From Epilithonimonas hominis (GTDB lineage Bacteria; Bacteroidota; Bacteroidia; Flavobacteriales; Weeksellaceae), in assembly GCF_003730015.1 (NCBI RefSeq), contig NZ_RJTU01000029.1:1-59500 (forward strand): 59,500 bases of DNA, in the 5' to 3' direction. Positions 1 to 59,500 of this stretch are shown piece after piece. Position 1 is the first letter of the stretch; each line of letters starts with the position of its first letter. Made by a program: the position numbers and the translations under genes. The notes under the pieces were generated by a model, which searched no databases, was not told the DNA's origin, and saw only the letters and a program-made list of their open reading frames with translations.

Positions 1-44
1 TTTTATCGGACAACAATGATTTTAAATTCGACTTTGGAATTTTG

Positions 45-167
45 AACGCAAAGTCCGCAAAGATTTTTGAAATTATTGAAAACATTTTTAAGGTTAACGA
101 ATCATAAATTCATAGATTCCTTTAAAAATAATAAACTATGATATAAAGACGTTGGCGCTCATCAAAG
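45..167. repeat. Dispersed CGCAAAG repeat, copy 1
   Basis: An intergenic block begins with ACGCAAAG followed by CGCAAAGATTTTT, then ATTATTGAAAAcATTTTTAAG, and ends near GGCGCTcatCAAAG. The same order of words recurs at 33178, 42119 and 43570, with a shorter version at 6939. No reading frame is conserved, so this is a non-coding repeat family. Function unknown. Confidence 0.7.
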
Positions 168-273
168 AATTAATATCATATTTTGAATTTCGTATTCTGT
201 AACATTTTTGTCTTTTTTAAACTAATTTTGTGAGGTTTAAAAAATCGTTGAAAAGAAAGACGAAACCTCAACA

Positions 274-380
274 TAGCCCCGATGGTAGCGGCATCCTTTT
301 TTGCAAAAAAAGATATAGCGGACAGCGGGTTGGAATAGTGAACCGAAGGACCAATTTTGTTGCTCCTAAAAAAAATTAAA
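274..380. repeat. Hairpin repeat element (AGCCCCGATGG type), copy 1
   Basis: The 5' arm reads AGCCCCGATGG then AGCGGCATCC and a T run. The 3' arm reads an A run, GATATAGCGGACAGCGGG, and ends in a GCTCC-plus-A-run tail near 360-380. The T and A runs can pair directly here, giving a short terminal hairpin, and CCCG can pair with CGGG at the base. A second copy lies at 33416-33540 with a much longer internal hairpin, and a related design lies at 4645-4750. The element sits directly upstream of the ABC transporter gene, so it may lie in its 5' leader. Confidence 0.75.
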
Positions 381-389
381 AAAATCTGT

Positions 390-1295
390 ATGCTGAAAGC
401 AGAAAATATCAAAAAAACATACAACACCGGGAAGAAAATTGCGCTGCAGGACTTTTCGATTGAAGTCCCAACTGCGAGTATCTATGGGCTTTTGGGTCCG
501 AATGGCGCTGGAAAAACATCGTTTATCCGAATCATTAATCAAATCACTCAAGCGGATGAAGGAAATGTTTGGATTGATGGCGAAAAACTGAATCCGGAAC
601 ATATCAAAAACATTGGTTATATGCCGGAAGAACGCGGTCTTTACAAGAATATGACGGTGGGCGACCAACTTTTATATTTTGGTGAACTGAAAGGAATGTC
701 CCGACAAGAAGCGCTTTCGCAAGCGAAATTCTGGTTCGAGCAACTGAATATCGACCAATGGTGGAAGAAAAAACTGAGTGAACTTTCCAAAGGGATGGCG
801 CAGAAAATTCAGTTTGTGGTAACGGTTCTGCATCGTCCGAAATTATTGATTCTGGATGAGCCTTTTTCGGGTTTTGACCCTGTGAATGCGAATCTTATTA
901 AAGACCAAATCATCCGATTGAAAAATGAGGGAACGACAATCATCCTGTCAACACACCGAATGGAAAGTGTGGAGGAAATGTGTGATTTTGTAGCATTGAT
1001 TAATAATTCTAAAAAAGTTCTGGACGGGAAAGTTTTTGATGTTCGAGAACAGTTTAAACAAAATGTTTTCTCTGTGGTTCTATCGGATGTGAATTCTGAA
1101 AATCTGGAGGAACTGACGAGAAAATATCAAATCGAAAATCTGGGAACGGCAAATGGTCTTTTCAATTTTGAGTTGAAAAATACAGAGAATCAAAATGTTC
1201 TGCTTCAAGACCTTCTGAAAACGGGAACGATACGAACCTTCAACGAGAAAATCCCGAGTATGAATGAGGTCTTCATTAATGCAGTGAAGTCATAA
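390..1295 (+). CDS. ABC-2 type exporter, ATP-binding subunit (NatA-like)
   Basis: This is the nucleotide-binding subunit that powers the permease encoded just downstream. The protein has 301 residues when started at the ATG at 390; the frame is open upstream only through a TTG at 357. It shows Walker A GPNGAGKT (residues 36-43), the NatA-type PEERGLY Q-loop region (about 79-85), the signature LSKGMAQK (132-139), Walker B LLILDEP (about 152-158) and the switch histidine in STHR (near 179). A C-terminal stretch of about 80 residues follows the ATPase core, as in the NatA/YhaQ group. The substrate is unknown; relatives export sodium, drugs or peptides. It is separated from the permease by a structured repeat at 1294-1396. 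Confidence 0.95.
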   Translation: MLKAENIKKTYNTGKKIALQDFSIEVPTASIYGLLGPNGAGKTSFIRIINQITQADEGNVWIDGEKLNPEHIKNIGYMPEERGLYKNMTVGDQLLYFGELKGMSRQEALSQAKFWFEQLNIDQWWKKKLSELSKGMAQKIQFVVTVLHRPKLLILDEPFSGFDPVNANLIKDQIIRLKNEGTTIILSTHRMESVEEMCDFVALINNSKKVLDGKVFDVREQFKQNVFSVVLSDVNSENLEELTRKYQIENLGTANGLFNFELKNTENQNVLLQDLLKTGTIRTFNEKIPSMNEVFINAVKS

Positions 1296-1396
1296 AATCA
1301 ATTTTTTCCCCGACCCTAAAGGGAGAATTGATTTTCTTCAAATGGAGGATTGATTTTCTTCGCTCCCTTTACGGTTGGGGAAACGAAGAAAATCAA
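1294..1396. repeat. Twin stem-loop repeat, copy 1
   Basis: Two adjacent hairpins carry the same conserved sequence, in opposite orientation, as their loops. Left stem: aaaatcaatt (1294-1303) pairs with aattgatttt (1326-1335), enclosing CCCCGACCCTAAAGGG. Right stem: ttgattttcttcg (1350-1362) pairs with cgaagaaaatcaa (1384-1396), enclosing CTCCCTTTACGGTTGGGG. Copies at 22054-22133 and 34632-34727 keep the loops but have different stem sequences. The element begins at the ATPase stop codon and lies between the two subunits of the exporter, so it is probably transcribed. Confidence 0.8.
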
Positions 1397-1434
1397 AATA
1401 CTTTTTACTTAATACAGTTTACTTTTTACAATAA

Positions 1435-2745
1435 ATGAAAAATATATTCCTCATAACGAAAAGAGAATTCCTGACGCAGGTTAAGAAAAAATCTTTTATT
1501 ATCCTGACACTTTTGGCGCCGCTTATGATTATTGGTTTTGGCGCTCTGATTGGTTTTATGTTTAAAGCCAACGAAGCAGAATACAAGTTTGAAGTGGTTG
1601 ACAAAAGCGGGATTTTTGCTGGTCAATTGAAATCAACGAAAGATATCACTTACACTTTTGTGCCAACTAATACGGAAAATGCTTTGGTTAAAAACCTGAA
1701 AGAACTGAAAGGCTCGGACGGAATCCTCATCATTCCGGAACTGAAAGACAAGAATTTTGATGCTTTGGAAAGTGGAACAAAATTACTGACTAATAAGAAA
1801 ATTGGTGTTGACACGAAAGTTTCTATTTCTTCTGACCTAAGCAATATTTTGAAAAAAGAGAAAATCAAAATGCTCGGAATCTCCGAAGACAGAATCGTGA
1901 ATCTTGATAAAAGCTTCAAGATCATTTCTCAAAATGTAACGGAAAGTGACCGACCAGAAAGTGATATGGCTTTCGGCATCAAAACCGCGTTGAGTTTTGG
2001 GTTGATGTATGTGGTTTTTATGTTCATCATTATTTACGGTGTTCGTGTGATGCGAAGTGTTTTGGAAGAGAAAAACAACCGTGTTGTGGAAATTATCATC
2101 TCGTCTGTAAAACCATTTGAACTGATGATGGGAAAAATCTTGGGTGTGACTTTGGTGGCTCTGACACAGTTTATCGTTTGGATTGCGATGACGGTAACCG
2201 CAGCAATATTCCTAAATACAGGTTTCTCTGCGATGCAGAAAAATTTGCCCGCCGGACAAGAGGAAGCGATGAAAAATTTGGACATCCAGCAGATGGCGAC
2301 AGAAATTTCTCATATTCTTTTGGATATGAATTATGTAGGAATCATCGGGGTTTTTGTGTTCTTCTTTTTGTTCGGCTATATCTTTTACAGCTCGATGTAC
2401 GCAGCGATTGGAAGTGCAGTTGATAATGAAACCGAGACTCAACAGTTCACAATGTTTGCTATTGTTCCATTAATGCTGGGACTTTACGGAAGTTTTACTA
2501 TTATGAATAATCCAGATGGACCGATGGCTTTTTGGCTGTCGATTATTCCATTTACTTCGCCAGTTGCGATGATTGCGAGAATTCCGTTCGGTGTTCCGCT
2601 TTGGGAGATTTTGTTATCGATTTTCCTTTTGATTGCTTCTACTCTACTGATGGTTTTTATTGCTGCAAAAATATATAGAGTTGGGATTCTGATGTATGGA
2701 AATAAAGCGACTTTGAAGGAGATTTGGAAGTGGATTAGAAGTTGA
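1435..2745 (+). CDS. ABC-2 type exporter, permease subunit (NatB-like)
   Basis: Membrane subunit of the exporter whose ATPase is encoded upstream. It has 436 residues. One transmembrane helix lies near residues 20-42, followed by an extracytoplasmic domain of about 135 residues with alternating charged and beta-prone segments, then five or six hydrophobic helices (about 185-205, 235-260, 300-330, 340-365, 370-385, 395-420). This is the layout of the NatB / COG1668 family. The EEKNNRVVEIIISS segment after the second helix is typical of the coupling region of this family. It is in the same direction as the ATPase and almost certainly works with it. Confidence 0.93.
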   Translation: MKNIFLITKREFLTQVKKKSFIILTLLAPLMIIGFGALIGFMFKANEAEYKFEVVDKSGIFAGQLKSTKDITYTFVPTNTENALVKNLKELKGSDGILIIPELKDKNFDALESGTKLLTNKKIGVDTKVSISSDLSNILKKEKIKMLGISEDRIVNLDKSFKIISQNVTESDRPESDMAFGIKTALSFGLMYVVFMFIIIYGVRVMRSVLEEKNNRVVEIIISSVKPFELMMGKILGVTLVALTQFIVWIAMTVTAAIFLNTGFSAMQKNLPAGQEEAMKNLDIQQMATEISHILLDMNYVGIIGVFVFFFLFGYIFYSSMYAAIGSAVDNETETQQFTMFAIVPLMLGLYGSFTIMNNPDGPMAFWLSIIPFTSPVAMIARIPFGVPLWEILLSIFLLIASTLLMVFIAAKIYRVGILMYGNKATLKEIWKWIRS

Positions 2746-2795
2746 TTTCGATATCAAATTAATTTTCATTTTATTTGTAGGAAAATTAATATCAA

Positions 2796-3137
2796 ATGAT
2801 TAGAATTCACACAAAAAGGAAATTAAGCTTTTCAAATCCAAAAGGAGATGATTCAGTTTCAGAAATAAAAATCAAAAATAAACTAATTGAAGTTGAAACT
2901 AAGGAACAGAAAAAACCTCTTTACTTAGTAATGCAAAGTATTTGGTTTAAAGCAATTGAAATTGGGGAAAAGACTGAAGAATATAGGGATGGAACAGATT
3001 TTTACAAATCTAGGCTTTGTAATCGAGACAAAACAGGAAAAATCTTAAGTTATAAAAATTACAAGACTGCGATACTTCAAGAAGGTTATCATAAAGGTGC
3101 AAAACGTTTAATAATTGAAGTAAAAAAATTGAATTAA
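2796..3137 (+). CDS. Small ASCH-like domain protein
   Basis: A 113-residue soluble protein. Residues about 42-110 resemble the ASCH fold (RNA-binding, PUA-like): a beta strand YLVMQS, then GEKTEEYRDGTDFYKSRL, which matches the family pattern of a lysine, glutamate and arginine after a glycine, and a late KTAILQEGYHKGAKRLIIEV strand pair. The first 40 residues are charged and have no visible domain. ASCH proteins bind RNA or act on modified nucleosides, but the role here is not known. The downstream hairpin at 3193-3228 ends the transcript. Confidence 0.7.
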   Translation: MIRIHTKRKLSFSNPKGDDSVSEIKIKNKLIEVETKEQKKPLYLVMQSIWFKAIEIGEKTEEYRDGTDFYKSRLCNRDKTGKILSYKNYKTAILQEGYHKGAKRLIIEVKKLN

Positions 3138-3192
3138 AAAAAGACTTCACTATTCACTTGGGTCAAATTATAGAACGACAAAATTTCTAATA

Positions 3193-3228
3193 AAAGAAAG
3201 AGATTCCAAAATTGGAATCTCTTTCTTT
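3193..3228. terminator. Bidirectional intrinsic terminator
   Basis: Long perfect inverted repeat AAAGAAAGAGATTCCAA / TTGGAATCTCTTTCTTT with A-rich and T-rich ends. It lies between the convergent ASCH-like gene and the helicase gene and overlaps the last bases of the latter. Confidence 0.85.
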
Positions 3229-4579
3229 ATTTCTTTCTCTTAGCTTTAGATTTTGCTTTCTGCTGAGCTCTGTTCGCACCAAACTTCTTCGGTGCTTTTC
3301 GCTTGCTTGGTCCGCCAAGATTGATTTTCTTGTTCTTGTCTTTTTTCTCGTGGAAAGCAGATTCGCCTTCGTTGAGTTTGGCTGTAGTGAGGAATTTCAT
3401 TTTCACTTCGTCCTGCTCAGAAGCAATTTTGACTTTCGAAATGGTTACTTCTTCTGGAAAAGTAGATTTTGCAATTTCTTTGTCCATCAAGAGTTCGATG
3501 TCCAGAAGTTGTGCTTCTTCTTTTTTGGTGTAGAAGGTCACTGCAATTCCGTCCTTGTCTGCACGACCGGTTCTACCGATTCTATGGATGTATTGCTCCG
3601 GAACTTCTGGAACTTCGAAGTTGAAAACGTGCGAAATATCCGGAATATCCAAACCTCTCGCCATAATATCTGTGGTAATCACGCCACGCAATTCTTCATT
3701 ACTGAATTCCTGCATTACTCTTAATCTGAAATTCTGAGATTTATTGGAATGAATGACTCCAAACTCATCCGGAAACTCAACATTTAATTTATCAAAAATT
3801 AAATCCGCGTGTTTTTTATTATTAGCGAAAATCAAGATTTTCTCAAGATTATCTTCGGTTTTAAGAAGATGAATTAATAAGTTCAATTTGGTATTGAAAT
3901 TATCTACAGGAATCGCAGATTGCGCAATTTTTTCCAAAGGTGTTCCTGACCTTGCCAAGGAAATCTCGATTGGAGAAGCGAAATATTCATTTAGGATTTC
4001 GTCTAGAGCTTCGGTCATCGTTGCTGAGAAAAGAATGTTTTGCCTTTTCTCTTTCATCATTTCGAAAATATGAGTCAGTTGCGGACGGAAACCTAGATTC
4101 AGCATTTCGTCGAATTCATCAATGATTAATTTATTAACTTCTCTTAGAGAAATCGCATTATCAATCGACAAATCCATTACACGACCAGGCGTTCCAACCA
4201 AAATGTCGCATCCTTCATTGAACAGCAATTTCTGCGTATTGATATTCTTTCCACCATAAACGCCGATAACTCTTGCAGTGATATTTTCCGTCAGTTTTTC
4301 AAGAACTTCTGTCACCTGAACTACCAATTCTCTTGTCGGAACGAGAACCAAAACCGTTGGATTTCCCGTTTTGTTATATTTCCAAGTTTTGAGAACAGGA
4401 AGCAGATAAGCCAAAGTTTTTCCGGTTCCGGTCTGTGCAATTCCCATCACATCACGACCTGAAAGAATCGGTTTCAAACTTTTTTCCTGAATCGGAGTCG
4501 GTTCAAATAAATCTAAATCGGCTAGAACATCAAGAATCTTTTCCGGTAAATCGAAATCTGCAAAAGTGGTCTTATTCAT
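3227..4579 (-). CDS. DEAD-box ATP-dependent RNA helicase
   Basis: A 450-residue RNA helicase that remodels RNA or ribonucleoprotein. Visible motifs are the Q motif with PTPIQ (28-32), motif I AQTGTGKT (48-55), PTREL (81-85), motif II DEFD (154-157) in place of DEAD, SAT (185-187) and motif VI HRIGRTGR. The last 30 residues are very basic (KRKAPKKFG onwards), a non-specific RNA-binding tail as in RhlE/CsdA relatives. The Ala-to-Phe change inside motif II leaves the catalytic Asp-Glu and final Asp in place, so activity is expected. It is monocistronic, ends at the shared terminator, and is followed upstream of its start by a repeat element. Confidence 0.95.
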   Translation of the reverse strand: MNKTTFADFDLPEKILDVLADLDLFEPTPIQEKSLKPILSGRDVMGIAQTGTGKTLAYLLPVLKTWKYNKTGNPTVLVLVPTRELVVQVTEVLEKLTENITARVIGVYGGKNINTQKLLFNEGCDILVGTPGRVMDLSIDNAISLREVNKLIIDEFDEMLNLGFRPQLTHIFEMMKEKRQNILFSATMTEALDEILNEYFASPIEISLARSGTPLEKIAQSAIPVDNFNTKLNLLIHLLKTEDNLEKILIFANNKKHADLIFDKLNVEFPDEFGVIHSNKSQNFRLRVMQEFSNEELRGVITTDIMARGLDIPDISHVFNFEVPEVPEQYIHRIGRTGRADKDGIAVTFYTKKEEAQLLDIELLMDKEIAKSTFPEEVTISKVKIASEQDEVKMKFLTTAKLNEGESAFHEKKDKNKKINLGGPSKRKAPKKFGANRAQQKAKSKAKRKK

Positions 4580-4644
4580 TTTGCAAAGATATGGATTTTG
4601 AAATCAAGCTTTTGAATAACTTTTTATTAAGAATTTAATTACAC

Positions 4645-4750
4645 GCAGCCCGGCTTGAGCGGAAATCCTTTTTACGCAACGAAGTGAAGTGAAAAGATTG
4701 ACTTCGTCGAACCTAAAGGTTTGGGAGCGGAAGGCGGATTAAGCTGCCCA
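4645..4750. repeat. Hairpin repeat element (GCAGCCCGGCTT type)
   Basis: Ends are inverted: GCAGC at 4645 and GCTGC near 4743. Inside are GAGCGG, AAATCCTTTTT, then AAAAGATT, an inserted segment, and GGGAGCGGAAGGCGGATTAAG. The order GCCCG - GCGG - ATCCTTTTT - AAAAGAT - GCGGA is shared with the elements at 274 and 33416, suggesting one superfamily of structured repeats. Confidence 0.65.
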
Positions 4751-4772
4751 AATCATAAAATTAATTAGAAGA

Positions 4773-5939
4773 TTATTTCTGCTCTTCCTTCAAAATAATC
4801 CTAAAAGTCGTTCCTTTTCCAAGCTCGGAACTTGCAATTCGAACTTCGCCATTATGATATTCCGACACTACTCTTTTCGTCAAAGATAATCCTAAACCCC
4901 AACCCCGTTTTTTGGTAGAAAATCCAGGTTTGAAAGCATTTCGGATTTGTTGTTTGGTCATTCCGCAACCTGTATCGGTCACGTCAATATAGACATTTTT
5001 GTTCTTTTTATAAAGTGACAATTCCAGTTTCCCTTCGCCTTTCATTGCATCTACTGCATTTTTTACGAGATTTTCAATCACCCAGCTCATCAGAATCCGG
5101 CTGTGTGGCACCAAAACCGGCTCGTATGTTTTTCTCAACATAAAATTGACCTTTGTTGAAATTCTTTTTTTTAGGTAATCAAAGTTTTGCTGAATTGTTG
5201 TATTGATATCAAGATCCGTCAGTTCGGGAATGGAACCTATTTTAGAAAAACGTTCGGAAATGGTTTTGAGACGATTGACGTCCATCTCCAGTTCTTTTAC
5301 GCCTAAACTATTTTCATCTTCCAGCTTCATAATTTCTACCCAACCAATCATTGATGACAAGGGCGTTCCAATCTGATGTGCGGTTTCTTTTGCAAGACCA
5401 GCCCAAACGAAACCTTCGTCGGTTTTTTTAAGTGTTCTCAGAAACCAAAAAGAAAAAAGCAAATAGGCGCCGATGAACAAGGCTAAAATGTATGGATAAT
5501 AGCGAAAATAATTCAGCAAATCTGAGTTATCATAATATATATACTGATTTTGACCGGACGGCAGTTCTACAACGAAAGGCTCATAAGAATTCTCCATTTT
5601 GCTGATCAGGTTTTTCAGCTTTATAGAGTCTTGTTCTATATTCGGAGGAATATTAGCTTGGAAAATCGGATTTTTCTTTTTGTCTGTTACTACTATCGGA
5701 AGATTGGTATTATCCTGCATCACAGCAAGATACAACTCTTGGATTTTCGGATCGGCAGAAATTTCGTCGTCTGTGTAAGCCTTTAGCGCTGTCGCAATCA
5801 GATTGATTTTCTGAATCTCCTGTTTACGCAATTGATCTATCATCAGGAAAGATGAAACTGAAATTCCAAAGACTATAGCAGTCATTATAAAATATACGAC
5901 CCAGCTATTGATGCGTTTCAGAAAATTAAGACCTTTCAT
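4773..5939 (-). CDS. Membrane sensor histidine kinase
   Basis: A 388-residue two-component sensor. Transmembrane helices lie near residues 12-35 and 150-168, enclosing a periplasmic sensor region of about 110 residues. The H box is KETAHQIGTPLSS with phosphoacceptor His188. The ATPase part has the N box ENLVKNAVDAM, G1 DVTDTGCGM and G2 GWGLGLSLTKRVV. It has no receiver domain, and no response regulator is adjacent, so it is an orphan in this window. The signal is unknown. Confidence 0.93.
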   Translation of the reverse strand: MKGLNFLKRINSWVVYFIMTAIVFGISVSSFLMIDQLRKQEIQKINLIATALKAYTDDEISADPKIQELYLAVMQDNTNLPIVVTDKKKNPIFQANIPPNIEQDSIKLKNLISKMENSYEPFVVELPSGQNQYIYYDNSDLLNYFRYYPYILALFIGAYLLFSFWFLRTLKKTDEGFVWAGLAKETAHQIGTPLSSMIGWVEIMKLEDENSLGVKELEMDVNRLKTISERFSKIGSIPELTDLDINTTIQQNFDYLKKRISTKVNFMLRKTYEPVLVPHSRILMSWVIENLVKNAVDAMKGEGKLELSLYKKNKNVYIDVTDTGCGMTKQQIRNAFKPGFSTKKRGWGLGLSLTKRVVSEYHNGEVRIASSELGKGTTFRIILKEEQK

Positions 5940-6065
5940 TATTGCTTATTAAACGGCAATTTAGGAATTTATTATATAAAAATTAAATGTTAGATTTTAG
6001 AGATTAGATATCAGCGTAAAATTTGAAGATTAATATTGATATTTGTATCAACATAAATTATAAAA

Positions 6066-6929
6066 ATGATAACAATTCAAAATAATAAACTAAAAGCTAC
6101 TTTTAAAGAATTAGGAGCAGAATTAACATCTCTTATCAATCTAGAAAACGGAAAAGAAATAATGTGGGAAGGCAATCCTGATTTCTGGGGCGGACAAAGT
6201 CCTGTTCTTTTTCCAACTGTCGGCGCTTTGAAAAATGAACAATATATTTTTGAAGGTAAAACTTATGAATTGCCTCGCCACGGTTTTGCAAGAAGACGCG
6301 TTTTTGAAATCAAAAATTCTTCTGAAAACGAAGTTATTTTTGAATTAAAATCTGATGGAGAATCTTTGAAAATTTATCCTTTCGAATTCAGTTTGGAAAT
6401 CAAATATACTTTGGTTGAGAATAAACTGACGGTTTCTTATCAAGTCAAAAATCTATCGGAAAAGGAAATGTATTTTTCACTAGGCGCACATCCGGGATTC
6501 GCAATTGATACAAAAAATGGATTAAGTTATAATGATTATGAAATTGTTTTTTCTGATGATGAAAAACTAGAAATCCATCCTTTAGTTGATAATCTTATCA
6601 GCAACGAAACCGAAACGATTGAACTAGAAAATAAAACGTTGCCTTTGTCTTATGAATTATTCTCAAAAGATGCATTGGTAATGACTACAATGAAAAGCAG
6701 AGAATTGATTCTGAGAAATCATAAAAATACAGATAAAGTAATTTTCACTTTCTCTAATTTTCCTTATTTCGGAATTTGGGCAGCTAAAAATGCGGATTTT
6801 GTTTGCCTAGAACCTTGGCAAGGCATTGCAGATTTGGAAAACCATAATCAGGAATTGACGAAGAAATTTGGGATTTTGAAATTGGAGAAGAATCAAGATT
6901 GGATAGCTGATTGGGCGGTTGAAATTTAG
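6066..6929 (+). CDS. Aldose 1-epimerase family protein (LacX/YeaD-like)
   Basis: A 287-residue beta-sandwich protein of the galactose mutarotase superfamily. Visible family positions are SPVLFPTVG (about 50-58), RHGFARR with the first conserved histidine (about 75-81), LGAHPGF with the second histidine (about 141-147) and CLEPWQGIAD with the catalytic glutamate (about 251-260). Relatives interconvert sugar anomers or act on hexose-6-phosphates; the substrate cannot be told from sequence. It has no signal peptide, so it is cytoplasmic. It stands alone. Confidence 0.9.
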   Translation: MITIQNNKLKATFKELGAELTSLINLENGKEIMWEGNPDFWGGQSPVLFPTVGALKNEQYIFEGKTYELPRHGFARRRVFEIKNSSENEVIFELKSDGESLKIYPFEFSLEIKYTLVENKLTVSYQVKNLSEKEMYFSLGAHPGFAIDTKNGLSYNDYEIVFSDDEKLEIHPLVDNLISNETETIELENKTLPLSYELFSKDALVMTTMKSRELILRNHKNTDKVIFTFSNFPYFGIWAAKNADFVCLEPWQGIADLENHNQELTKKFGILKLEKNQDWIADWAVEI

Positions 6930-6938
6930 TAATTTTTA

Positions 6939-6986
6939 TCGCAAAGTCGCAAAAAAACCTTTAATATTATTTGAAAAGTCGCAAAG
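6939..6986. repeat. Dispersed CGCAAAG repeat, short copy
   Basis: Reads TCGCAAAGTCGCAAAAAAACC, a spacer with ATTATTTGAAAA, and GTCGCAAAG. It is a shortened relative of the copies at 45, 33178, 42119 and 43570. Confidence 0.55.
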
Positions 6987-6988
6987 AA

Positions 6989-7023
6989 AAACCCTTTCAG
7001 AGTTTTGAACTCTGAAAGGGTTT
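6989..7023. terminator. Bidirectional intrinsic terminator
   Basis: Perfect 16-bp inverted repeat AAACCCTTTCAGAGTT / AACTCTGAAAGGGTTT between the convergent epimerase and S9 peptidase genes. Confidence 0.85.
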
Positions 7024-7040
7024 CTTATTAGATTTTGATT

Positions 7041-9032
7041 CTACAACGTTTCTTTCAGCCAATCAAAAAATTCTCTTTGCCAAACCAAACCGTTTTGAGG
7101 ATGTAAAACCCAGTGGTTTTCGTTCGGGAAGTAGAGAAATTTCGTTTTAAGACCTTTCAGTTTTGCCGCTTGGAAAGCTTCCTGACCTTGCTCATAAGGA
7201 ACACGGAAATCTATTCCGCCCTGGATCACCATAATTGGCTTGTTCCATTTGTCCACAAAATTACTCGGATTGAATTCGGAATAAGCTTTCGGAGTCGGCT
7301 TATGCCAATAGCTTCCACCTAAATCCCAATTAGCAAACCAAAGTTCTTCAGTGGTTCCATACCAAGATTTCATATCAAACAATCCGTCGTGTGCAATAAA
7401 TGTTTTGAATCTATTCTCGTGAACACCTGCCAACATAAACACAGAATATCCACCGTAACTTGCGCCAACCGCCGCTACTCTATCTCCGTCAACATAAGGT
7501 AACGTTTTGGCAAAATCTGTTGCTGACAAATAATCTCTAATCGGTTGTCCGCCCCAATCACCACTGATTTCTTCGTTCCATTTTACACCCCAGCCTGGCA
7601 TTCCGCGTCTATTTGGTGCGACTACGATATAACCGTTTGCAGCCATCAAAGCGAAATTCCATCTTGTGGAGAAAAACTGTGTGAGTGCAGATTGCGGTCC
7701 TCCTTGACAATAAACCAAAGTTGGATATTTTTTGTTCGGGTCAAAATTTGGTGGATAATGGAACCAAACGCCCATTTCTTTTCCATCCGTTGTTTTTACC
7801 ATTTTCAGTTCAGATTTTCCAGGAATTAATTTTGAGTAATTCTCTTTATTGATATCAGTAATCTGCTTCAAAGAACCTTTAGCATCAACCTCGAACAAAT
7901 CTGCATTGTGATTGATATCCGTTTTTGTGACCCAAAGTTTGCCTTTGTTCTCCAAAACCACATCATTGATATCGAAATCGCCTTTTGTGATTTGTTTTAC
8001 GGTTTTGTTTTTCACATCGACTGAGAACAATTGTTTAGTTCCTCTGAAAGCTGAAGTGAAATAAATTAATTTGGAATCCGAAGCCCATTTTACATCGCCC
8101 GTTACACTTTCGTCCCAAGCTTTGGTCAAATTGGTTTTTGATTTGGATTTCCAATCCATAATTACGATATCATTTTTGTCCGCTTCATAACCTTCTCTTT
8201 CCATTGAATTCCAAAGCAGGAATTTCCCGTCATTACTGAATTTAGGATTCACATCGTAACCCATCATTCCTTCCGTTAAATTCGTAGTTTTTCCGGAAGC
8301 CAGATTGTAAGCGAAAATATCGGTGTTGGTGCTTTGAGCATATTCGGCACCTGATTTTGCCTTAGTCACATAAAGCAATTCCGAAGAATCCGGACTCCAA
8401 ACGAAATCTTCTGCACCACCAAATGGTTTCTGTGGTGAATCAAACGTCTTTCCTTCTAACAAGTCTTTCGCTTTATCCACAGATTCTGAAACATTAATCA
8501 CAAAAACGTGATTGTAAGAACCTTCGTTCCAAGCATCCCAATGACGGTGGTTGAGGTCTGTATAAATCTGAGCTGTTGTTTTTGGCAAGTCTTTGTATTT
8601 GTCTTTTCCTAAAAGATTTTCTACCAAAACTTGTTTACTAAATGCGATTTTTTTAGCATCAGGAGAAATTACAATATTATCAACTTCGCCAATGTCATAA
8701 AATTCTGTCCAAGTTTTCCCAGAGTCTTTTGACAAGAAAATTTTATTATTTTCTAAAGCATAAATTCCATTTTTATCCCATTGGATTAGACTTTTCTTTC
8801 CCAAATCAATTTTGGTTGATTGTCCGGAAGCATTAAGCCAAAAAGCTTCGGAATTTGATTTTTCTGTTTTAAGGTCTGTTTTGCTGATTTTGTAAATCAA
8901 AGAAGATTGATCCGGAGAAACGGACTGAACCCCAAGTCGGTTTAGGGTCCACATGATTTCCGGTGTCATTACCTGTTGTGCATTCATCATAAAAGGTGCT
9001 GCTGTTGCAACAAGAATATGTTTTAGTTTCAT
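7041..9032 (-). CDS. S9 family prolyl-oligopeptidase-type peptidase, exported
   Basis: A 663-residue serine peptidase. An N-terminal signal peptide ends at about MMNAQQ (residue 20). Residues 25-400 are WD/PD40-like beta-propeller repeats (several SPD or SNDGKFLLW blades), and the C-terminal 250 residues are the alpha/beta hydrolase. The triad is visible: Ser525 in GASYGGYS, Asp608 in QGGIDFRVP and His640 in NENHW. This matches acylaminoacyl/dipeptidyl peptidases of clan SC, which cut small peptides in the periplasm. No operon partner is seen. Confidence 0.95.
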   Translation of the reverse strand: MKLKHILVATAAPFMMNAQQVMTPEIMWTLNRLGVQSVSPDQSSLIYKISKTDLKTEKSNSEAFWLNASGQSTKIDLGKKSLIQWDKNGIYALENNKIFLSKDSGKTWTEFYDIGEVDNIVISPDAKKIAFSKQVLVENLLGKDKYKDLPKTTAQIYTDLNHRHWDAWNEGSYNHVFVINVSESVDKAKDLLEGKTFDSPQKPFGGAEDFVWSPDSSELLYVTKAKSGAEYAQSTNTDIFAYNLASGKTTNLTEGMMGYDVNPKFSNDGKFLLWNSMEREGYEADKNDIVIMDWKSKSKTNLTKAWDESVTGDVKWASDSKLIYFTSAFRGTKQLFSVDVKNKTVKQITKGDFDINDVVLENKGKLWVTKTDINHNADLFEVDAKGSLKQITDINKENYSKLIPGKSELKMVKTTDGKEMGVWFHYPPNFDPNKKYPTLVYCQGGPQSALTQFFSTRWNFALMAANGYIVVAPNRRGMPGWGVKWNEEISGDWGGQPIRDYLSATDFAKTLPYVDGDRVAAVGASYGGYSVFMLAGVHENRFKTFIAHDGLFDMKSWYGTTEELWFANWDLGGSYWHKPTPKAYSEFNPSNFVDKWNKPIMVIQGGIDFRVPYEQGQEAFQAAKLKGLKTKFLYFPNENHWVLHPQNGLVWQREFFDWLKETL

Positions 9033-9181
9033 TAATAATAATTTAAAAACTTAGCGAAGGTATTAAATATTGCCGTAACTGTAACAATGAGTAATTTCAT
9101 CTATTTAAATTCTCTCATCAACGAAAACCATGTTGTGAAGTTTCTTAAGAAATAAGTTTTTATTTATTGATTTATAATCAT

Positions 9182-9189
9182 TATATTTG
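9182..9189 (+). promoter_or_regulatory. Flavobacterial -7 box of secG promoter
   Basis: TATATTTG matches the Bacteroidota -7 consensus TAnnTTTG. It lies about 30 bases before the secG start codon. The -33 element is not clear. Confidence 0.6.
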
Positions 9190-9219
9190 CGCTTCAAAAT
9201 TTATTATCAAGACAATACT

Positions 9220-9561
9220 ATGAGCACAATATTTACGCTATTTATGATTCTAATTATCATCGCTAGCATTTTATTAGTTATCATCATTATGGCGCAAAAT
9301 CCAAAAGGAGGCGGACTTTCCGGAACCTTTGGAGGAGCTTCTTCTGCAACATTTGGGGTTCAGAGAACCAATGATTTCATGGAAAAAGCAACCTGGACTC
9401 TGGGAACTGTCATTGTAGTTTTAATTTTGCTTAGCATTATTCTTACGGGAAAACCATCCCAAACTTTACCAACAATGCCAGCTCCGGTAAAAAGCGAAGC
9501 TCCTGCAAAACAGGCTCCTGCTAACACGGCACCTGCAACGCAGATGCCCACAACTAATTAA
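9220..9561 (+). CDS. secG: Preprotein translocase subunit SecG
   Basis: Small membrane subunit of the SecYEG protein export channel. 113 residues from the ATG at 9220 (an upstream ATG at 9187 would overlap the promoter box). Two helices at about residues 5-24 and 52-70 flank the conserved loop AQNPKGGGLSGTFGG (25-39), which is diagnostic. The C-terminal 40 residues are rich in Ala, Pro and Thr, typical of flavobacterial SecG. It is monocistronic and ends at the hairpin 9584-9611. Confidence 0.96.
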   Translation: MSTIFTLFMILIIIASILLVIIIMAQNPKGGGLSGTFGGASSATFGVQRTNDFMEKATWTLGTVIVVLILLSIILTGKPSQTLPTMPAPVKSEAPAKQAPANTAPATQMPTTN

Positions 9562-9583
9562 TCAAAAATATTTATCGATAAGC

Positions 9584-9611
9584 AAAACGCTTCCAATATT
9601 GGAAGCGTTTT
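9584..9611. terminator. Bidirectional intrinsic terminator
   Basis: AAAACGCTTCCAA / TTGGAAGCGTTTT with a following T run, between convergent secG and the HD-domain gene. Confidence 0.88.
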
Positions 9612-9621
9612 TTGTATTGTT

Positions 9622-10209
9622 TCAAGAAAATTTTTTCTCATCAAAACATTTTTTCATCAATAATTGGAAACAATCTCCCATGTCATCTGAAGCTCTGCAA
9701 ATGGCATTTTCTAACATATTTCTAACCTGCTTTTCTGTAACCCCAGCTTCTGTCCAGCTTTTACCAGATGTGTATGTATTTAGAATAAAGGGCATCATCC
9801 TATCAATAGCACAAGCAAAAATAGCATCGGGTGTTTCTTCTTCTTCAAATTCTATCCAAAGATTATAAAACTCTGAAGACAATGGTTCATCCAAAATCCC
9901 GAATATTTTTTTAGCTGCTAATTTCTCTCTTTCAAACTTGCCTTTCATTCCTTCTTCATCGAAAAGGAAAGTATCGCCAGCATCTATCTCTACCAAGTCG
10001 TGAATGGACAACATTCTGATAACTCTCAACAAATTAATTTCTGTATTGTTTTTGGCATAAGGAAAAAGAATCTGAGCTAATATGATGATCTGCCAGCTGT
10101 GTTCCGCAGTGTTTTCTCTTCTGGAATCGTCTGCGTTATAATTTCTCCTCTGTACATTTTTCAAAGCATCTACTGCCAAGATAAAATCTATTTCTTTTTG
10201 GATTTTCAT
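9622..10209 (-). CDS. HD-domain phosphohydrolase (YfbR/COG1896-like)
   Basis: A 195-residue HD-superfamily hydrolase. The metal-binding signature is spread as RRENTAEHSW (first His, near residue 38), IHDLVEIDAGDT (His-Asp, near 69-70, with the YfbR-type EIDAGD) and a C-terminal Asp near 137. Relatives are 5'-deoxynucleotidases that dephosphorylate dNMPs. It lies 9 bp downstream of pepE on the same strand and may be co-transcribed with it. Confidence 0.88.
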   Translation of the reverse strand: MKIQKEIDFILAVDALKNVQRRNYNADDSRRENTAEHSWQIIILAQILFPYAKNNTEINLLRVIRMLSIHDLVEIDAGDTFLFDEEGMKGKFEREKLAAKKIFGILDEPLSSEFYNLWIEFEEEETPDAIFACAIDRMMPFILNTYTSGKSWTEAGVTEKQVRNMLENAICRASDDMGDCFQLLMKKCFDEKKFS

Positions 10210-10218
10210 ATTAATTTT

Positions 10219-10911
10219 TTATAATTCTGTTCCAGATTGTACTTCGTAAGGCTCTTTTCCTTTTTCAAAGATTCTTGTGAGTTCTGAACCTTCGACAGTG
10301 ATTTTGTCATTGATTCTTCTAATCCAGTTACCTTCTCTCAGTCCAACCACTTTGATATCATTTTGAGTCAGGAATTCTTTGATTCTGGTTTCTCTTGTTT
10401 CTCCGTTGTTTTTGATTTCTGGATTTGGGTCGAGGTAATGTGGATTGATATTGAACGGCACTAATCCCATACAATCGAAGCTTGGTGGATAGACGATGGG
10501 CATATCGTTGGTCGTTTTCATATTGATTCCGCCGATGTTGCTTCCCGCACTACAACCAAGGTATGGTTTTCCTGATTCTACATTTTGCTTCAAAACATTC
10601 ATTAAGCCTAATTCGTGCAGCGTTTTTACTAAAAGAAATGTGTTGCCACCGCCTGTGAAAAAAGCTTTGCCTGAATTAATCGCTTCTTTTTTATCATCAA
10701 AATCGTGAAGACCTCTAACATTGATATTAATTGTCGCAAAAAATTCTTTTGCTTTGGCTGTATAATCTTCGTGGGAGATTCCGCCTGGTCTTGCAAAGGG
10801 AATGAATATTAACTCATTAATACCATTAAAAAGACTCTGAAGTTCTGGCTTGAGATATTCTAAATATTGACCACCGAAAAGTGTGGATGTGGATGCGAGG
10901 ATGATGTTCAT
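10219..10911 (-). CDS. pepE: Peptidase E (alpha-aspartyl dipeptidase)
   Basis: A 230-residue S51-family peptidase that hydrolyses Asp-X dipeptides. The nucleophile elbow is GCSAGSN with Ser121, preceded by FFTGGGNTF (about 85-93), which forms the oxyanion region. NPHYLDP (about 154-160) carries the conserved His of the triad. The length matches Salmonella PepE (229 residues). It is cytoplasmic, with no signal peptide. Probable operon with the downstream HD hydrolase. Confidence 0.93.
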   Translation of the reverse strand: MNIILASTSTLFGGQYLEYLKPELQSLFNGINELIFIPFARPGGISHEDYTAKAKEFFATININVRGLHDFDDKKEAINSGKAFFTGGGNTFLLVKTLHELGLMNVLKQNVESGKPYLGCSAGSNIGGINMKTTNDMPIVYPPSFDCMGLVPFNINPHYLDPNPEIKNNGETRETRIKEFLTQNDIKVVGLREGNWIRRINDKITVEGSELTRIFEKGKEPYEVQSGTEL

Positions 10912-11060
10912 TGGTTGATGTTATGATTTGATTGCAACAAATTTCGGAAAATGTTTTGTTTTTTGAATGCTCCAGACGCTAGAATATAACTTATTAGCTG
11001 ATACAATATTATTTCCAGGTGCAAGAATATAACTTACGGAAGCTCCAATATTAAATAAAA

Positions 11061-11083
11061 AACCTGCAGAGGACCTGCAGGTT
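11061..11083 (-). terminator. Intrinsic terminator after the lipoprotein gene
   Basis: AACCTGCAG / CTGCAGGTT stem with a 5-base loop, flanked by A and T runs, 54 bases past the stop of the surface lipoprotein gene. Confidence 0.8.
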
Positions 11084-11136
11084 CAAAAAATTTTTTGATT
11101 GATATGAAGAAAAAAGAATTTTTCTAGATTAGGATT

Positions 11137-12327
11137 TTACAATCCTGCCCATCCGTTTGCCCAAGATGGTGTAGATGTACCGCTACCTGCCCCAGTTGCA
11201 TTAGCATTTTCTGTATAAGTTCCTTCAGCAGCTGGCTGTGCTGTAGATCCAGATGCAGAAGCAATTGTCACAGCTTTTGTAATTACATTATCGAATTTGA
11301 TATTTGTAAATTTGTTTTTACCATTAAGTAAAGCAATAGACTCATCGTGTTGAATTGTAATGGCATTAGCCCATCCTGAAAAAACGATATTATCTAATGT
11401 TGCACTAGTTCCTTCTCTGAAGATGTTTGTTCCTACACCTTCTGTATCACTAGTTGTATATCCAATAAACGTTGCGTTCTTGATTGTAGGATTTGATAAT
11501 GGTGAAGCAGATCTGTTTTTTGAATTGTTATCAGCTTCAATTCCTCTGTTTCCTACAGTTGCAGACGTTCTTTTTGTGAAGATGTTTGTAGCAGTACCAT
11601 TCCAACCTTCTGTCCAGTCCAAAGCGTCATCATCATTATTAACAGAAACGATATTACTAACATTAACAGTTCCTCCAAAGAACTCGATACCATCATCTGC
11701 ACCATCTATAACTGATACACCATCAATTTTTGTTTTGTTTCCAACACCAAATAAAGAAAGACCATTATATTCTTTAGTATCGTTGAATCTCGCACCAGCA
11801 TATCTTATTTGTGTATAAGTAATAACTCCACTATCATCATCTGCAATTGCACCTCCGTATGTTAAATTTGCAACTTCTGATGTTGCAGATCCACCTGCTG
11901 TAGCACTAGCATTAATCGGTGCTTTCCCACAGATTACGATACCACCCCAATCTGCTTTTTTAGCAGTTGTAGAAGAGAAAACTACCGGACTAGAAGCTGT
12001 ACCGTTGATATAAATTTTACCTCCTTGTGCTACAGCAACGTATGTAGATGTTCCACCAACACAATTGATTTTAGTTCCTGCAGGGATAGTCAATTCAGCT
12101 CCATTATTTACGATAACAGCACCTGTCATTGTGTAAGTTTTTGTAGCATCAAGAACCAATTTATCTCCTGAGTTAAGAGCAACTTTGAAATTGTTTGGGT
12201 CGATATTTACATTGCTTGGGTTAGGAACAACTTCTGTATCATCGTCAGACGAACAAGAATTGAAAACTGTAACTGTCGTTAAAGATAATGTGCAGATAAT
12301 AATTGCACTTGAAAAAAACTTTTTCAT
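11137..12327 (-). CDS. Surface lipoprotein with beta-helix-like repeats
   Basis: A 396-residue lipoprotein. The signal peptide ends in FNSC with lipidated Cys25, followed by SSDDDTE, an acidic stretch matching the lipoprotein export signal that sends flavobacterial lipoproteins to the cell surface. The mature part is made of short Val/Ile/Asn/Gly-rich turns (VIVNNGAELTIPAGTKI, NIFREGTSATLDNIVFSGW and similar) that look like a right-handed parallel beta-helix. It lies 29 bp downstream of the TonB-dependent receptor gene on the same strand, so the two are likely one operon and may form a receptor-surface lipoprotein pair. The ligand is unknown. Confidence 0.85.
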   Translation of the reverse strand: MKKFFSSAIIICTLSLTTVTVFNSCSSDDDTEVVPNPSNVNIDPNNFKVALNSGDKLVLDATKTYTMTGAVIVNNGAELTIPAGTKINCVGGTSTYVAVAQGGKIYINGTASSPVVFSSTTAKKADWGGIVICGKAPINASATAGGSATSEVANLTYGGAIADDDSGVITYTQIRYAGARFNDTKEYNGLSLFGVGNKTKIDGVSVIDGADDGIEFFGGTVNVSNIVSVNNDDDALDWTEGWNGTATNIFTKRTSATVGNRGIEADNNSKNRSASPLSNPTIKNATFIGYTTSDTEGVGTNIFREGTSATLDNIVFSGWANAITIQHDESIALLNGKNKFTNIKFDNVITKAVTIASASGSTAQPAAEGTYTENANATGAGSGTSTPSWANGWAGL

Positions 12328-12356
12328 TTCGATTTATTTTTATAGATTGATTTATA

Positions 12357-14900
12357 TTAAAATTTGTATCCTACATTGACTCCGATAATTTGTCCTCTTT
12401 TGAAATTGTAGGTTTCTGAGTTTAGTAAATTTTGCTGTACTCTTTTGATTTCAGGATTTAGAAGGTTTTTGAGAGAGATGCCAAAATCTATATTGTTTTT
12501 GAATCTTAGTTTGGCTGTAAAATCTAACATATTGATAGGTTTCTGTTCTATATTACCACTTCCCAAGGATCCAATTGAATATATATAACTTCCTACATAA
12601 GAATAAGAGGCTACCAAATCCAACTCGCTTCCGCTATTCCATTTATGATTAAGTCCTAAATTGGCATTACCTACAAAATCTGCTGCACCTTGCAACTTAT
12701 CTTCTTTGGTGTCAAAACTTACAGTAAATAAACTATTTCCTGAAAGTGGATTATAGGTATCTTTTGCCACCTTATCTGCATCTAATTCTGCTTTAGAATT
12801 CATATAGGTTGCGTTGATGAATGTGTAAAGCTTTGAACCATTACCAAAGTTGAAAATGTCTTTTCTAATTTCTGCTTCTATCCCATATACATAAGCCCAA
12901 TCACCAGCATTAAGATAAGATAAGAATTGATCCGAAGAATTGATAAGTGTTCTGGAAATAGGATTTTGAATGTATTTTCCGAAACCAGATAATGAAATAA
13001 CTTCACCTGATTTTGGGAAATATTCCCATTTTAAATCTAAATTGTTATTATCTGAAGGTTTTAAGTAGTAATTACCTTGTGTAGTTTCTGTAACATCAAC
13101 ATAGATGTAAGGTGCCATTTCTTTTAGCTGTGGTAAAGTATAAGTTCTGGAAGCAGCTAACCTAATGTTTTGTTTATCGTTTATAGAATATTTTAAATTG
13201 AAAGCAGGCAAGAATTTGTTGTATACTTTTTCAATTTCGTTGATTGGCGTATAGTAGTTAACGTTCCACTCTATGAATTGTTTAACACGATCATATCTAA
13301 CACCTAACTGTGCCATAAATTTATCCGAAAATTTGTAATCTATATTTGCAAACCCAGAATTAACATCCTGATTACCATTATAAATTATAGGTTGTAATTC
13401 TGTTGAAAGCCCAAAACTACTTGTAATGTCAAAAAAACCTTTTGCATAATTATAAGAATTGAAAATAGCATCAACATTATTTGGATCTGTTATTCTAATA
13501 GGGTCAGAAACATCATTTCTCCATTTGAAATCCATTTGTCTAGACAAGAATTTTCTTTCTTTGAAACGTCCTTGATAACCTGCTGCAATTTTTGCTTGAT
13601 CATTCAAGTTATAATTAAGCGTTAGATTACCTGTATATTCCTTATCATCCAAGTTATCAAAATAACGGTTGTTGAGTCCTGATTCTCTAGTTGCACTATA
13701 AGAACCATCCCCATTACTTACTAAAGTATTAGTAATTCTATCAGGTCTTTGGCTATTAAGATAATTGTAGCCCGCTATCCAGTTGATTGAGAATTTATCT
13801 GTCAGTTTATGATCTCCACCTAATTGATTAACTAATGTATTAGTTACTTTATAGTCCGCTCTTCTTACGTAGGCACCGCCATCTTCTGCATAATCTCTGA
13901 TTTTCCCTTCATAGATTTTAGCCTCTTGATTGGTAGAATGGATGTAGTTTGTAATCCACTTCAATTGATGATTAGAATTTATTTTGTAGAACAAATTCAA
14001 CATTCCTGTCGTATTGGTTGTGTAAGAATATTTTTGAACTTTATTATATTCTTTAAACATTGTTTCTCTACCAAATTGGCCTTCAGAACCTTCTCTGTAA
14101 GTAAAATCATTATTGAATCCAGCATAAGCATAGGTATTAAGTCTACCTTGTTCACCTAATTTGAAAGATTTACCAGCTTGCAAATTCAAACCTGTATTAA
14201 TCGGCATTGTCATAGAAGGACCAAATGCATCTTTGAAGTTCCAACTCGTTTTATAGTTATAAGCAGCAAGAGCATTAGCTGGAACTTTCTGAACTTTGGT
14301 TCCAAAGTAATTAGGCCCATCTTGCAATAAGAATTTATCTGTTTTAGAATTTTGAAGGTTATAACCACTCTCCATTCCCAATGTAATAAAACCCTTACCA
14401 GAATATTCTTTAGAAACAATATTGATATTTGCACCACCAAAATCACCTAATAATCTTGGATTAAAAACTTTTTCTAGAGAGATATAATCAATGATATCAG
14501 TTTTCAGTAATGACAAATCAATGTTTTTATTTTCTGGATCATCTGACGGAATTGGCAGACCGTTCATTGTAGTTGCATTATAACGGTCTAAAAGTCCACG
14601 TACAGAAATAGTGTTACCACCTTCTTGTTTTACTGTTCCAGTAGCTTTGGTAACAGCAGTAGCAACATCACCAACTCCTTGTTTGGATAATTGGGCTGCA
14701 CCTACTCTTTCTATAATCTCAGCTGATTTTCTCTGAGTCGCGATAATGTTGGATTCGCTGCTTTTTTTAGTGTTTCCGATGATTTTAACTTCGTCGATTT
14801 TCTTTTCACCCTTCAGAGTATCTTGGGTATTTTGTGCCAACAAAAGAGACATTGGCATACAAAGAAACAAAGCACTAATGCTTATGGTTTTTGCTTTCAT
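12357..14900 (-). CDS. TonB-dependent outer membrane receptor
   Basis: An 847-residue outer membrane transporter. The signal peptide ends at LLAQ (about residue 23). The plug domain spans about 50-190 and includes ISVRGLLDRYNATTMNGLPIPS and LGDFGGANINIVSKE. The rest is a beta barrel ending in Phe (GVNVGYKF), the usual BAM-recognised terminus. It lacks the N-terminal carboxypeptidase-like domain found in SusC proteins, and no SusD is present; instead a surface lipoprotein follows it. The substrate is not evident. Confidence 0.95.
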   Translation of the reverse strand: MKAKTISISALFLCMPMSLLLAQNTQDTLKGEKKIDEVKIIGNTKKSSESNIIATQRKSAEIIERVGAAQLSKQGVGDVATAVTKATGTVKQEGGNTISVRGLLDRYNATTMNGLPIPSDDPENKNIDLSLLKTDIIDYISLEKVFNPRLLGDFGGANINIVSKEYSGKGFITLGMESGYNLQNSKTDKFLLQDGPNYFGTKVQKVPANALAAYNYKTSWNFKDAFGPSMTMPINTGLNLQAGKSFKLGEQGRLNTYAYAGFNNDFTYREGSEGQFGRETMFKEYNKVQKYSYTTNTTGMLNLFYKINSNHQLKWITNYIHSTNQEAKIYEGKIRDYAEDGGAYVRRADYKVTNTLVNQLGGDHKLTDKFSINWIAGYNYLNSQRPDRITNTLVSNGDGSYSATRESGLNNRYFDNLDDKEYTGNLTLNYNLNDQAKIAAGYQGRFKERKFLSRQMDFKWRNDVSDPIRITDPNNVDAIFNSYNYAKGFFDITSSFGLSTELQPIIYNGNQDVNSGFANIDYKFSDKFMAQLGVRYDRVKQFIEWNVNYYTPINEIEKVYNKFLPAFNLKYSINDKQNIRLAASRTYTLPQLKEMAPYIYVDVTETTQGNYYLKPSDNNNLDLKWEYFPKSGEVISLSGFGKYIQNPISRTLINSSDQFLSYLNAGDWAYVYGIEAEIRKDIFNFGNGSKLYTFINATYMNSKAELDADKVAKDTYNPLSGNSLFTVSFDTKEDKLQGAADFVGNANLGLNHKWNSGSELDLVASYSYVGSYIYSIGSLGSGNIEQKPINMLDFTAKLRFKNNIDFGISLKNLLNPEIKRVQQNLLNSETYNFKRGQIIGVNVGYKF

Positions 14901-15185
14901 TTTTTTCTTTCCTTTTTCTTCGTTGCCAAAGAAATGATATGAAAAGCAATCTGAATGTATAGGAATTTTTAAATATTCTTTAACTTGCTATTAAGAAAAA
15001 TCATATTATGTTAAATGAAGTTTAACAGGTTAATACTTTTTAAAAATCTGTTCATTATTTGTTAAATTTGCAATAGATAATTTTATATGTAAAAATCATT
15101 AAAAATAGACAAACCCTCTGATATCAAGGTTTTACAGTTTTAATTAACAATTAACATTAGAAAATTCCCAAAATCGACACTCAAA

Positions 15186-15740
15186 ATGGATTTTACACAA
15201 GCACTAGAAATATTACAATCTGGCGGAACGATACTTTACCCTACAGATACCATATGGGGAATCGGTTGTGATGCGACCAATCCGGAGGCCATCAAAAAAA
15301 TATTTGACATCAAAAAAAGAGAGCAAAACAAGTCTCTTATTATATTAGTGGAGTCCGAAAAAAGACTGCAGGATTTGGTGGACGTACCGGAAATGGCTTG
15401 GCAAATCATCGACCTCAGCGAGAAACCGGTGACCATAGTTTATGAAAATCCGAAGAATCTTCCCAAAGAATTATTGGCAGAAGACGGAAGTGTCGGAATC
15501 AGAATTGTAAAAAATGACTACTGTAAAAAATTGATTTCGAAACTCAATAAACCTTTGGTTTCAACCTCAGCTAATTTGAGTGGACAAAAATCACCTATGA
15601 AATTCAGTGATATCTCTGAGGAAATCAAAAATTCGGTTGATTATATAGTAGAAGACAATCAGGATAAAGTTTCGGAATTTTCCGGTTCGTCTGTTATCAA
15701 AGTCTGGAACAACAACCAAATCAAAATCCTAAGAGAATAA
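15186..15740 (+). CDS. L-threonylcarbamoyladenylate synthase (TsaC/YrdC family)
   Basis: A 184-residue YrdC-fold enzyme that makes threonylcarbamoyl-AMP for the t6A37 modification of ANN-decoding tRNAs. Visible positions are YPTDTIWGIGCDA (about 18-30), the K-x-R motif in IKKREQNKSLIIL (about 42-54) and STSANLSGQKSP (about 131-142). The short form lacks the Sua5 C-terminal domain. The upstream 285 bp is AT-rich; a TAAATTTG box at 15063 is a possible -7 element about 115 bp from the start. Confidence 0.93.
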   Translation: MDFTQALEILQSGGTILYPTDTIWGIGCDATNPEAIKKIFDIKKREQNKSLIILVESEKRLQDLVDVPEMAWQIIDLSEKPVTIVYENPKNLPKELLAEDGSVGIRIVKNDYCKKLISKLNKPLVSTSANLSGQKSPMKFSDISEEIKNSVDYIVEDNQDKVSEFSGSSVIKVWNNNQIKILRE

Positions 15741-15745
15741 AAAAA

Positions 15746-15779
15746 CCGGCGGATGACCTTTTGCAAGACCATCCGCCGG
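15746..15779. terminator. Hairpin after the TsaC gene
   Basis: CCGGCGGATG / CATCCGCCGG, a GC-rich 10-bp stem with a 14-base loop, 6 bases past the stop codon. The A run precedes it, so a T run exists only on the minus strand; it is a strong stem but not a textbook plus-strand terminator. Confidence 0.7.
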
Positions 15780-16168
15780 AAAATAAACTATGAAAAAAAA
15801 CTACTTTTTGTATTTACTCTAATCTCAAAAAGAATACCGCTCATATTTTCGTAGCAAAATGTCTGATTTTCAATAATTAAAATAAAATCAAAAGACAAAA
15901 AGTCTTAAAATTCATAAAAAATTGAATTTGATATTTTTAATACCTAAGACAAAATTTCGAAAAAACTTATCTTTGCGGATGATTAGCAAACTATGAAAGA
16001 GTTTATTATTCTATCAAAAGTTTTTCAAACCACATAGCCACATAGAAATCTTAGTATCAAATTACAAACGCAATTAATAACTTCTATTTTTCCTTTTAAA
16101 TTAAAAGACAACTATGTACCTATGTGGTTGCAATATTTTAAATTCAATTTCAGTACTTATCAGTTTTA
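15780..16168. other. Intergenic region with a long inverted repeat
   Basis: No gene seen. A possible -7 box TATCTTTG lies at 15968-15975. AACCACATAGCCACATAG (16028-16045) and CTATGTACCTATGTGGTT (16112-16129) form an imperfect inverted repeat about 66 bases apart, just upstream of the cca start; it could form a large hairpin in the leader or belong to a dispersed repeat family. Confidence 0.6.
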
Positions 16169-17590
16169 ATGTTCATCAATCTCAACCAAAATAAAAACCT
16201 CAAACTTTTCAAAATCATTTCTGAAGTCGCCGACAGAAACGGACAATCCGTTTACGCTGTTGGTGGATTCGTAAGAGATTTGCTGATGCAAAGAAAAGCC
16301 CCAACAGATATTGATTTCGTCACAGAATCCAGCGGAATAGAATTGGCAGAAAGCATCGCCAAAGAAATCGATCCGAAAACAAAAGTCGCGGTTTTCAAAA
16401 CTTATGGAACAGCGATGTTCAAATACAAAGACCTGGAACTGGAATTTGTGGGCGCCAGAAAAGAAAGCTACAGCGAGGATTCCAGAAAGCCGTCTGTAGA
16501 AATCGGGACGATTGAAGATGACCAAAAACGCAGAGATTTTACCATCAACGCTATGGCAATTTCTCTCAACAAAGATAATTTCGGAGAATTGATTGACCCT
16601 TTTGGTGGAATGCAGGATTTATCTAATAAAATTCTGAGAACACCGTTGGAACCTCATCAAACCTATTCCGATGACCCATTGAGAATGATGAGAGCAATTC
16701 GTTTTGCAACAACTTTGGATTTCGAAATCGAAGAACATTCTTTGAAAGCCATTAAAGAAGAAGCCGAGCGAATGAAAATCGTTTCAATGGAGCGCATTAT
16801 GGTGGAGTTTAATAAAATAATGCTTTCCGACAGACCTTCAAAAGGTTTGAAATTATTAGAAGAAACTTCCCTACTCGATTATATTCTTCCGGAATTGACG
16901 GCATTGAAAGGCATTGAAGATATCGACGGACAAACGCATAAAGACAATTTTTATCACACGTTGCAAGTGGTTGATAATATTTCTGAAAGTACAGATAAAC
17001 TTTGGTTGCGTTGGTCGGCTTTGCTTCACGATATTGGAAAAGCGCCAACCAAAAAATATGTCGAAGGAATCGGCTGGACTTTTCACGGTCACGAATTTGT
17101 AGGTTCTAAAATGATAAAATCGATTTTCAAAAGGCTGAAACTTCCGCTTGGGCAAGAACAGAAATATGTCGAAAAACTGGTAAGAATGCACGCCCGTCCA
17201 ATTGCTTTGATTACGGATGATGCTTCGGACTCCGCACTCAGAAGGTTACTTTTTGATTCCGGTGAAGACTTGGAAGACCTTTTCACGCTTTGTAAATCTG
17301 ATATAACAACCAAAAATTATTCAAAGCAAGCTCGTTTCAAAAAGAATTTTGAATATGTTGCACAAAAAATAAAAGAAGTAGAGGAAAAGGATCAGGTTCG
17401 TAATTTCCAACCACCTATTTCCGGAGAAGAGATTATGGTAATGTTCAATCTGAAACCCGGAAGAGAAATCGGAATTCTGAAAGAAAAAGTGAAGGAAGCC
17501 ATTCTGGAAGGCGAAATCAAAAATGATAAAATAGAAGCTAGAGATTTTGTGATTGCTGAAGCAGAGAAATTGGGATTAAATATGGTTTGA
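16169..17590 (+). CDS. cca: CCA tRNA nucleotidyltransferase with HD domain
   Basis: A 473-residue enzyme that adds or repairs the CCA end of tRNA. The nucleotidyltransferase head shows GGFVRD (32-37) and the catalytic DID (47-49). RRDFTINAM (121-129) and SDDPLRMMRAIRFA (167-180) are the neck motifs reading the incoming nucleotide. An HD phosphohydrolase domain follows with HD at 287-288 in LLHDIGKAP and later histidines. The fusion is usual for Bacteroidota. The stop is 1 bp before the next gene, so the two are translationally linked. The tRNA-Leu at 50273 lacks an encoded CCA, consistent with need for this enzyme. Confidence 0.95.
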   Translation: MFINLNQNKNLKLFKIISEVADRNGQSVYAVGGFVRDLLMQRKAPTDIDFVTESSGIELAESIAKEIDPKTKVAVFKTYGTAMFKYKDLELEFVGARKESYSEDSRKPSVEIGTIEDDQKRRDFTINAMAISLNKDNFGELIDPFGGMQDLSNKILRTPLEPHQTYSDDPLRMMRAIRFATTLDFEIEEHSLKAIKEEAERMKIVSMERIMVEFNKIMLSDRPSKGLKLLEETSLLDYILPELTALKGIEDIDGQTHKDNFYHTLQVVDNISESTDKLWLRWSALLHDIGKAPTKKYVEGIGWTFHGHEFVGSKMIKSIFKRLKLPLGQEQKYVEKLVRMHARPIALITDDASDSALRRLLFDSGEDLEDLFTLCKSDITTKNYSKQARFKKNFEYVAQKIKEVEEKDQVRNFQPPISGEEIMVMFNLKPGREIGILKEKVKEAILEGEIKNDKIEARDFVIAEAEKLGLNMV

Positions 17591-17591
17591 T

Positions 17592-18032
17592 ATGAATAAA
17601 ACAGAATTAATTAAACTAATCAATCAAAAACTCTACGAAAAAATCCAAACTTTCGAAAAGCTGATTGCGGAAACCCGTGCTTCCAACAACGACACCAAAA
17701 GCTCGATGGGAGATAAATACGAAACAGGAAGAGAGATGCTCCAACAGGAAATCAACAACCTACAAGTTCAGTTGAATGAAGTTTTGAAACAGCAGGATTT
17801 TCTGAAAACTATTCTCGTAAAACCTTCTGATAAAGCTGAAAAAGGAGCGATTGTAAAAACAGAACGAGGATTGTTTTTCATCTCCGTTTCTTTAGGCGAA
17901 TTGAGTTTTGAACATCAAAAAATCATTTGCATTTCTCCCGAATCCCCTTTGGCAAAAGCAATGAACGGAAAACAAAAAGGTGATGTTTTTTCTCTGAATA
18001 AAATGAGTCAGAAAATTGTAGATATTCAGTAA
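17592..18032 (+). CDS. GreA/GreB-like protein
   Basis: A 146-residue protein. The N-terminal 70 residues are a charged coiled coil (IQTFEKLIAETRASNNDTKSS). The end, ISPESPLAKAMNGKQKGDVFSLN (about 115-136), resembles the C-terminal domain of transcription elongation factors GreA/GreB (pattern SPLGxAL.G...GD.v). It is therefore probably an RNA-polymerase-binding factor. Such proteins have sometimes been labelled 3-oxoacyl-ACP synthase in flavobacterial genomes, for which there is no support here. It follows cca with a 1-bp gap. Confidence 0.75.
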   Translation: MNKTELIKLINQKLYEKIQTFEKLIAETRASNNDTKSSMGDKYETGREMLQQEINNLQVQLNEVLKQQDFLKTILVKPSDKAEKGAIVKTERGLFFISVSLGELSFEHQKIICISPESPLAKAMNGKQKGDVFSLNKMSQKIVDIQ

Positions 18033-18256
18033 TTATAAACTTTTCCCACCAATATATTCCATTAGTGAATCTTTATAATTGGGAGCAATGGCAATTTGTT
18101 CTTTTCCGATTACGATGTGATTTCTTTCTCTTCCAAAACCTGCATTGCTTCTATGGCGCTGTTGCATTTGGCTTTCAGTTCCAGAAAATGTGTTTTCAGA
18201 ACGTAACTTTCTATTAATTTTAAAGCCATTGGTTCGTCGTCGGCAATTAGGCAGGT
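18033..18256 (-). pseudogene. Remnant of a LytTR-family response regulator
   Basis: Reading the minus strand from 18256 gives TCLIADDEPMALKLIESY and on to LEEKE, the first 45 or so residues of a receiver domain (note the DDEP acidic pocket). Directly after, in another frame, comes HIVIGKEQIAIAPNYKDSL and EYIGGKSL-stop, the final beta strand and helix of a LytTR DNA-binding domain. About 140 internal residues are missing and there is no start codon. It was the partner of the kinase at 19198, from which it is now separated by the nucleotidyltransferase/DUF6922 pair. Confidence 0.85.
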
Positions 18257-18266
18257 TATTTTTTTT

Positions 18267-18914
18267 TTATTTATTTGTGAATTTTTTTATGAGATTTTCA
18301 AAATCAGATTTTATTACTTCCCAGTGTTTTCCTTTCAGACATAAAACTTCAAAATCTTCATCAGCTATTTGAAAATTGGTGAAATTTTTAATAATCAAAT
18401 CCGAATCGTGACTAAATGGATAACGAATCTTGTGAAAAGCCAACATTTCTTCTAAGGAAAAATAGTTTAAAAGCTCGTGCAAATCCCAAAAATCTTTTTT
18501 CCGACCTCCATTTTGTATAACTTCTATTTTCATTGCTGTTATATCTTTCAAACTTGCCAAACGAAAATTATCAATCAATAATTCATCATCAATAAAAGGG
18601 TCTGAGTAGAAAACATCAAGCTTTACTGCATTATTTTCACTACTTCCTATAAAATAAGATTTACCAAAAGAAGTAAGTTCCGAAGAAAATACGATGAAAG
18701 AAAATTTAGATTTAAGAAACGTTTCTATGTCTTCAAAATTAAGACTTCCATAATCTGAATCCGTAAAAAGGTCTATATCAATGGAAATGCGATGACCGAG
18801 TTGCAACGAAAGAGAAGTTCCTCCAACCAAACGAAACGGTTTCAGAATATCAGAATCCATTACAATTTTGAGGACAGATTTTAAATCGGGCGATACAGTA
18901 GAATAATACAACAT
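18267..18914 (-). CDS. Nucleotidyltransferase, AbiEii/AbiGii toxin family
   Basis: A 215-residue protein of the AbiEii-like nucleotidyltransferase family. The active-site pattern is visible: GGTSLSLQLGHR followed by SIDIDLF (about 31-50, with the metal-binding Asp pair), VKLDVF (about 97-102) and KDFWDLHELL (about 139-148). Such toxins transfer nucleotides to tRNA or other targets and are held in check by a partner gene. The start overlaps the stop of the upstream DUF6922-like gene, indicating translational coupling. The pair has landed exactly between a kinase and its regulator. Confidence 0.88.
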   Translation of the reverse strand: MLYYSTVSPDLKSVLKIVMDSDILKPFRLVGGTSLSLQLGHRISIDIDLFTDSDYGSLNFEDIETFLKSKFSFIVFSSELTSFGKSYFIGSSENNAVKLDVFYSDPFIDDELLIDNFRLASLKDITAMKIEVIQNGGRKKDFWDLHELLNYFSLEEMLAFHKIRYPFSHDSDLIIKNFTNFQIADEDFEVLCLKGKHWEVIKSDFENLIKKFTNK

Positions 18915-19153
18915 TATTTATTGATATGAAGATGCATTGGCTTGGTTGATTTGGAATCCAAAACACTTTTTATCAACTCTTTACCGTAGAATTTTTCAAT
19001 CTCAATCTTCGCTTCTTCGTCGCCACGTTCAAAAACACGTTTGATGACAGCTACATATTTGTTCTTCCAATCAATTTCATCAAAATTTGTGTCCCAAAAA
19101 AGAAACCTTGGGATTTTAGAAAAATCTGGATGAAGTTTAGATGATTGTAGCAT
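18914..19153 (-). CDS. DUF6922-like partner (probable antitoxin)
   Basis: A 79-residue protein with the pattern FLFWDTNFDEIDWKNK and VIKRVFERGDEEAKIEIEKFYG, which fits the DUF6922 family seen in front of AbiEii-type genes in Bacteroidota. It probably acts as the antitoxin or autoregulator of the downstream nucleotidyltransferase; this is an inference from context. Its own promoter box lies at 19169-19176, only 16 bases upstream. Confidence 0.8.
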   Translation of the reverse strand: MLQSSKLHPDFSKIPRFLFWDTNFDEIDWKNKYVAVIKRVFERGDEEAKIEIEKFYGKELIKSVLDSKSTKPMHLHINK

Positions 19154-19168
19154 TGTTTATAACTTACT

Positions 19169-19176
19169 CAAAGATA
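19169..19176 (-). promoter_or_regulatory. -7 box for the nucleotidyltransferase module
   Basis: On the minus strand TATCTTTG, an exact TAnnTTTG match, 16 bases before the DUF6922-like start codon. It gives the inserted module its own transcription. Confidence 0.6.
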
Positions 19177-19197
19177 GTGATTTTTAAAATTAAAATT

Positions 19198-20070
19198 TTA
19201 ATTCGTTTTCAATTTCACTTCCGCGATGTACATTTCATCGTTCAGCCAAGAATGGAACTCGTGTTTGTCGGGATAAAGCAAGTTAAGTCTTTTTTTCAGA
19301 TTTTCGACGCCAATTCCCGAACCGCTTTTGTCCGTATCCGTTTTTGGAAAATTGGAATTGGAAGCGGTGAACTGAATTTCGTCTTCAAAAACTTCCATTT
19401 TAAAACTAATATCCGAATGTTGCGTTGCTGAAACGCCGTGTTTAAAGGCATTTTCAACAATCGAAATAAATAACAACGGCGCAACTTCCAAACTTGGAAT
19501 TTTTGTTGGAAAATTAGTATAAACTTTTGTTTTGTCATTCAACCTTAATGACATCAAATCAATGTATTTATTCAGAAAATCGATTTCTTCCGAAAGACTG
19601 ATTTTATCAACATCGGTTTTGTACAAAAGATGTCGCATCAATTTGCTCAAACTGTGAACACTTTGTTTTGCTTTCTCGGAATCAAAATCAATCAAAGAAT
19701 AGATATTATTAAGCGCATTGAAGAAAAAATGCGGTTGTAACTGATATTTCAAGTGTTGAAGTTCAGACTGTAACTTCATATTATCGGCTTCGATTTTCAT
19801 TTCTTCTGCTTTCTGCATTTTTTTACTCGCATTAATAGCAATCGAAAACGCAACAGGAATCAGATAAATCAGGAAATCGAAAAAGTACCGCAAAGCTTCT
19901 GGTGGACGTTTTCCTAGCATTTTTGGTCGGTCTGGTTCGAGTAATTCGAAAATCTGACCTTTGACAAAAATTAGCAAAATCAATAACAAAAAATTGGATG
20001 CGAAAAACCACAGTTTTTTATCCTCAAAAAACCATTTGACAATGATAAAATAATTGAGATAAAATATAAT
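19198..20070 (-). pseudogene. LytS-type sensor histidine kinase, N-terminally truncated
   Basis: The frame shows the His_kinase domain QLQPHFFFNALNN with the phosphoacceptor histidine, an ATPase N box ENAFKHGVS and G box GSGIGVENLKKRL, but only part of the membrane region: residues before FYLNYFIIVKWFF are missing. No ATG start exists; the frame runs straight into the truncated ABC gene at about 20071. Normal members have about 340-350 residues with four helices. A deletion has removed the start, so it is probably not made correctly, although a TTG at 19989 would give 263 residues. Confidence 0.8.
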
Positions 20071-20686
20071 GATCCTCGTGCGTTACAAATCCAATCGTGA
20101 TTCCTTGGTCGTTGAGCTCCTGAAAAAGATTCATCACTTCGTAGGAAGTTCTGGTGTCGAGATTTCCTGTTGTCTCGTCTGCCAAAAGAATGATTAGATG
20201 ATTGACCAAAGCTCTCGCAATTGCAACTCTCTGTTGTTGTCCGCCTGAAAGCTGACTCGGAACGTATCCCATTCTGCTCTCCAGACCAACTTGTTTTAAG
20301 GCTTTCACAGCGCGCTCCCTTCTCTCTTCCGCCGACACTTTGGAATTGTAGAGCAAAGGCAACTCTACGTTTTCCAGAGCGCTGGTTCTAGCCAATAAAT
20401 TGTAGGACTGAAATATGAATCCAATTTTGGTATTCCTGATTTCCGCCAGTTGATTTTTGTTTAAATCTTTGACCAAAACGCCGTCCAGTTCATAAGTCCC
20501 AGAAGTTGGCTGGTCGAGACATCCTAAAACATTAAGGAATGTTGATTTTCCCGAACCGCTGGTTCCCATAATCGTCACAAATTCGCCTTCGTTGATAGTC
20601 AAATCAATGCCTTTCAAAGCGTGAACGATTTCGTCGCCCATTTTAAATTCGCGTTTCAGGTTTTCTATTTTGATGATGGGTTTCAT
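20071..20686 (-). pseudogene. MacB-type ABC ATPase, 3'-truncated
   Basis: Lipoprotein/MacB-class ATPase with Walker A GTSGSGKST, Q-loop FIFQSYNLLART and signature LSGGQQQR. The Walker B region reads LLADETTGNLDT where the family has DEPTG, a Pro-to-Thr change. After FVTHED the sequence turns into kinase sequence in another frame, so the last 25 or so residues are lost, as is the FtsX-like permease gene expected next. The cut lies at about 20071-20078. Confidence 0.8.
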
Positions 20687-20786
20687 TGTAGTTGTTGGTT
20701 TACAGTTGATGGTTGTTGGTTTAATTTAAGGTTGAGATTTGAGGTTTGAAGTTCTATCAACTATCAACCGAAAACTCTCAACACAA

Positions 20787-22040
20787 TTAATTCGGTGGAC
20801 CTTGGTTTGAACTTGATTTTTTGTTGTTATTATTTGGTCTTTTCGGCATAAATGGGCTGCTTCCGTCAGATTCTGATTTTGCAACTGGTTCTGTTTGTTC
20901 CTCAAGTGAGGTTACGATTTGTTCGTTTCCGGTTAATCCGCTTTTTACTTGGATGTTGATTCCGTCATTGATTCCGACTGTGATTAATTTCTGGGAAAGA
21001 CTTCGGTCATTATTTTTAATTCAAATGTATTTTTCTTTGTTTTTTCCGGTTTTGATTTCAGGAATTTTGGCCGTGATTTGGTTTTGTTGATAATATTTCT
21101 GCAAAGTTTCCGTATCTGGACTGAAAGCAATTGCCGAAGCGGGAACTGTATCGATATCTTTTAATTCCTGAGTGAAAATCGTAATAGTTGCTGTTAATCC
21201 TGGTTTCAATTTCTGTTCGGGATTGTCTGCATCGATGATTACCGTGTAAGTCACAACATTCGATTCTGTAGTGGCCGACAAACGAACCTGACGAACACGA
21301 CCGCTGAATTCTTCCTGTGGATAAGCATCAACTGTGAAACTCACTCGCTGACTAACTTCAACACCGCCAATATCGGCTTCATCTACATTCGCTTCCACCT
21401 GCATTTTTGTGATGTCTTTTGCAATCGTGAATAATGTCGGAGTTGTCATAGTAGCGGCGACCGTTTGTCCTTCTTCCACTTCTCTACTTAGGATAATTCC
21501 GTCAATCGGAGCATAAATATTAGCATAACTCAAATTGGTTCTCGCTTGCGCCAAAGCTGTTTTTCTCTGACTTACCGTTTCCTGAGAATTTTTAACCTGA
21601 TAAGCCGCCTGTTCGTAATCTGCTTTGCTAATTACTCCGGATTTATACATATTGTTTTGACGATTGTAATTCTGTTGGTAATAATTCAGCTCGTTCAGCG
21701 ATGCATTATATTGAGCTAAAGCATTGTTCACAGATTCCTGAAGATTGGTTTTGTCCAATTCTGCCAAAAGCTGACCTTTTTTCACGGGAGAATTGTAATC
21801 TGCATAAATGTGATTGATAATTCCTGAAACCTGCGTTCCGACATCAACCTGGTCTACCGGTTCTACTGTTCCGGTTGCGGTAACAGAAGTTGTGACATTC
21901 TGTTTGGATAATTTCACGGTCTGAACGGCGATACTCGCTTTTTTCTCTGTCGTAAAATATTTGTATCCAAAGAATACGACAATTGCAGCAACAAGAACAA
22001 TAATGGAATTTTTGAAGTATTTTTTATATTTTGGATTCAT
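20787..22040 (-). pseudogene. MacA-like efflux membrane-fusion protein with in-frame UGA
   Basis: Periplasmic adaptor of an ABC tripartite efflux pump. From the start at 22040: one membrane anchor (about residues 11-28), barrel-sandwich halves (ATGTVEPVDQVDVGTQVSG; YANIYAPIDGIILSREVEEGQ), a coiled-coil hairpin (about 105-170) and a beta-barrel domain. At 21021-21023 the codon is TGA, giving EKYI-stop-IKNNDRSLSQKL, where the family has a Trp (VWV/IWI). The frame stays open to the true end QGPPN at 20787, so only this codon breaks the gene. The product would lack about 78 residues. Confidence 0.85.
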
Positions 22041-22053
22041 AATCTTGATATTT

Positions 22054-22133
22054 TTGATTTTATTCTTTCCCCGACCCTAAAGGGTGGAATAAAATCAATT
22101 TGCTCCCTTTAGAGTTGGGGCAACAAATTGATT
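22054..22133. repeat. Twin stem-loop repeat, copy 2
   Basis: Left stem ttgattttattc (22054-22065) pairs with gaataaaatcaa, enclosing CCCCGACCCTAAAGGG. Right stem aatcaatttg pairs with caaattgatt (22124-22133), enclosing CTCCCTTTAGAGTTGGGG. Loops match copies 1 and 3; stems do not. It lies between the TolC and membrane-fusion genes. Confidence 0.8.
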
Positions 22134-22145
22134 CTTGTTAATTTA

Positions 22146-23450
22146 TTAATTAGCAGTTATTGTTTTCCCCTGATAAAAATTCAGTAACTGAGTGTACAAA
22201 AATGCCATATATTTTGACTGAAGATACGTTTGCTCATTCGTCAAATAAGTGTTTCTGCTTACAGCCAATTCCTTTGGTGTCAAACCTCCGAATTCATATT
22301 TTTTACTGGCTAAATCATAAGCTAGTTTTGCATTGTCTCTCGCCACTTTCGATGATTTTTGCTGAGCTTGATTGGCAATCGCATTCTGCCCAGCTGTTTC
22401 AATGGATGAATACAAGGTTTTGCTTGCACTTATTTTATCGAGTTTATTCTGTTCGATATCGATTTGAGCTAGTTTGACATTCGTATCATTCTGTTTTTTC
22501 GAGAAAATCGGAATGTTCAGAGATAAACCAACTGATTTATTGAAATTATTCTTGATTTTATTTAAATAACTATAATCCTGAGTGCTCGTAAAACCTGTGT
22601 TCAAGCCGGCCGTTGCAGAAAGTGTCGGTTTGTAACCTGCTTTTGTGATTTCAAGTGCTTTTGCAAGAATTTCATTTTGAGAATCATAAATTTTCAAATC
22701 AGGCAGATTTTCTATGGCTTGAGCAAAAACTTGTTGTTTATCAGGAATTGATTCCATTAAATCGGTCAGTTTTATCTTTTCAATTTGAAAATCAACACTT
22801 GGGTCGAGTTCTAATAATTGTTTCAATTTTAAAACCTGCTGATTGTAAAGATTTTCACTGTTCACAACCGTATATTGATTCTGCGCATCCTGAGTTTCAA
22901 CATCCGCTAAATCTAATTTTGAAATCGCTCCATTTTTAAATTTAGTTTGAGTCAGTTTCAATTCCTGAGCGGAAGAACTTGCCGTATATTTTGCGCTTTC
23001 AATTCCTTCATAATAATATAGCGATTGGAGATAAGCATTCAGAACATTCAGAACGATACTGTTTTCAGCCTGTTTTTGATATAATGAAGACTGGTCGAGA
23101 ATCATTTTATTCTGTTCGATTTGAAGATTCAATTTATTTCCTTGATAAATCGTCATATTTCCACTCAACCCGAAACTATTTGACAAAACATTCTGATTCA
23201 CAAATGAACTCGTAATCGGGTCGATACTGGAACCATTCGTCAAACCAAGCGATGAAGAACCGTAGATTGTTGCGAGTTTGTTATTTTTCTGCTTTTGATA
23301 ATTCAGGGAAGCAGTCGTCTTGTCCAAAACCGTTTTTTTTACGGTGATGTTGTTTTCTACAGCGTAATCTAGACAATCCTCAAGCGTTCATACTTTTTGA
23401 GCCGGAGCAAGGATTCCGATGAAAAGCGTTATGATGAGATATTTTTGCAT
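22146..23450 (-). pseudogene. TolC-like outer membrane efflux protein with in-frame UGA
   Basis: Outer membrane channel of the efflux system. Starting at the ATG at 23450 the frame reads a signal peptide [20 protein letters not shown], then TGA (23388-23390), then TLEDCLDYAVENN. In this family the text is KVWTLEDC, so a TGG Trp codon has become TGA. The rest (393 codons from 23327) is a normal alpha-barrel with paired coiled-coil repeats. Without a signal peptide any internally started product could not be exported. Confidence 0.88.
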
Positions 23451-23626
23451 TGTTCGTCTGTTTTACGGGAACAAAGTTGTCTCATATAGAAAATAATATC
23501 AAACCTAATAGACAAACCGAGAGATTTTATAGAAGTACCAATTATTTTTGTCGCTTTTTATTTTCTGAATTAAGAAAATTTCAATTAAAAATTCTTTATT
23601 TTGTAATCCAATTATTAGCTTTCAAA

Positions 23627-24421
23627 ATGCAAAACTACCTTGATTTACTTCAGCATATTTTAGATAACGGAACCGATAAAACCGACCGAACAGGAACGGG
23701 AACACGTAGTGTTTTTGGCTACCAATTACGTTACGATTTGTCGAAAGGTTTTCCTTTGGTAACGACAAAAAAAGTTCATTTGAAATCTATTATTTACGAA
23801 TTGCTTTGGTTTATCAAAGGCGAAACAAATATCAAATATCTGAAAGATAACGGTGTTTCAATTTGGGACGAATGGGCAGATGAAAATGGAGATTTAGGTC
23901 CTGTTTATGGTGCCCAATGGAGAAGCTGGAGCGGAGCCGACGGAAAAGTGGTTGACCAACTTTCCGAAGTGATTGAACAAATCAAAAAAAATCCGGATTC
24001 AAGAAGATTAATTGTTTCTGCTTGGAACGCCGCAGAAATCCCCAATATGGCTTTGGCTCCTTGTCACGCTTTATTTCAGTTTTATGTAGCTGATGGAAAA
24101 TTGTCGCTTCAATTGTATCAGAGAAGTGCAGATGTTTTCTTGGGAGTTCCTTTCAATATTGCGAGTTATGCTCTTTTATTGATGATGGTTGCGCAGGTTA
24201 CAGGATTGGAAGTTGGCGATTATGTTCACACTTTTGGTGATGTTCATATTTATAATAATCATTTTGAGCAGGTTCAGAAACAGCTTTCAAGAGAAACAAG
24301 ACCTTTACCGACTATGAAAATGAATCCTGAAATCAAAGATATTTTTGATTTTGATTTTGAGGATTTTACGTTGGAAAATTATGATCCGCATCCGGGAATT
24401 AAAGCGCCTGTGGCGATATGA
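23627..24421 (+). CDS. thyA: Thymidylate synthase
   Basis: Converts dUMP to dTMP with methylenetetrahydrofolate. 264 residues from the ATG at 23627, the same length as E. coli ThyA; the frame continues 59 codons upstream but that part overlaps the promoter region of the divergent TolC gene and matches nothing. Visible: [12 protein letters not shown] (20-31), catalytic Cys146 in [10 protein letters not shown], and [20 protein letters not shown], the folate and dUMP site. Confidence 0.98.
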
Positions 24422-24440
24422 TTTTTAGTAATAAATTCAT

Positions 24441-24448
24441 TAACTTTG
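24441..24448 (+). promoter_or_regulatory. -7 box for the RelE-like module
   Basis: TAACTTTG, a TAnnTTTG match 18 bases before the start codon at 24466. Confidence 0.5.
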
Positions 24449-24465
24449 ATTAAAATCCTGAAATT

Positions 24466-24702
24466 ATGGAAATTAAAATCAGTTTAGACGAATATGCAGA
24501 TGTTCCTTTCATTAAAAAACTTTTGTCTCAGATAAAAGGAGTTAAGAATGTTGAGATTTCTGAAGATGATAAAACTTATTCTTGGGAAGAAATTGAAAAT
24601 TCTGATGAGTTTAAACAATTAATTGAACAGAGCAGAAATCAAATTAAAAATGGCGAATATGAAGAGTTTTCAGATGAATTAATTGATTCTATTTTTAAAT
24701 AA
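24466..24702 (+). CDS. Probable antitoxin of a ParE/RelE-type module
   Basis: A 78-residue acidic protein. Residues 1-36 form a compact alpha/beta start (IKISLDEYADVPFIKKLLSQI) and residues 40-78 are a strongly acidic helical tail (SWEEIENSDEFKQLIEQ and EEFSDELIDSIF), the usual wrapping segment of an antitoxin. No DNA-binding domain is recognised. It precedes the toxin-like gene by 5 bp. Confidence 0.7.
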   Translation: MEIKISLDEYADVPFIKKLLSQIKGVKNVEISEDDKTYSWEEIENSDEFKQLIEQSRNQIKNGEYEEFSDELIDSIFK

Positions 24703-24707
24703 AAAAA

Positions 24708-25013
24708 ATGAAAATAGTTTTTTCAAAAGATGCTATTAAAAGTCTTCAAGAAATAACTGATTTTTTGAATTATCGCTGGACTCAGAAAGAATTAAAACTA
24801 TTCAAGACAGATTTGAAGAAATTTAAACAATCATTGAATGATAAAATCATTTCTTATCCTACAGTAGATTCTGATAGCAAACTACGATTTGCTTTGTTAG
24901 GAAAGAAGCAAGTGAAAGTATATTTTGATATTCAAACTGATTCTGTTGAAATCTTATTATTTTTACCCTCAAAAGGTAATCCTGAAAACGTAATAAAAAT
25001 TTTAGGAAAATAA
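24708..25013 (+). CDS. ParE/RelE-fold toxin-like protein
   Basis: A 101-residue basic protein with the RelE/ParE layout: beta strand KIVFSKDAIKSLQEI, two helices (about 22-47), then beta strands around LRFALLGKKQVKVYFDI and SVEILLFLPSKGNPENVIKIL. Typical targets are ribosome-bound mRNA or gyrase; this cannot be decided here. It is paired with the acidic upstream gene and followed by a good terminator. Confidence 0.75.
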   Translation: MKIVFSKDAIKSLQEITDFLNYRWTQKELKLFKTDLKKFKQSLNDKIISYPTVDSDSKLRFALLGKKQVKVYFDIQTDSVEILLFLPSKGNPENVIKILGK

Positions 25014-25019
25014 ATATAT

Positions 25020-25046
25020 AGTGAAGCTAAAACCTTCACTTTTTTT
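25020..25046 (+). terminator. Intrinsic terminator
   Basis: AGTGAAG / CTTCACT stem with a 7-base loop followed by a run of T, directly after the toxin-like gene. Confidence 0.85.
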
Positions 25047-25112
25047 GTAACAAACCTTTAAAAATCAAGACTTATAAAACTTTAAAATAATCAACGATAT
25101 AAATTCGTAAGA

Positions 25113-27623
25113 ATGAAAAAAATATTCATAGCTGCACTTTTTCTAGGCGCCATTTTTAATTCAAATGTTGCTTTTGCACAGACAGAAACTTCTGGAAGAA
25201 ACGTTCCTTATAGAGCAACACACACCAAAACTACAGAGCTTAAACATACCAAGCTGAAAGTCAATTTCGATTATCAGAAAGAACAAATGAACGGCGAGGA
25301 ATGGCTGACTGCAAGCCCGTTTTTCTATGCCACCAACGAATTGGTTCTTGATGCAAAAGGAATGCTGATTCACGAAGTGGCTTTGGATAAAAATGGCTCT
25401 AAGTCGCCTCTTAAATTCGATTATAAAAATGATGAGCTGAAAATCACACTTGATAAAACATATCAGAAAAATCAGGATTATACAGTTTACATCAAATACA
25501 CAGCTCGTCCAAATGAAGTAAAACAGGAAGGAAGCAAAGCAATCAGCGATGCAAAAGGTCTTTATTTCATCAATGCTCAAGGCAAAGATCCGGACAAGCC
25601 AACGCAAATCTGGACTCAAGGAGAAACAGAATCTTCTTCGGCTTGGTTCCCAACAATCGATAAATCAAATCAAAAAACAACTCAGGAAATCTATATGACG
25701 GTTCCTGATAAATATGTGACTTTATCAAATGGAATTCTAAAAGATTCTCAAAAAGAATCCGGAAACTTAAGAACCGACCATTGGGTAATGGATAAGAGAC
25801 ATTCGACTTATCTTTTCTTTATGGGCGTTGGAGAATACGCGATTGTGAAAGACAAATGGAGAAATATTCCTGTAGATTATTACATCGAGAAAGAATATGA
25901 GCCTTACGCAAAACAGATTTACGGCAACACGCCAGAGATGATTGAGTTTTTCTCTAAGAAGTTAGGCTACGATTATCCTTGGGCAAAATATGCTCAAATC
26001 TCAGGAAGAGATTATGTTTCCGGAGCAATGGAAAACACAACAGCAACGCTTCACGGAAGTGATATTTTACAAAAACCAGGACAGTTAATCGATGAGAACA
26101 AATGGGAAGATACCATCGCTCACGAATTATTCCACCATTGGTTTGGAGATTTGGTTACGGCAGAAAGCTGGAGTAACTTAACCGTTAACGAATCTTTTGC
26201 TAATTATTCCGAATATCTTTGGAATGAATATAAGTATGGAAAAGACCAAGCGGATTACCATCAGATGGAAGATGTGAATCATTACATTCACAATCCTGCA
26301 GATTTCAAAAAGGATTTGGTAAGATTTGATTATGCTTCTCGTGAAGATGTTTTTGATTTGGTAACTTATCAAAAAGGTGGCGGGATTCTTCATATGTTGA
26401 GAAATTATCTTGGTGATGATGCTTTCTTCGCGGGAATGAATGAATACCTTAAAACTTACGAATATCAAAATGCAGAAGCTCATCAATTAAGATTAGCATT
26501 TGAAAAAGTGTCTGGAAAAGATTTGAATTGGTTCTTTAACCAATGGTATTTTGGAAGCGGACACCCGAAATTGACTTACGCTTCTAGTTACGAACCTGTA
26601 AAAAAACAAGTTACTGTTGTTATCAATCAATCTCAGGATCAGCCTTTCGAATTTCCTTTAGCAATTGATGTTTATGACAATGGCAAACCAAAGCGTTTCA
26701 ATGTTTGGGTAAATGCGAAAGCGAAAAATACATTCACTTTTGATTCTTCTAAAACACCGGATCTAATTAACATTAATGCTGATGGAATTCTAGTTGCAGA
26801 TGTTACTGATTCTAAAACTCCTGAGCAAAACTTATTACAGTTTACAGGTTCGAAAGAATTAAAAAGTAAATATGCTGCTTTAGAAGGCATTGAAAAAGCC
26901 GATGCAAAAAGCCTTGCTGTTATCAAATTATTAGCAGCTGCAATTAAAGATCCGTACTTCAGAATCAGAGAGAAAGCTTTGGAACAGATTGATCTTTCTA
27001 ATACTGATCAAGCAAAAGCATTAACGGCAGAAGTTGAAAAATTAGCTTCCAACGATCCAAAAACTCTGGTTCAAGCTGCCGCAATTACAGCTCTTACAAA
27101 AACTAAAAATGCTAAGTACGCTTCGGTTTATGAAAAAGGACTGTCTGCTGTTTCTAATGCTGTAAAAGGTGCTTCACTAGCAGGAATTGCAGAATTAGAC
27201 CCTTCAAAAGCGGTGACAGCAATAGAAAATATTGACCTGAATGGTGCGTCCGATGATTTGATATCTAAGTTGCTTCCTCTTATTGTATCCAAAAAGATTG
27301 AGAAACAAATGCCGGCTATCGGAACAACTGTTGCCTTCTACCCTTTCATCAAATTCCAAGATCCCACTTTAGGTAAATCTGCTGAGGAAGGTTACAACTG
27401 GATTATGAGTTCTGATAACCTGAAAGCAACTGAGAAAATCACCAAAGTTTTGGTTCAGGCAAAATCTCAAATGCCGGATAATCCACAAGTAAAAATGATG
27501 ATTGTGCAAATGTTGAAAGACGGACTTGCAAAGAAAATGGAGGTTCTGAAAGCAAACCCAAACAGCGCAACAATCAATCAACAAATTGATGCTATCAACA
27601 AAGCAATTGAAGCGTTTAAATAA
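25113..27623 (+). CDS. M1 family metallo-aminopeptidase, exported
   Basis: An 836-residue zinc aminopeptidase. Signal peptide to about residue 22 (VAFAQ). The exopeptidase motif GAMEN is at 304-308, zinc ligands HELFH at 337-341 and the third ligand Glu360 in NESFANYSE. Residues about 560-836 are helical repeats of the ERAP/HEAT kind. It cleaves N-terminal amino acids from peptides in the periplasm. Monocistronic with a terminator at 27662. A second M1 peptidase at 36036 is broken, so this may be the surviving one of the window. Confidence 0.96.
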   Translation: MKKIFIAALFLGAIFNSNVAFAQTETSGRNVPYRATHTKTTELKHTKLKVNFDYQKEQMNGEEWLTASPFFYATNELVLDAKGMLIHEVALDKNGSKSPLKFDYKNDELKITLDKTYQKNQDYTVYIKYTARPNEVKQEGSKAISDAKGLYFINAQGKDPDKPTQIWTQGETESSSAWFPTIDKSNQKTTQEIYMTVPDKYVTLSNGILKDSQKESGNLRTDHWVMDKRHSTYLFFMGVGEYAIVKDKWRNIPVDYYIEKEYEPYAKQIYGNTPEMIEFFSKKLGYDYPWAKYAQISGRDYVSGAMENTTATLHGSDILQKPGQLIDENKWEDTIAHELFHHWFGDLVTAESWSNLTVNESFANYSEYLWNEYKYGKDQADYHQMEDVNHYIHNPADFKKDLVRFDYASREDVFDLVTYQKGGGILHMLRNYLGDDAFFAGMNEYLKTYEYQNAEAHQLRLAFEKVSGKDLNWFFNQWYFGSGHPKLTYASSYEPVKKQVTVVINQSQDQPFEFPLAIDVYDNGKPKRFNVWVNAKAKNTFTFDSSKTPDLININADGILVADVTDSKTPEQNLLQFTGSKELKSKYAALEGIEKADAKSLAVIKLLAAAIKDPYFRIREKALEQIDLSNTDQAKALTAEVEKLASNDPKTLVQAAAITALTKTKNAKYASVYEKGLSAVSNAVKGASLAGIAELDPSKAVTAIENIDLNGASDDLISKLLPLIVSKKIEKQMPAIGTTVAFYPFIKFQDPTLGKSAEEGYNWIMSSDNLKATEKITKVLVQAKSQMPDNPQVKMMIVQMLKDGLAKKMEVLKANPNSATINQQIDAINKAIEAFK

Positions 27624-27661
27624 TTAATTGATAACTGAAATTATTGAAATTTATAACAAAG

Positions 27662-27686
27662 AAGCCATCTCGATTGAGATGGCTTT
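27662..27686. terminator. Bidirectional intrinsic terminator
   Basis: AAGCCATCTC / GAGATGGCTT stem with a 4-base loop, between the M1 peptidase gene and the convergent alkyltransferase-like remnant. Confidence 0.85.
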
Positions 27687-27690
27687 TGCT

Positions 27691-27990
27691 TTATAATTCT
27701 TCCAAAGTGTTCCAAAATAACTTTTTAAAATCCTTAATCTGACCATTTTCCTGCACAACAACATTTTCATTCTACAACCTTTCCCGAAAAGACGGAACAG
27801 ATAATTTTCCCGAACTGCTGATAACACGATGTGCAGGAACATTCTTCGGACAAACGCCCATCGCGTGCCCGACCTGCCGGGAATGATTTGGATAGCCTAC
27901 AGCTTTTGCAATCACGCCGTAAGTGGAAACTCTGCCTTCCGGGATAAGCCTGACGACCTGATAAACTTGCTGTCTGAATAACTCTTCCAC
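27691..27990 (-). pseudogene. Alkyltransferase-like (ATL/MGMT family) gene with in-frame UAG
   Basis: Homologue of the DNA-binding domain of O6-alkylguanine transferases. It reads VYQVVRLIPEGRVSTYGVIAKAVGY and VPAHRV, where the alkyl-accepting Cys of PCHRV is Ala, so it is an ATL-type protein that flags damage for excision repair rather than repairing it. After SFRERL comes TAG (27772-27774), then the frame continues NENVVVQENGQIKDFKKLFW and NTLEEL to the normal end at 27691. One nonsense codon, probably from Gln (CAG) or Glu (GAG), removes the last 27 residues. The start is 2 bp downstream of the DUF5686 gene. Confidence 0.85.
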
Positions 27991-27992
27991 TG

Positions 27993-30455
27993 CTAAAAAC
28001 CTAAAACCTTCAATTTTAGCTGTATTGCAAAATTATCAGCAAACTTACTGGTATTATAATAGCCAACTCTATAAAACAGTCCAAGGTTGAACTTGGTGCT
28101 TAGGAAATTATTATTTTCCAAACCAATCTCCTGGTAAAGATGATTTAGCGGACTGTAATCAAATTGGTGATATTCCGGGTTTCTCATATTCCCGATGATT
28201 CCTTTGTAAACAATATCAAAGCTGGAGGTATTTTTTCCAATACTTTTGAAATACCAAGGAATGCGGTGTGTAAAATAATAGCCTGCAAATTTATCATTGA
28301 AATATTTACCCGATGTCATCGTTGCAAAACCAAGGTATGTTGTGAGGTTAAAATTTGAAAAAATACTGTTTTCTCTGCTGGAATCCAATCCGCCCATCTC
28401 GAACTGATGCCACACCGGCGCATCACCTGTGAAGTAGCCGCCATAAGCTCTTGTCCCGGTAACACCCAGTATTGTTCGGAATTGGTGAGTATAGAGAATG
28501 TCGAAGCGGCTGTAATTTAGCTCCCCGCCCAGACTTTTGAAACCTTGTTCATAATTCAAATAAACTTCGGGAAAATTTTGTTCAAAGGTATATTTTCCAG
28601 ACGGTGTCATTATATTTTTGCTGTTTGGAGAAAATTTGATAGTCGCCAACGAACTAAAATTGTCGAAACTTCCCGTTCTGTTTCTGTAAGCATAATCAAA
28701 AACGGCTTCTTCCTTCTGTCTTTTTGCAGAAACATTTAGCGTTAGCGAATTGCTGAGATCCACTTCATAACCTGCGCGGAATCCTTCATACTTATAATAT
28801 TTATCATTCTGGATAGACATTCCGGAATTCATAATGGTCATTCTGAAATTCCAAAGATTCTGGTTAAAAAGTCCGGAAGCGGCTACATCATTGAAATACT
28901 CGATGCGGAAGAATGAGTTGCGCTCTAAAGTCGTTCTAAAATCTACACCTGCTCCGTACTTGAATCCTCTATCTTTAAAGCCATAAGCCAAGTAAACATC
29001 TGGCGAAATATATTTATTAAACCGTTCATTCAGTTTGAATCCCGCACCCAGGCGAAAACCCTCGTATCTGTTATATTTGGTCTGCAGTGGATTGATGTCG
29101 ATCATCCCAACACGGATTTTACCTCTTAGTAGACCTGTAATTACTTTGGCTTTCTGGTCTAATTTATATTTTTTACCGATAGAGTCGATTTTAATATAGG
29201 TTAGTTTTTCCCTTGTCGTGAGGCTGTCTGTTCTATAATCCTCCAAAAGAGACCCGTCCGAATTTTTAACACTCATCGTGTAACCACTAAACTGATTAGC
29301 CTTAAGATCTACAGGACTCTGAAAGTCAAAATAATCGGCTTTCATATAAGCATAGTTTCCGAATTTTTTAACCTTATCCAGACGCTCTTTTTTTTCCTCA
29401 GTGGTTTCATTATTTTTCTTTGCCATAGTACTAAATGTAGAACTTCCCATTCTGATTTTCAGGTTTTCAGATTTCAGAAACCATTTATTATCTATGGGAA
29501 TCCAAATAGAAGTAATGCTGCCGTCTGATTTTATTTTGCTATTGCTTTCAATTTTTTTAATGGCATAAGTCGCTTTATCAATATAAAGATACCCGTTATA
29601 TTTTCTTTTGTTGACAGGCGTTTTATAATCTACCTGTCTGAATCTGATGACATAATTCTCACGTCCGTCTATTGTGATAGAATCTGTAAGGAAATATCTG
29701 TATAGGCTGTGGTTTTCCGGCAAAACTTCACGCGGGACTTTATTTCTGTTGGATCTCAGCGTTATCATTTCATAAATTGGTTCCTGCAAACCAGAAATCC
29801 TGTTATCCAGTACATTGATTTTTTCTCCAAATTTTTTTGAATACAGAAACTGTGTGGCGCGTTCCCAAAGGAACATCTTACTTTCTGCAAAAACGCTCAT
29901 TGCCTTTTCACCTTCTATTGAGTCTTTTTTTTCTTTTTCTTTCGTTGGAAGTGCTCGGTTAGATAATTTCGAAAGCGAATCTTTTCTGGATGCAATAAAT
30001 TGGCTATAATCATTTATACTGTCTTGATCCAGATCAAAAGACATCTTTTCATAAGATTTATATGAATAAGAGTCCAACGCATTTGGTGAATTGTCTTTGA
30101 AGCTTCTGAAAACCTTATCCAGAATAGCCAGAGCTCGCGGATCGCTTTGATTGGTAAGCGTTACTGCTTCTATATCTCTTGTTTTGGAACTTTCTTTGTC
30201 CAATGCAATCTCCATGGTTTTATCCACCACCACTTCATCACCAATAAACTGATTTGCTTCTACATCTACTTTTGTGCATTTTGTAGTAAAATTAAGCAGG
30301 CCGTTTTCATCGGTATGGCCGAGAAGTTTATCATTGCAATAAACCTTTGCTCCTTTGATCGGTTTTTGATTGTCTGAACTGTAAACTTTTAGTTTACTTT
30401 GAGAAAACAAAAAAGTTGTAGTAAATAGAAAAAAAGTAAAATAGAGTCTCATCAA
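27993..30455 (-). CDS. DUF5686 / carboxypeptidase-regulatory-like outer membrane protein
   Basis: An 820-residue protein typical of Bacteroidota. Signal peptide to LFSQ (about 19); residues 20-90 are a carboxypeptidase-regulatory-like beta-sandwich (KVYSSDNQKPIKGAKVYCND and DENGLLNF); the remaining 700 residues fit DUF5686, with beta-rich stretches in the second half and many aromatic alternations that suggest an outer membrane barrel. Function unknown; it is related in layout to TonB-linked surface proteins. The alkyltransferase-like remnant follows immediately. Confidence 0.85.
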   Translation of the reverse strand: MMRLYFTFFLFTTTFLFSQSKLKVYSSDNQKPIKGAKVYCNDKLLGHTDENGLLNFTTKCTKVDVEANQFIGDEVVVDKTMEIALDKESSKTRDIEAVTLTNQSDPRALAILDKVFRSFKDNSPNALDSYSYKSYEKMSFDLDQDSINDYSQFIASRKDSLSKLSNRALPTKEKEKKDSIEGEKAMSVFAESKMFLWERATQFLYSKKFGEKINVLDNRISGLQEPIYEMITLRSNRNKVPREVLPENHSLYRYFLTDSITIDGRENYVIRFRQVDYKTPVNKRKYNGYLYIDKATYAIKKIESNSKIKSDGSITSIWIPIDNKWFLKSENLKIRMGSSTFSTMAKKNNETTEEKKERLDKVKKFGNYAYMKADYFDFQSPVDLKANQFSGYTMSVKNSDGSLLEDYRTDSLTTREKLTYIKIDSIGKKYKLDQKAKVITGLLRGKIRVGMIDINPLQTKYNRYEGFRLGAGFKLNERFNKYISPDVYLAYGFKDRGFKYGAGVDFRTTLERNSFFRIEYFNDVAASGLFNQNLWNFRMTIMNSGMSIQNDKYYKYEGFRAGYEVDLSNSLTLNVSAKRQKEEAVFDYAYRNRTGSFDNFSSLATIKFSPNSKNIMTPSGKYTFEQNFPEVYLNYEQGFKSLGGELNYSRFDILYTHQFRTILGVTGTRAYGGYFTGDAPVWHQFEMGGLDSSRENSIFSNFNLTTYLGFATMTSGKYFNDKFAGYYFTHRIPWYFKSIGKNTSSFDIVYKGIIGNMRNPEYHQFDYSPLNHLYQEIGLENNNFLSTKFNLGLFYRVGYYNTSKFADNFAIQLKLKVLGF

Positions 30456-30532
30456 TATTTTTTTAGTTTTTAATGTAAGAATTGGAATAAATAAGGGTCA
30501 CTTGTATTGGTTACAAAATTAAAGTTTATTAC

Positions 30533-30566
30533 TAATAAAAAACATTCCAAAGTAACTTGAAATGTT
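30533..30566 (-). terminator. Probable terminator after the GH5 remnant
   Basis: Imperfect inverted repeat AACATT...CAAAGT / ACTTG...AATGTT with an A run upstream, giving a T run on the minus strand. Confidence 0.6.
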
Positions 30567-30594
30567 CAAAAAAATAATAATATAAATGTGAGAA

Positions 30595-31065
30595 TTATTT
30601 CAATTCAAAAAAATTAATGTTTACATTACCTATATCAAAATATAATCTGAGTTTCTTTTCCCCTTTTGAGAGATTAATTTTTTGCGCTATAATCGTTTTC
30701 CATTCCTTATCTGTTGGCGGCAGATCTATTTGTGCCAATATTTCTCCTGACTCATCTTTTATGCTGACTCTGGAACTTGTAGCAGATTCATTATTATATC
30801 GAATATGCAGTTTATATTCTTTTGTTAGGTTAATAGTCAGCGTATATTGAAGCCACTCACCGTTTTCTGTTTTCCAGGTCCCTGCAAAATCGGCAGTCTT
30901 CAGCATATAACCTTCCTGTAACATCCATCCGCCCAAACCAAGACCCTTCAAATAAACATTTTCACCTTTCTGATTGACAATTTTTTGTCCTTGAGTTTTT
31001 AAAAAGACCTGAGATGTCCCAAAATGAGACAATAAAAGCGCGCAAAATATGGTGGTTCTTATCAT
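30595..31065 (-). pseudogene. Internally deleted GH5-type glycoside hydrolase with C-terminal CBM6
   Basis: A 156-residue frame that joins the two ends of a much larger enzyme. The start is a signal peptide plus QKIVNQKGENVYLKGLGLGG and WMLQEGYMLKTADFAG, the first strand of GH5-type glycosidases of Bacteroidota. From WKTENGEWLQYTLTI onward it is a CBM6-like beta-sandwich ending VNINFFELK. The whole catalytic barrel, expected to be about 400-500 residues with both glutamates, is absent. The join is in frame, so a small secreted sugar-binding protein could still be made, but no hydrolase. Confidence 0.8.
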
Positions 31066-31163
31066 AATTTCATTTTAAACTAAGATAAGTTTATTTATTA
31101 TTCCAGCAAATAAATTTGAAATAATTATTTATAAATAAAATTGGAAGAAAAAATAAGTGGGTA

Positions 31164-33110
31164 TTATTTAAATTTCATATTCTGAATTCTCACAGCATTT
31201 AGTATAGCCAGCAACGCTACTCCTACATCTGCAAAAACAGCTTCCCACATGTTTGCCAGCCCACCAGCACCTAATATTAATACAATAATTTTTACTCCGA
31301 AAGCCAAAGCTATATTTTGATAAACGACTTTCTTGGTTGATTTTCCAATATTTATTGCCGTAGAAATTCTCGATGGTTGATCTGTCTGAATCACGACATC
31401 CGCAGTTTCTATTGCCGCATCTGAGCCCAAACCTCCCATTGCCATTCCCACATCACTTAATGCTAAAACCGGTGCATCATTGATCCCATCACCCACAAAA
31501 GCAACCACTTCTTTCGGATTTTTCTTGAGGGCTTCAAGCTTTTCCACTTTACCTTCCGGAAGAAGACCGCCAAATGCAGAATCAATTCCTAGCTTTCTAG
31601 CGATACTTTGTGTCAATGAATCTTTATCGCCGCTCAGCATCATTGTTTTGACACCTGCTTTATGAAGATTATTAATCGCAAGCTCAGCATCATCCTTCAC
31701 CTCATCGGAAATTGTGATGTAACCTTTGTATTCGTTATCAATGGCTAAAACAACTGTTGTCTCCACAATTTTATCGAGCTCTTTGGGGTATGGAATTCCG
31801 AAGGACTGTAGTAAACTTGTGTTGCCGGCAAGAACATTCTTATCATCAACTAAAGCTTTGATTCCTTTACCTGAAATTTCCTCAACAGAATCAGGTATTT
31901 TACTGGCAGGATGAAACTGAGAAATCGCTTTGGCAATCGGGTGTGTAGAATGACTTTCAACAGAAGATAGAATTGATAAAAAATCTTCTTTCGAAATATT
32001 TTCCGGAACAATATCCTGAACTTTGAAAACACCTTTGGTCAATGTTCCTGTTTTATCCATCACAACCGTTGTTACATTGGAAATGATATCTATAAAATTG
32101 GAACCTTTGAAAAGAATTCCATTCCGGGAAGCAGCGCCGATTCCTCCAAAATAACCTAATGGAATCGAAATAACTAAAGCGCACGGACAAGAAATTACGA
32201 GAAAAACCAAACCTCTGTAAAGCCAATCTTTGAAAACATAATTCTCAACAAAAAGATACGGAACCAGCGTTACCAAAAGTGCCAAAAGGAAAACAACTGG
32301 TGTATAAATCTTTGCAAATCTTCTGATAAATAATTCGGTTTTGGCTTTTCTGGAACTTGCGTCCTGAACCATTTGAAGAATCCTTACAATCGAACTATTT
32401 TCGAATAATTTGGTTGTTTCGATTTCGATGACTTGGTCGAGGTTCAACATTCCGGCAAGAACTTCTTCCGATTTTTGGATTGACGAAGGTTTGCTTTCAC
32501 CTGTTAAAGCAGATGTATTAAGACTTGCTTTTTCAGATAATAAAATCCCGTCCAACGGAATCTTCTCTCCCACTTTTACCTGAATTTTTTCTCCAATTTT
32601 GACATCGCTCGGAGCAATGGTTTTCCAATTTTCGTCTCGAAAAACGGTGGCTTCTTTTGGACGAACATCTAATAATGCTTTGATATTATTGCGGGCTCTG
32701 TTTACTGCGGATTCCTGAAACATCTCACCAATGGTATAAAACAGCATTACAGCAACACCTTCCGGAAATTCGCCGATAGCAAATGCTCCGATTGTTGCAA
32801 TTCCCATCAAAGAAAACTCATTGAAGAAATCTAATTTCTTTGCCAGCTCAACTGCTTCTTTGAAAACTGAAAATGCTACTAATATATAAGACACGAAATA
32901 CCATCCAAATCTTAACCAAACGTTACTAGTAAACCAATCTGCTTTAATCCAGAAATCTAAAATCAGTCCTGAGAAAAATATAACGAGACTTATAATCAAT
33001 CCTAATTTTGAACTGCTGTGAGAATGGTCGTGGTCGTCGTGATTATGTTGATGAGAATGTTCTTCTTGATGGTCATCTGTTCCGCAACAGCCGCTACTAC
33101 AATTTGCCAT
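31164..33110 (-). CDS. Heavy-metal P1B-type ATPase (Zn/Cd/Pb class)
   Basis: A 648-residue exporter that pumps divalent soft metals out of the cytoplasm. The N-terminus has no HMA domain but a Cys and His-rich segment (CSSGCCGTDDHQEEHSHQHN, on to about residue 34) likely to bind metal. Motifs: TGES (213-216), CPC (308-310) in the transport helix, DKTGT (352-356) with the phosphorylated Asp, SHSTHPIAKAI with the P1B HP pair, and GDGINDAPVLALSD. The CPC and HP pattern with a His-rich end is the ZntA/CadA-like subgroup. No metal-sensing regulator is adjacent. Confidence 0.95.
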   Translation of the reverse strand: MANCSSGCCGTDDHQEEHSHQHNHDDHDHSHSSSKLGLIISLVIFFSGLILDFWIKADWFTSNVWLRFGWYFVSYILVAFSVFKEAVELAKKLDFFNEFSLMGIATIGAFAIGEFPEGVAVMLFYTIGEMFQESAVNRARNNIKALLDVRPKEATVFRDENWKTIAPSDVKIGEKIQVKVGEKIPLDGILLSEKASLNTSALTGESKPSSIQKSEEVLAGMLNLDQVIEIETTKLFENSSIVRILQMVQDASSRKAKTELFIRRFAKIYTPVVFLLALLVTLVPYLFVENYVFKDWLYRGLVFLVISCPCALVISIPLGYFGGIGAASRNGILFKGSNFIDIISNVTTVVMDKTGTLTKGVFKVQDIVPENISKEDFLSILSSVESHSTHPIAKAISQFHPASKIPDSVEEISGKGIKALVDDKNVLAGNTSLLQSFGIPYPKELDKIVETTVVLAIDNEYKGYITISDEVKDDAELAINNLHKAGVKTMMLSGDKDSLTQSIARKLGIDSAFGGLLPEGKVEKLEALKKNPKEVVAFVGDGINDAPVLALSDVGMAMGGLGSDAAIETADVVIQTDQPSRISTAINIGKSTKKVVYQNIALAFGVKIIVLILGAGGLANMWEAVFADVGVALLAILNAVRIQNMKFK

Positions 33111-33177
33111 AATTTGTAATGTTTCTAAACAAAGTTAAGGGAAATAGTTTGTAATTGATGCTTTATGTAAAAGGATT

Positions 33178-33255
33178 TAACGCAAAGGTCACCAAGTTTT
33201 TGTTCTTTATTGAAAATATTTTAAGGTTCGCAAAGGCGCTTTCGCTCAGAAAAGA
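33178..33255. repeat. Dispersed CGCAAAG repeat, copy 3
   Basis: AACGCAAAGG, then TTTATTGAAAATATTTTAAG, GTTCGCAAAGGCGC and TTTCGCTCAGAAAAG, in the same order as the copies at 43570 and 42119. Confidence 0.7.
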
Positions 33256-33415
33256 AATAAAAATTGATTTTATCTCGCAGATTTTGAGGATTTTATAGAT
33301 TTACAATTCAATATTGTAAATGTATTTTATCAATTATAGTTGAGATTTCTAGGGAATGACAAAATATATGTTAATCTTATTCTGATGACAAAATGCGAAT
33401 TTATGACAAATGCCC

Positions 33416-33540
33416 TAGCCCCGATGGGAACGGCATCCTTTTTTGGCATTGCGGGGATATTGTTGTAAAGATGACTTCAGTTTGTTCGCAATGCCAAAAA
33501 AGATATAGTGGACAGCGGGAAACAGCTCCAAAAAAAAATT
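33416..33540. repeat. Hairpin repeat element (AGCCCCGATGG type), copy 2
   Basis: Outer arms TAGCCCCGATGG, CGGCATCC and GATATAGTGGACAGCGGG match copy 1 at 274. The middle is a 15-bp perfect hairpin, TTTTTTGGCATTGCG (33439-33453) with CGCAATGCCAAAAAA (33487-33501), that copy 1 lacks. Both end in GCTCC and an A run. Confidence 0.8.
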
Positions 33541-33611
33541 AATACAAAATGCTCGATGAAGTTAATAAGCTCCAAATAAATTTGACAATGTCTAATCTTA
33601 CTTATAATTAA

Positions 33612-33619
33612 TACCTTTG
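33612..33619 (+). promoter_or_regulatory. -7 box of the FKBP gene
   Basis: TACCTTTG matches TAnnTTTG and lies 16 bases before the start codon at 33635. No good -33 element at the standard spacing. Confidence 0.55.
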
Positions 33620-33634
33620 AAAAAAAATTTAGAA

Positions 33635-34069
33635 ATGGGTGTAGCTGATTTATTATTGAAAAGAAAAAAGGAACTGGCTGAAAAAAACTTAAGAGATGGT
33701 CAGGATTATTTGGTGGAAAACGGAAAAAGAGAAAGCGTAACGACTTTGCCAAGTGGTTTGCAATACGAAATTCTTGTGGAAACTGAAGGTCCAAAACCGA
33801 CAGCGAAAAGTACTGTAAAATGCCATTATCACGGAACAACCATTACGAGTAAAGTTTTTGACAGCTCGGTAAAACGCGGAAAACCAGCTTCTTTCCCTCT
33901 TAATAGAGTTATAAAAGGTTGGACAGAAGGTTTGCAGTTGATGTCTGTAGGAAGTAAATTCAGGTTTACGATTCCGCCACATTTGGCTTATGGTCAGCAG
34001 GAAGTCAGCAAAGAAATTGGTCCCAACAGTACTTTGGTTTTTGATGTGGAGCTGCTGGAGATTAAATAA
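33635..34069 (+). CDS. FKBP-type peptidyl-prolyl cis-trans isomerase
   Basis: A 144-residue folding catalyst from the ATG at 33635 (a TTG 18 bases upstream overlaps the promoter box). The first 40 residues are a charged helix (LLLKRKKELAEKNLRDGQ), the FkpA-like dimerisation segment in short form. The FKBP domain reads LPSGLQYEIL, VKCHYHGTTI, FDSSVKRGKPASFPLNRVI, GWTEGLQLM, IPPHLAYG and TLVFDVELLEI, retaining the active-site Tyr, Asp, Trp and Tyr positions. No signal peptide, so it is cytoplasmic. Confidence 0.94.
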   Translation: MGVADLLLKRKKELAEKNLRDGQDYLVENGKRESVTTLPSGLQYEILVETEGPKPTAKSTVKCHYHGTTITSKVFDSSVKRGKPASFPLNRVIKGWTEGLQLMSVGSKFRFTIPPHLAYGQQEVSKEIGPNSTLVFDVELLEIK

Positions 34070-34092
34070 GTGAAATTTAATTCTCAGATTAT

Positions 34093-34123
34093 ATTGCAGT
34101 TATAAAAATTATTTATATTTTTG
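34093..34123 (+). promoter_or_regulatory. rplS promoter
   Basis: ATTG at 34093-34096 and TATTTTTG at 34116-34123 are separated by 19 bases, fitting the Bacteroidota -33/-7 promoter. Confidence 0.6.
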
Positions 34124-34129
34124 CAACCT

Positions 34130-34198
34130 GTTAATCAACCTCTGACGAAGGACGTGAATGTTGCTTAGCTTGACAAAACAAATTTTTTATTTTAAAAA
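34130..34198 (+). promoter_or_regulatory. Structured 5' leader of rplS
   Basis: The 70-base leader contains pairable words: CAAC with GTTG, CCT with AGG and ACG with CGT inside CAACCTCTGACGAAGG and ACGTGAATGTTG, forming a compact stem or pseudoknot. Ribosomal protein leaders that bind their own product are common, and an L19 leader class has been proposed for flavobacteria, so autoregulation by L19 is likely but unproven. Confidence 0.45.
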
Positions 34199-34558
34199 AT
34201 GGATTTATTAAAGTACGTACAAGACAAGTACATTACGAAAAAAGAATTCCCAGAATTCAAAGCCGGTGACACCATCACTGTGTACACAGAAATTAAAGAA
34301 GGTAACAAAACTAGAACTCAGTTCTTCAAAGGTACTGTTATCCAATTGAGAGGAACTGGACTTACAAAAACTTTCACTATCAGAAAAATGTCTGGTGATG
34401 TAGGTGTAGAAAGAGTTTTCCCTATCAATATGCCTGCACTTCAGAAAATTGAAGTTAACAGACAAGGTAAAGTTAGAAGAGCTAGAATCTACTACTTCAG
34501 AGACCTTAGAGGTAAGAAAGCTAGAATCAAGGACAAAGCTTACGGAGGTAAGAAATAA
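34199..34558 (+). CDS. rplS: 50S ribosomal protein L19
   Basis: A 119-residue ribosomal protein at the 30S-50S interface. Family text is clear: FKAGDTITVYTEIKEGNKTR, QFFKGTVIQLRGTG, TFTIRKMSGDVGVERVFP, and RARIYYFRDLRGKKARI near the end. It is alone here, without trmD and rpsP as is usual outside Bacteroidota. A frame at 34449-34754 overlapping its end is spurious. Confidence 0.98.
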   Translation: MDLLKYVQDKYITKKEFPEFKAGDTITVYTEIKEGNKTRTQFFKGTVIQLRGTGLTKTFTIRKMSGDVGVERVFPINMPALQKIEVNRQGKVRRARIYYFRDLRGKKARIKDKAYGGKK

Positions 34559-34582
34559 TCTTGAGACTTTCTCAAAAAATAT

Positions 34583-34610
34583 AAAACCAGCAAAATTATT
34601 TGCTGGTTTT
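34583..34610 (+). terminator. rplS terminator
   Basis: AAAACCAGCAAA / TTTGCTGGTTTT with a 4-base loop and a long T run. Confidence 0.92.
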
Positions 34611-34631
34611 TTTGTTTGTTATATTTTAAAT

Positions 34632-34727
34632 AAATTCTGTTACCCCAGCCCTAAAGGGAAAAGAATTTCTTTAAAATTCATCAAAATTACTCCCTTTAGG
34701 GTTGGGGAAATAATTTTGATGAATTTT
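34632..34727. repeat. Twin stem-loop repeat, copy 3
   Basis: Left stem aaattct (34632-34638) pairs with agaattt (34662-34668) around CCCCAGCCCTAAAGGG. Right stem aaaattcatcaaaatta (34673-34689) pairs perfectly with taattttgatgaatttt (34711-34727) around CTCCCTTTAGGGTTGGGG. It lies between the rplS terminator and the end of kbl. Confidence 0.8.
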
Positions 34728-34743
34728 AGTTTTGTTTTTGAAT

Positions 34744-35940
34744 TTATGAAATAATTCCTAACTCCTTCCCTACTTTTTCAAAACCTGCAATAGCCTTATC
34801 CAGATGTTCTCTGGTATGAGCTGCAGATAATTGGACTCTGATTCTCGCTTTTCCTTTTGGAACAACCGGATAGAAGAATCCAATCACATAAATATCTTCA
34901 GCTAAAAGTTTCTCCGCCATTTCCTGCGCTAGTTTTGCATCGTAAAGCATTACCGGAACAATCGCCGCGTCGCCATTTGGAATATCGAAACCTTTAGCTT
35001 TCATTTCTTTTCGGAAATATTCTGCATTTTCCATTACTTTATCTCTCAAAGAAGTGTCATCAGAAATCATATCCAAAACTTTAGAAGCTGCACCCACAAT
35101 TCCTGGTGCTAATGAATTGGAAAATAAATAAGGACGAGAACGTTGTCTCAACATATCGATGATTTCTTTTTTCCCAGAAGTGAATCCACCCAAAGCGCCA
35201 CCTAAAGCTTTTCCTAAAGTAGAAGTAATGATATCCACTCTTCCTATGACATCATTCGCTTCGTGCGTTCCACGACCAGTTTTTCCGATAAATCCCGTTG
35301 CATGAGAATCATCTACCATTACCAAAGCATCATATTTATCTGCTAAATCACAAACACCTTTTAGGTCAGCAACAATTCCGTCCATTGAGAAAACGCCGTC
35401 TGTCACAATGATTTTAAATCTATGATTTTTTTCAGAAGCCGCAATCAATTGAGCTTCCAAATCTTCCATATTATTGTTTTTATAGCGGTATCTTGCAGAT
35501 TTACATAATCTTACACCGTCGATAATCGAAGCGTGATTCAGTTCATCTGAAATAATGGCGTCTTCTTCTGAGAATAATGGTTCGAAAATACCGCCATTCG
35601 CATCAAAACAAGCAGCATAAAGGATTGTATCTTCCATTCCTAAGAAATTAGAAATCTTAGCTTCCAAATCTTTATGAATATCTTGAGTTCCACAAATGAA
35701 ACGAACCGACGACATTCCATAACCGTGAGATTCGATAGCATCTTGCGAAGCTTTCATCACTTCCGGATTGTTGGATAATCCTAAATAGTTGTTGGCACAA
35801 AAGTTCAACAGTTTTTTCCCAGCCACTTCTATCTCCGCACTTTGCTGTGATGTGATGATTCTTTCTCTTTTGAAAAGTCCGTCGTTTTCTATGTTTGTTA
35901 ATTCATTTGTGATGTTTTCAAGGAATTTTTGTGATATCAT
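34744..35940 (-). CDS. kbl: Glycine C-acetyltransferase (2-amino-3-ketobutyrate CoA ligase)
   Basis: A 398-residue PLP enzyme of the alpha-oxoamine synthase family that splits 2-amino-3-ketobutyrate with CoA into glycine and acetyl-CoA in threonine breakdown. The PLP lysine is K244 in [29 protein letters not shown] (47-60), [10 protein letters not shown] (111-120) and [10 protein letters not shown] (218-227) are family motifs. The length matches E. coli Kbl (398). The threonine dehydrogenase partner is not next to it. A close paralogue, serine palmitoyltransferase, is a less likely alternative. Confidence 0.92.
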
Positions 35941-35970
35941 TTTTATTGATTTTCGATTTTAACAAAAATA

Positions 35971-35999
35971 AAAAAAGCACCGTAATAAAGTGCTTTTTT
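35971..35999 (-). terminator. Terminator after the M1/T9SS peptidase gene
   Basis: AAAAAAGCAC / GTGCTTTTTT stem, lying between the broken peptidase gene and kbl. Confidence 0.75.
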
Positions 36000-36035
36000 G
36001 TGATGATTTAACGTTTGGAAGAAATTTAAATAATT

Positions 36036-37966
36036 TTATTCTTTTATTAGCTTAACTGATTGATTATTGTATTTCAAAACATAAGTTCCTTTGACTAAGG
36101 TAGAAATATTGATTTCTGAATCTGGATTCGCAATTCCGTTTTTAATCAGTTTTCCATCGATTGAGAAAATTTCATAATCTGTTGATTTTTGCAAACCAGA
36201 AATTTTGATGAAAGATTTGGCTGGATTAGGATAGACAATTATATTTTTTTGATTAATATCATTAACAGCCAGATTATTATCTTTCGTCACAGTAGAACCT
36301 TTGGTAATGATCTGTTTTTCGTAATTGAAGGTTACATTTGTAACATCGAAATTGACATCTTGTGTGAAATATTGATTGTTGGAAGTATGATCCAAAACAA
36401 AATAGGCGGTTTGACTTCCAGATCCTGAAACTTTGATCGGTAAAGGCAATTCGAAAAAGCTAACTGAAGATGAGCTTCTGGTCTGCCCAACTCGGAAAGT
36501 CAGTTTTTTGGATGTTGGATCCTGTGTCCATCTTATCTGATATATTGGATATCCTTCCCCATAAATCCAATCATTAAAAATTCTGTAAAGTTTCGACCTG
36601 TGTAAGATGATAAAAAATCCCTAAAATCATTCGTTTTGACGTAATTATAAGCAAAGGCGGCATTATTCTGGTAAGCTTTCAGCATTGCATAGAACTGCTC
36701 GTCTCCCAAAATCCATTTGATCATTCTCAAAACATAACCTCCCTTGGTATAAGTGAGTCTGCCATCAAAAATCCGATTTGAAGTCAATTGATTATCAGGA
36801 ACATAAACGCTCCCTCCAGCAAAACTCGTAATATTATCCATCTCGCTTTGCAGATAAGTCTGAAACTGTGCTGGTGACATCAACAATTTTTCGTAAACCA
36901 CATATTCGCCCATTGTAGCAAAACCTTCATTCAGCCAGATATCGTTCCATGTTCCACAGGTCAGCTTGTCTCCAAACCATTGATGAGCCAATTCGTGCGC
37001 AATCAAATCCAATCCATAATAACCCATAGAAGTCATTGTTGCGTGTTCCATTCCGCCACCCCAGTTGAACTGCATATGTCCATATTTCTCATTTCTATAA
37101 GGATATAACCCAAAATGATCTTCGAAAGTCTGCATACTGATTGCAGTCCAATCCAACTTGGACTGTGTATCTGCAGTTGCCCAAGACGGATAAACGTAGT
37201 TAAGGAAAGGAAATGAGCTGTTGGTAGTTGTAATTGTAGAATTTAACTTAGTATAATTGGAAATTCCTAATGCGAAAAGATAAGCTGGTATTGGATAATT
37301 GGTTTGCCAATAGGTTAATTTTTTGCCATTTCCTAAAATTGTTTCTGACATCAGTTTTCCATTGGAACCAACTGTGTACTGAGCAGGAGTGGAAATTTTG
37401 ATGTCTAATTTTTCAATTTTATCATTCATACTTTGTTTTGTAGGCCACCATTGTTTTGCCCCAAATGGCTCTGATAAAGTAGCTAAAATTGGATCTCCGG
37501 CGGGTGTAGCTGTAGCAACAAAAGCTTGTTCAGCAGTTGATGGAATTCCGCTGTAAGTGATAGATAAGGAATCCGTTGTCTGGGCAGATAATGTTGAAGG
37601 AAAATTGATTCTGATTTCATCAGAACTCAATTGCTGAAAAGTCAAATCCTGAGCGTGGTATTTTACATTGGAAACCGTTAAATTATTCTTTAAATCAAAA
37701 TAAATATCAGGAGAATTCTGCAGCATTTTGAAATGTGATGTCACAGTACCTGCAATACATTGTTGTGTTGGATCTAAATCTAATTCTAATCTGACGTATT
37801 GCAAATCATAATTCAAAGTATTTGGATTGACATTGACATCCAAAATAGATTTTAGGTTTTTCTTTTTCTCAGATTCTATAATCCCTTTTCTATCAGCATT
37901 TAATGACTGACCAAAAATGATATTAACCGAAAATAAAACGATAAATAACGAGTAAAACTTTTTCAT
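36036..37966 (-). pseudogene. T9SS-secreted M1 aminopeptidase with a one-base frameshift
   Basis: From the ATG at 37966: signal peptide MKKFYSLFIVLFSVNIIFGQ, M1 N-terminal domain, GGMEHATM, HELAHQWFGD zinc motif and LNEGFATMGE. Near 36577 the minus strand has five T in GAATTTTTAATGATTGG where six restore the family text EFFNDWIYGEGYPIYQIRW. The frame then runs on, through a beta-sandwich, to a type IX secretion sorting domain (IIVYPNPAKSFIKISGL, then YEIFSIDGKLI and GTYVLKY). Without the base, about 165 residues including the sorting signal are lost. Restored length is about 643 residues. A homopolymer sequencing error cannot be excluded. Confidence 0.85.
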
Positions 37967-37999
37967 AGGATTGATGATTTTCAAATCAAAGCTACAAAA

Positions 38000-38027
38000 A
38001 AAACTCATCCCAGCGAGATGAGTTTTT
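38000..38027 (-). terminator. Terminator after the PBP4 gene
   Basis: AAAACTCATC / GATGAGTTTT stem with A and T runs, between the PBP4 stop and the next start. Confidence 0.85.
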
Positions 38028-38047
38028 AATTTATAAAACATTGATTA

Positions 38048-39511
38048 TTACAAATCTAAAGTTGGATCCAGCAACTGTTCCATTCTGTCTTTCACTTGTG
38101 CAACAGAACCCGAGAATCTATTAATCAATAAAGAAAAAGCAAGGGTTTTGTTATTTCTTGTTTTGATGTAACCTGCCAGACATTTCACACCATTCAAAGT
38201 TCCGGTTTTTGCAAAAATCTGTCCGTTGGAATTCAGCATAAACATATGCTTCAGTGTTCCAGACTGTCCTGCAATTGGCAAAGACTCGAAATATTCTTTA
38301 TAATAAGGCGATTTCATCATTTTTGCTAAGAACTTAACTTGAGAGAGTGGCGTAACGGTATGCGATTTAGAAAGCCCGCTTCCATCCATATAATTTAAAC
38401 CATTCATATCGAAGTTTATGGATTTTAGATGATCTGTTACAACTTGCCGCCCGGATTCAGTAGTTTGGTCGCCTAAGCTTTGGAAACCATTAGATTTCAA
38501 TAATGCTTCTGCATACCCGTTATCACTTCTTTGGTTGGTATAATTGACGATTTCTGCTAAAGTCGGGGATTTGTAAGTCGTTAAAATTTCTCTTGGCTCC
38601 GGCTCTATATCTACAATTTTCGGAGTTACTTTTCCAGTAACTGCAATTTTATTTTTAATCAAACTTTCTCTCAATTTATTAGCCAAAAAAGCAGGAGGTT
38701 CAGCTACTTTTGTTGTCATCCCGTTTCCCTCAAACTTATCTGCGTACACCAGTTTGTCAGCATAGGGAGAAATATAAAAAAATTTCTTTTGCTGATTAAA
38801 TGGATTATTAGATTGATTGATAATCAGCTTTTCGTTTCTCGGGTCAATATCTTTAGTAGTTCCTACCGGTAGAAAATAATTTTTCTGTTCCAGCCATACT
38901 ATATTTTTAGGAAGTTCTTGCTTTTTATTTTCTTTAAAAATCGCAGTTTGGATGATAATATCTCCTGTAATTTTTCTAATTCCTTTTTCTCTAATAGCAT
39001 CAAGATATTGATTAACAATCTGCGTATAACTCGCTGCTCCACCTCTATTTCCACCCAGTGAAGGGTCGCCACTTCCGACGATATAAAGATTTCCTGTCAA
39101 AACACCTTCAGCATCAATACTGCCAGAATATTCTAATAGTGTGTTCCATCTGTACTGCGTTCCTAATAAAGAAAACGCCGTCTCGGTCGTTAATAATTTG
39201 GTTGTAGAAGCCGGAATCAGCGGAGCTGTTTCGTTGTAAGCTGTTACAATTTTTTCTGTTGTTGGGTCATAAACCACAAATCCCCAATTCGCATTTCTCA
39301 GAACAGGGTCTGTAAACATCTTATTGATATTGAACTCAATCTGCTCTTTCGGAGACAACAGCGCCTTTTCTGCTGTGATATCCTTTACAAGATTCTGCTG
39401 ATCAGCAACTTGTGGATATGTAGAAACTGCGACGCTCCCTTGCGAAAACACAAATGAAGAAAAACCAATTGCGATGATTGAAAAATAATTTCTGATTTTA
39501 TTCATTCTCAA
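38048..39511 (-). CDS. D-alanyl-D-alanine carboxypeptidase/endopeptidase (PBP4, S13 family)
   Basis: A 487-residue penicillin-binding protein that trims or cuts peptidoglycan cross-links in the periplasm. Signal peptide to about residue 23 (FVFSQ). Active-site motifs are S102-T-T-K105 in PASTTKLL, SDN in NQRSDNGYAEALL and KTG in FAKTGTLNG near residue 445. A large insertion between the first two motifs (about residues 130-320) is the S13-specific domain. Monocistronic. Confidence 0.94.
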   Translation of the reverse strand: MRMNKIRNYFSIIAIGFSSFVFSQGSVAVSTYPQVADQQNLVKDITAEKALLSPKEQIEFNINKMFTDPVLRNANWGFVVYDPTTEKIVTAYNETAPLIPASTTKLLTTETAFSLLGTQYRWNTLLEYSGSIDAEGVLTGNLYIVGSGDPSLGGNRGGAASYTQIVNQYLDAIREKGIRKITGDIIIQTAIFKENKKQELPKNIVWLEQKNYFLPVGTTKDIDPRNEKLIINQSNNPFNQQKKFFYISPYADKLVYADKFEGNGMTTKVAEPPAFLANKLRESLIKNKIAVTGKVTPKIVDIEPEPREILTTYKSPTLAEIVNYTNQRSDNGYAEALLKSNGFQSLGDQTTESGRQVVTDHLKSINFDMNGLNYMDGSGLSKSHTVTPLSQVKFLAKMMKSPYYKEYFESLPIAGQSGTLKHMFMLNSNGQIFAKTGTLNGVKCLAGYIKTRNNKTLAFSLLINRFSGSVAQVKDRMEQLLDPTLDL

Positions 39512-39656
39512 AACAATTACAATTTTTATTGAATTTATATTAATTAAGGTTTAAGATTATCTAATCTTATAATCATAACTGAGTAAAGTTAGAGAATATA
39601 GCGGTGTAACCTTCGTAAAGCCCTAATAAAAAAACTAGAAATTTTGTTAAAAACAG

Positions 39657-42104
39657 TTAAAAATCGACAAATACATCCTTTTTTACAGATTTATAAGCTG
39701 CGATTTCGTCAAATTCATCAAAAGATTTAAGAAGCAGTTCTTTATAGATTCTGTAGTTTTTGTTTTTTGGAAATTTGAGAAGAATCTGATATTGATATAG
39801 GTTATTAAGCCTTGCTATAGGGGATTTTTCCGGACCAAGAATACATTCTTCCGGGATATATTTTCTAAGAATCGAACCCAAAAACTGAGAAGCTCTGTTA
39901 ATTTTATCTTCTTTCCTATGTTTCAGTTCAATCATTATTAATTTCACAAACGGTGGATAGAGAAACTTTTTCCTTTCATCAAGAAAGTAATTATAAATCT
40001 CTTTAACATTCTGATTTTTAATTAATTCAAAAACTGAATGCGACGGATTATAGGTCTGAATCAGAATCTTACCATTCCCAGAAGTTCTTCCTGCTCGTCC
40101 TGCAACTTGTGTAATCAATTGATAAGCTCTTTCTTGCGCACGAAAATCCTGAACGTGAACCAAAGAATCTGCTTTCGGAATCGCGACTAATTCTATATTA
40201 TCGAAATCTAAACCTTTGGAAATCATCTGTGTTCCGACCAAAATATCGGTTTCTCCGCTTTCCAGTTTTTCATAGAGTTTTTCGTAAGCAAATTTCTTTC
40301 GCATCGAGTCCACATCCATTCTGTCAACCTCGGAATCGGAGAATATTTTCTGAGTTTCTTCCTCGATTTGCTCAACGCCAACGCCTTTTGTATTCAGATT
40401 GTCGCTATTACAACTTGGACAAATTGTAGGTTTTCCGGAACGATGCCCACAATAATGACATTTGAGCTCGTTGGAAGCTTTGTGATAAGTCATCACCACA
40501 TCACAATTACTACAATAAGTGACGTGTCCACAAGTTTCACATTCGATGACATTGGCATAACCACGGCGGTTATGAAGAATAATGGTTTGTTTTTTATGTT
40601 CTAATTGAAGGTTGATTTCGTCAATCATTTTCTGACTGAAATTCCCGACGATTTTCTTTTGATTTTGTGCTTCTCTGATGTCAATAATTTCAAATTTCGG
40701 CAAATCCACTTTCCCAAACCTTTCGTTAAGAACCACATAACGCAACCTATCTTTCATAGCCAAATCGTAGCTTTCCAAAGAAGGCGTTGCTGAACCTAGA
40801 ATCAATTTGGCTTTATAAAACTCTGCCAACATCATTGCAGAATCTTTCGCATTGAAAAAGAAGTGCTGGTCTCTTGGTCTGTAAGCCGAATCGTGTTCTT
40901 CATCAACAATAATCAATCCTAGATTTTCATAAGGTAGAAACAAAGAATTCCGAGTTCCAATCAGAATTTGGAGTTCATTTTTTTTGATTTTTCGCCAAAC
41001 TTCTACCCTTTCAAAATCCGTTAGTTTATTATGATAAAAGCCGAGTTTCTTTCCGTATTTTTTTTCGAGACGGATTGTAATTTGTTTCGTTAAAGCAATC
41101 TCAGGCAAAAGCAAAAGCACATTTTGTCCAGCATTAACACAATCTTCAATTTTCTCAAGATAAATGTGCGTTTTTCCCGATGAAGTAACACCGTGAAGCA
41201 ACACATTTTTGTTTTCTTCAAAAGCTTGATTGATTTCTGAAATCGATTTTTTCTGATTTTCTGTCAGTTCTTCAATTTCTTCAATTTCGCCTTCGTAAGA
41301 ATCGATTCTGTGTTTTTCCAGATAATATTCTGTAACCCAACCTTTTTCAATCAAAGATTTCAGTTGTAGATTGACGAAATTACCTTCATCAAAAACCAAA
41401 GATTTCCGGATTGGATTTTCAGGATTATCAATTTGTTTGGAAAGGATATTTAAGAAAAGTTCTTTCTGTTTTTTAGCTTTATCGAGTTTCAAAAGAATCA
41501 TCGCCAAATTCTCTGAAACCAAAGCTTCATTATTGACTTTCAAGTAAGCGATTTCTTTGGCTTTGTATTTTTCAGTGATTTTTTCATCAACTGAAATATA
41601 TCGTTCATCAATCAGCGCATTGATGGTTTTGATGATTTCTTTTTTTGGAATGAAAGCTTCAATCTCTTGCAAATTCAGCATTTGTCGAACTTCCAAAGCT
41701 TGAAGAAGATAAGTTTCGTTCGCATCCAGATTTTGCCAGTCAATAGTTCTTTCAGACAATAATCTGACATAAGTTTCGCTTTCTAATTTGAGAGAAGACG
41801 GAAACGCCAAACGGTAAATTTCGCCTAGATTACAGAGATAATAAGAACTCAACCAATTCCAAAAATCCAATTGTTGTTTTGGAACAATCGGTTGATTGTC
41901 TAATAGATTGATGATTTCTTTCGGAACAAAAGTTTCTTCAAAATCGTTGAATAATTCTGCAACAATTCCCGTGTAGATTTTCTTTCCACGAAACGGAACC
42001 AAAACGCGCATTCCGACCTCAATTTTATCCAAAAAATCTGCTGGAACTTTGTAAGTGAAAGTTCCTTTGAGATTGAGCGGAAGAATGATTTGAGCGAATT
42101 GCAA
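39657..42104 (-). CDS. priA: Primosomal replication restart helicase PriA
   Basis: An 815-residue restart helicase that reloads the replicative helicase at stalled forks. It begins FAQIILPLNLKGTFTYKVP (3'-DNA binding domain) and has Walker A HGVTSSGKTH, DEEH in IVDEEHDSAYRP, GSATPSLES, the paired zinc sites CETCGHVTYCSNC and CHYCGHRSGKPTICPSC, and GTQMISKGLDFDN. The preferred start is the TTG at 42104 (MQFAQII). An ATG at 42134 adds ten residues, but seven of them come from the CGCAAAG repeat at 42119-42195, so the repeat either overlaps or supplied the start. Confidence 0.95.
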   Translation of the reverse strand: MQFAQIILPLNLKGTFTYKVPADFLDKIEVGMRVLVPFRGKKIYTGIVAELFNDFEETFVPKEIINLLDNQPIVPKQQLDFWNWLSSYYLCNLGEIYRLAFPSSLKLESETYVRLLSERTIDWQNLDANETYLLQALEVRQMLNLQEIEAFIPKKEIIKTINALIDERYISVDEKITEKYKAKEIAYLKVNNEALVSENLAMILLKLDKAKKQKELFLNILSKQIDNPENPIRKSLVFDEGNFVNLQLKSLIEKGWVTEYYLEKHRIDSYEGEIEEIEELTENQKKSISEINQAFEENKNVLLHGVTSSGKTHIYLEKIEDCVNAGQNVLLLLPEIALTKQITIRLEKKYGKKLGFYHNKLTDFERVEVWRKIKKNELQILIGTRNSLFLPYENLGLIIVDEEHDSAYRPRDQHFFFNAKDSAMMLAEFYKAKLILGSATPSLESYDLAMKDRLRYVVLNERFGKVDLPKFEIIDIREAQNQKKIVGNFSQKMIDEINLQLEHKKQTIILHNRRGYANVIECETCGHVTYCSNCDVVMTYHKASNELKCHYCGHRSGKPTICPSCNSDNLNTKGVGVEQIEEETQKIFSDSEVDRMDVDSMRKKFAYEKLYEKLESGETDILVGTQMISKGLDFDNIELVAIPKADSLVHVQDFRAQERAYQLITQVAGRAGRTSGNGKILIQTYNPSHSVFELIKNQNVKEIYNYFLDERKKFLYPPFVKLIMIELKHRKEDKINRASQFLGSILRKYIPEECILGPEKSPIARLNNLYQYQILLKFPKNKNYRIYKELLLKSFDEFDEIAAYKSVKKDVFVDF

Positions 42105-42118
42105 ACTATGATATTTTT

Positions 42119-42195
42119 TTAACGCAAAGCGCAAAGTTTTTTATTAATTATTAAGGATATTTTTAAGAGTCGCAAAGACGTAAATTTACCAAAGA
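42119..42195. repeat. Dispersed CGCAAAG repeat, copy 4
   Basis: AACGCAAAGCGCAAAG, a T/A spacer with ATTATTAAGGATATTTTTAAG and AGTCGCAAAGACG. It abuts the 5' end of priA. Confidence 0.7.
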
Positions 42196-42210
42196 AGAGG
42201 TAAATATTTT

Positions 42211-42489
42211 TTACTTATCGCCATAATGACCTTTGGCGGAAATGATTTCTACGGTAACAATATTTTCTTCGACACTATAAATCAAACGGTTTTTGCTATC
42301 GATTCTTCTTGACCAAACATTACCATTTTTATGCTTTAAACGTTCAGGTTTTCCTGTTCCAGAATATGGATTAATACGAAGTTCATCTATAAATATGTTA
42401 ATTTTCTTCAAAGCCGATTTATTACCTGATTTTCTGTAAAACAGGATGTCTTTTTCTGCTTCATCCGAAAGTTTTATTTGAAAAATCAT
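42211..42489 (-). CDS. Txe/YoeB-type endoribonuclease toxin
   Basis: A 92-residue toxin with the YoeB pattern: FQIKLSDEAEKDILFYRKSG, FIDELRINPYSGTGKPERLK, WSRRIDSKNRLIYSVEE and ISAKGHYGDK. The Glu, Arg and C-terminal His-Tyr that cut mRNA in the ribosomal A site are all present. Its start overlaps the antitoxin stop by four bases. Confidence 0.92.
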   Translation of the reverse strand: MIFQIKLSDEAEKDILFYRKSGNKSALKKINIFIDELRINPYSGTGKPERLKHKNGNVWSRRIDSKNRLIYSVEENIVTVEIISAKGHYGDK

Positions 42490-42740
42490 AAACCTAATAA
42501 TTCTTTCTGCGCTTCTTTTGAAAGTATTTTCGATTTTGATTTTCCTGTTTTCAAGTCCGCAATTCTCCTTTCTAATTCTGCAACGTTTTCCGGAATATCA
42601 TAATAAGGGTCATTGCTTGGACTTAGACTTTCAGGTTTTTCTTCCTTAAAAACAAATTGCGCATCCAAAGCTTTCAGCACTTTTTTTAGTAATGACGCTT
42701 CTTTCTTATTTCTTGGATGTATGATAATTGATGCTTCCAT
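42486..42740 (-). CDS. Antitoxin partner of the YoeB-like toxin
   Basis: An 84-residue protein, upstream of and overlapping the toxin gene. Residues 1-35 look like a short DNA-binding or dimerising segment (IIIHPRNKKEASLLKKVLKAL) and the rest is an acidic, flexible helix (PENVAELERRIADLKTG) typical of a toxin-wrapping tail. The family resembles DUF2683-type antitoxins. Confidence 0.8.
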   Translation of the reverse strand: MEASIIIHPRNKKEASLLKKVLKALDAQFVFKEEKPESLSPSNDPYYDIPENVAELERRIADLKTGKSKSKILSKEAQKELLGL

Positions 42741-42824
42741 CGTTTTGTATTATTAAATCTTTACGAATTTACGATTTTTAATTTTTTAAAATATCATTTA
42801 TCAATCATCATTCATTATTGATGA

Positions 42825-43520
42825 TTAAACCGTATAACTCTGAAACGCTTCTTCCAGACTTGCAAATTTTCCTTTGAATTCTGAAATCGGAGAATCTTGT
42901 AATATTTTCCCTTGATGAATTAAAATTACTCTGGAACAAAGCGCTTCTACTTCTTGCATAATGTGTGTAGACAAAATCACGGTTTTTGCTTTCCCAATTT
43001 CTTTGATAACGTTTCGGATTTCTACGATTTGATTGGGGTCGAGTCCATTGGTTGGTTCATCTAGAATCAATAAATCCGGTTCGTGGAGAATGGCTTGCGC
43101 TAATCCAACTCTTTGCTTATAACCTTTGGAAAGCTGACCGATTTTCTTCGATTTTTCTGGTGTAATCCCAACTAAATCTATCACCTGTTCTACTCTTTCT
43201 TTTTTGATGTGATGAAGATTCGCAACGAATTGCAGATATTCTTTGACAAACATCTCATTGTAAAGTGGATTATTCTCCGGAAGGAAACCGATTTTCTTTT
43301 TAGATTCGATTTCGTTGTCTGAAATGTTTTTTTCGTCCAAAAGAATTTCGCCTTCATCTATTTTCAGAACGCCTGTGATGGATTTCATTAACGTGGATTT
43401 TCCTGCGCCATTGGGTCCAAGTAATCCGATAATCTCGTTGTTGGCAATCGTTATGTTGATATCATTGAGCGCAATTTGCTCTCCGAATTTTTTGGTAAGT
43501 CCTGAAATTTTTAAAGACAT
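42825..43520 (-). CDS. ABC transporter ATPase, GldA-like
   Basis: A 231-residue ATPase with Walker A GLLGPNGAGKST, signature LSKGYKQRVGLA, Walker B LLILDEPTNGLDP and switch STHIMQEVEAL. It is of the NatA/GldA class and lacks the extra C-terminal domain of typical GldA (about 300 residues). The ATPase may energise an exporter or the gliding ABC complex GldAFG; no permease gene is next to it, so the partner must be elsewhere. Confidence 0.88.
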   Translation of the reverse strand: MSLKISGLTKKFGEQIALNDINITIANNEIIGLLGPNGAGKSTLMKSITGVLKIDEGEILLDEKNISDNEIESKKKIGFLPENNPLYNEMFVKEYLQFVANLHHIKKERVEQVIDLVGITPEKSKKIGQLSKGYKQRVGLAQAILHEPDLLILDEPTNGLDPNQIVEIRNVIKEIGKAKTVILSTHIMQEVEALCSRVILIHQGKILQDSPISEFKGKFASLEEAFQSYTV

Positions 43521-43569
43521 TCTTATTCTTTTATTGTTACAAAAATATGAAAATTGATTGGTTTTATTT

Positions 43570-43648
43570 TACGCAAAGAGCGCAAAGATTTTTATACATT
43601 ATTGAAAATATTTTTAAGAGTCGCAATGGCGCTTCGCTCAGCAAAGAA
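43570..43648. repeat. Dispersed CGCAAAG repeat, copy 5
   Basis: ACGCAAAGAGCGCAAAGATTT, ATTATTGAAAATATTTTTAAG, AGTCGCAATGGCGCTTCGC and TCAGCAAAG. It is the fullest copy and lies just in front of the start-less sigma factor. Confidence 0.72.
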
Positions 43649-43737
43649 AAGCAGAATTTGTAGAAAGTATGTTTGTGTCTCTGTAGTCTAAATTTCTCCG
43701 GAATGACAAATAATGTGGATATGTAAAATGTTGATTT

Positions 43738-44145
43738 GATGATCTTTTTCAGGAGATTATTTATCAGGTTTGGAAGTCGTTTTCAAGTTTTGAAGGAAAG
43801 TCGGAATTCTCGACTTGGCTTTACAGAATTGCGCTGAACACAGCGATTATTTTCCTGAAATCCGAGAAGCGACGGAGTTTTATACAGAATGATGATGTGT
43901 CGCTCTACAAAATAAAAGAAGATGATTATAATCTGGAAGACGAGCAAAATCTGAAACTGATGTACGAATGTATCCAAAAACTCAACCCGATTGACAAAGC
44001 ATTGATTTTCTATTATCTGGAAGATTTTTCCGGAAAAGAAATGGCAGAACAAATGGGCATCTCGGAAGCCAATGCAAGAGTGAAACTGAATCGTGCGAAG
44101 GATAAGTTAAAAGAATTAATCAATAAAAGAGCTTCGAGAGATTGA
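43738..44145 (+). pseudogene. ECF sigma factor lacking its 5' end
   Basis: The frame reads DDLFQEIIYQVWKSFSSFEG, STWLYRIALNTAI (region 2) and LEDFSGKEMAEQMGISEANA (region 4 helix-turn-helix), ending at 44145. An in-frame TGA lies two codons before DDLF, and no ATG precedes region 2; about 25-30 N-terminal residues are missing and replaced by repeat-type sequence. An internal ATG-type start at 43897 would lose region 2 and could not direct transcription. It probably worked with the membrane protein encoded at 44242. Confidence 0.75.
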
Positions 44146-44158
44146 GTGTGATAAAGTC

Positions 44159-44237
44159 TTCGACTCCGCTCAGACTGACAACTAAAAGTTATCAATTATC
44201 AACCATCAATTTTCAACTATCAACTATCAACTATCAA
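44159..44237. repeat. TTCGACTCCGCTCAG word and ATCAACTATCAA-like tandem run
   Basis: TTCGACTCCGCTCAGACTGACA is followed by degenerate tandem copies of ATCAACTATCAA up to the next start codon. Similar ATCAACTATCAA text appears at 20758-20770. It is a low-complexity intergenic repeat of unknown role. Confidence 0.5.
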
Positions 44238-44241
44238 AGAT

Positions 44242-44838
44242 ATGGAACTAGACAATCTTAAATCCCTCTGGCAAAAGGAAGATATTTCCGATACGCCGGA
44301 GATCTCGCCGGAAAAACAAAGACAGATTCACCACCCTTTGCAAAGAATTCGGAAGAACATGCGCTATGAGTTCTGGTCGACAATCATGTTGCTTCCTGTG
44401 ATTTTGGTTTTGATCTGGTTTTTCCCGATACCTTTCCGTTTCAGGGTCTACATAGAAGTTTTGGTAGCTTCAATGGCGCTTGTGACTGCATTTTTCTTCA
44501 GTAAGTTTTTTAAATTATATAAAGAAATCAGCAATCCAACCTTGGGGACTTATGATTCGTTGAAAGATTTGTTTCATCAATTTGAATTAAATAAGCAATA
44601 TTACCTATCTTTCTATCTCAGTTTTGTTCCGTTTTTGGTTTGCGAAATGATTATCATTACAGAATCTATTCCTTATAACCACAAATATACAGAAGGACTG
44701 TTAGCTGTCAAATTCATCATTTCTATCTTGTTAGGTTTGTTTTTTCTATATTTTGCAGGAAACTGGTGGTTCAAACATTTCTATGGAAAATATATAGACC
44801 GGATTAAAAAACTGGTTGATGAAATGAAACAAAATTAA
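44242..44838 (+). CDS. Four-helix membrane protein next to the sigma factor
   Basis: A 198-residue protein. The first 40 residues are polar with LKSLWQKEDIS, a start seen in proteins downstream of ECF sigma factors in Bacteroidota. Helices lie near 47-66, 69-88, 122-142 and 155-175. The C-terminus is basic. It may be an anti-sigma factor for the adjacent broken sigma gene, or a small membrane protein of unknown role; the family has no assigned function. Confidence 0.7.
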   Translation: MELDNLKSLWQKEDISDTPEISPEKQRQIHHPLQRIRKNMRYEFWSTIMLLPVILVLIWFFPIPFRFRVYIEVLVASMALVTAFFFSKFFKLYKEISNPTLGTYDSLKDLFHQFELNKQYYLSFYLSFVPFLVCEMIIITESIPYNHKYTEGLLAVKFIISILLGLFFLYFAGNWWFKHFYGKYIDRIKKLVDEMKQN

Positions 44839-44853
44839 CTTAATCCATATCTC

Positions 44854-44893
44854 AAAAAGCCTTATGAAGTCTATAAACTTTACACGGCTTTTT
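44854..44893 (+). terminator. Intrinsic terminator
   Basis: AAAAAGCC / GGCTTTTT stem with inner pairing in the loop, after the membrane protein gene. Confidence 0.8.
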
Positions 44894-44918
44894 AATTTTC
44901 ATAAGCTGAAAATTTTTG

Positions 44919-44926
44919 TAAATTTG
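44919..44926 (+). promoter_or_regulatory. -7 box of the ruvX-def operon
   Basis: TAAATTTG matches TAnnTTTG eight bases before the ruvX start, suggesting a very short leader. Confidence 0.5.
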
Positions 44927-44933
44927 CACACTT

Positions 44934-45347
44934 ATGGGACAAATCCTAGCAATAGACTACGGAAAAGTAAGAACGGGAATCGCCGTGACTGACGATATGC
45001 AAATCATTGCAAGCGGACTGACAACAGTAGAAACGCCAAAGCTTATAGATTTTCTGAAAAAATATTTTTCAGAAAACAGCGTAGACGAAGTGGTTATAGG
45101 ACTTCCCACAGATTTGAAAGGAAATATGTCCGATATCGAGACTGAAATTCAGAAATTTATTTTAGTTTTTGAAAAGGAGTTTCCCGAGAAGAAAATCAAT
45201 CGTCTGGATGAACGCTTTACTTCCAAAATGGCTTCTTTTTTCATTAGCCAAAGTGGAAAAAACAAAAAACAAAGACAGGAAAAAGGATTGATTGACAAAG
45301 TAAGTGCGACCATATTATTGCAAAATTTTTTAGACCAGAAAAGATGA
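44934..45347 (+). CDS. ruvX: Pre-16S rRNA processing / Holliday junction resolvase-like protein (YqgF)
   Basis: A 137-residue RNase H-fold protein: ILAIDYGKVRTGIAVTD (3-19) with the first catalytic Asp, VVIGLPTDLKGNMSD (about 57-71) and RLDERFTSKMA (about 95-105). Family members process the 5' end of 16S rRNA and may resolve branched DNA. Its last four bases overlap the start of def, so the two are translated together. Confidence 0.94.
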   Translation: MGQILAIDYGKVRTGIAVTDDMQIIASGLTTVETPKLIDFLKKYFSENSVDEVVIGLPTDLKGNMSDIETEIQKFILVFEKEFPEKKINRLDERFTSKMASFFISQSGKNKKQRQEKGLIDKVSATILLQNFLDQKR

Positions 45348-45916
45348 TTTTACCAATTAGAGCCTTTGGCGACAACGTTTTGAGAAAAAAAGCGCACGAT
45401 ATCGAAAAAGATTATCCTGAGCTACAGACATTGATTGACAATATGTTTGAAACCATGTACGGTGCCAACGGTATTGGTTTGGCTGCGCCTCAGATTGGGT
45501 TGGACATCCGTCTTTTTGTGGTGGATGTTTCTCCACTTTCGGAAGATGAAGATTATGAGGATATTGCTGATGAATTAAAAGATTTCAAAAAAGTCTTCAT
45601 TAATGCCAGAATCCTGGAAGAATCCGGAGAAGAGTGGAAATTCAATGAAGGTTGCCTGAGTATTCCTGAAGTGCGTGAAGATGTAAAACGTAAATCGACC
45701 ATCAAAATAGAATATTACGATAGAAATTTCGTTAAACATACCGATACATTTTCCGACATCAGAGCAAGAGTGATTCAACACGAATATGACCACATCGAAG
45801 GAATTCTTTTTACAGACCACCTGAGTGCGTTGAAGAAAAAAATCGTGAAAGGAAAACTTCAGAAAATTGCTAATGGCGAAGTAGCTGTGAGTTATAAAAT
45901 GAGATTTCCAAAATAG
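45344..45916 (+). CDS. def: Peptide deformylase
   Basis: A 190-residue metalloenzyme that removes the N-formyl group from nascent proteins. All three motifs are intact: GIGLAAPQIG (43-52), EGCLS (102-106, Cys104 metal ligand) and HEYDH (146-150). A 15-residue acidic insert (SEDEDYEDIADELKD) near 66-80 is usual in Bacteroidota. Co-translated with ruvX. The 45917-46030 gap holds inverted repeat-like text (CTTCGGACATCGGTTTTCCG) but no gene. Confidence 0.96.
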   Translation: MILPIRAFGDNVLRKKAHDIEKDYPELQTLIDNMFETMYGANGIGLAAPQIGLDIRLFVVDVSPLSEDEDYEDIADELKDFKKVFINARILEESGEEWKFNEGCLSIPEVREDVKRKSTIKIEYYDRNFVKHTDTFSDIRARVIQHEYDHIEGILFTDHLSALKKKIVKGKLQKIANGEVAVSYKMRFPK

Positions 45917-46030
45917 TCAGAAGGTAAAGGTCAGAAGACCGAAGAATGCAATTCGGAAACAGAAAAATAAAAAAATATAATTAAAACTTCGGACATCGGT
46001 TTTCCGACATCCGACAAAAATTAATCTAAA

Positions 46031-46615
46031 ATGCAGTTAGAAAAAATTATTTCAATCTCCGGAAAACCGGGACTTTTCAAATTGGTTTCTCAGCTAAAGA
46101 ACGGATTTATAGTTGAGGATATTACAACAAAGAAAAAAGCGAGCATATCAAACTCCAGCCAGGTAAGTCTTTTGGACAATATCGCAATGTTCACATTTGA
46201 TAAAGAAGTTCCTTTGTTCGAAGTTTTCGAAAATATTGCAAAAAAATACGATTACAAACCAACAATCAGCCACAAATCTTCCAGTGACGAACTAAGAGCT
46301 TTTATGGCAGAATCTCTTCCTAATTACGATTTGGAAAGAGTTTATGAGTCTGATATCAAAAAATTGGCTCAATGGTACAACTTGCTTCAAAAAGCAGGTT
46401 ACATCACGCCGGAAAGTTTTGTAAAGCCAGAAGCTCCTGCTGAAGAAACCGTCGAAGAAGCTAACGTAGTTGAAGAAAAAGCAGAGAAAAAACCTGTGGC
46501 TAAAAAAGCTCCTGCAAAAAAGGCTGCTGAAAAAACAGAAGAAGCTAAAGAAGAAAAAGCGCCTGCTAAAAAACCTGCTACTAAAAAAGCGACTAAAAAA
46601 GAAGACAAAGAATAA
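46031..46615 (+). CDS. DUF5606 protein with histone-like Lys/Ala tail
   Basis: A 194-residue protein. Residues 1-130 match DUF5606 of flavobacteria (KIISISGKPGLFKLVSQLKN, then FIVEDITTKKKASISN and AQWYNLL). Residues 135-194 are a low-complexity tail of Ala, Lys, Pro and Glu (KKPVAKKAPAKKAAEK), resembling H1-like tails that bind nucleic acid. The function is not established; the tail suggests DNA or RNA association. A terminator follows at 46646. Confidence 0.85.
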   Translation: MQLEKIISISGKPGLFKLVSQLKNGFIVEDITTKKKASISNSSQVSLLDNIAMFTFDKEVPLFEVFENIAKKYDYKPTISHKSSSDELRAFMAESLPNYDLERVYESDIKKLAQWYNLLQKAGYITPESFVKPEAPAEETVEEANVVEEKAEKKPVAKKAPAKKAAEKTEEAKEEKAPAKKPATKKATKKEDKE

Positions 46616-46645
46616 TTATTAATTGATAATTATAAATCATAAATG

Positions 46646-46680
46646 CTCTCTCAGAAATTCTTATTTTTGAGAGAGTTTTT
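46646..46680 (+). terminator. Intrinsic terminator
   Basis: CTCTCTCA / TGAGAGAG stem and T run, just before the start codon at 46686, so it may also cover the leader of that gene. Confidence 0.8.
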
Positions 46681-46685
46681 TATTT

Positions 46686-47408
46686 ATGAGAATTGTTTCA
46701 TTAGTTCCTTCGATTACGGAAACTTTGTTTGATCTTGGTTTGACGACTGATGAGATTGTTGGTAGGACGAAATTCTGCATTCATCCAAAAGATTATGTTG
46801 ATAAAATTGAAATCATTGGCGGAACTAAAAATCTTAATATTGATAAAATCAAATCTCTGAAACCAGGCTTTATCATTGCCAACAAGGAGGAAAACGTCAG
46901 AGAACAAGTCGAGGAATTGATGAAAGATTTCAAAGTTTTGGTAACGAATATTGAAACTCTCGAAGACAATTATTATTTATTGAAACAACTCGGGCATCTA
47001 TTTGGGAAAGAGGAAAAAGCTCAATTTTTCAATCTGAAAACTTATGAAGCTTTTGATAGTCAGAAAACTGAAAAACGTTTGAAAGTCGCTTATCTGATTT
47101 GGAAAAATCCTTATATGACAGTTGGTGGCGACACTTTTATTTCAAAGATTTTGGAAGAATTAGGATTTGAGAATTTGTTTAAAAATGAGAAACGATATCC
47201 AGAAATTCAGTTGGAAGATTTGAAAAGCGCCGATTTGATTTTTCTTTCGTCAGAGCCTTTTCCTTTCAAAGAAAAACATATTGCTGAAATCCAAGAAGTT
47301 TGTCAAAATCAAAAAATTAAGATTGTTGACGGCGAAGCTTTCTCTTGGTATGGTTCGCATTTGGCGAAATGTGGGGAATATTATCGGGAGTTACTAAAAA
47401 ACATTTAA
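46686..47408 (+). CDS. Cobalamin-type (BtuF-like) helical-backbone binding protein
   Basis: A 240-residue protein of the helical backbone metal-receptor superfamily. It starts VSLVPSITETLFDLGLTTDEIVGRT (4-28), the BtuF/FecB-type signature, and continues with LKPGFIIANKEE and YMTVGGDTFISKILEELGFEN. There is no signal peptide or lipobox, unlike periplasmic BtuF, so it is either cytoplasmic or exported unusually. No ABC permease is nearby; its ligand may be a corrinoid or related metal chelate. Confidence 0.85.
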   Translation: MRIVSLVPSITETLFDLGLTTDEIVGRTKFCIHPKDYVDKIEIIGGTKNLNIDKIKSLKPGFIIANKEENVREQVEELMKDFKVLVTNIETLEDNYYLLKQLGHLFGKEEKAQFFNLKTYEAFDSQKTEKRLKVAYLIWKNPYMTVGGDTFISKILEELGFENLFKNEKRYPEIQLEDLKSADLIFLSSEPFPFKEKHIAEIQEVCQNQKIKIVDGEAFSWYGSHLAKCGEYYRELLKNI

Positions 47409-47464
47409 AAACCACAAAAGTCACAAAAGATAATATTAAAACTTTTGTGACTTTTATGGTTTTT
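47407..47464. terminator. Long bidirectional hairpin
   Basis: AAAACCACAAAAGTCACAAAAG pairs across an AT loop with CTTTTGTGACTTTTATGG and a T run. It terminates the convergent BtuF-like and GAF genes. The ACCACAAAAGTCACAAAAG word resembles the ACCACATAG repeat near 16028. Confidence 0.85.
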
Positions 47465-47479
47465 AGTATAAATTAAATA

Positions 47480-47926
47480 TTACAAAATCTTCGCTACTTC
47501 TTCGCAAAGCCAGTTCAGCAATTCTTCATCTTCTTTTGTGAATGGGTCAATTGTGTGAGAATCGATATCGATTTGTCCAATATTTTCTCCGTTTTTGAAA
47601 ATTGGAACTACAATTTCAGCTTTTGTATCAATAGAGCAAGACAAATAATTATCCTGAGAATGAACATCTGGAACTACGAAAGTCTCTCCAGAAACAGCAA
47701 CCTGACCGCAGATCCCCTTCCCAAAAGGAATGATAATATGATCTGTAATTGCCCCTACATAAGGCCCCAAAACCAACTCATCTTTGTCACCGTTTTTGAA
47801 ATAGAATCCTGTCCAGTTGTAGTAGGAAATTTCTTTATCTAAAACCTGGCAAATCTTTAAAAGCTTGGTATTTGTCTCCTGTGGACTTTCCAAAATAGTT
47901 GAAAGTCTTTTTTTAAGTTCTATCAT
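47480..47926 (-). CDS. GAF-domain protein, probable free methionine-R-sulfoxide reductase
   Basis: A 148-residue single GAF domain: NWTGFYFKNGDKDELVLGPY, IPFGKGICGQVAVSGETFVVPDV and YLSCSIDTKAEIVVPIF. The family fRMsr (MsrC) reduces free Met-R-O with cysteines in GKGxCG and in the loop before SEIVVP; both are present here (about residues 93 and 116), whereas the third cysteine found in E. coli is not visible. It could also be a ligand-binding GAF protein. Confidence 0.8.
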   Translation of the reverse strand: MIELKKRLSTILESPQETNTKLLKICQVLDKEISYYNWTGFYFKNGDKDELVLGPYVGAITDHIIIPFGKGICGQVAVSGETFVVPDVHSQDNYLSCSIDTKAEIVVPIFKNGENIGQIDIDSHTIDPFTKEDEELLNWLCEEVAKIL

Positions 47927-47939
47927 TTTTATTCTTGTA

Positions 47940-49367
47940 TTAATTCAATCCGTCAAAAGTCAGTTCTTTGTAACCAAACATCTGGCGGTCTTTTATCATT
48001 TCCGAAACACCTATAGGAAGTTCTTCTTCCCAGCCAAGTTCTTGTGTAACGATTTTTTTAAGAATCTCACGGGAATAGATCTCAAGAAATTTAGGATTAA
48101 AGTTCTGAATATCTACAATTCTCTTATTAAGCTTGAAATATTTGTACAATTCTTTCAGGTTGTCATGGACTTTTAGATTTTCGGATGTCAGTAACTCACC
48201 TGTTTTCATATCTTTATATGGATACAGATAAACGCGCATATCTTTTTTAAAGAATTTTCCGAAAGCTTCCAAAATCCCACCAGGAAGGTTTTTATAATAC
48301 TCCTCATCAAAAACATCCAAAAGGTTGTTTACGCCCATTGCAACACCAATATGCTGATTGGTAAATGTAGAGAAATAATCTACCATTCTATAATATTCCG
48401 AGAAATTAGATATCATAACAGTGTAGCCTAATTTTCCAAGTATATCAACTCTGTCCAGGAAATCTCTCTCATTGATGTCCCCATCTGCACGAAGATTGGA
48501 AATCGTGATTTCGAACAGAATCTGTGTGTTATAGCTATCGCAGGCATTATCCTTATTAAACATCTCGAGTCCTTGCTCGAACATATCGATATTAACTTTG
48601 GTAACGGGACGGAAACTTCCTCTTACTGCAAAAATATTTTTCTTGTAAAGAATATCAGCAGGTAACATATTATTCCCTTCTGAATTGAAAATTACAGCAT
48701 CTGTCATCCCCAATTTTACCAGCTGAAGACTCATAAGCCTGTTATCAACATACTGAAAACCAGGTCCGCTAAAATCGATCATATCAATTTCTAAACGATC
48801 TAACGAGATGTCATCATACAAAGATTCGATAAGAATCCTCGGGTTATCGGCGTAAAAATAAGCACCATAAATAAGGTTCACCCCCAAACTTCCCAGGGTT
48901 TCCTGCTGTAATGTTGCATTGGTCTCCTTGAATTTTACATGAATAACGATTTCATTAAAATCCTCATTTTCATTATTCTGATAGCGAATACCTACCCACC
49001 CGTGTCCTTTTGAAGTTTTATCAAAATTGATCGTCGTAACTGTATTGGCATAGGAAAAAAACTTTTTTCCAGGATTTTTTTCTCTAGGAATTCTTTCTTC
49101 AATAAGTGTCATTTCGTAGCGCAACATTTTCCTGAGTCTATTTTGCGTTACATAACGATTTTTCACTTCCTTTCCATAGATGGCATCAGAAAAGTCTTTG
49201 TCATAAGCAGACATTGCTTTTGCAATGGTCTGAGACGCTCCACCTGCGCGGAAAAAATGACGAACAGTCTCCTGCCCTGCTCCTATTTCTGCAAAAGTTC
49301 CATAAATTGAAGTATCGAGATTAATCGCTAAAGCTTTCTGTTTTGGTGTAAGTTTTGGCTTTATCAC
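47940..49367 (-). CDS. Conserved flavobacterial protein of unknown function
   Basis: A 475-residue cytoplasmic protein with no signal peptide or membrane helix. It begins KPKLTPKQKALAINLDTSIY and GTFAEIGAGQETVRHFFRAGGASQTIAKAMSAYD in separate segments, then has mixed alpha/beta regions. Proteins like this have carried the labels TonB-dependent receptor or nicotinate-nucleotide adenylyltransferase, but no plug, barrel or HxGH nucleotidyltransferase motif is present, so neither should be adopted. It diverges from the MBL gene at 49419, only 51 bp away. Function unknown. Confidence 0.85.
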   Translation of the reverse strand: MIKPKLTPKQKALAINLDTSIYGTFAEIGAGQETVRHFFRAGGASQTIAKAMSAYDKDFSDAIYGKEVKNRYVTQNRLRKMLRYEMTLIEERIPREKNPGKKFFSYANTVTTINFDKTSKGHGWVGIRYQNNENEDFNEIVIHVKFKETNATLQQETLGSLGVNLIYGAYFYADNPRILIESLYDDISLDRLEIDMIDFSGPGFQYVDNRLMSLQLVKLGMTDAVIFNSEGNNMLPADILYKKNIFAVRGSFRPVTKVNIDMFEQGLEMFNKDNACDSYNTQILFEITISNLRADGDINERDFLDRVDILGKLGYTVMISNFSEYYRMVDYFSTFTNQHIGVAMGVNNLLDVFDEEYYKNLPGGILEAFGKFFKKDMRVYLYPYKDMKTGELLTSENLKVHDNLKELYKYFKLNKRIVDIQNFNPKFLEIYSREILKKIVTQELGWEEELPIGVSEMIKDRQMFGYKELTFDGLN

Positions 49368-49418
49368 AAAGAATTAGATTTATTTTGTAAATTTACCAAA
49401 AACAGCGCAATTACGAAA

Positions 49419-50186
49419 ATGCTTTTAAAATTTTTAGGTACAGGAACATCACAGGGAATTCCTGTTATAGGAAGCCGCCATCCTGTTTGCCTTTCCGACA
49501 ACCCAAAAGATAAACGGCTTAGAACTTCTGCAATTATTACGACAGACTCCGGAAAAAAGATCCTGATAGACTGCGGACCAGATTTTCGCCAGCAGATGCT
49601 GACCAATAAAGAAGAAAACGTAGATGCTGTTTTGGTCACTCACGAACATAATGATCACATTATCGGGTTAGATGATCTTAGGCCTTTGATTTTTAAGAAT
49701 AAAGAATCAATGCCTATCTATTGTAACTCAAGGGTTGCAAAGGAAATTACTCATCGTTTTCCTTATGCTTTTATTGAGCATAAGTATCCTGGTGCGCCAA
49801 GTTTTGATTTGTTTAAAATTGACGGAACTTTTAGATTATTTAATGAAATTGATGTGACTCCTATTGACATCATTCACTCCGAGATCGATATTCTTGGATT
49901 TAAATTTAAAAACCTAGCTTATATTACGGATGCAAGCAAGATTGAAGAAAGTGAAAAAGAGAAACTTAAAAATCTGGAGGTCTTCATCATCAATTGCCTT
50001 AGAAAAACAGAACCTCATCATTCACATTTTATCCTTCCGCAGGTATTGGAACTTGTCCAAGAGCTAAAACCAAAGAAGACTTACCTTATTCACATCAGTC
50101 ATCATCTTGGTTTCCACGATGAGGTAGAAACCGAACTTCCTGATAATGTTCACCTTGCTTATGATGGTTTGGAAATCGAATTTTAA
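49419..50186 (+). CDS. MBL-fold hydrolase, PhnP/RNase Z-like
   Basis: A 255-residue metallo-beta-lactamase-fold protein. It starts LKFLGTGTSQGIPVIG, the PhnP-type glycine loop, and has the metal motif THEHNDHIIGLDD (about 74-86), LIDCGPDFRQQM before it and ITDAS plus HISHH after it. Relatives are cyclic phosphodiesterases or tRNA-processing-like enzymes. It is the last core gene before tRNA-Leu. Confidence 0.92.
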   Translation: MLLKFLGTGTSQGIPVIGSRHPVCLSDNPKDKRLRTSAIITTDSGKKILIDCGPDFRQQMLTNKEENVDAVLVTHEHNDHIIGLDDLRPLIFKNKESMPIYCNSRVAKEITHRFPYAFIEHKYPGAPSFDLFKIDGTFRLFNEIDVTPIDIIHSEIDILGFKFKNLAYITDASKIEESEKEKLKNLEVFIINCLRKTEPHHSHFILPQVLELVQELKPKKTYLIHISHHLGFHDEVETELPDNVHLAYDGLEIEF

Positions 50187-50234
50187 ATTTTAAAAAAACT
50201 TAAAAAAAACTTTTATCATAAAGATTTTTTCAAT

Positions 50235-50242
50235 TATATTTG
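50235..50242 (+). promoter_or_regulatory. -7 box of the tRNA-Leu promoter
   Basis: TATATTTG matches TAnnTTTG and lies 30 bases upstream of the mature tRNA. Confidence 0.65.
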
Positions 50243-50272
50243 CAGACCAATTTACAACAAGGTAACACACTT

Positions 50273-50352
50273 GCCCAGGTGGCGGAATTGGTAGACGCGC
50301 TGGTCTCAAACACCAGTTCTTAGGAGTACCGGTTCGATCCCGGTCCTGGGTA
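50273..50352 (+). tRNA. tRNA-Leu (anticodon CAA)
   Basis: The acceptor stem pairs GCCCAGG with CCTGGGT, with discriminator A at 50352. The anticodon stem CTGGT/ACCAG holds loop CTCAAAC, anticodon CAA, decoding UUG. A class II variable arm (TTCTTAGGAGTACC region) and the T arm CCGG/TTCGATC/CCGG are present. CCA is not encoded. It marks the left edge of the genomic island. Confidence 0.95.
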
Positions 50353-50358
50353 CTTAAT

Positions 50359-50390
50359 GAGACAACTACTTGATAGTTGTCTCTTTTTTT
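50359..50390 (+). terminator. tRNA-Leu terminator
   Basis: Perfect 10-bp stem GAGACAACTA / TAGTTGTCTC, 5-base loop and seven T, directly after the tRNA. Confidence 0.93.
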
Positions 50391-50550
50391 ATGCCCACAA
50401 AAAACTCTATATCAAACTTTTACAGTCTGATATTTTATGGTTCGACTTTTTTCACTTGAAATCCCTAACCATTCTAAAATGAACAGCTAAAAAGTGCTTT
50501 ATCACTCATCCTATAAGCACTTCGACTTGGTTCGATATCCCATTAAGGTT

Positions 50551-50706
50551 CTAGTATTTTTTATCTTTTGGTTTATTATAATTTTTTGATACTAAATATA
50601 GTAATTCCAAGATAATTTTAGCTTCCTTCTCATTTACCCGAACTCCATTCTTGGCCAAAATAGTAATTGCTTGTTCTACTGAAATATTCTTATCGATGAA
50701 ATTCAT
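50551..50706 (-). CDS. 51-residue protein overlapping the recombinase gene
   Basis: Starts inside the last 17 bases of the recombinase gene and encodes MNFIDKNISVEQAITILAKN, then GVRVNEKEAKIILELLYLV and a Lys-rich end. The amphipathic two-helix pattern resembles small proteins found beside integrases in Bacteroidota mobile elements. The overlap suggests translational coupling. A role as recombination directionality or accessory factor is only a guess. Confidence 0.65.
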   Translation of the reverse strand: MNFIDKNISVEQAITILAKNGVRVNEKEAKIILELLYLVSKNYNKPKDKKY

Positions 50707-52183
50707 TTTTCTTATTGGTTTTTCGATGAGTTTTCTTTGATAATATTTTTGAGAATGCTTGATTTAAATCTAAAGATAGATCTCCTGTTTTATAATCAAT
50801 ATCAATCGGAGGAATAAGATTCACAAGATGTTTTTTATCCGAGGCATCAAATTCAGAAATCTTTTGAAAAATTTCAACTATAGACCTATCTCCTATATTA
50901 TCCTTTCTGTCAATAGCTTTTAATTTAGCAAGAATATCACACTCTTCTTTCCTAAGATTTTTTGTATTAACAAGATTCTCTTTTTTTAACTCATTATAAT
51001 CATCAATCTTTAATATTCCAGCTATAAATAATTTTCTGCCGTGTGAAAGAGTTAACTTTTCCTCTTTCATCTTTCTCTCTATTAATTTTTGAGAGTACAA
51101 ATAACGTGCTTTCTGAGTCTTTATGTTTTGATCTGCTAAAACATTCCTAAGTAACTCAACTGCACTATTTAACAATATCAATTCTTGAAGTTTTTTTTGA
51201 TAACAATTATTAAGTAAAATTGCATTAATCCTTATCCTACATCTATTATGACAGTGATAATATGGGTACTTTTTTGATCTTCCTGTTGAAAAACTTCCTC
51301 CAAGTTTCCGATTACATACAGGACAAATTAAAAAACCTCTTAGAAAAAACATTGCTTTCAAATCATCTCTCTTAGCTGTCGTTTTTCTTTTTGTATTGAC
51401 AACTGATTGAACCTGATGGAATAACGATTCAGAGATTAGAGGTTCGTGTAAACCTTTTATCATTTGTTCTTTGTTAGAGTTTAATTTGATTGATACAAAG
51501 CCACAATAAACCGGATTACGCAAAACTCTGAAAAAATTTGACCGTGAACATATCAATCCCTTCTCATTAGCTATTTTATTAATCTCGGATATTTTCCGAT
51601 TATTTTGGGCAACTTGATTGAAAACCCATTTTATAATTCCAGCCTCAGGTTCTTTAGGAACAATTGCCTTTTTACCATCCATTAATGTCACATTGAGAAA
51701 GCCCATAGGCGCTTTACTAGGATATCTGCCCATCAACTTTGCGCGTCGCAAGCCATTTGATGTATTTTGAGCTCTCCGTGTATTTTCTGCTTCCGGTACA
51801 GCCAAATATACAGCCAGCATTACAGTGCTTTCTGGCACTGAAAAATCGATTGGCTGATCAATAGCCATTGCAGTTGTCTTATATTTTCTGAGTTTTCCAA
51901 TCATTTCGTAAGCATATTCAATATTACGGCTGAATCGATCCCATTTTATAAATAATATGTTCTTATCCACTTCTGCTGATTTCTTTTTAACTTCGGAGAA
52001 TAATTCCTTCCAAGCAGGTCGATTGAAATTCTTTGCAGAGTAATCCTCCCTATAAATTCCTTTAACCTCAATATCGTTGTATTTACAATACTTTAGTAAT
52101 CTATCCTCCTGTTCCGGCAAGGAATAACCTTTTCTTTTTTGTTCGTCCGTACTTACACGGACATATAAATAAGCTGTTTTCAT
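50690..52183 (-). CDS. Large serine recombinase (site-specific integrase)
   Basis: A 497-residue resolvase/invertase-family integrase, started at the ATG at 52183 (an upstream ATG at 52213 adds 10 residues). The catalytic domain has YVRVSTDEQ with Ser11, and the Arg-rich helix in KWDRFSRN. A recombinase domain follows (about 160-260; NTSNGLRRAKLMGRYPSKAP), then a zinc ribbon CPVCNRKLGG plus CHNRC (about 290-325) and a long coiled coil. This domain order is that of phage phiC31-like integrases that insert and excise islands. It is next to tRNA-Leu and diverges from the cargo operon. Confidence 0.93.
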   Translation of the reverse strand: MKTAYLYVRVSTDEQKRKGYSLPEQEDRLLKYCKYNDIEVKGIYREDYSAKNFNRPAWKELFSEVKKKSAEVDKNILFIKWDRFSRNIEYAYEMIGKLRKYKTTAMAIDQPIDFSVPESTVMLAVYLAVPEAENTRRAQNTSNGLRRAKLMGRYPSKAPMGFLNVTLMDGKKAIVPKEPEAGIIKWVFNQVAQNNRKISEINKIANEKGLICSRSNFFRVLRNPVYCGFVSIKLNSNKEQMIKGLHEPLISESLFHQVQSVVNTKRKTTAKRDDLKAMFFLRGFLICPVCNRKLGGSFSTGRSKKYPYYHCHNRCRIRINAILLNNCYQKKLQELILLNSAVELLRNVLADQNIKTQKARYLYSQKLIERKMKEEKLTLSHGRKLFIAGILKIDDYNELKKENLVNTKNLRKEECDILAKLKAIDRKDNIGDRSIVEIFQKISEFDASDKKHLVNLIPPIDIDYKTGDLSLDLNQAFSKILSKKTHRKTNKKNEFHR

Positions 52184-52296
52184 TATTTTGATTTCAAAAT
52201 AACCAAAGTTCAATAAATATCCTTTGTAGATATAAAAAAATTAATTCAACATACAAGACACGTAAAATCTAAAAATCCAACACAGTGCTAAAATTT

Positions 52297-52369
52297 TAAC
52301 GATAAAAAAATCGCTAAAATTTTTGACGATAAAAAAAATGTCATATCTTTGACGAGAAATAAATCGTCA
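52297..52369 (+). promoter_or_regulatory. Promoter with three tandem palindromic operators
   Basis: A promoter with -33 TTTG (52322-52325), an 18-base spacer and -7 TATCTTTG (52344-52351) lies 19 bases before the ATPase start. Three imperfect palindromes of the form TGACGAT-N6-ATCGTCA occur at 52297-52316, 52324-52343 and 52350-52369, about 26-27 bp apart. One is upstream of -33, one fills the spacer and one covers the likely transcription start. This is the layout of a cooperatively bound repressor site. Confidence 0.75.
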
Positions 52370-52370
52370 T

Positions 52371-55109
52371 ATGAATCAAGATCTATTATTAAGAAACAAC
52401 ACAGGAGTAAAATCCAAAGTAAATCTAATTGAAGGGTTTGTTGTAAGAACCAATCAATTTGAATTACTAAAGGAAAACCTGCTTAAAACCTCAGAACCCA
52501 GCAATGTTATTATTATTGGTCAAAGAGGCGCTGGTAAAACCACGCTTATACATAGACTTAACTATGAAATTATCGATGATGCCGTGCTTCGCAAGAAATA
52601 TATTCCAATAATGTTCAGTGAAGAACAGTATAGTTTATCTGATTTAACAAATTTATGGGAAACTATTGCAACAACAATAGAAGATAGTTTTTATGAAGAA
52701 TCTTTATCTGATACAATTGCTAATATCATCGATAAACAAAAAAATTATGAGCAAAAATCATATGATTTTTTAAGAGAATTCCTAATCGAAAAAAATAAAA
52801 CAGCAATACTTTTCATTGAGAACTTTAATTTCTTCTTGAAGAAAATATCAGATAATGAAAAGAAAAAGCTATTCAGAATTTTAGAATCCGATTCGAATTT
52901 TAAAGTCATTGGCACATCAACAACTTTTAATGATGGAAATATAGATTTTCAAGAAGATGAATATAATTTTTTAAAAATTATTGAGTTAGACAGTTTGAAT
53001 AAGGCTGATTGTGAAAAACTACTTATAAAAATCGGTCAACAATACGGGGAAGAGCAACAAATTCGCAACATCATTGAGCAACATCCAGGAAGAGTTGAAG
53101 CTTTGCGACGGTTAACCGGAGGTGTCCCTAGAACAATGTCGTATCTATTCCAAATTTTCATGGATAATGAAAATGGAAGAGCTATAAAAGATCTTTATTT
53201 ATTAATTGATACACTTACGTTACTATATAAGTCAGAGCTTGATCAGTTATCAACACAACAACAAAAAGTCGTTGATGCAATAGCTAGAAAATGGGATGCA
53301 ATTTCGGTTAAAGAAATTGCAAAAAAAACTAGATTAGAAAGTAAAAACATCTCCTCAATTTTATCTTATCTAGAAAAAAATCAGTTTATCGAAAAAATAC
53401 CAACAAGTACAAAAAATAATCTTTACAGAATTAAGGAGAGATTTATGAATATTTGGTATCTCATGAGATTTGGCCGTAAAAATGATAAAGATAACGTCGT
53501 CTGGCTCGTTAGATTTTTTGATGCTTGGTGTGATGAATCAGAATTAACCAAACGAGTTAAAAAACATATCAGCAACCTTAAAGGCGGAAATTATGATATC
53601 AATGCAGCTATTGATATGGGCAATACTTTTTTGTCTTGTGAAAATTTACCAGAAACTCTAAAAGAAGAATTAATTAAAACCACCAATGCAATCCTACCTG
53701 ACCGTCTATTAAAAAATACGAAAATATCTGAATCAGGTTTATTAGATAAAATTAAAAACTTGATCAAAGAAAACAAATTTGAAGAGGCTGAAAGTCTATT
53801 GGAGGAAATCAAAATTAAAGACGCAAACTATTATACTGTAGCTACTTCACTTTACATATTTAGTAAGCAGATCAAAAAAGCAATGGAATCTGCAAAAGAA
53901 GCATGGGCATTAGATAATCAAAATGCTCAGATGGCAATTACTATCGGTACTTTTTATGAGTTTCAAGCTGAAAATTTACGTGAAGCTGCAAAATATTATA
54001 AATTAAGCTTAGAGTTGCCAAATTCGCACGGATATGCAGCATATCGCTTGGGAGATATTGCTTTAGAATTAGAGGATGACTTTGATGAAGCAATTAAATT
54101 TCATAAAAAAGCAATTTCAATGAAGTTTAAGTTGTCGTTAAATTCATTGGGTGATATTTATGCAGAAAAAGGAGATTACGAAAAGGCAGTTCAATATTAT
54201 AATGAAGCCATCGCCGCCAAAACCGGCGCTCCTTATACCCGTCTAGCACGTTTATATACAATGACGGGAAAACCGAAAGATGCAGAAAAAGTGCTATTAC
54301 AAGCAATAAAAACAAATGAGGAACACAGTAAAATAAATCTTGGTAGATTTTACTATCTAAAGTCAAGACCAAATTATAAGAAAGCGGAGATAGAACTTAG
54401 AAGTGCAATCAACGATGGAGATGATGATGGTTATGTAGAGCTAGCTAGAATGTTCTTAAAGATGGGTCAAACTGAAAAAGCCATCAAAGCTTTAGAAGAA
54501 GGAGTGGAAAGAGGAAATGCTGACGCTGCACATCAGTTAGGCCATGTGCTTGCGACAGAAAAGCAATATGATAGATCTGATTTTATGTTTGAAAAAGCAA
54601 ACGAAATGGGCGAGCTTGACTCATTAGGATGCTGGGCTGAAACGATTTTCGATGAGTTTAGAAACGATAAGAAACAATATGCGTTAGAATTGATACAAAA
54701 AGCACTGGATACAGATTTAGAGCCATCGCCAAAACTAACATTACTGCATGCTAAAATATTGCTATGGAACGGAAAAGTAACTGAATCGTTAGAAGTCATA
54801 AAGGAACCTATTCAGATACTGATTGATAATATGGACACAAGAAGAGGCGAAATATTATACAACAAGGTATTTGCTGATTTTGTAACATATTTTCTGTTGT
54901 TAATTGTTAAGAAAGAAAATACCATTTTATTAGATTTATTTAAAGAGATAGAAGATCTTGAAATGATTTTCAAACCAATCTATTTTGTTCTGATGGAAAA
55001 TCTACAAGATGATTTCCCGAACGAATATTTACGAGCAGGAAAAGAACTAAAAGAAACAATATATGAATTAAAGGAAGAATTAAAAATTTTAAAAGAAAAT
55101 TTAGAGTAG
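52371..55109 (+). CDS. STAND/AAA-like ATPase with winged helix and TPR repeats
   Basis: A 912-residue protein in three parts. Residues about 25-290 are a P-loop ATPase: Walker A GQRGAGKTT (50-58), a Walker B-like strand ILFIEN (Asp replaced by Glu-Asn), TSTTF sensor strand and GGVPRTMSYLF, the ORC/STAND Gly-Pro motif. Residues about 305-375 are a winged helix (SVKEIAKKTRLESKNISSIL, then NLYRIKERFMNIWYLMRF). Residues about 440-830 are TPR-type repeats (YAAYRLGDIALEL, SLNSLGDIYAEKGDYEKAVQYY and others). Such proteins sense a ligand with the repeats and switch by ATP. No effector domain is fused, so it may control the downstream genes. It is the first cargo gene and is behind the triple operator. 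Confidence 0.88.
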   Translation: MNQDLLLRNNTGVKSKVNLIEGFVVRTNQFELLKENLLKTSEPSNVIIIGQRGAGKTTLIHRLNYEIIDDAVLRKKYIPIMFSEEQYSLSDLTNLWETIATTIEDSFYEESLSDTIANIIDKQKNYEQKSYDFLREFLIEKNKTAILFIENFNFFLKKISDNEKKKLFRILESDSNFKVIGTSTTFNDGNIDFQEDEYNFLKIIELDSLNKADCEKLLIKIGQQYGEEQQIRNIIEQHPGRVEALRRLTGGVPRTMSYLFQIFMDNENGRAIKDLYLLIDTLTLLYKSELDQLSTQQQKVVDAIARKWDAISVKEIAKKTRLESKNISSILSYLEKNQFIEKIPTSTKNNLYRIKERFMNIWYLMRFGRKNDKDNVVWLVRFFDAWCDESELTKRVKKHISNLKGGNYDINAAIDMGNTFLSCENLPETLKEELIKTTNAILPDRLLKNTKISESGLLDKIKNLIKENKFEEAESLLEEIKIKDANYYTVATSLYIFSKQIKKAMESAKEAWALDNQNAQMAITIGTFYEFQAENLREAAKYYKLSLELPNSHGYAAYRLGDIALELEDDFDEAIKFHKKAISMKFKLSLNSLGDIYAEKGDYEKAVQYYNEAIAAKTGAPYTRLARLYTMTGKPKDAEKVLLQAIKTNEEHSKINLGRFYYLKSRPNYKKAEIELRSAINDGDDDGYVELARMFLKMGQTEKAIKALEEGVERGNADAAHQLGHVLATEKQYDRSDFMFEKANEMGELDSLGCWAETIFDEFRNDKKQYALELIQKALDTDLEPSPKLTLLHAKILLWNGKVTESLEVIKEPIQILIDNMDTRRGEILYNKVFADFVTYFLLLIVKKENTILLDLFKEIEDLEMIFKPIYFVLMENLQDDFPNEYLRAGKELKETIYELKEELKILKENLE

Positions 55110-55133
55110 AATGATATAGAATATTAGAAAATA

Positions 55134-55169
55134 AAAAGTCCAAGAAATTCTCACCCTCCTTGAACTTTT
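55134..55169 (+). terminator. Terminator-like hairpin between the ATPase and MBL genes
   Basis: AAAAGTCCAAG / CTTGAACTTTT with one mismatch and a 14-base loop, weak as a terminator. The rest of the 253-bp gap (55110-55362) has no gene; TAGATTTG at 55207-55214 is a possible -7 box without a clear -33, so the three distal genes may have their own transcript. Confidence 0.45.
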
Positions 55170-55362
55170 GTTAATCTCTCCGAGTTAAGATACCTTAGAG
55201 AAATTTTAGATTTGTTATGGTACAACGCACAAATATAATAAAAATTGTGTTTAAACAACATTTATAATAATTTCTGTAAGAGGTGGACTCTGCCACTACT
55301 AATATTTCTAACAGAACTTTTTGGAATTAATTATTAATGTAAACAAGTTTATAACAATTTTT

Positions 55363-56523
55363 ATGCAGAACGCAACATTAAAATACTATCCCGTAGGAAA
55401 CGGTGATAATTCATTAATCACTCTTGAAGACAAAACAACTATTATCGTAGATTGTAATATCAGAAACTGTGTAGACGACATCTTTGATGTAAAGAAAGAT
55501 CTTTTAAAAAATCTTCAAAAAGACAATGGAATTCCATTTGTTGATGTTTTTATATTAACTCATGGAGACCAGGATCATTGCAGAGGATTTAAAACCCATT
55601 TTTACCAAGGCGATCCAAAAGATTATTCAGATGAAGATAAAAAGAATAATTTAATTCGTGTTGATGCTATGTGGTTTTCACCAATGATTGCAGAAGAACA
55701 TTCAAATGATGATGAAGATGCTTATCAAAAAGAGGCAGAAAGAAGATTAGAACTTCATAGAAAAGACTCTCCACAAAAAGATAAGCCTGGAAACAGAATC
55801 AGAATCATCGGTTATGATGGAAATAAAGACTATCAGGACTTAAATCACCTAAGATCTACTCCGGGAACAGTCGTTTCTCGCTTCAATGATAAAGACCAGA
55901 AGTTATTTTCTGTTTTTATTCATGCACCCTTTAAAGAACATCTGGAATCAGAAGGGGACGACAAAAAGAATTCCACAAGCATCGTGTTTCAAGCAAGATT
56001 TAAAACCAATGAATATCAACAAGACTTTGCAACATTAGCAATGTTCGGAGGAGACTCCGATCATACATCATGGGATATCATATTGGACAAAACCAAGAAA
56101 CATAACAACAGTAAGGCCTTGGAATGGGATTTATTCCTTTCACCACACCATTGCTCTTGGTCATTTTTTAATGATCGTCCTCAAAACGAAAATCCAACTC
56201 CTAAAAAAACTTCTTTAGAAGCATTGGATTACAGAAGAAATAATGCAAAAGTTATCGCATCCAGCAAGAAAATATTGGATGATGACGATAACCCTCCTCA
56301 CTATGAAGCAAAAAGTGAATTTGTAAAAAAAGTAGGCTCTTCTAATTTTTTAAACACTTCTACGTACGAACTTATTAATAAAGTTCCTCAGCCTATCGTT
56401 TTTGAAGTCACATCTTTAGGAGTAGTTAAACCTAAACAATCAGAAGGCACAGCAAAAGCTGTAGGAACTGCAGCATTAGGAATTGTAAATACTACATCTA
56501 AATATGGCAGTCATTATTTATAG
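55363..56523 (+). CDS. ComEC-type metallo-beta-lactamase-fold hydrolase
   Basis: A 386-residue protein from the ATG at 55363 (a TTG start at 55321 would add 14 residues). It opens KYYPVGNGDNSLITLEDKTT and TIIVDCN, as in the MBL domain of ComEC. The metal motif is THGDQDHCRGF with H67, D69, D71 and H72, the HxDxDH variant of that group; later ligands are D231 in FGGDSD and H262-H263 in SPHHCSW. Family members are phosphodiesterases or nucleases. There is an inserted charged segment at about 80-145. The C-terminal 35 residues (KAVGTAALGIVNTTSKYGSH) form an Ala/Gly/Thr-rich tail that overlaps the start of the next gene by 20 bases. It may be the effector or a processing enzyme of the conjugation system. 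Confidence 0.88.
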   Translation: MQNATLKYYPVGNGDNSLITLEDKTTIIVDCNIRNCVDDIFDVKKDLLKNLQKDNGIPFVDVFILTHGDQDHCRGFKTHFYQGDPKDYSDEDKKNNLIRVDAMWFSPMIAEEHSNDDEDAYQKEAERRLELHRKDSPQKDKPGNRIRIIGYDGNKDYQDLNHLRSTPGTVVSRFNDKDQKLFSVFIHAPFKEHLESEGDDKKNSTSIVFQARFKTNEYQQDFATLAMFGGDSDHTSWDIILDKTKKHNNSKALEWDLFLSPHHCSWSFFNDRPQNENPTPKKTSLEALDYRRNNAKVIASSKKILDDDDNPPHYEAKSEFVKKVGSSNFLNTSTYELINKVPQPIVFEVTSLGVVKPKQSEGTAKAVGTAALGIVNTTSKYGSHYL

Positions 56524-58768
56524 CAGTACTCTGCAAAAATATTCCGGAGAAATAGAGAATCCTTATTTAAAGGATTCTCTAGCTTCGCTGGAGCATTTGG
56601 CGGGAAGAAATCTTGATATTTTAGATTGGGGAAATCAAAGAATTGCTATTCCTTTTGAAATTAGTGTTGACCTTCCTAGTTTAGGAACTTATGAAAACAT
56701 TGATATCAGACAGAATGAACCAATACTACTTGTTTTTGATATTTTGGAATATCCAGAAAAGAGTCCTAATATTTACACAGATAGGCTGGATTTTCCAAAG
56801 AATAGTTTAGCCCATTTATATGTTGCAAAAAATAATCGTCCACCTTCAATATGCTATGTTCGAGAAAACACTGATGAATGGTATGCAAATAAAAGAATTG
56901 AAGATGTCATAATTCGTATTAGTAACTGGCTCAGAGCAGCAGCAGTTGGAGAATTGACTGAAGATGGAGACCAATTTGAACCGATGCGACTGGAAGGATA
57001 CTATAGCACAATATTATATGACTATAATTTTGTAGTAGATTCTATTATTGAAAATAATCCCTTCCCAATTACGAACCAGTTTTCAATTGTTCAGTTTGAA
57101 CTAATAAAACATGAGGAAAAACGAGTGTACAAATTCACTAAAAAAATAACTCCTTCAAATTTCACTTCAATTGCAAAAGAAATTGAAGAACATCAAGAAA
57201 AAAATATAGATGACATTACAAAACGTGAATTACGTTTAGCATTCGTTATCTGGAATGGAGAAAAAGATATTAACGAAAAGTACGAAATAAATCTACCAAG
57301 AAACTGGGAGGATTTTAAACGGTTTTGTGATAATTACAAAATTTATCATGAAGATTTAGAAAAAATAATTGCTGATTACAAAATGGTTCCATTTCCAGTG
57401 ATTGTAGGAATAAGACGTCCTAAACCTTTGATTGGTTATTCAAGTGTTTTAGAATTGATGAATTTCGAATTTAATATAAATTCAGATCAAACAGCAGATG
57501 GAAAAATTATCAGTAATTTCCCAATCAATATACTTTCACATAATCAATCTTTTTCGACAACACAAGCTGAAAAGATTTCAAACTACACAAACACATTAAA
57601 AAGAGGTGTAGTCTTTGGCTGTGGTGCACTTGGATCCAAAGTGGTAATGCATCTTGCTAGAAATGGAGTTACAAACCTAACTTTATTAGACCCTGACGAT
57701 TTTTCATCTCACAATCTTGTTAGACATGTGCTTTTTTCCGAGAGTATCGGTGCAAATAAAGCCGAAGCTTTAAAACAAAAAATAATAGATTTATATCCAA
57801 GTAAATCAATTGATACATCATCTGGAACATCATTTAAAGACGGTCGTATATATGAAGAAGAAACATTTAAATTATACGATTGGGTGTTCGATTTTACTGC
57901 TTCAGAAGCATTTTTTAACAAGCTTGCAGTATTAAATAGTCTTCCAAACTGTAAAATTGCAAGTGCATCAATCACAGATCATGGAAATGTAGGTTTATTA
58001 TTCAAAGAAGGGATAAATAGAAATCCTAGAATTGACGATTTGCAGGTATATCTTTATTCTAGCGCTCTTACTACACCGAAAAATTCGGAGTGGCTTACTC
58101 GGGAACAATATGTTAATTCCAATAATTTACTAGTGAGAGTTGGCCTAGGTTGTAATTCCGAGACCACAGTTTTAGCAGATGAAAAAGTTGCATCTCATGG
58201 TGCCTATTTTACTGCAGTTTTGAAAAAGGAAATCAATTCATACAGTCAAGAAGGAAAGATTTATATAAATAGAATTACTGACGAAAATGATTACTCAATC
58301 GAAACAGAAGTCATTACTGTCAAACCCTTGGATGTTTATTCTGCTGTGAATAGTGATTGGGAGATTAGATTTAAAAATGAAATTCTTGAGCACGTTAAAA
58401 AACAGGCAGATCAAGCAGGAAAAAGGGAAACAGGAGGTGTTTTTTTGGGACAATGTAATCATAAAACAAAAACTATCTATGTAACAGATTTACTTGAAGC
58501 ACCGTCCGACAGCAAAGGAAATTCTTCAATTTTTCTTAGAGGATTTAAAGATTTGTCAAATGAAATTGATTTAATCAACAAAAAAACAGGTGGTCAGATC
58601 GGATATATTGGAGAATGGCATTCACACCCAGAAGGTCCTGATTTTCTTAGCTCCACTGATATGCAGCGTGTTGAAGAGCATAAGATGGAATTAGAATCAT
58701 TAAAAACACCATTACCAGTATTTCTTTCTATAATTACTCCTAATGGCTTTTACCCATATATTTTTTAA
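56504..58768 (+). CDS. E2-like / E1 / JAB fusion (ubiquitin-like conjugation and deconjugation)
   Basis: A 754-residue protein with three enzyme parts in one chain. Residues about 1-160 are E2-like: FPKNSLAHLYVAKNN, then PPSICYV with candidate catalytic Cys117, DEW and RISNWLRAAAVGEL. Residues about 165-345 form a linker domain. Residues about 365-600 are an E1/ThiF adenylation domain: GCGALGS (372-378), LLDPDDFSSHNLVRH with Asp396/Asp398, Asn404 and Arg407, NKAEAL, and GLGCNSETT with candidate catalytic Cys550. Residues about 625-754 are a JAB/MPN peptidase with a complete JAMM set: E642, H706, H708, S716, D719. Domains are related to CBASS Cap2 plus Cap3 and Bil/Bub proteins. No separate ubiquitin-like gene is present. 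Confidence 0.9.
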   Translation: MAVIIYSSTLQKYSGEIENPYLKDSLASLEHLAGRNLDILDWGNQRIAIPFEISVDLPSLGTYENIDIRQNEPILLVFDILEYPEKSPNIYTDRLDFPKNSLAHLYVAKNNRPPSICYVRENTDEWYANKRIEDVIIRISNWLRAAAVGELTEDGDQFEPMRLEGYYSTILYDYNFVVDSIIENNPFPITNQFSIVQFELIKHEEKRVYKFTKKITPSNFTSIAKEIEEHQEKNIDDITKRELRLAFVIWNGEKDINEKYEINLPRNWEDFKRFCDNYKIYHEDLEKIIADYKMVPFPVIVGIRRPKPLIGYSSVLELMNFEFNINSDQTADGKIISNFPINILSHNQSFSTTQAEKISNYTNTLKRGVVFGCGALGSKVVMHLARNGVTNLTLLDPDDFSSHNLVRHVLFSESIGANKAEALKQKIIDLYPSKSIDTSSGTSFKDGRIYEEETFKLYDWVFDFTASEAFFNKLAVLNSLPNCKIASASITDHGNVGLLFKEGINRNPRIDDLQVYLYSSALTTPKNSEWLTREQYVNSNNLLVRVGLGCNSETTVLADEKVASHGAYFTAVLKKEINSYSQEGKIYINRITDENDYSIETEVITVKPLDVYSAVNSDWEIRFKNEILEHVKKQADQAGKRETGGVFLGQCNHKTKTIYVTDLLEAPSDSKGNSSIFLRGFKDLSNEIDLINKKTGGQIGYIGEWHSHPEGPDFLSSTDMQRVEEHKMELESLKTPLPVFLSIITPNGFYPYIF

Positions 58769-58769
58769 T

Positions 58770-59390
58770 ATGCAGAATGAAGTTAATTTAAAAAGTAAGA
58801 ACACAACTTTGTTGTGGGTGTTTTTGGCAGCAAATGTTATAATTATTCTGACCATTAGTTTTCCAAATTTTGTTGAACAATTTGATATAATTCTTTGGAC
58901 TAAAACAATTGGTGCCAGTATCGCTCCTGTGATATTATTTCTTCTTAATGGGTTGTTATCTAGCCATCAAAAAGCAATAATAATTTTTTGGAGATTAAAA
59001 GATCCTTTACCTGGCTCAAGAGCATTTTCTGAACTAATCAAAAAGGATTCAAGAATTGATATTAAGAAACTAAAAAGTAAATTCGGTATCTTTCCCCGGA
59101 AAGCTTCAGAGCAGAATAAACTTTGGTATCTTATATACAGACAAAATGCCTCCAACATACTTGTAACAGAAAGCCATAGAGCATTTTTGTTAGCGAGAGA
59201 CCTTACTTCACTAAGCTTTTTATTAATGTTAGTAATGGGAGTTTTAGCTTTAGCATATATATCACCTATAATAAAATACTATTATTTTTTATTTTTAATT
59301 ATCCAATATTTTGCAAATTTGGTTAATGCCCGTAATCGCGGACAAAGATTTGTAACAAATGTTCTAGCAGTTGAATCTACCAATTCTTAG
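58770..59390 (+). CDS. Four-helix membrane protein of the conjugation cluster
   Basis: A 206-residue protein, started at the ATG at 58770, one base past the upstream stop (a further ATG at 58743 lies inside the E1-JAB gene). Helices lie near residues 12-30, 41-63, 144-165 and 168-186. Between them is a soluble segment of about 75 residues (WRLKDPLPGSRAFSEL and on), and the end is NARNRGQRFVTNVLAVE. It could be an inner membrane effector or anchor, as in other anti-phage operons that pair a sensor with a pore-former. No recognisable family motif; function unknown. Confidence 0.8.
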   Translation: MQNEVNLKSKNTTLLWVFLAANVIIILTISFPNFVEQFDIILWTKTIGASIAPVILFLLNGLLSSHQKAIIIFWRLKDPLPGSRAFSELIKKDSRIDIKKLKSKFGIFPRKASEQNKLWYLIYRQNASNILVTESHRAFLLARDLTSLSFLLMLVMGVLALAYISPIIKYYYFLFLIIQYFANLVNARNRGQRFVTNVLAVESTNS

Positions 59391-59410
59391 TTGTTATTAT
59401 ATAAAAAGAT

Positions 59411-59500
59411 TTAATATCCCGTTGGTAATAATTGTGAAATTCTTTGTAGATCATCCACCAAATGTTTCGATATTTCTTCGGTTATGGGTACAAAAAATCC
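59411..59500 (-). CDS. 3' end of an unidentified gene (partial)
   Basis: The minus strand is open from the window edge to a TAA at 59411-59413, coding GFFVPITEEISKHLVDDLQ and RISQLLPTGY. Only the last 29 residues are visible, convergent with the membrane protein gene. Too little to identify. Confidence 0.6.
   Translation of the reverse strand, partial: GFFVPITEEISKHLVDDLQRISQLLPTGY

Follow-up and report, generated by a model that had tools for sequence, protein, structure and literature searches.

Bil and Bub possess E1, E2 and JAB-type activities, distributed over separate subunits, together with a ubiquitin-like protein. CapV of CBASS is a patatin. In this system, CapV acts as an effector (PMC10097602), and Cap2 conjugates the terminal glycine or alanine of the CD-NTase, a residue whose conservation is confined to systems with both Cap2 and Cap3 (PMC10097602; PMC11153139). 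Iyer, Burroughs and Aravind put type 6a operons on record in 2006, describing them as 'usually two genes'; these operons show no evident modifier beside their E1, E2 and JAB domains (PMC1779556). A search that most subscription journals and bioRxiv lay beyond gave no paper on 6A-MBL and none on an MBL protein being conjugated, and the mechanism is possibly in print.

The locus and its genomic setting

The present analysis concerns a stretch of 59,500 nucleotides from Epilithonimonas hominis (NZ_RJTU01000029.1, positions 1 to 59,500), referred to as the window, in which four co-directed genes lie on a genomic island (Table 1). The first-pass annotation presented them as an undescribed ubiquitin-like conjugation system. 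This novelty was rejected, since genes 2 and 3 exceed the NF058524 and NF058523 cut-offs, NCBIfam names both core proteins "anti-phage 6A-MBL system", and the type appears as row 6a in Iyer et al. 2006 (PMC1779556). By name and model score, the operon belongs to the catalogued anti-phage family 6A-MBL. The sequences further suggest a candidate modifier that the annotation missed, namely the MBL protein, with residue G382 in its tail, and the interpretation of the annotation as a whole is partly supported.

Table 1. Positions of the locus features in the window
Feature	Position	Strand	Basis
tRNA-Leu (CAA), island boundary	50273..50353	+	ARAGORN
Serine recombinase of the island	50690..52213	-	Pfam Resolvase E 4e-25, Recombinase E 2e-11
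Gene 1, 912 aa, P-loop ATPase with TPR repeats and a winged-helix-like stretch	52371..55109	+	TPR_8 E 2e-18
Gene 2, 6A-MBL MBL protein with ComEC-like nuclease fold, 386 aa	55363..56523	+	NF058524 398.7 bits, cut-off 220
C-terminal 27 residues of the MBL protein (360-386), a disordered tail	56440..56520	+	pLDDT <50
G382 codon, candidate conjugated residue	56506..56508	+	Invariant column, 37/37 MBLs
Gene 3, E2-E1-JAB fusion (cap2_3), 754 aa	56504..58768	+	NF058523 602.8 bits, cut-off 320
C117 codon, candidate E2 cysteine	56852..56854	+	Invariant in 34/34 fusions
C550 codon, candidate E1 cysteine, flexible loop	58151..58153	+	Invariant in 34/34 fusions
JAB isopeptidase domain, about residues 614-754	58343..58765	+	Prok-JAB E 2.5e-8; PADLOC JAB E 1.6e-26 over 614-741
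Gene 4, multi-pass membrane protein, effector-like slot	58743..59390	+	Hydropathy scan

The layout is as first reported: all four open reading frames are on the forward strand, and genes 2 to 4 are tightly packed, with the MBL gene adjoining the fusion gene through a 20-nt overlap. Gene 4 encodes 215 aa from its first start codon, although its likelier start, ATG 58770, lies one base past the stop of gene 3. Gene 1 stands outside this tight run, separated from gene 2 by approximately 250 bp. The predicted island recombinase is also present, and sequence similarity to three congeners ends at 50353, the last base of the tRNA-Leu gene. A search for attachment-site repeats gave nothing convincing. 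A Bacteroidota-type promoter motif is unsupported by its count, as the window holds 3 matches vs 4.4 expected by chance.

The same four genes recur together, as the annotation had anticipated they might, in 7 of 40 MBL-bearing loci of other genomes, with one of these sets (L041) degraded. Because of this recurrence, and because genes 2 and 3 score far above the NCBIfam cut-offs, the locus is more than a chance assembly.

The E2-E1-JAB fusion

Gene 3 encodes a protein in which Prok-E2_A, ThiF and Prok-JAB are all matched above their Pfam cut-offs. Its predicted structure (pLDDT 86.7, pTM 0.70) is modelled as a Cap2-type E2-wing-E1 plus JAB, and the best solved Foldseek match is CBASS Cap2 (7to3, E 5.7e-24). 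The candidate catalytic residues read from the sequence at first pass (C117, D396, C550, E642, H706, H708, S716 and D719) proved invariant in all 34 aligned fusions, with R407 nearly so, and C550 falls inside the sole low-confidence segment of the model (542-551). This alignment (A4) comprises 33 fusions and that of the window; L028 (interrupted), L034 (shorter ORF), L041 (degraded) and four loci with no fusion match (L043, L051, L054 and L056) were left out. The annotation had staked its reading on co-occurrence of the genes and on an E2-like N-terminus. The former is borne out by the recurrence described above, and the latter by the Prok-E2_A match and by a model that resembles Cap2, which has an E2 domain. 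Relatives of gene 3 were sought in viral contigs, and relatives of the MBL protein in phage records, with none found in either.

The MBL protein as a candidate modifier

As first proposed, the conjugation module occurs with neither a CD-NTase nor a ubiquitin-like gene among the four genes; searches of the four proteins with Pfam, PADLOC and NCBIfam returned no CD-NTase. The modifier missing from this set is probably the MBL protein itself. Its open reading frame was listed from TTG 55321, while homologues favour ATG 55363. The predicted structure (mean pLDDT 87.6) has no beta-grasp fold, and its top Foldseek match is the MBL domain of ComEC (9ic4, E 3e-12). Residues H67, D69, D71, H72, D231, H262 and H263 are invariant across the 37 aligned proteins, all of which match NF058524 at 1e-10. 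This alignment (A3) consists of the window protein and 36 MBLs from the 40 genome loci, excluding L041 (degraded), L051 (contig end) and the fragments L054 and L056.

The disordered tail lies outside the NF058524 model, whose match covers residues 8-353. The terminal residue is glycine in 27 of 55 MBL homologues vs none of 18 non-6A MBLs, the controls being 7 plus 11 proteins, where the 11 are c9/c12 proteins out of the 6A loci themselves and include one 91-aa fragment. Close relatives are present among the 55, and clustered figures were computed at two thresholds: at <90% identity, 23 of 46 representatives end in glycine vs 7.6 expected by shuffling, and at <50% identity (n=11) the excess is modest (5 vs 1.6, P 0.014). 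The tails are glycine-rich, and composition alone predicts a glycine no more than six residues from the end in 33.9 of the 46. From the Bacteroidota survey, which yielded eight MBL loci including the window (L057), L060, L061 and L063 are among the 55, and L058, L059, L062 and L064 are unscored. An origin of the tail glycine as a by-product of gene overlap was ruled out, because the proteins of L031 and L047, where the genes do not overlap, also end in glycine. In the window protein, four residues (SHYL) come after G382, and conjugation at this position would need their removal; more generally, trimming must be assumed because 28 of the 55 homologues end in a residue other than glycine.

We lean towards the reading that the MBL protein of this 6A-MBL operon itself serves as the ubiquitin-like donor. 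This reading draws support from the Cap2-like model of the fusion, given that the solved partner of Cap2 is the CD-NTase, a protein that is not a ubiquitin. The CD-NTase, as a substrate of Cap2, is a precedent with a tail of a similar kind, and in the structure 7TSQ this tail enters the E1 site.

It is unlikely, in our judgement, that the MBL protein is an effector nuclease only and that the fusion acts on a ubiquitin-like protein or peptide from another place in the genome, which would regulate the MBL or the membrane protein once conjugated. Such an arrangement would agree with the nuclease-like MBL fold and with other bacterial E1-E2-JAB systems, which according to Iyer et al. use distinct ubiquitin-like proteins (PMC1779556). 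Since the host genome encodes other E1-like (ThiF) proteins, a modifier outside ThiS/MoaD (PF02597) is possible. However, the host genome contains no match to PF02597, a model that may miss modifiers of the Bil or Bub kind, whereas 12 of 14 control genomes do have a match. Furthermore, no ubiquitin-like gene occurs among the four genes or is named in 15 annotated plasmid neighbourhoods (the sample taken from 252 records with an MBL match), and a separate modifier would give no reason for G382 to be invariant within a tail that is disordered.

Distinctly unlikely is a tail that works as a processing switch, where cleavage at the glycine, by the JAB domain or a different protease, activates the nuclease, and E1 and E2 modify something else. 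Protease-activated MBL nucleases have been described in Hachiman and other systems, for instance the pro-nuclease HamM with its trypsin-like protease (PMC12799240), and the MBL protein studied here is distantly similar to Avs1a (E 1e-7, NCBIfam) and to the LmuA and RTasMBL models of PADLOC. Nevertheless, the reported cleavage sites of HamM are isoleucines within insertions blocking its active site rather than a C-terminal glycine (PMC12799240), and the 27 glycine-ended homologues have no residue beyond this glycine to be cut off.

Genes around the core pair

Beyond the core pair, the sequences indicate that the membrane protein occupies an effector-like slot with interchangeable occupants. In 33 of 36 loci, the fusion is followed by a gene for a membrane protein or a patatin lipase. 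The family of gene 4 accounts for 10 of the 36 genome loci, and Burkholderia glumae has a relative (36% identity, E 1e-40). A third gene of the kinds seen is absent from 2 of 36 genome loci and 4 of 15 plasmid loci, so an effector role of the slot cannot be general. Gene 4 itself has three hydrophobic segments, one of them of sufficient length for two, and no match in Pfam, NCBIfam or PADLOC (up to E 1), the last of which led to the rejection of PDC-M48A as its identity. Another family of the slot, c73, matches PADLOC M48A at 1.4e-4. The gene 4 family aligns collinearly with a second membrane family, c2, but the match is weak (hhalign probability 10.7, E 0.003), and for this reason the two are not claimed to share an origin; six plasmid proteins carry the c2 label on the basis of their inclusion in alignment A6.

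Gene 1 carries the Walker A motif GQRGAGKTT, as read from the sequence. It scores below the Pfam cut-offs of AAA_16 (28.1 bits, cut-off 32.6), nSTAND3 (21.6, cut-off 27.2) and MarR (21.7, cut-off 24.6), and NB-ARC likewise matches below its curated cut-off. The proposal of the annotation, that this STAND-like ATPase-TPR is a sensor controlling the conjugation enzyme and that all four genes form one obligate system, is very unlikely: gene 1 does neighbour the core genes, both in the window and at 7 of 40 MBL loci, and weakly resembles the MADS ATPase model mad8 (PADLOC, E 5e-7), but no homologue was seen in the stretches covered at the other 33 loci (some of which end at contig ends), the bearers placed on the fusion tree, although from four families, form one single clade, intact copies keep gene 1 250-320 bp upstream, and, of 395 Bacteroidota genomes, 35 contain its relatives vs 8 for 6A-MBL. 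The ATPase-TPR is an add-on of a single clade, an accessory gene for a probable sensor or regulator.

Proposed mechanism and implications

With the MBL protein as donor, the JAB domain would trim the four residues beyond G382, after which the E1 domain would adenylate the exposed glycine and hand it via C550 to C117, the cysteine of the E2 domain. A phage protein, a host protein or a partner would then receive the MBL protein, a putative nuclease, on an amine, probably that of a lysine, through a bond that the JAB domain could undo. Such conjugation may position or activate the nuclease; it may also, or instead, license the membrane protein encoded downstream, which would act as an interchangeable membrane-acting effector. 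The ATPase-TPR would contribute as a clade-specific sensor, conceivably of phage, or as a regulator. The modifier question is directly testable, because the tail evidence names G382, whose loss should abolish conjugation.

The scales are evenly poised on a broader claim, that the 'ubiquitin' of 6A-MBL is a metal-dependent nuclease, a second class, after CD-NTases, of large enzymes without a beta-grasp fold that prokaryotes join covalently to targets via a C-terminal glycine. If this is true, a nuclease would be delivered as a reversible tag, and a swappable membrane or lipase effector would be licensed. Cap2-type conjugation would then be a general adaptor for different enzymes, and ubiquitin-type conjugation in prokaryotes would extend beyond ubiquitin folds and cyclases. 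Additionally, the swappable third gene points to a likely immune-effector role for membrane-protein families that have no database name.

Comparison with known systems

BubCD structures are among the Foldseek matches of the fusion model, but the locus differs from Bil and Bub in that no ubiquitin-like protein was found among its four proteins. With the MBL nuclease-protease pairs (HamM, Avs1a, LmuA and DRT accessories), it shares distant sequence similarity of the MBL protein and the position of a ComEC-like MBL upstream of a regulator enzyme, as these pairs are presented in PMC12799240. Here, however, the partner is an E2-E1-JAB enzyme, a Pfam search of the four proteins gave no trypsin-like protease, and the 18 other MBLs used as controls lack the terminal glycine.

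Type II CBASS resembles the locus in its Cap2-like E2-wing-E1 and JAB isopeptidase, in a partner enzyme whose flexible tail holds a conserved glycine (the MBL protein here, the CD-NTase there), and in a slot where membrane proteins or patatins serve as effectors (putative ones here). The differences are that a nuclease-like MBL protein replaces the CD-NTase and that Cap2 and Cap3 are fused into one chain. The catalogued 6A-MBL family shares the E2-E1-JAB fusion adjoining a specialised MBL protein; in the window, an ATPase-TPR upstream and a membrane protein downstream, neither matching the 6A models of NCBIfam, Pfam or PADLOC, are added to this pair, and the conserved glycine of the tail lies outside the MBL model by which the family is defined in NCBIfam.

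Identity and organization of the operon

The operon is a genuine 6A-MBL system, an anti-phage family named in NCBIfam, in a new variant that has an ATPase-TPR gene (gene 1) and a membrane protein gene (gene 4) in an effector-like slot. NCBIfam models assign gene 2 to the MBL protein of 6A-MBL (399 bits against a cut-off of 220) and gene 3, the E2-E1-JAB fusion, to 6A-MBL cap2_3 (603 bits against 320). Moreover, Iyer, Burroughs and Aravind (PMC1779556) described the pair as operon row 6a, in which a specialised metallo-beta-lactamase domain accompanies a triple E2-E1-JAB protein. The core pair was therefore already known, and the system cannot be called undescribed, as the first-pass annotation had proposed. 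Genes 1 and 4 matched no 6A model in Pfam, PADLOC or NCBIfam, the three libraries searched. The main new idea concerns the MBL nuclease, which is itself proposed as the conjugated modifier.

The four reading frames lie where that annotation had placed them (see the table), and genes 2 to 4 indeed form a tight run, with a 20-nt overlap between genes 2 and 3, followed by one base or a 26-nt overlap between genes 3 and 4, depending on the start codon. Approximately 250 bp separate the end of gene 1 from the MBL start. A serine recombinase is encoded upstream on the opposite strand. Sequence similarity to three congeners breaks at the end of tRNA-Leu, which indicates an island at a tRNA. The same four genes adjoin the same tRNA in Chryseobacterium sp. 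c4a (locus L017), with 254 bp in place of the window's recombinase region. The view downstream ends with the contig, 110 bp past gene 4. A Bacteroidota-type promoter match, of a motif whose count across the window is at chance level, and an inverted repeat noticed by eye are located at the start of gene 1.

Features of the operon and of two plasmid loci with relatives of gene 1
Feature	Coordinates	Strand	Remark
Final base of tRNA-Leu	50353		similarity to three congeners ends
Promoter match	52322-52351		
Inverted repeat	within 52322-52375		TGACGA...TCGTCA
Gene 1, ATPase-TPR	52371-55109	+	
Gene 2, MBL	55363-56523	+	ATG start favoured by homologues
Gene 3, E2-E1-JAB fusion	56504-58768	+	754 residues
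Gene 4, membrane protein	58743-59390	+	215 residues
Remainder of contig	59391-59500		
L067, Agrobacterium plasmid pAtCFBP7129a	2253-10162		
L066, Sphingobium baderi plasmid	1043-5413		

The MBL protein matches 252 plasmid records, including Klebsiella (126), Escherichia (25) and Acinetobacter (18), and E. coli pSE11-2 carries a bare, two-gene 6A-MBL. In the plasmid operons L068, L079, L081, L082 and L088, divergent WYL or HTH plus ImmA/IrrE regulators are annotated directly upstream of MBL; a similar regulator cluster (c4, ImmA/IrrE-like by eye) recurs at genome loci.

The fusion protein and the MBL tail

The AlphaFold2 model of the fusion, built from 34 aligned fusions, has a mean pLDDT of 86.7 and a pTM of 0.70. 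Its top Foldseek match is CBASS Cap2 in complex with CD-NTase (7to3; E 5.7e-24, 641 alignment columns), with a TM of 0.52 by query length. All 34 fusions retain the candidate E2 and E1 cysteines, C117 and C550, as well as the JAMM residues; C550 lies within residues 542-551, the sole segment of at least three residues with pLDDT below 50.

For the MBL protein, the model (mean pLDDT 87.6) most resembles the nuclease domain of ComEC (9ic4, E 3e-12), and the modelled fold is followed by a tail, residues 360-386, with pLDDT of about 26. Glycine G382 in this tail is invariant across the 37 aligned MBLs, while most adjacent columns are strongly variable. The tail set was extended to 55 by 15 plasmid-borne and 3 further genome copies; it includes some close relatives and spans several bacterial phyla and two archaea. 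Throughout this set the final glycine lies at most six residues from the C-terminus, and it is the last residue in 27 proteins. A terminal glycine is absent from all 18 of the other ComEC-type MBLs that served as controls (7 + 11). Because the tails are glycine-rich, each was shuffled to obtain expected counts. Terminal glycine was found in 23 of 46 tails at <90% identity (7.6 expected, P 2e-7), 14 of 31 at <70% (4.9 expected, P 1e-4) and 5 of 11 at <50% (1.6 expected, P 0.014). Glycine within six residues of the end is weak evidence alone, since shuffling predicts it in 33.9 of 46.

In type II CBASS, according to PMC10097602, the terminal Gly/Ala of CD-NTase is the conjugated residue and is kept only where full Cap2 and Cap3 occur. 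No ThiS/MoaD family protein was detectable in the host genome, which encodes other ThiF-type proteins; such a protein is present in 12 of 14 control genomes. Taken together, the conserved tail glycine, the CD-NTase precedent and the lack of a detectable host ThiS/MoaD suggest that MBL is probably the donor for conjugation.

Origin of gene 1

Gene 1 is probably an accessory that the operon acquired a single time from a more widespread ATPase module. Its homologue precedes MBL at 7 of 40 loci besides the window, at approximately 250-320 bp in intact copies, and the seven placeable bearers, from four families, form one clade on the fusion tree (100/99). Among 395 Bacteroidota genomes, the ATPase part is matched in 35 (E 1e-15 or better) and 6A-MBL occurs in 8. 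Both are found in three, namely the host, G282 and G307; in the latter two they are far apart or on separate contigs. Genes 2-4 were absent from all eight neighbourhoods read around gene 1 relatives in Bacteroidota genomes, and a P-loop protein (by eye) of 392-420 residues lies just before ATPase-TPR in seven of them (L110-L116). These seven loci represent a recurrent two-ATPase module.

On the Agrobacterium plasmid, a distant gene 1 relative adjoins two annotated cyclase-domain proteins and a ThiF-family protein, whose N-terminal extension is, by eye, maybe E2-like; this locus is possibly a cyclase-plus-Cap2 system. On the Sphingobium plasmid, a gene 1 relative adjoins an annotated cyclase-domain protein and a Pycsar effector on the opposite strand.

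The slot after the fusion gene

The fusion adjoins MBL at 36 of the 40 genome loci, the others being contig ends (L043, L051) or MBL fragments (L054, L056). Directly 3' of these 36 fusions, on the same strand, lies a member of the gene 4 family (10 loci), a second multi-pass membrane family, c2 (10), a patatin-like lipase (10; one protein matches patatin at E 8e-23) or a smaller membrane protein (3). The exceptions are L027 and L029, without such a gene, and L044, with c2 on the opposite strand. At 15 plasmid loci, the slot holds a membrane protein or patatin in 10, a second MBL-like protein (by eye) in 1 and none in 4. Nine slot labels on a tree of 49 fusions require at least 14 changes, against a possible minimum of 8, and are far more clustered than chance (shuffled mean 29.4 changes). 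Burkholderia glumae likewise has a member of the gene 4 family (36% identity, E 1e-40).

At L021, L026, L039 and L050, the membrane protein or patatin gene downstream of the fusion is itself followed by a second gene for an MBL protein; the copies of L039 and L050 strongly match PADLOC PDC-M48B, and those of L021 and L026 cluster with that of L039.

With membrane proteins at some loci and lipases at others, the slot of 6A-MBL operons looks like an effector slot of the kind found in CBASS.
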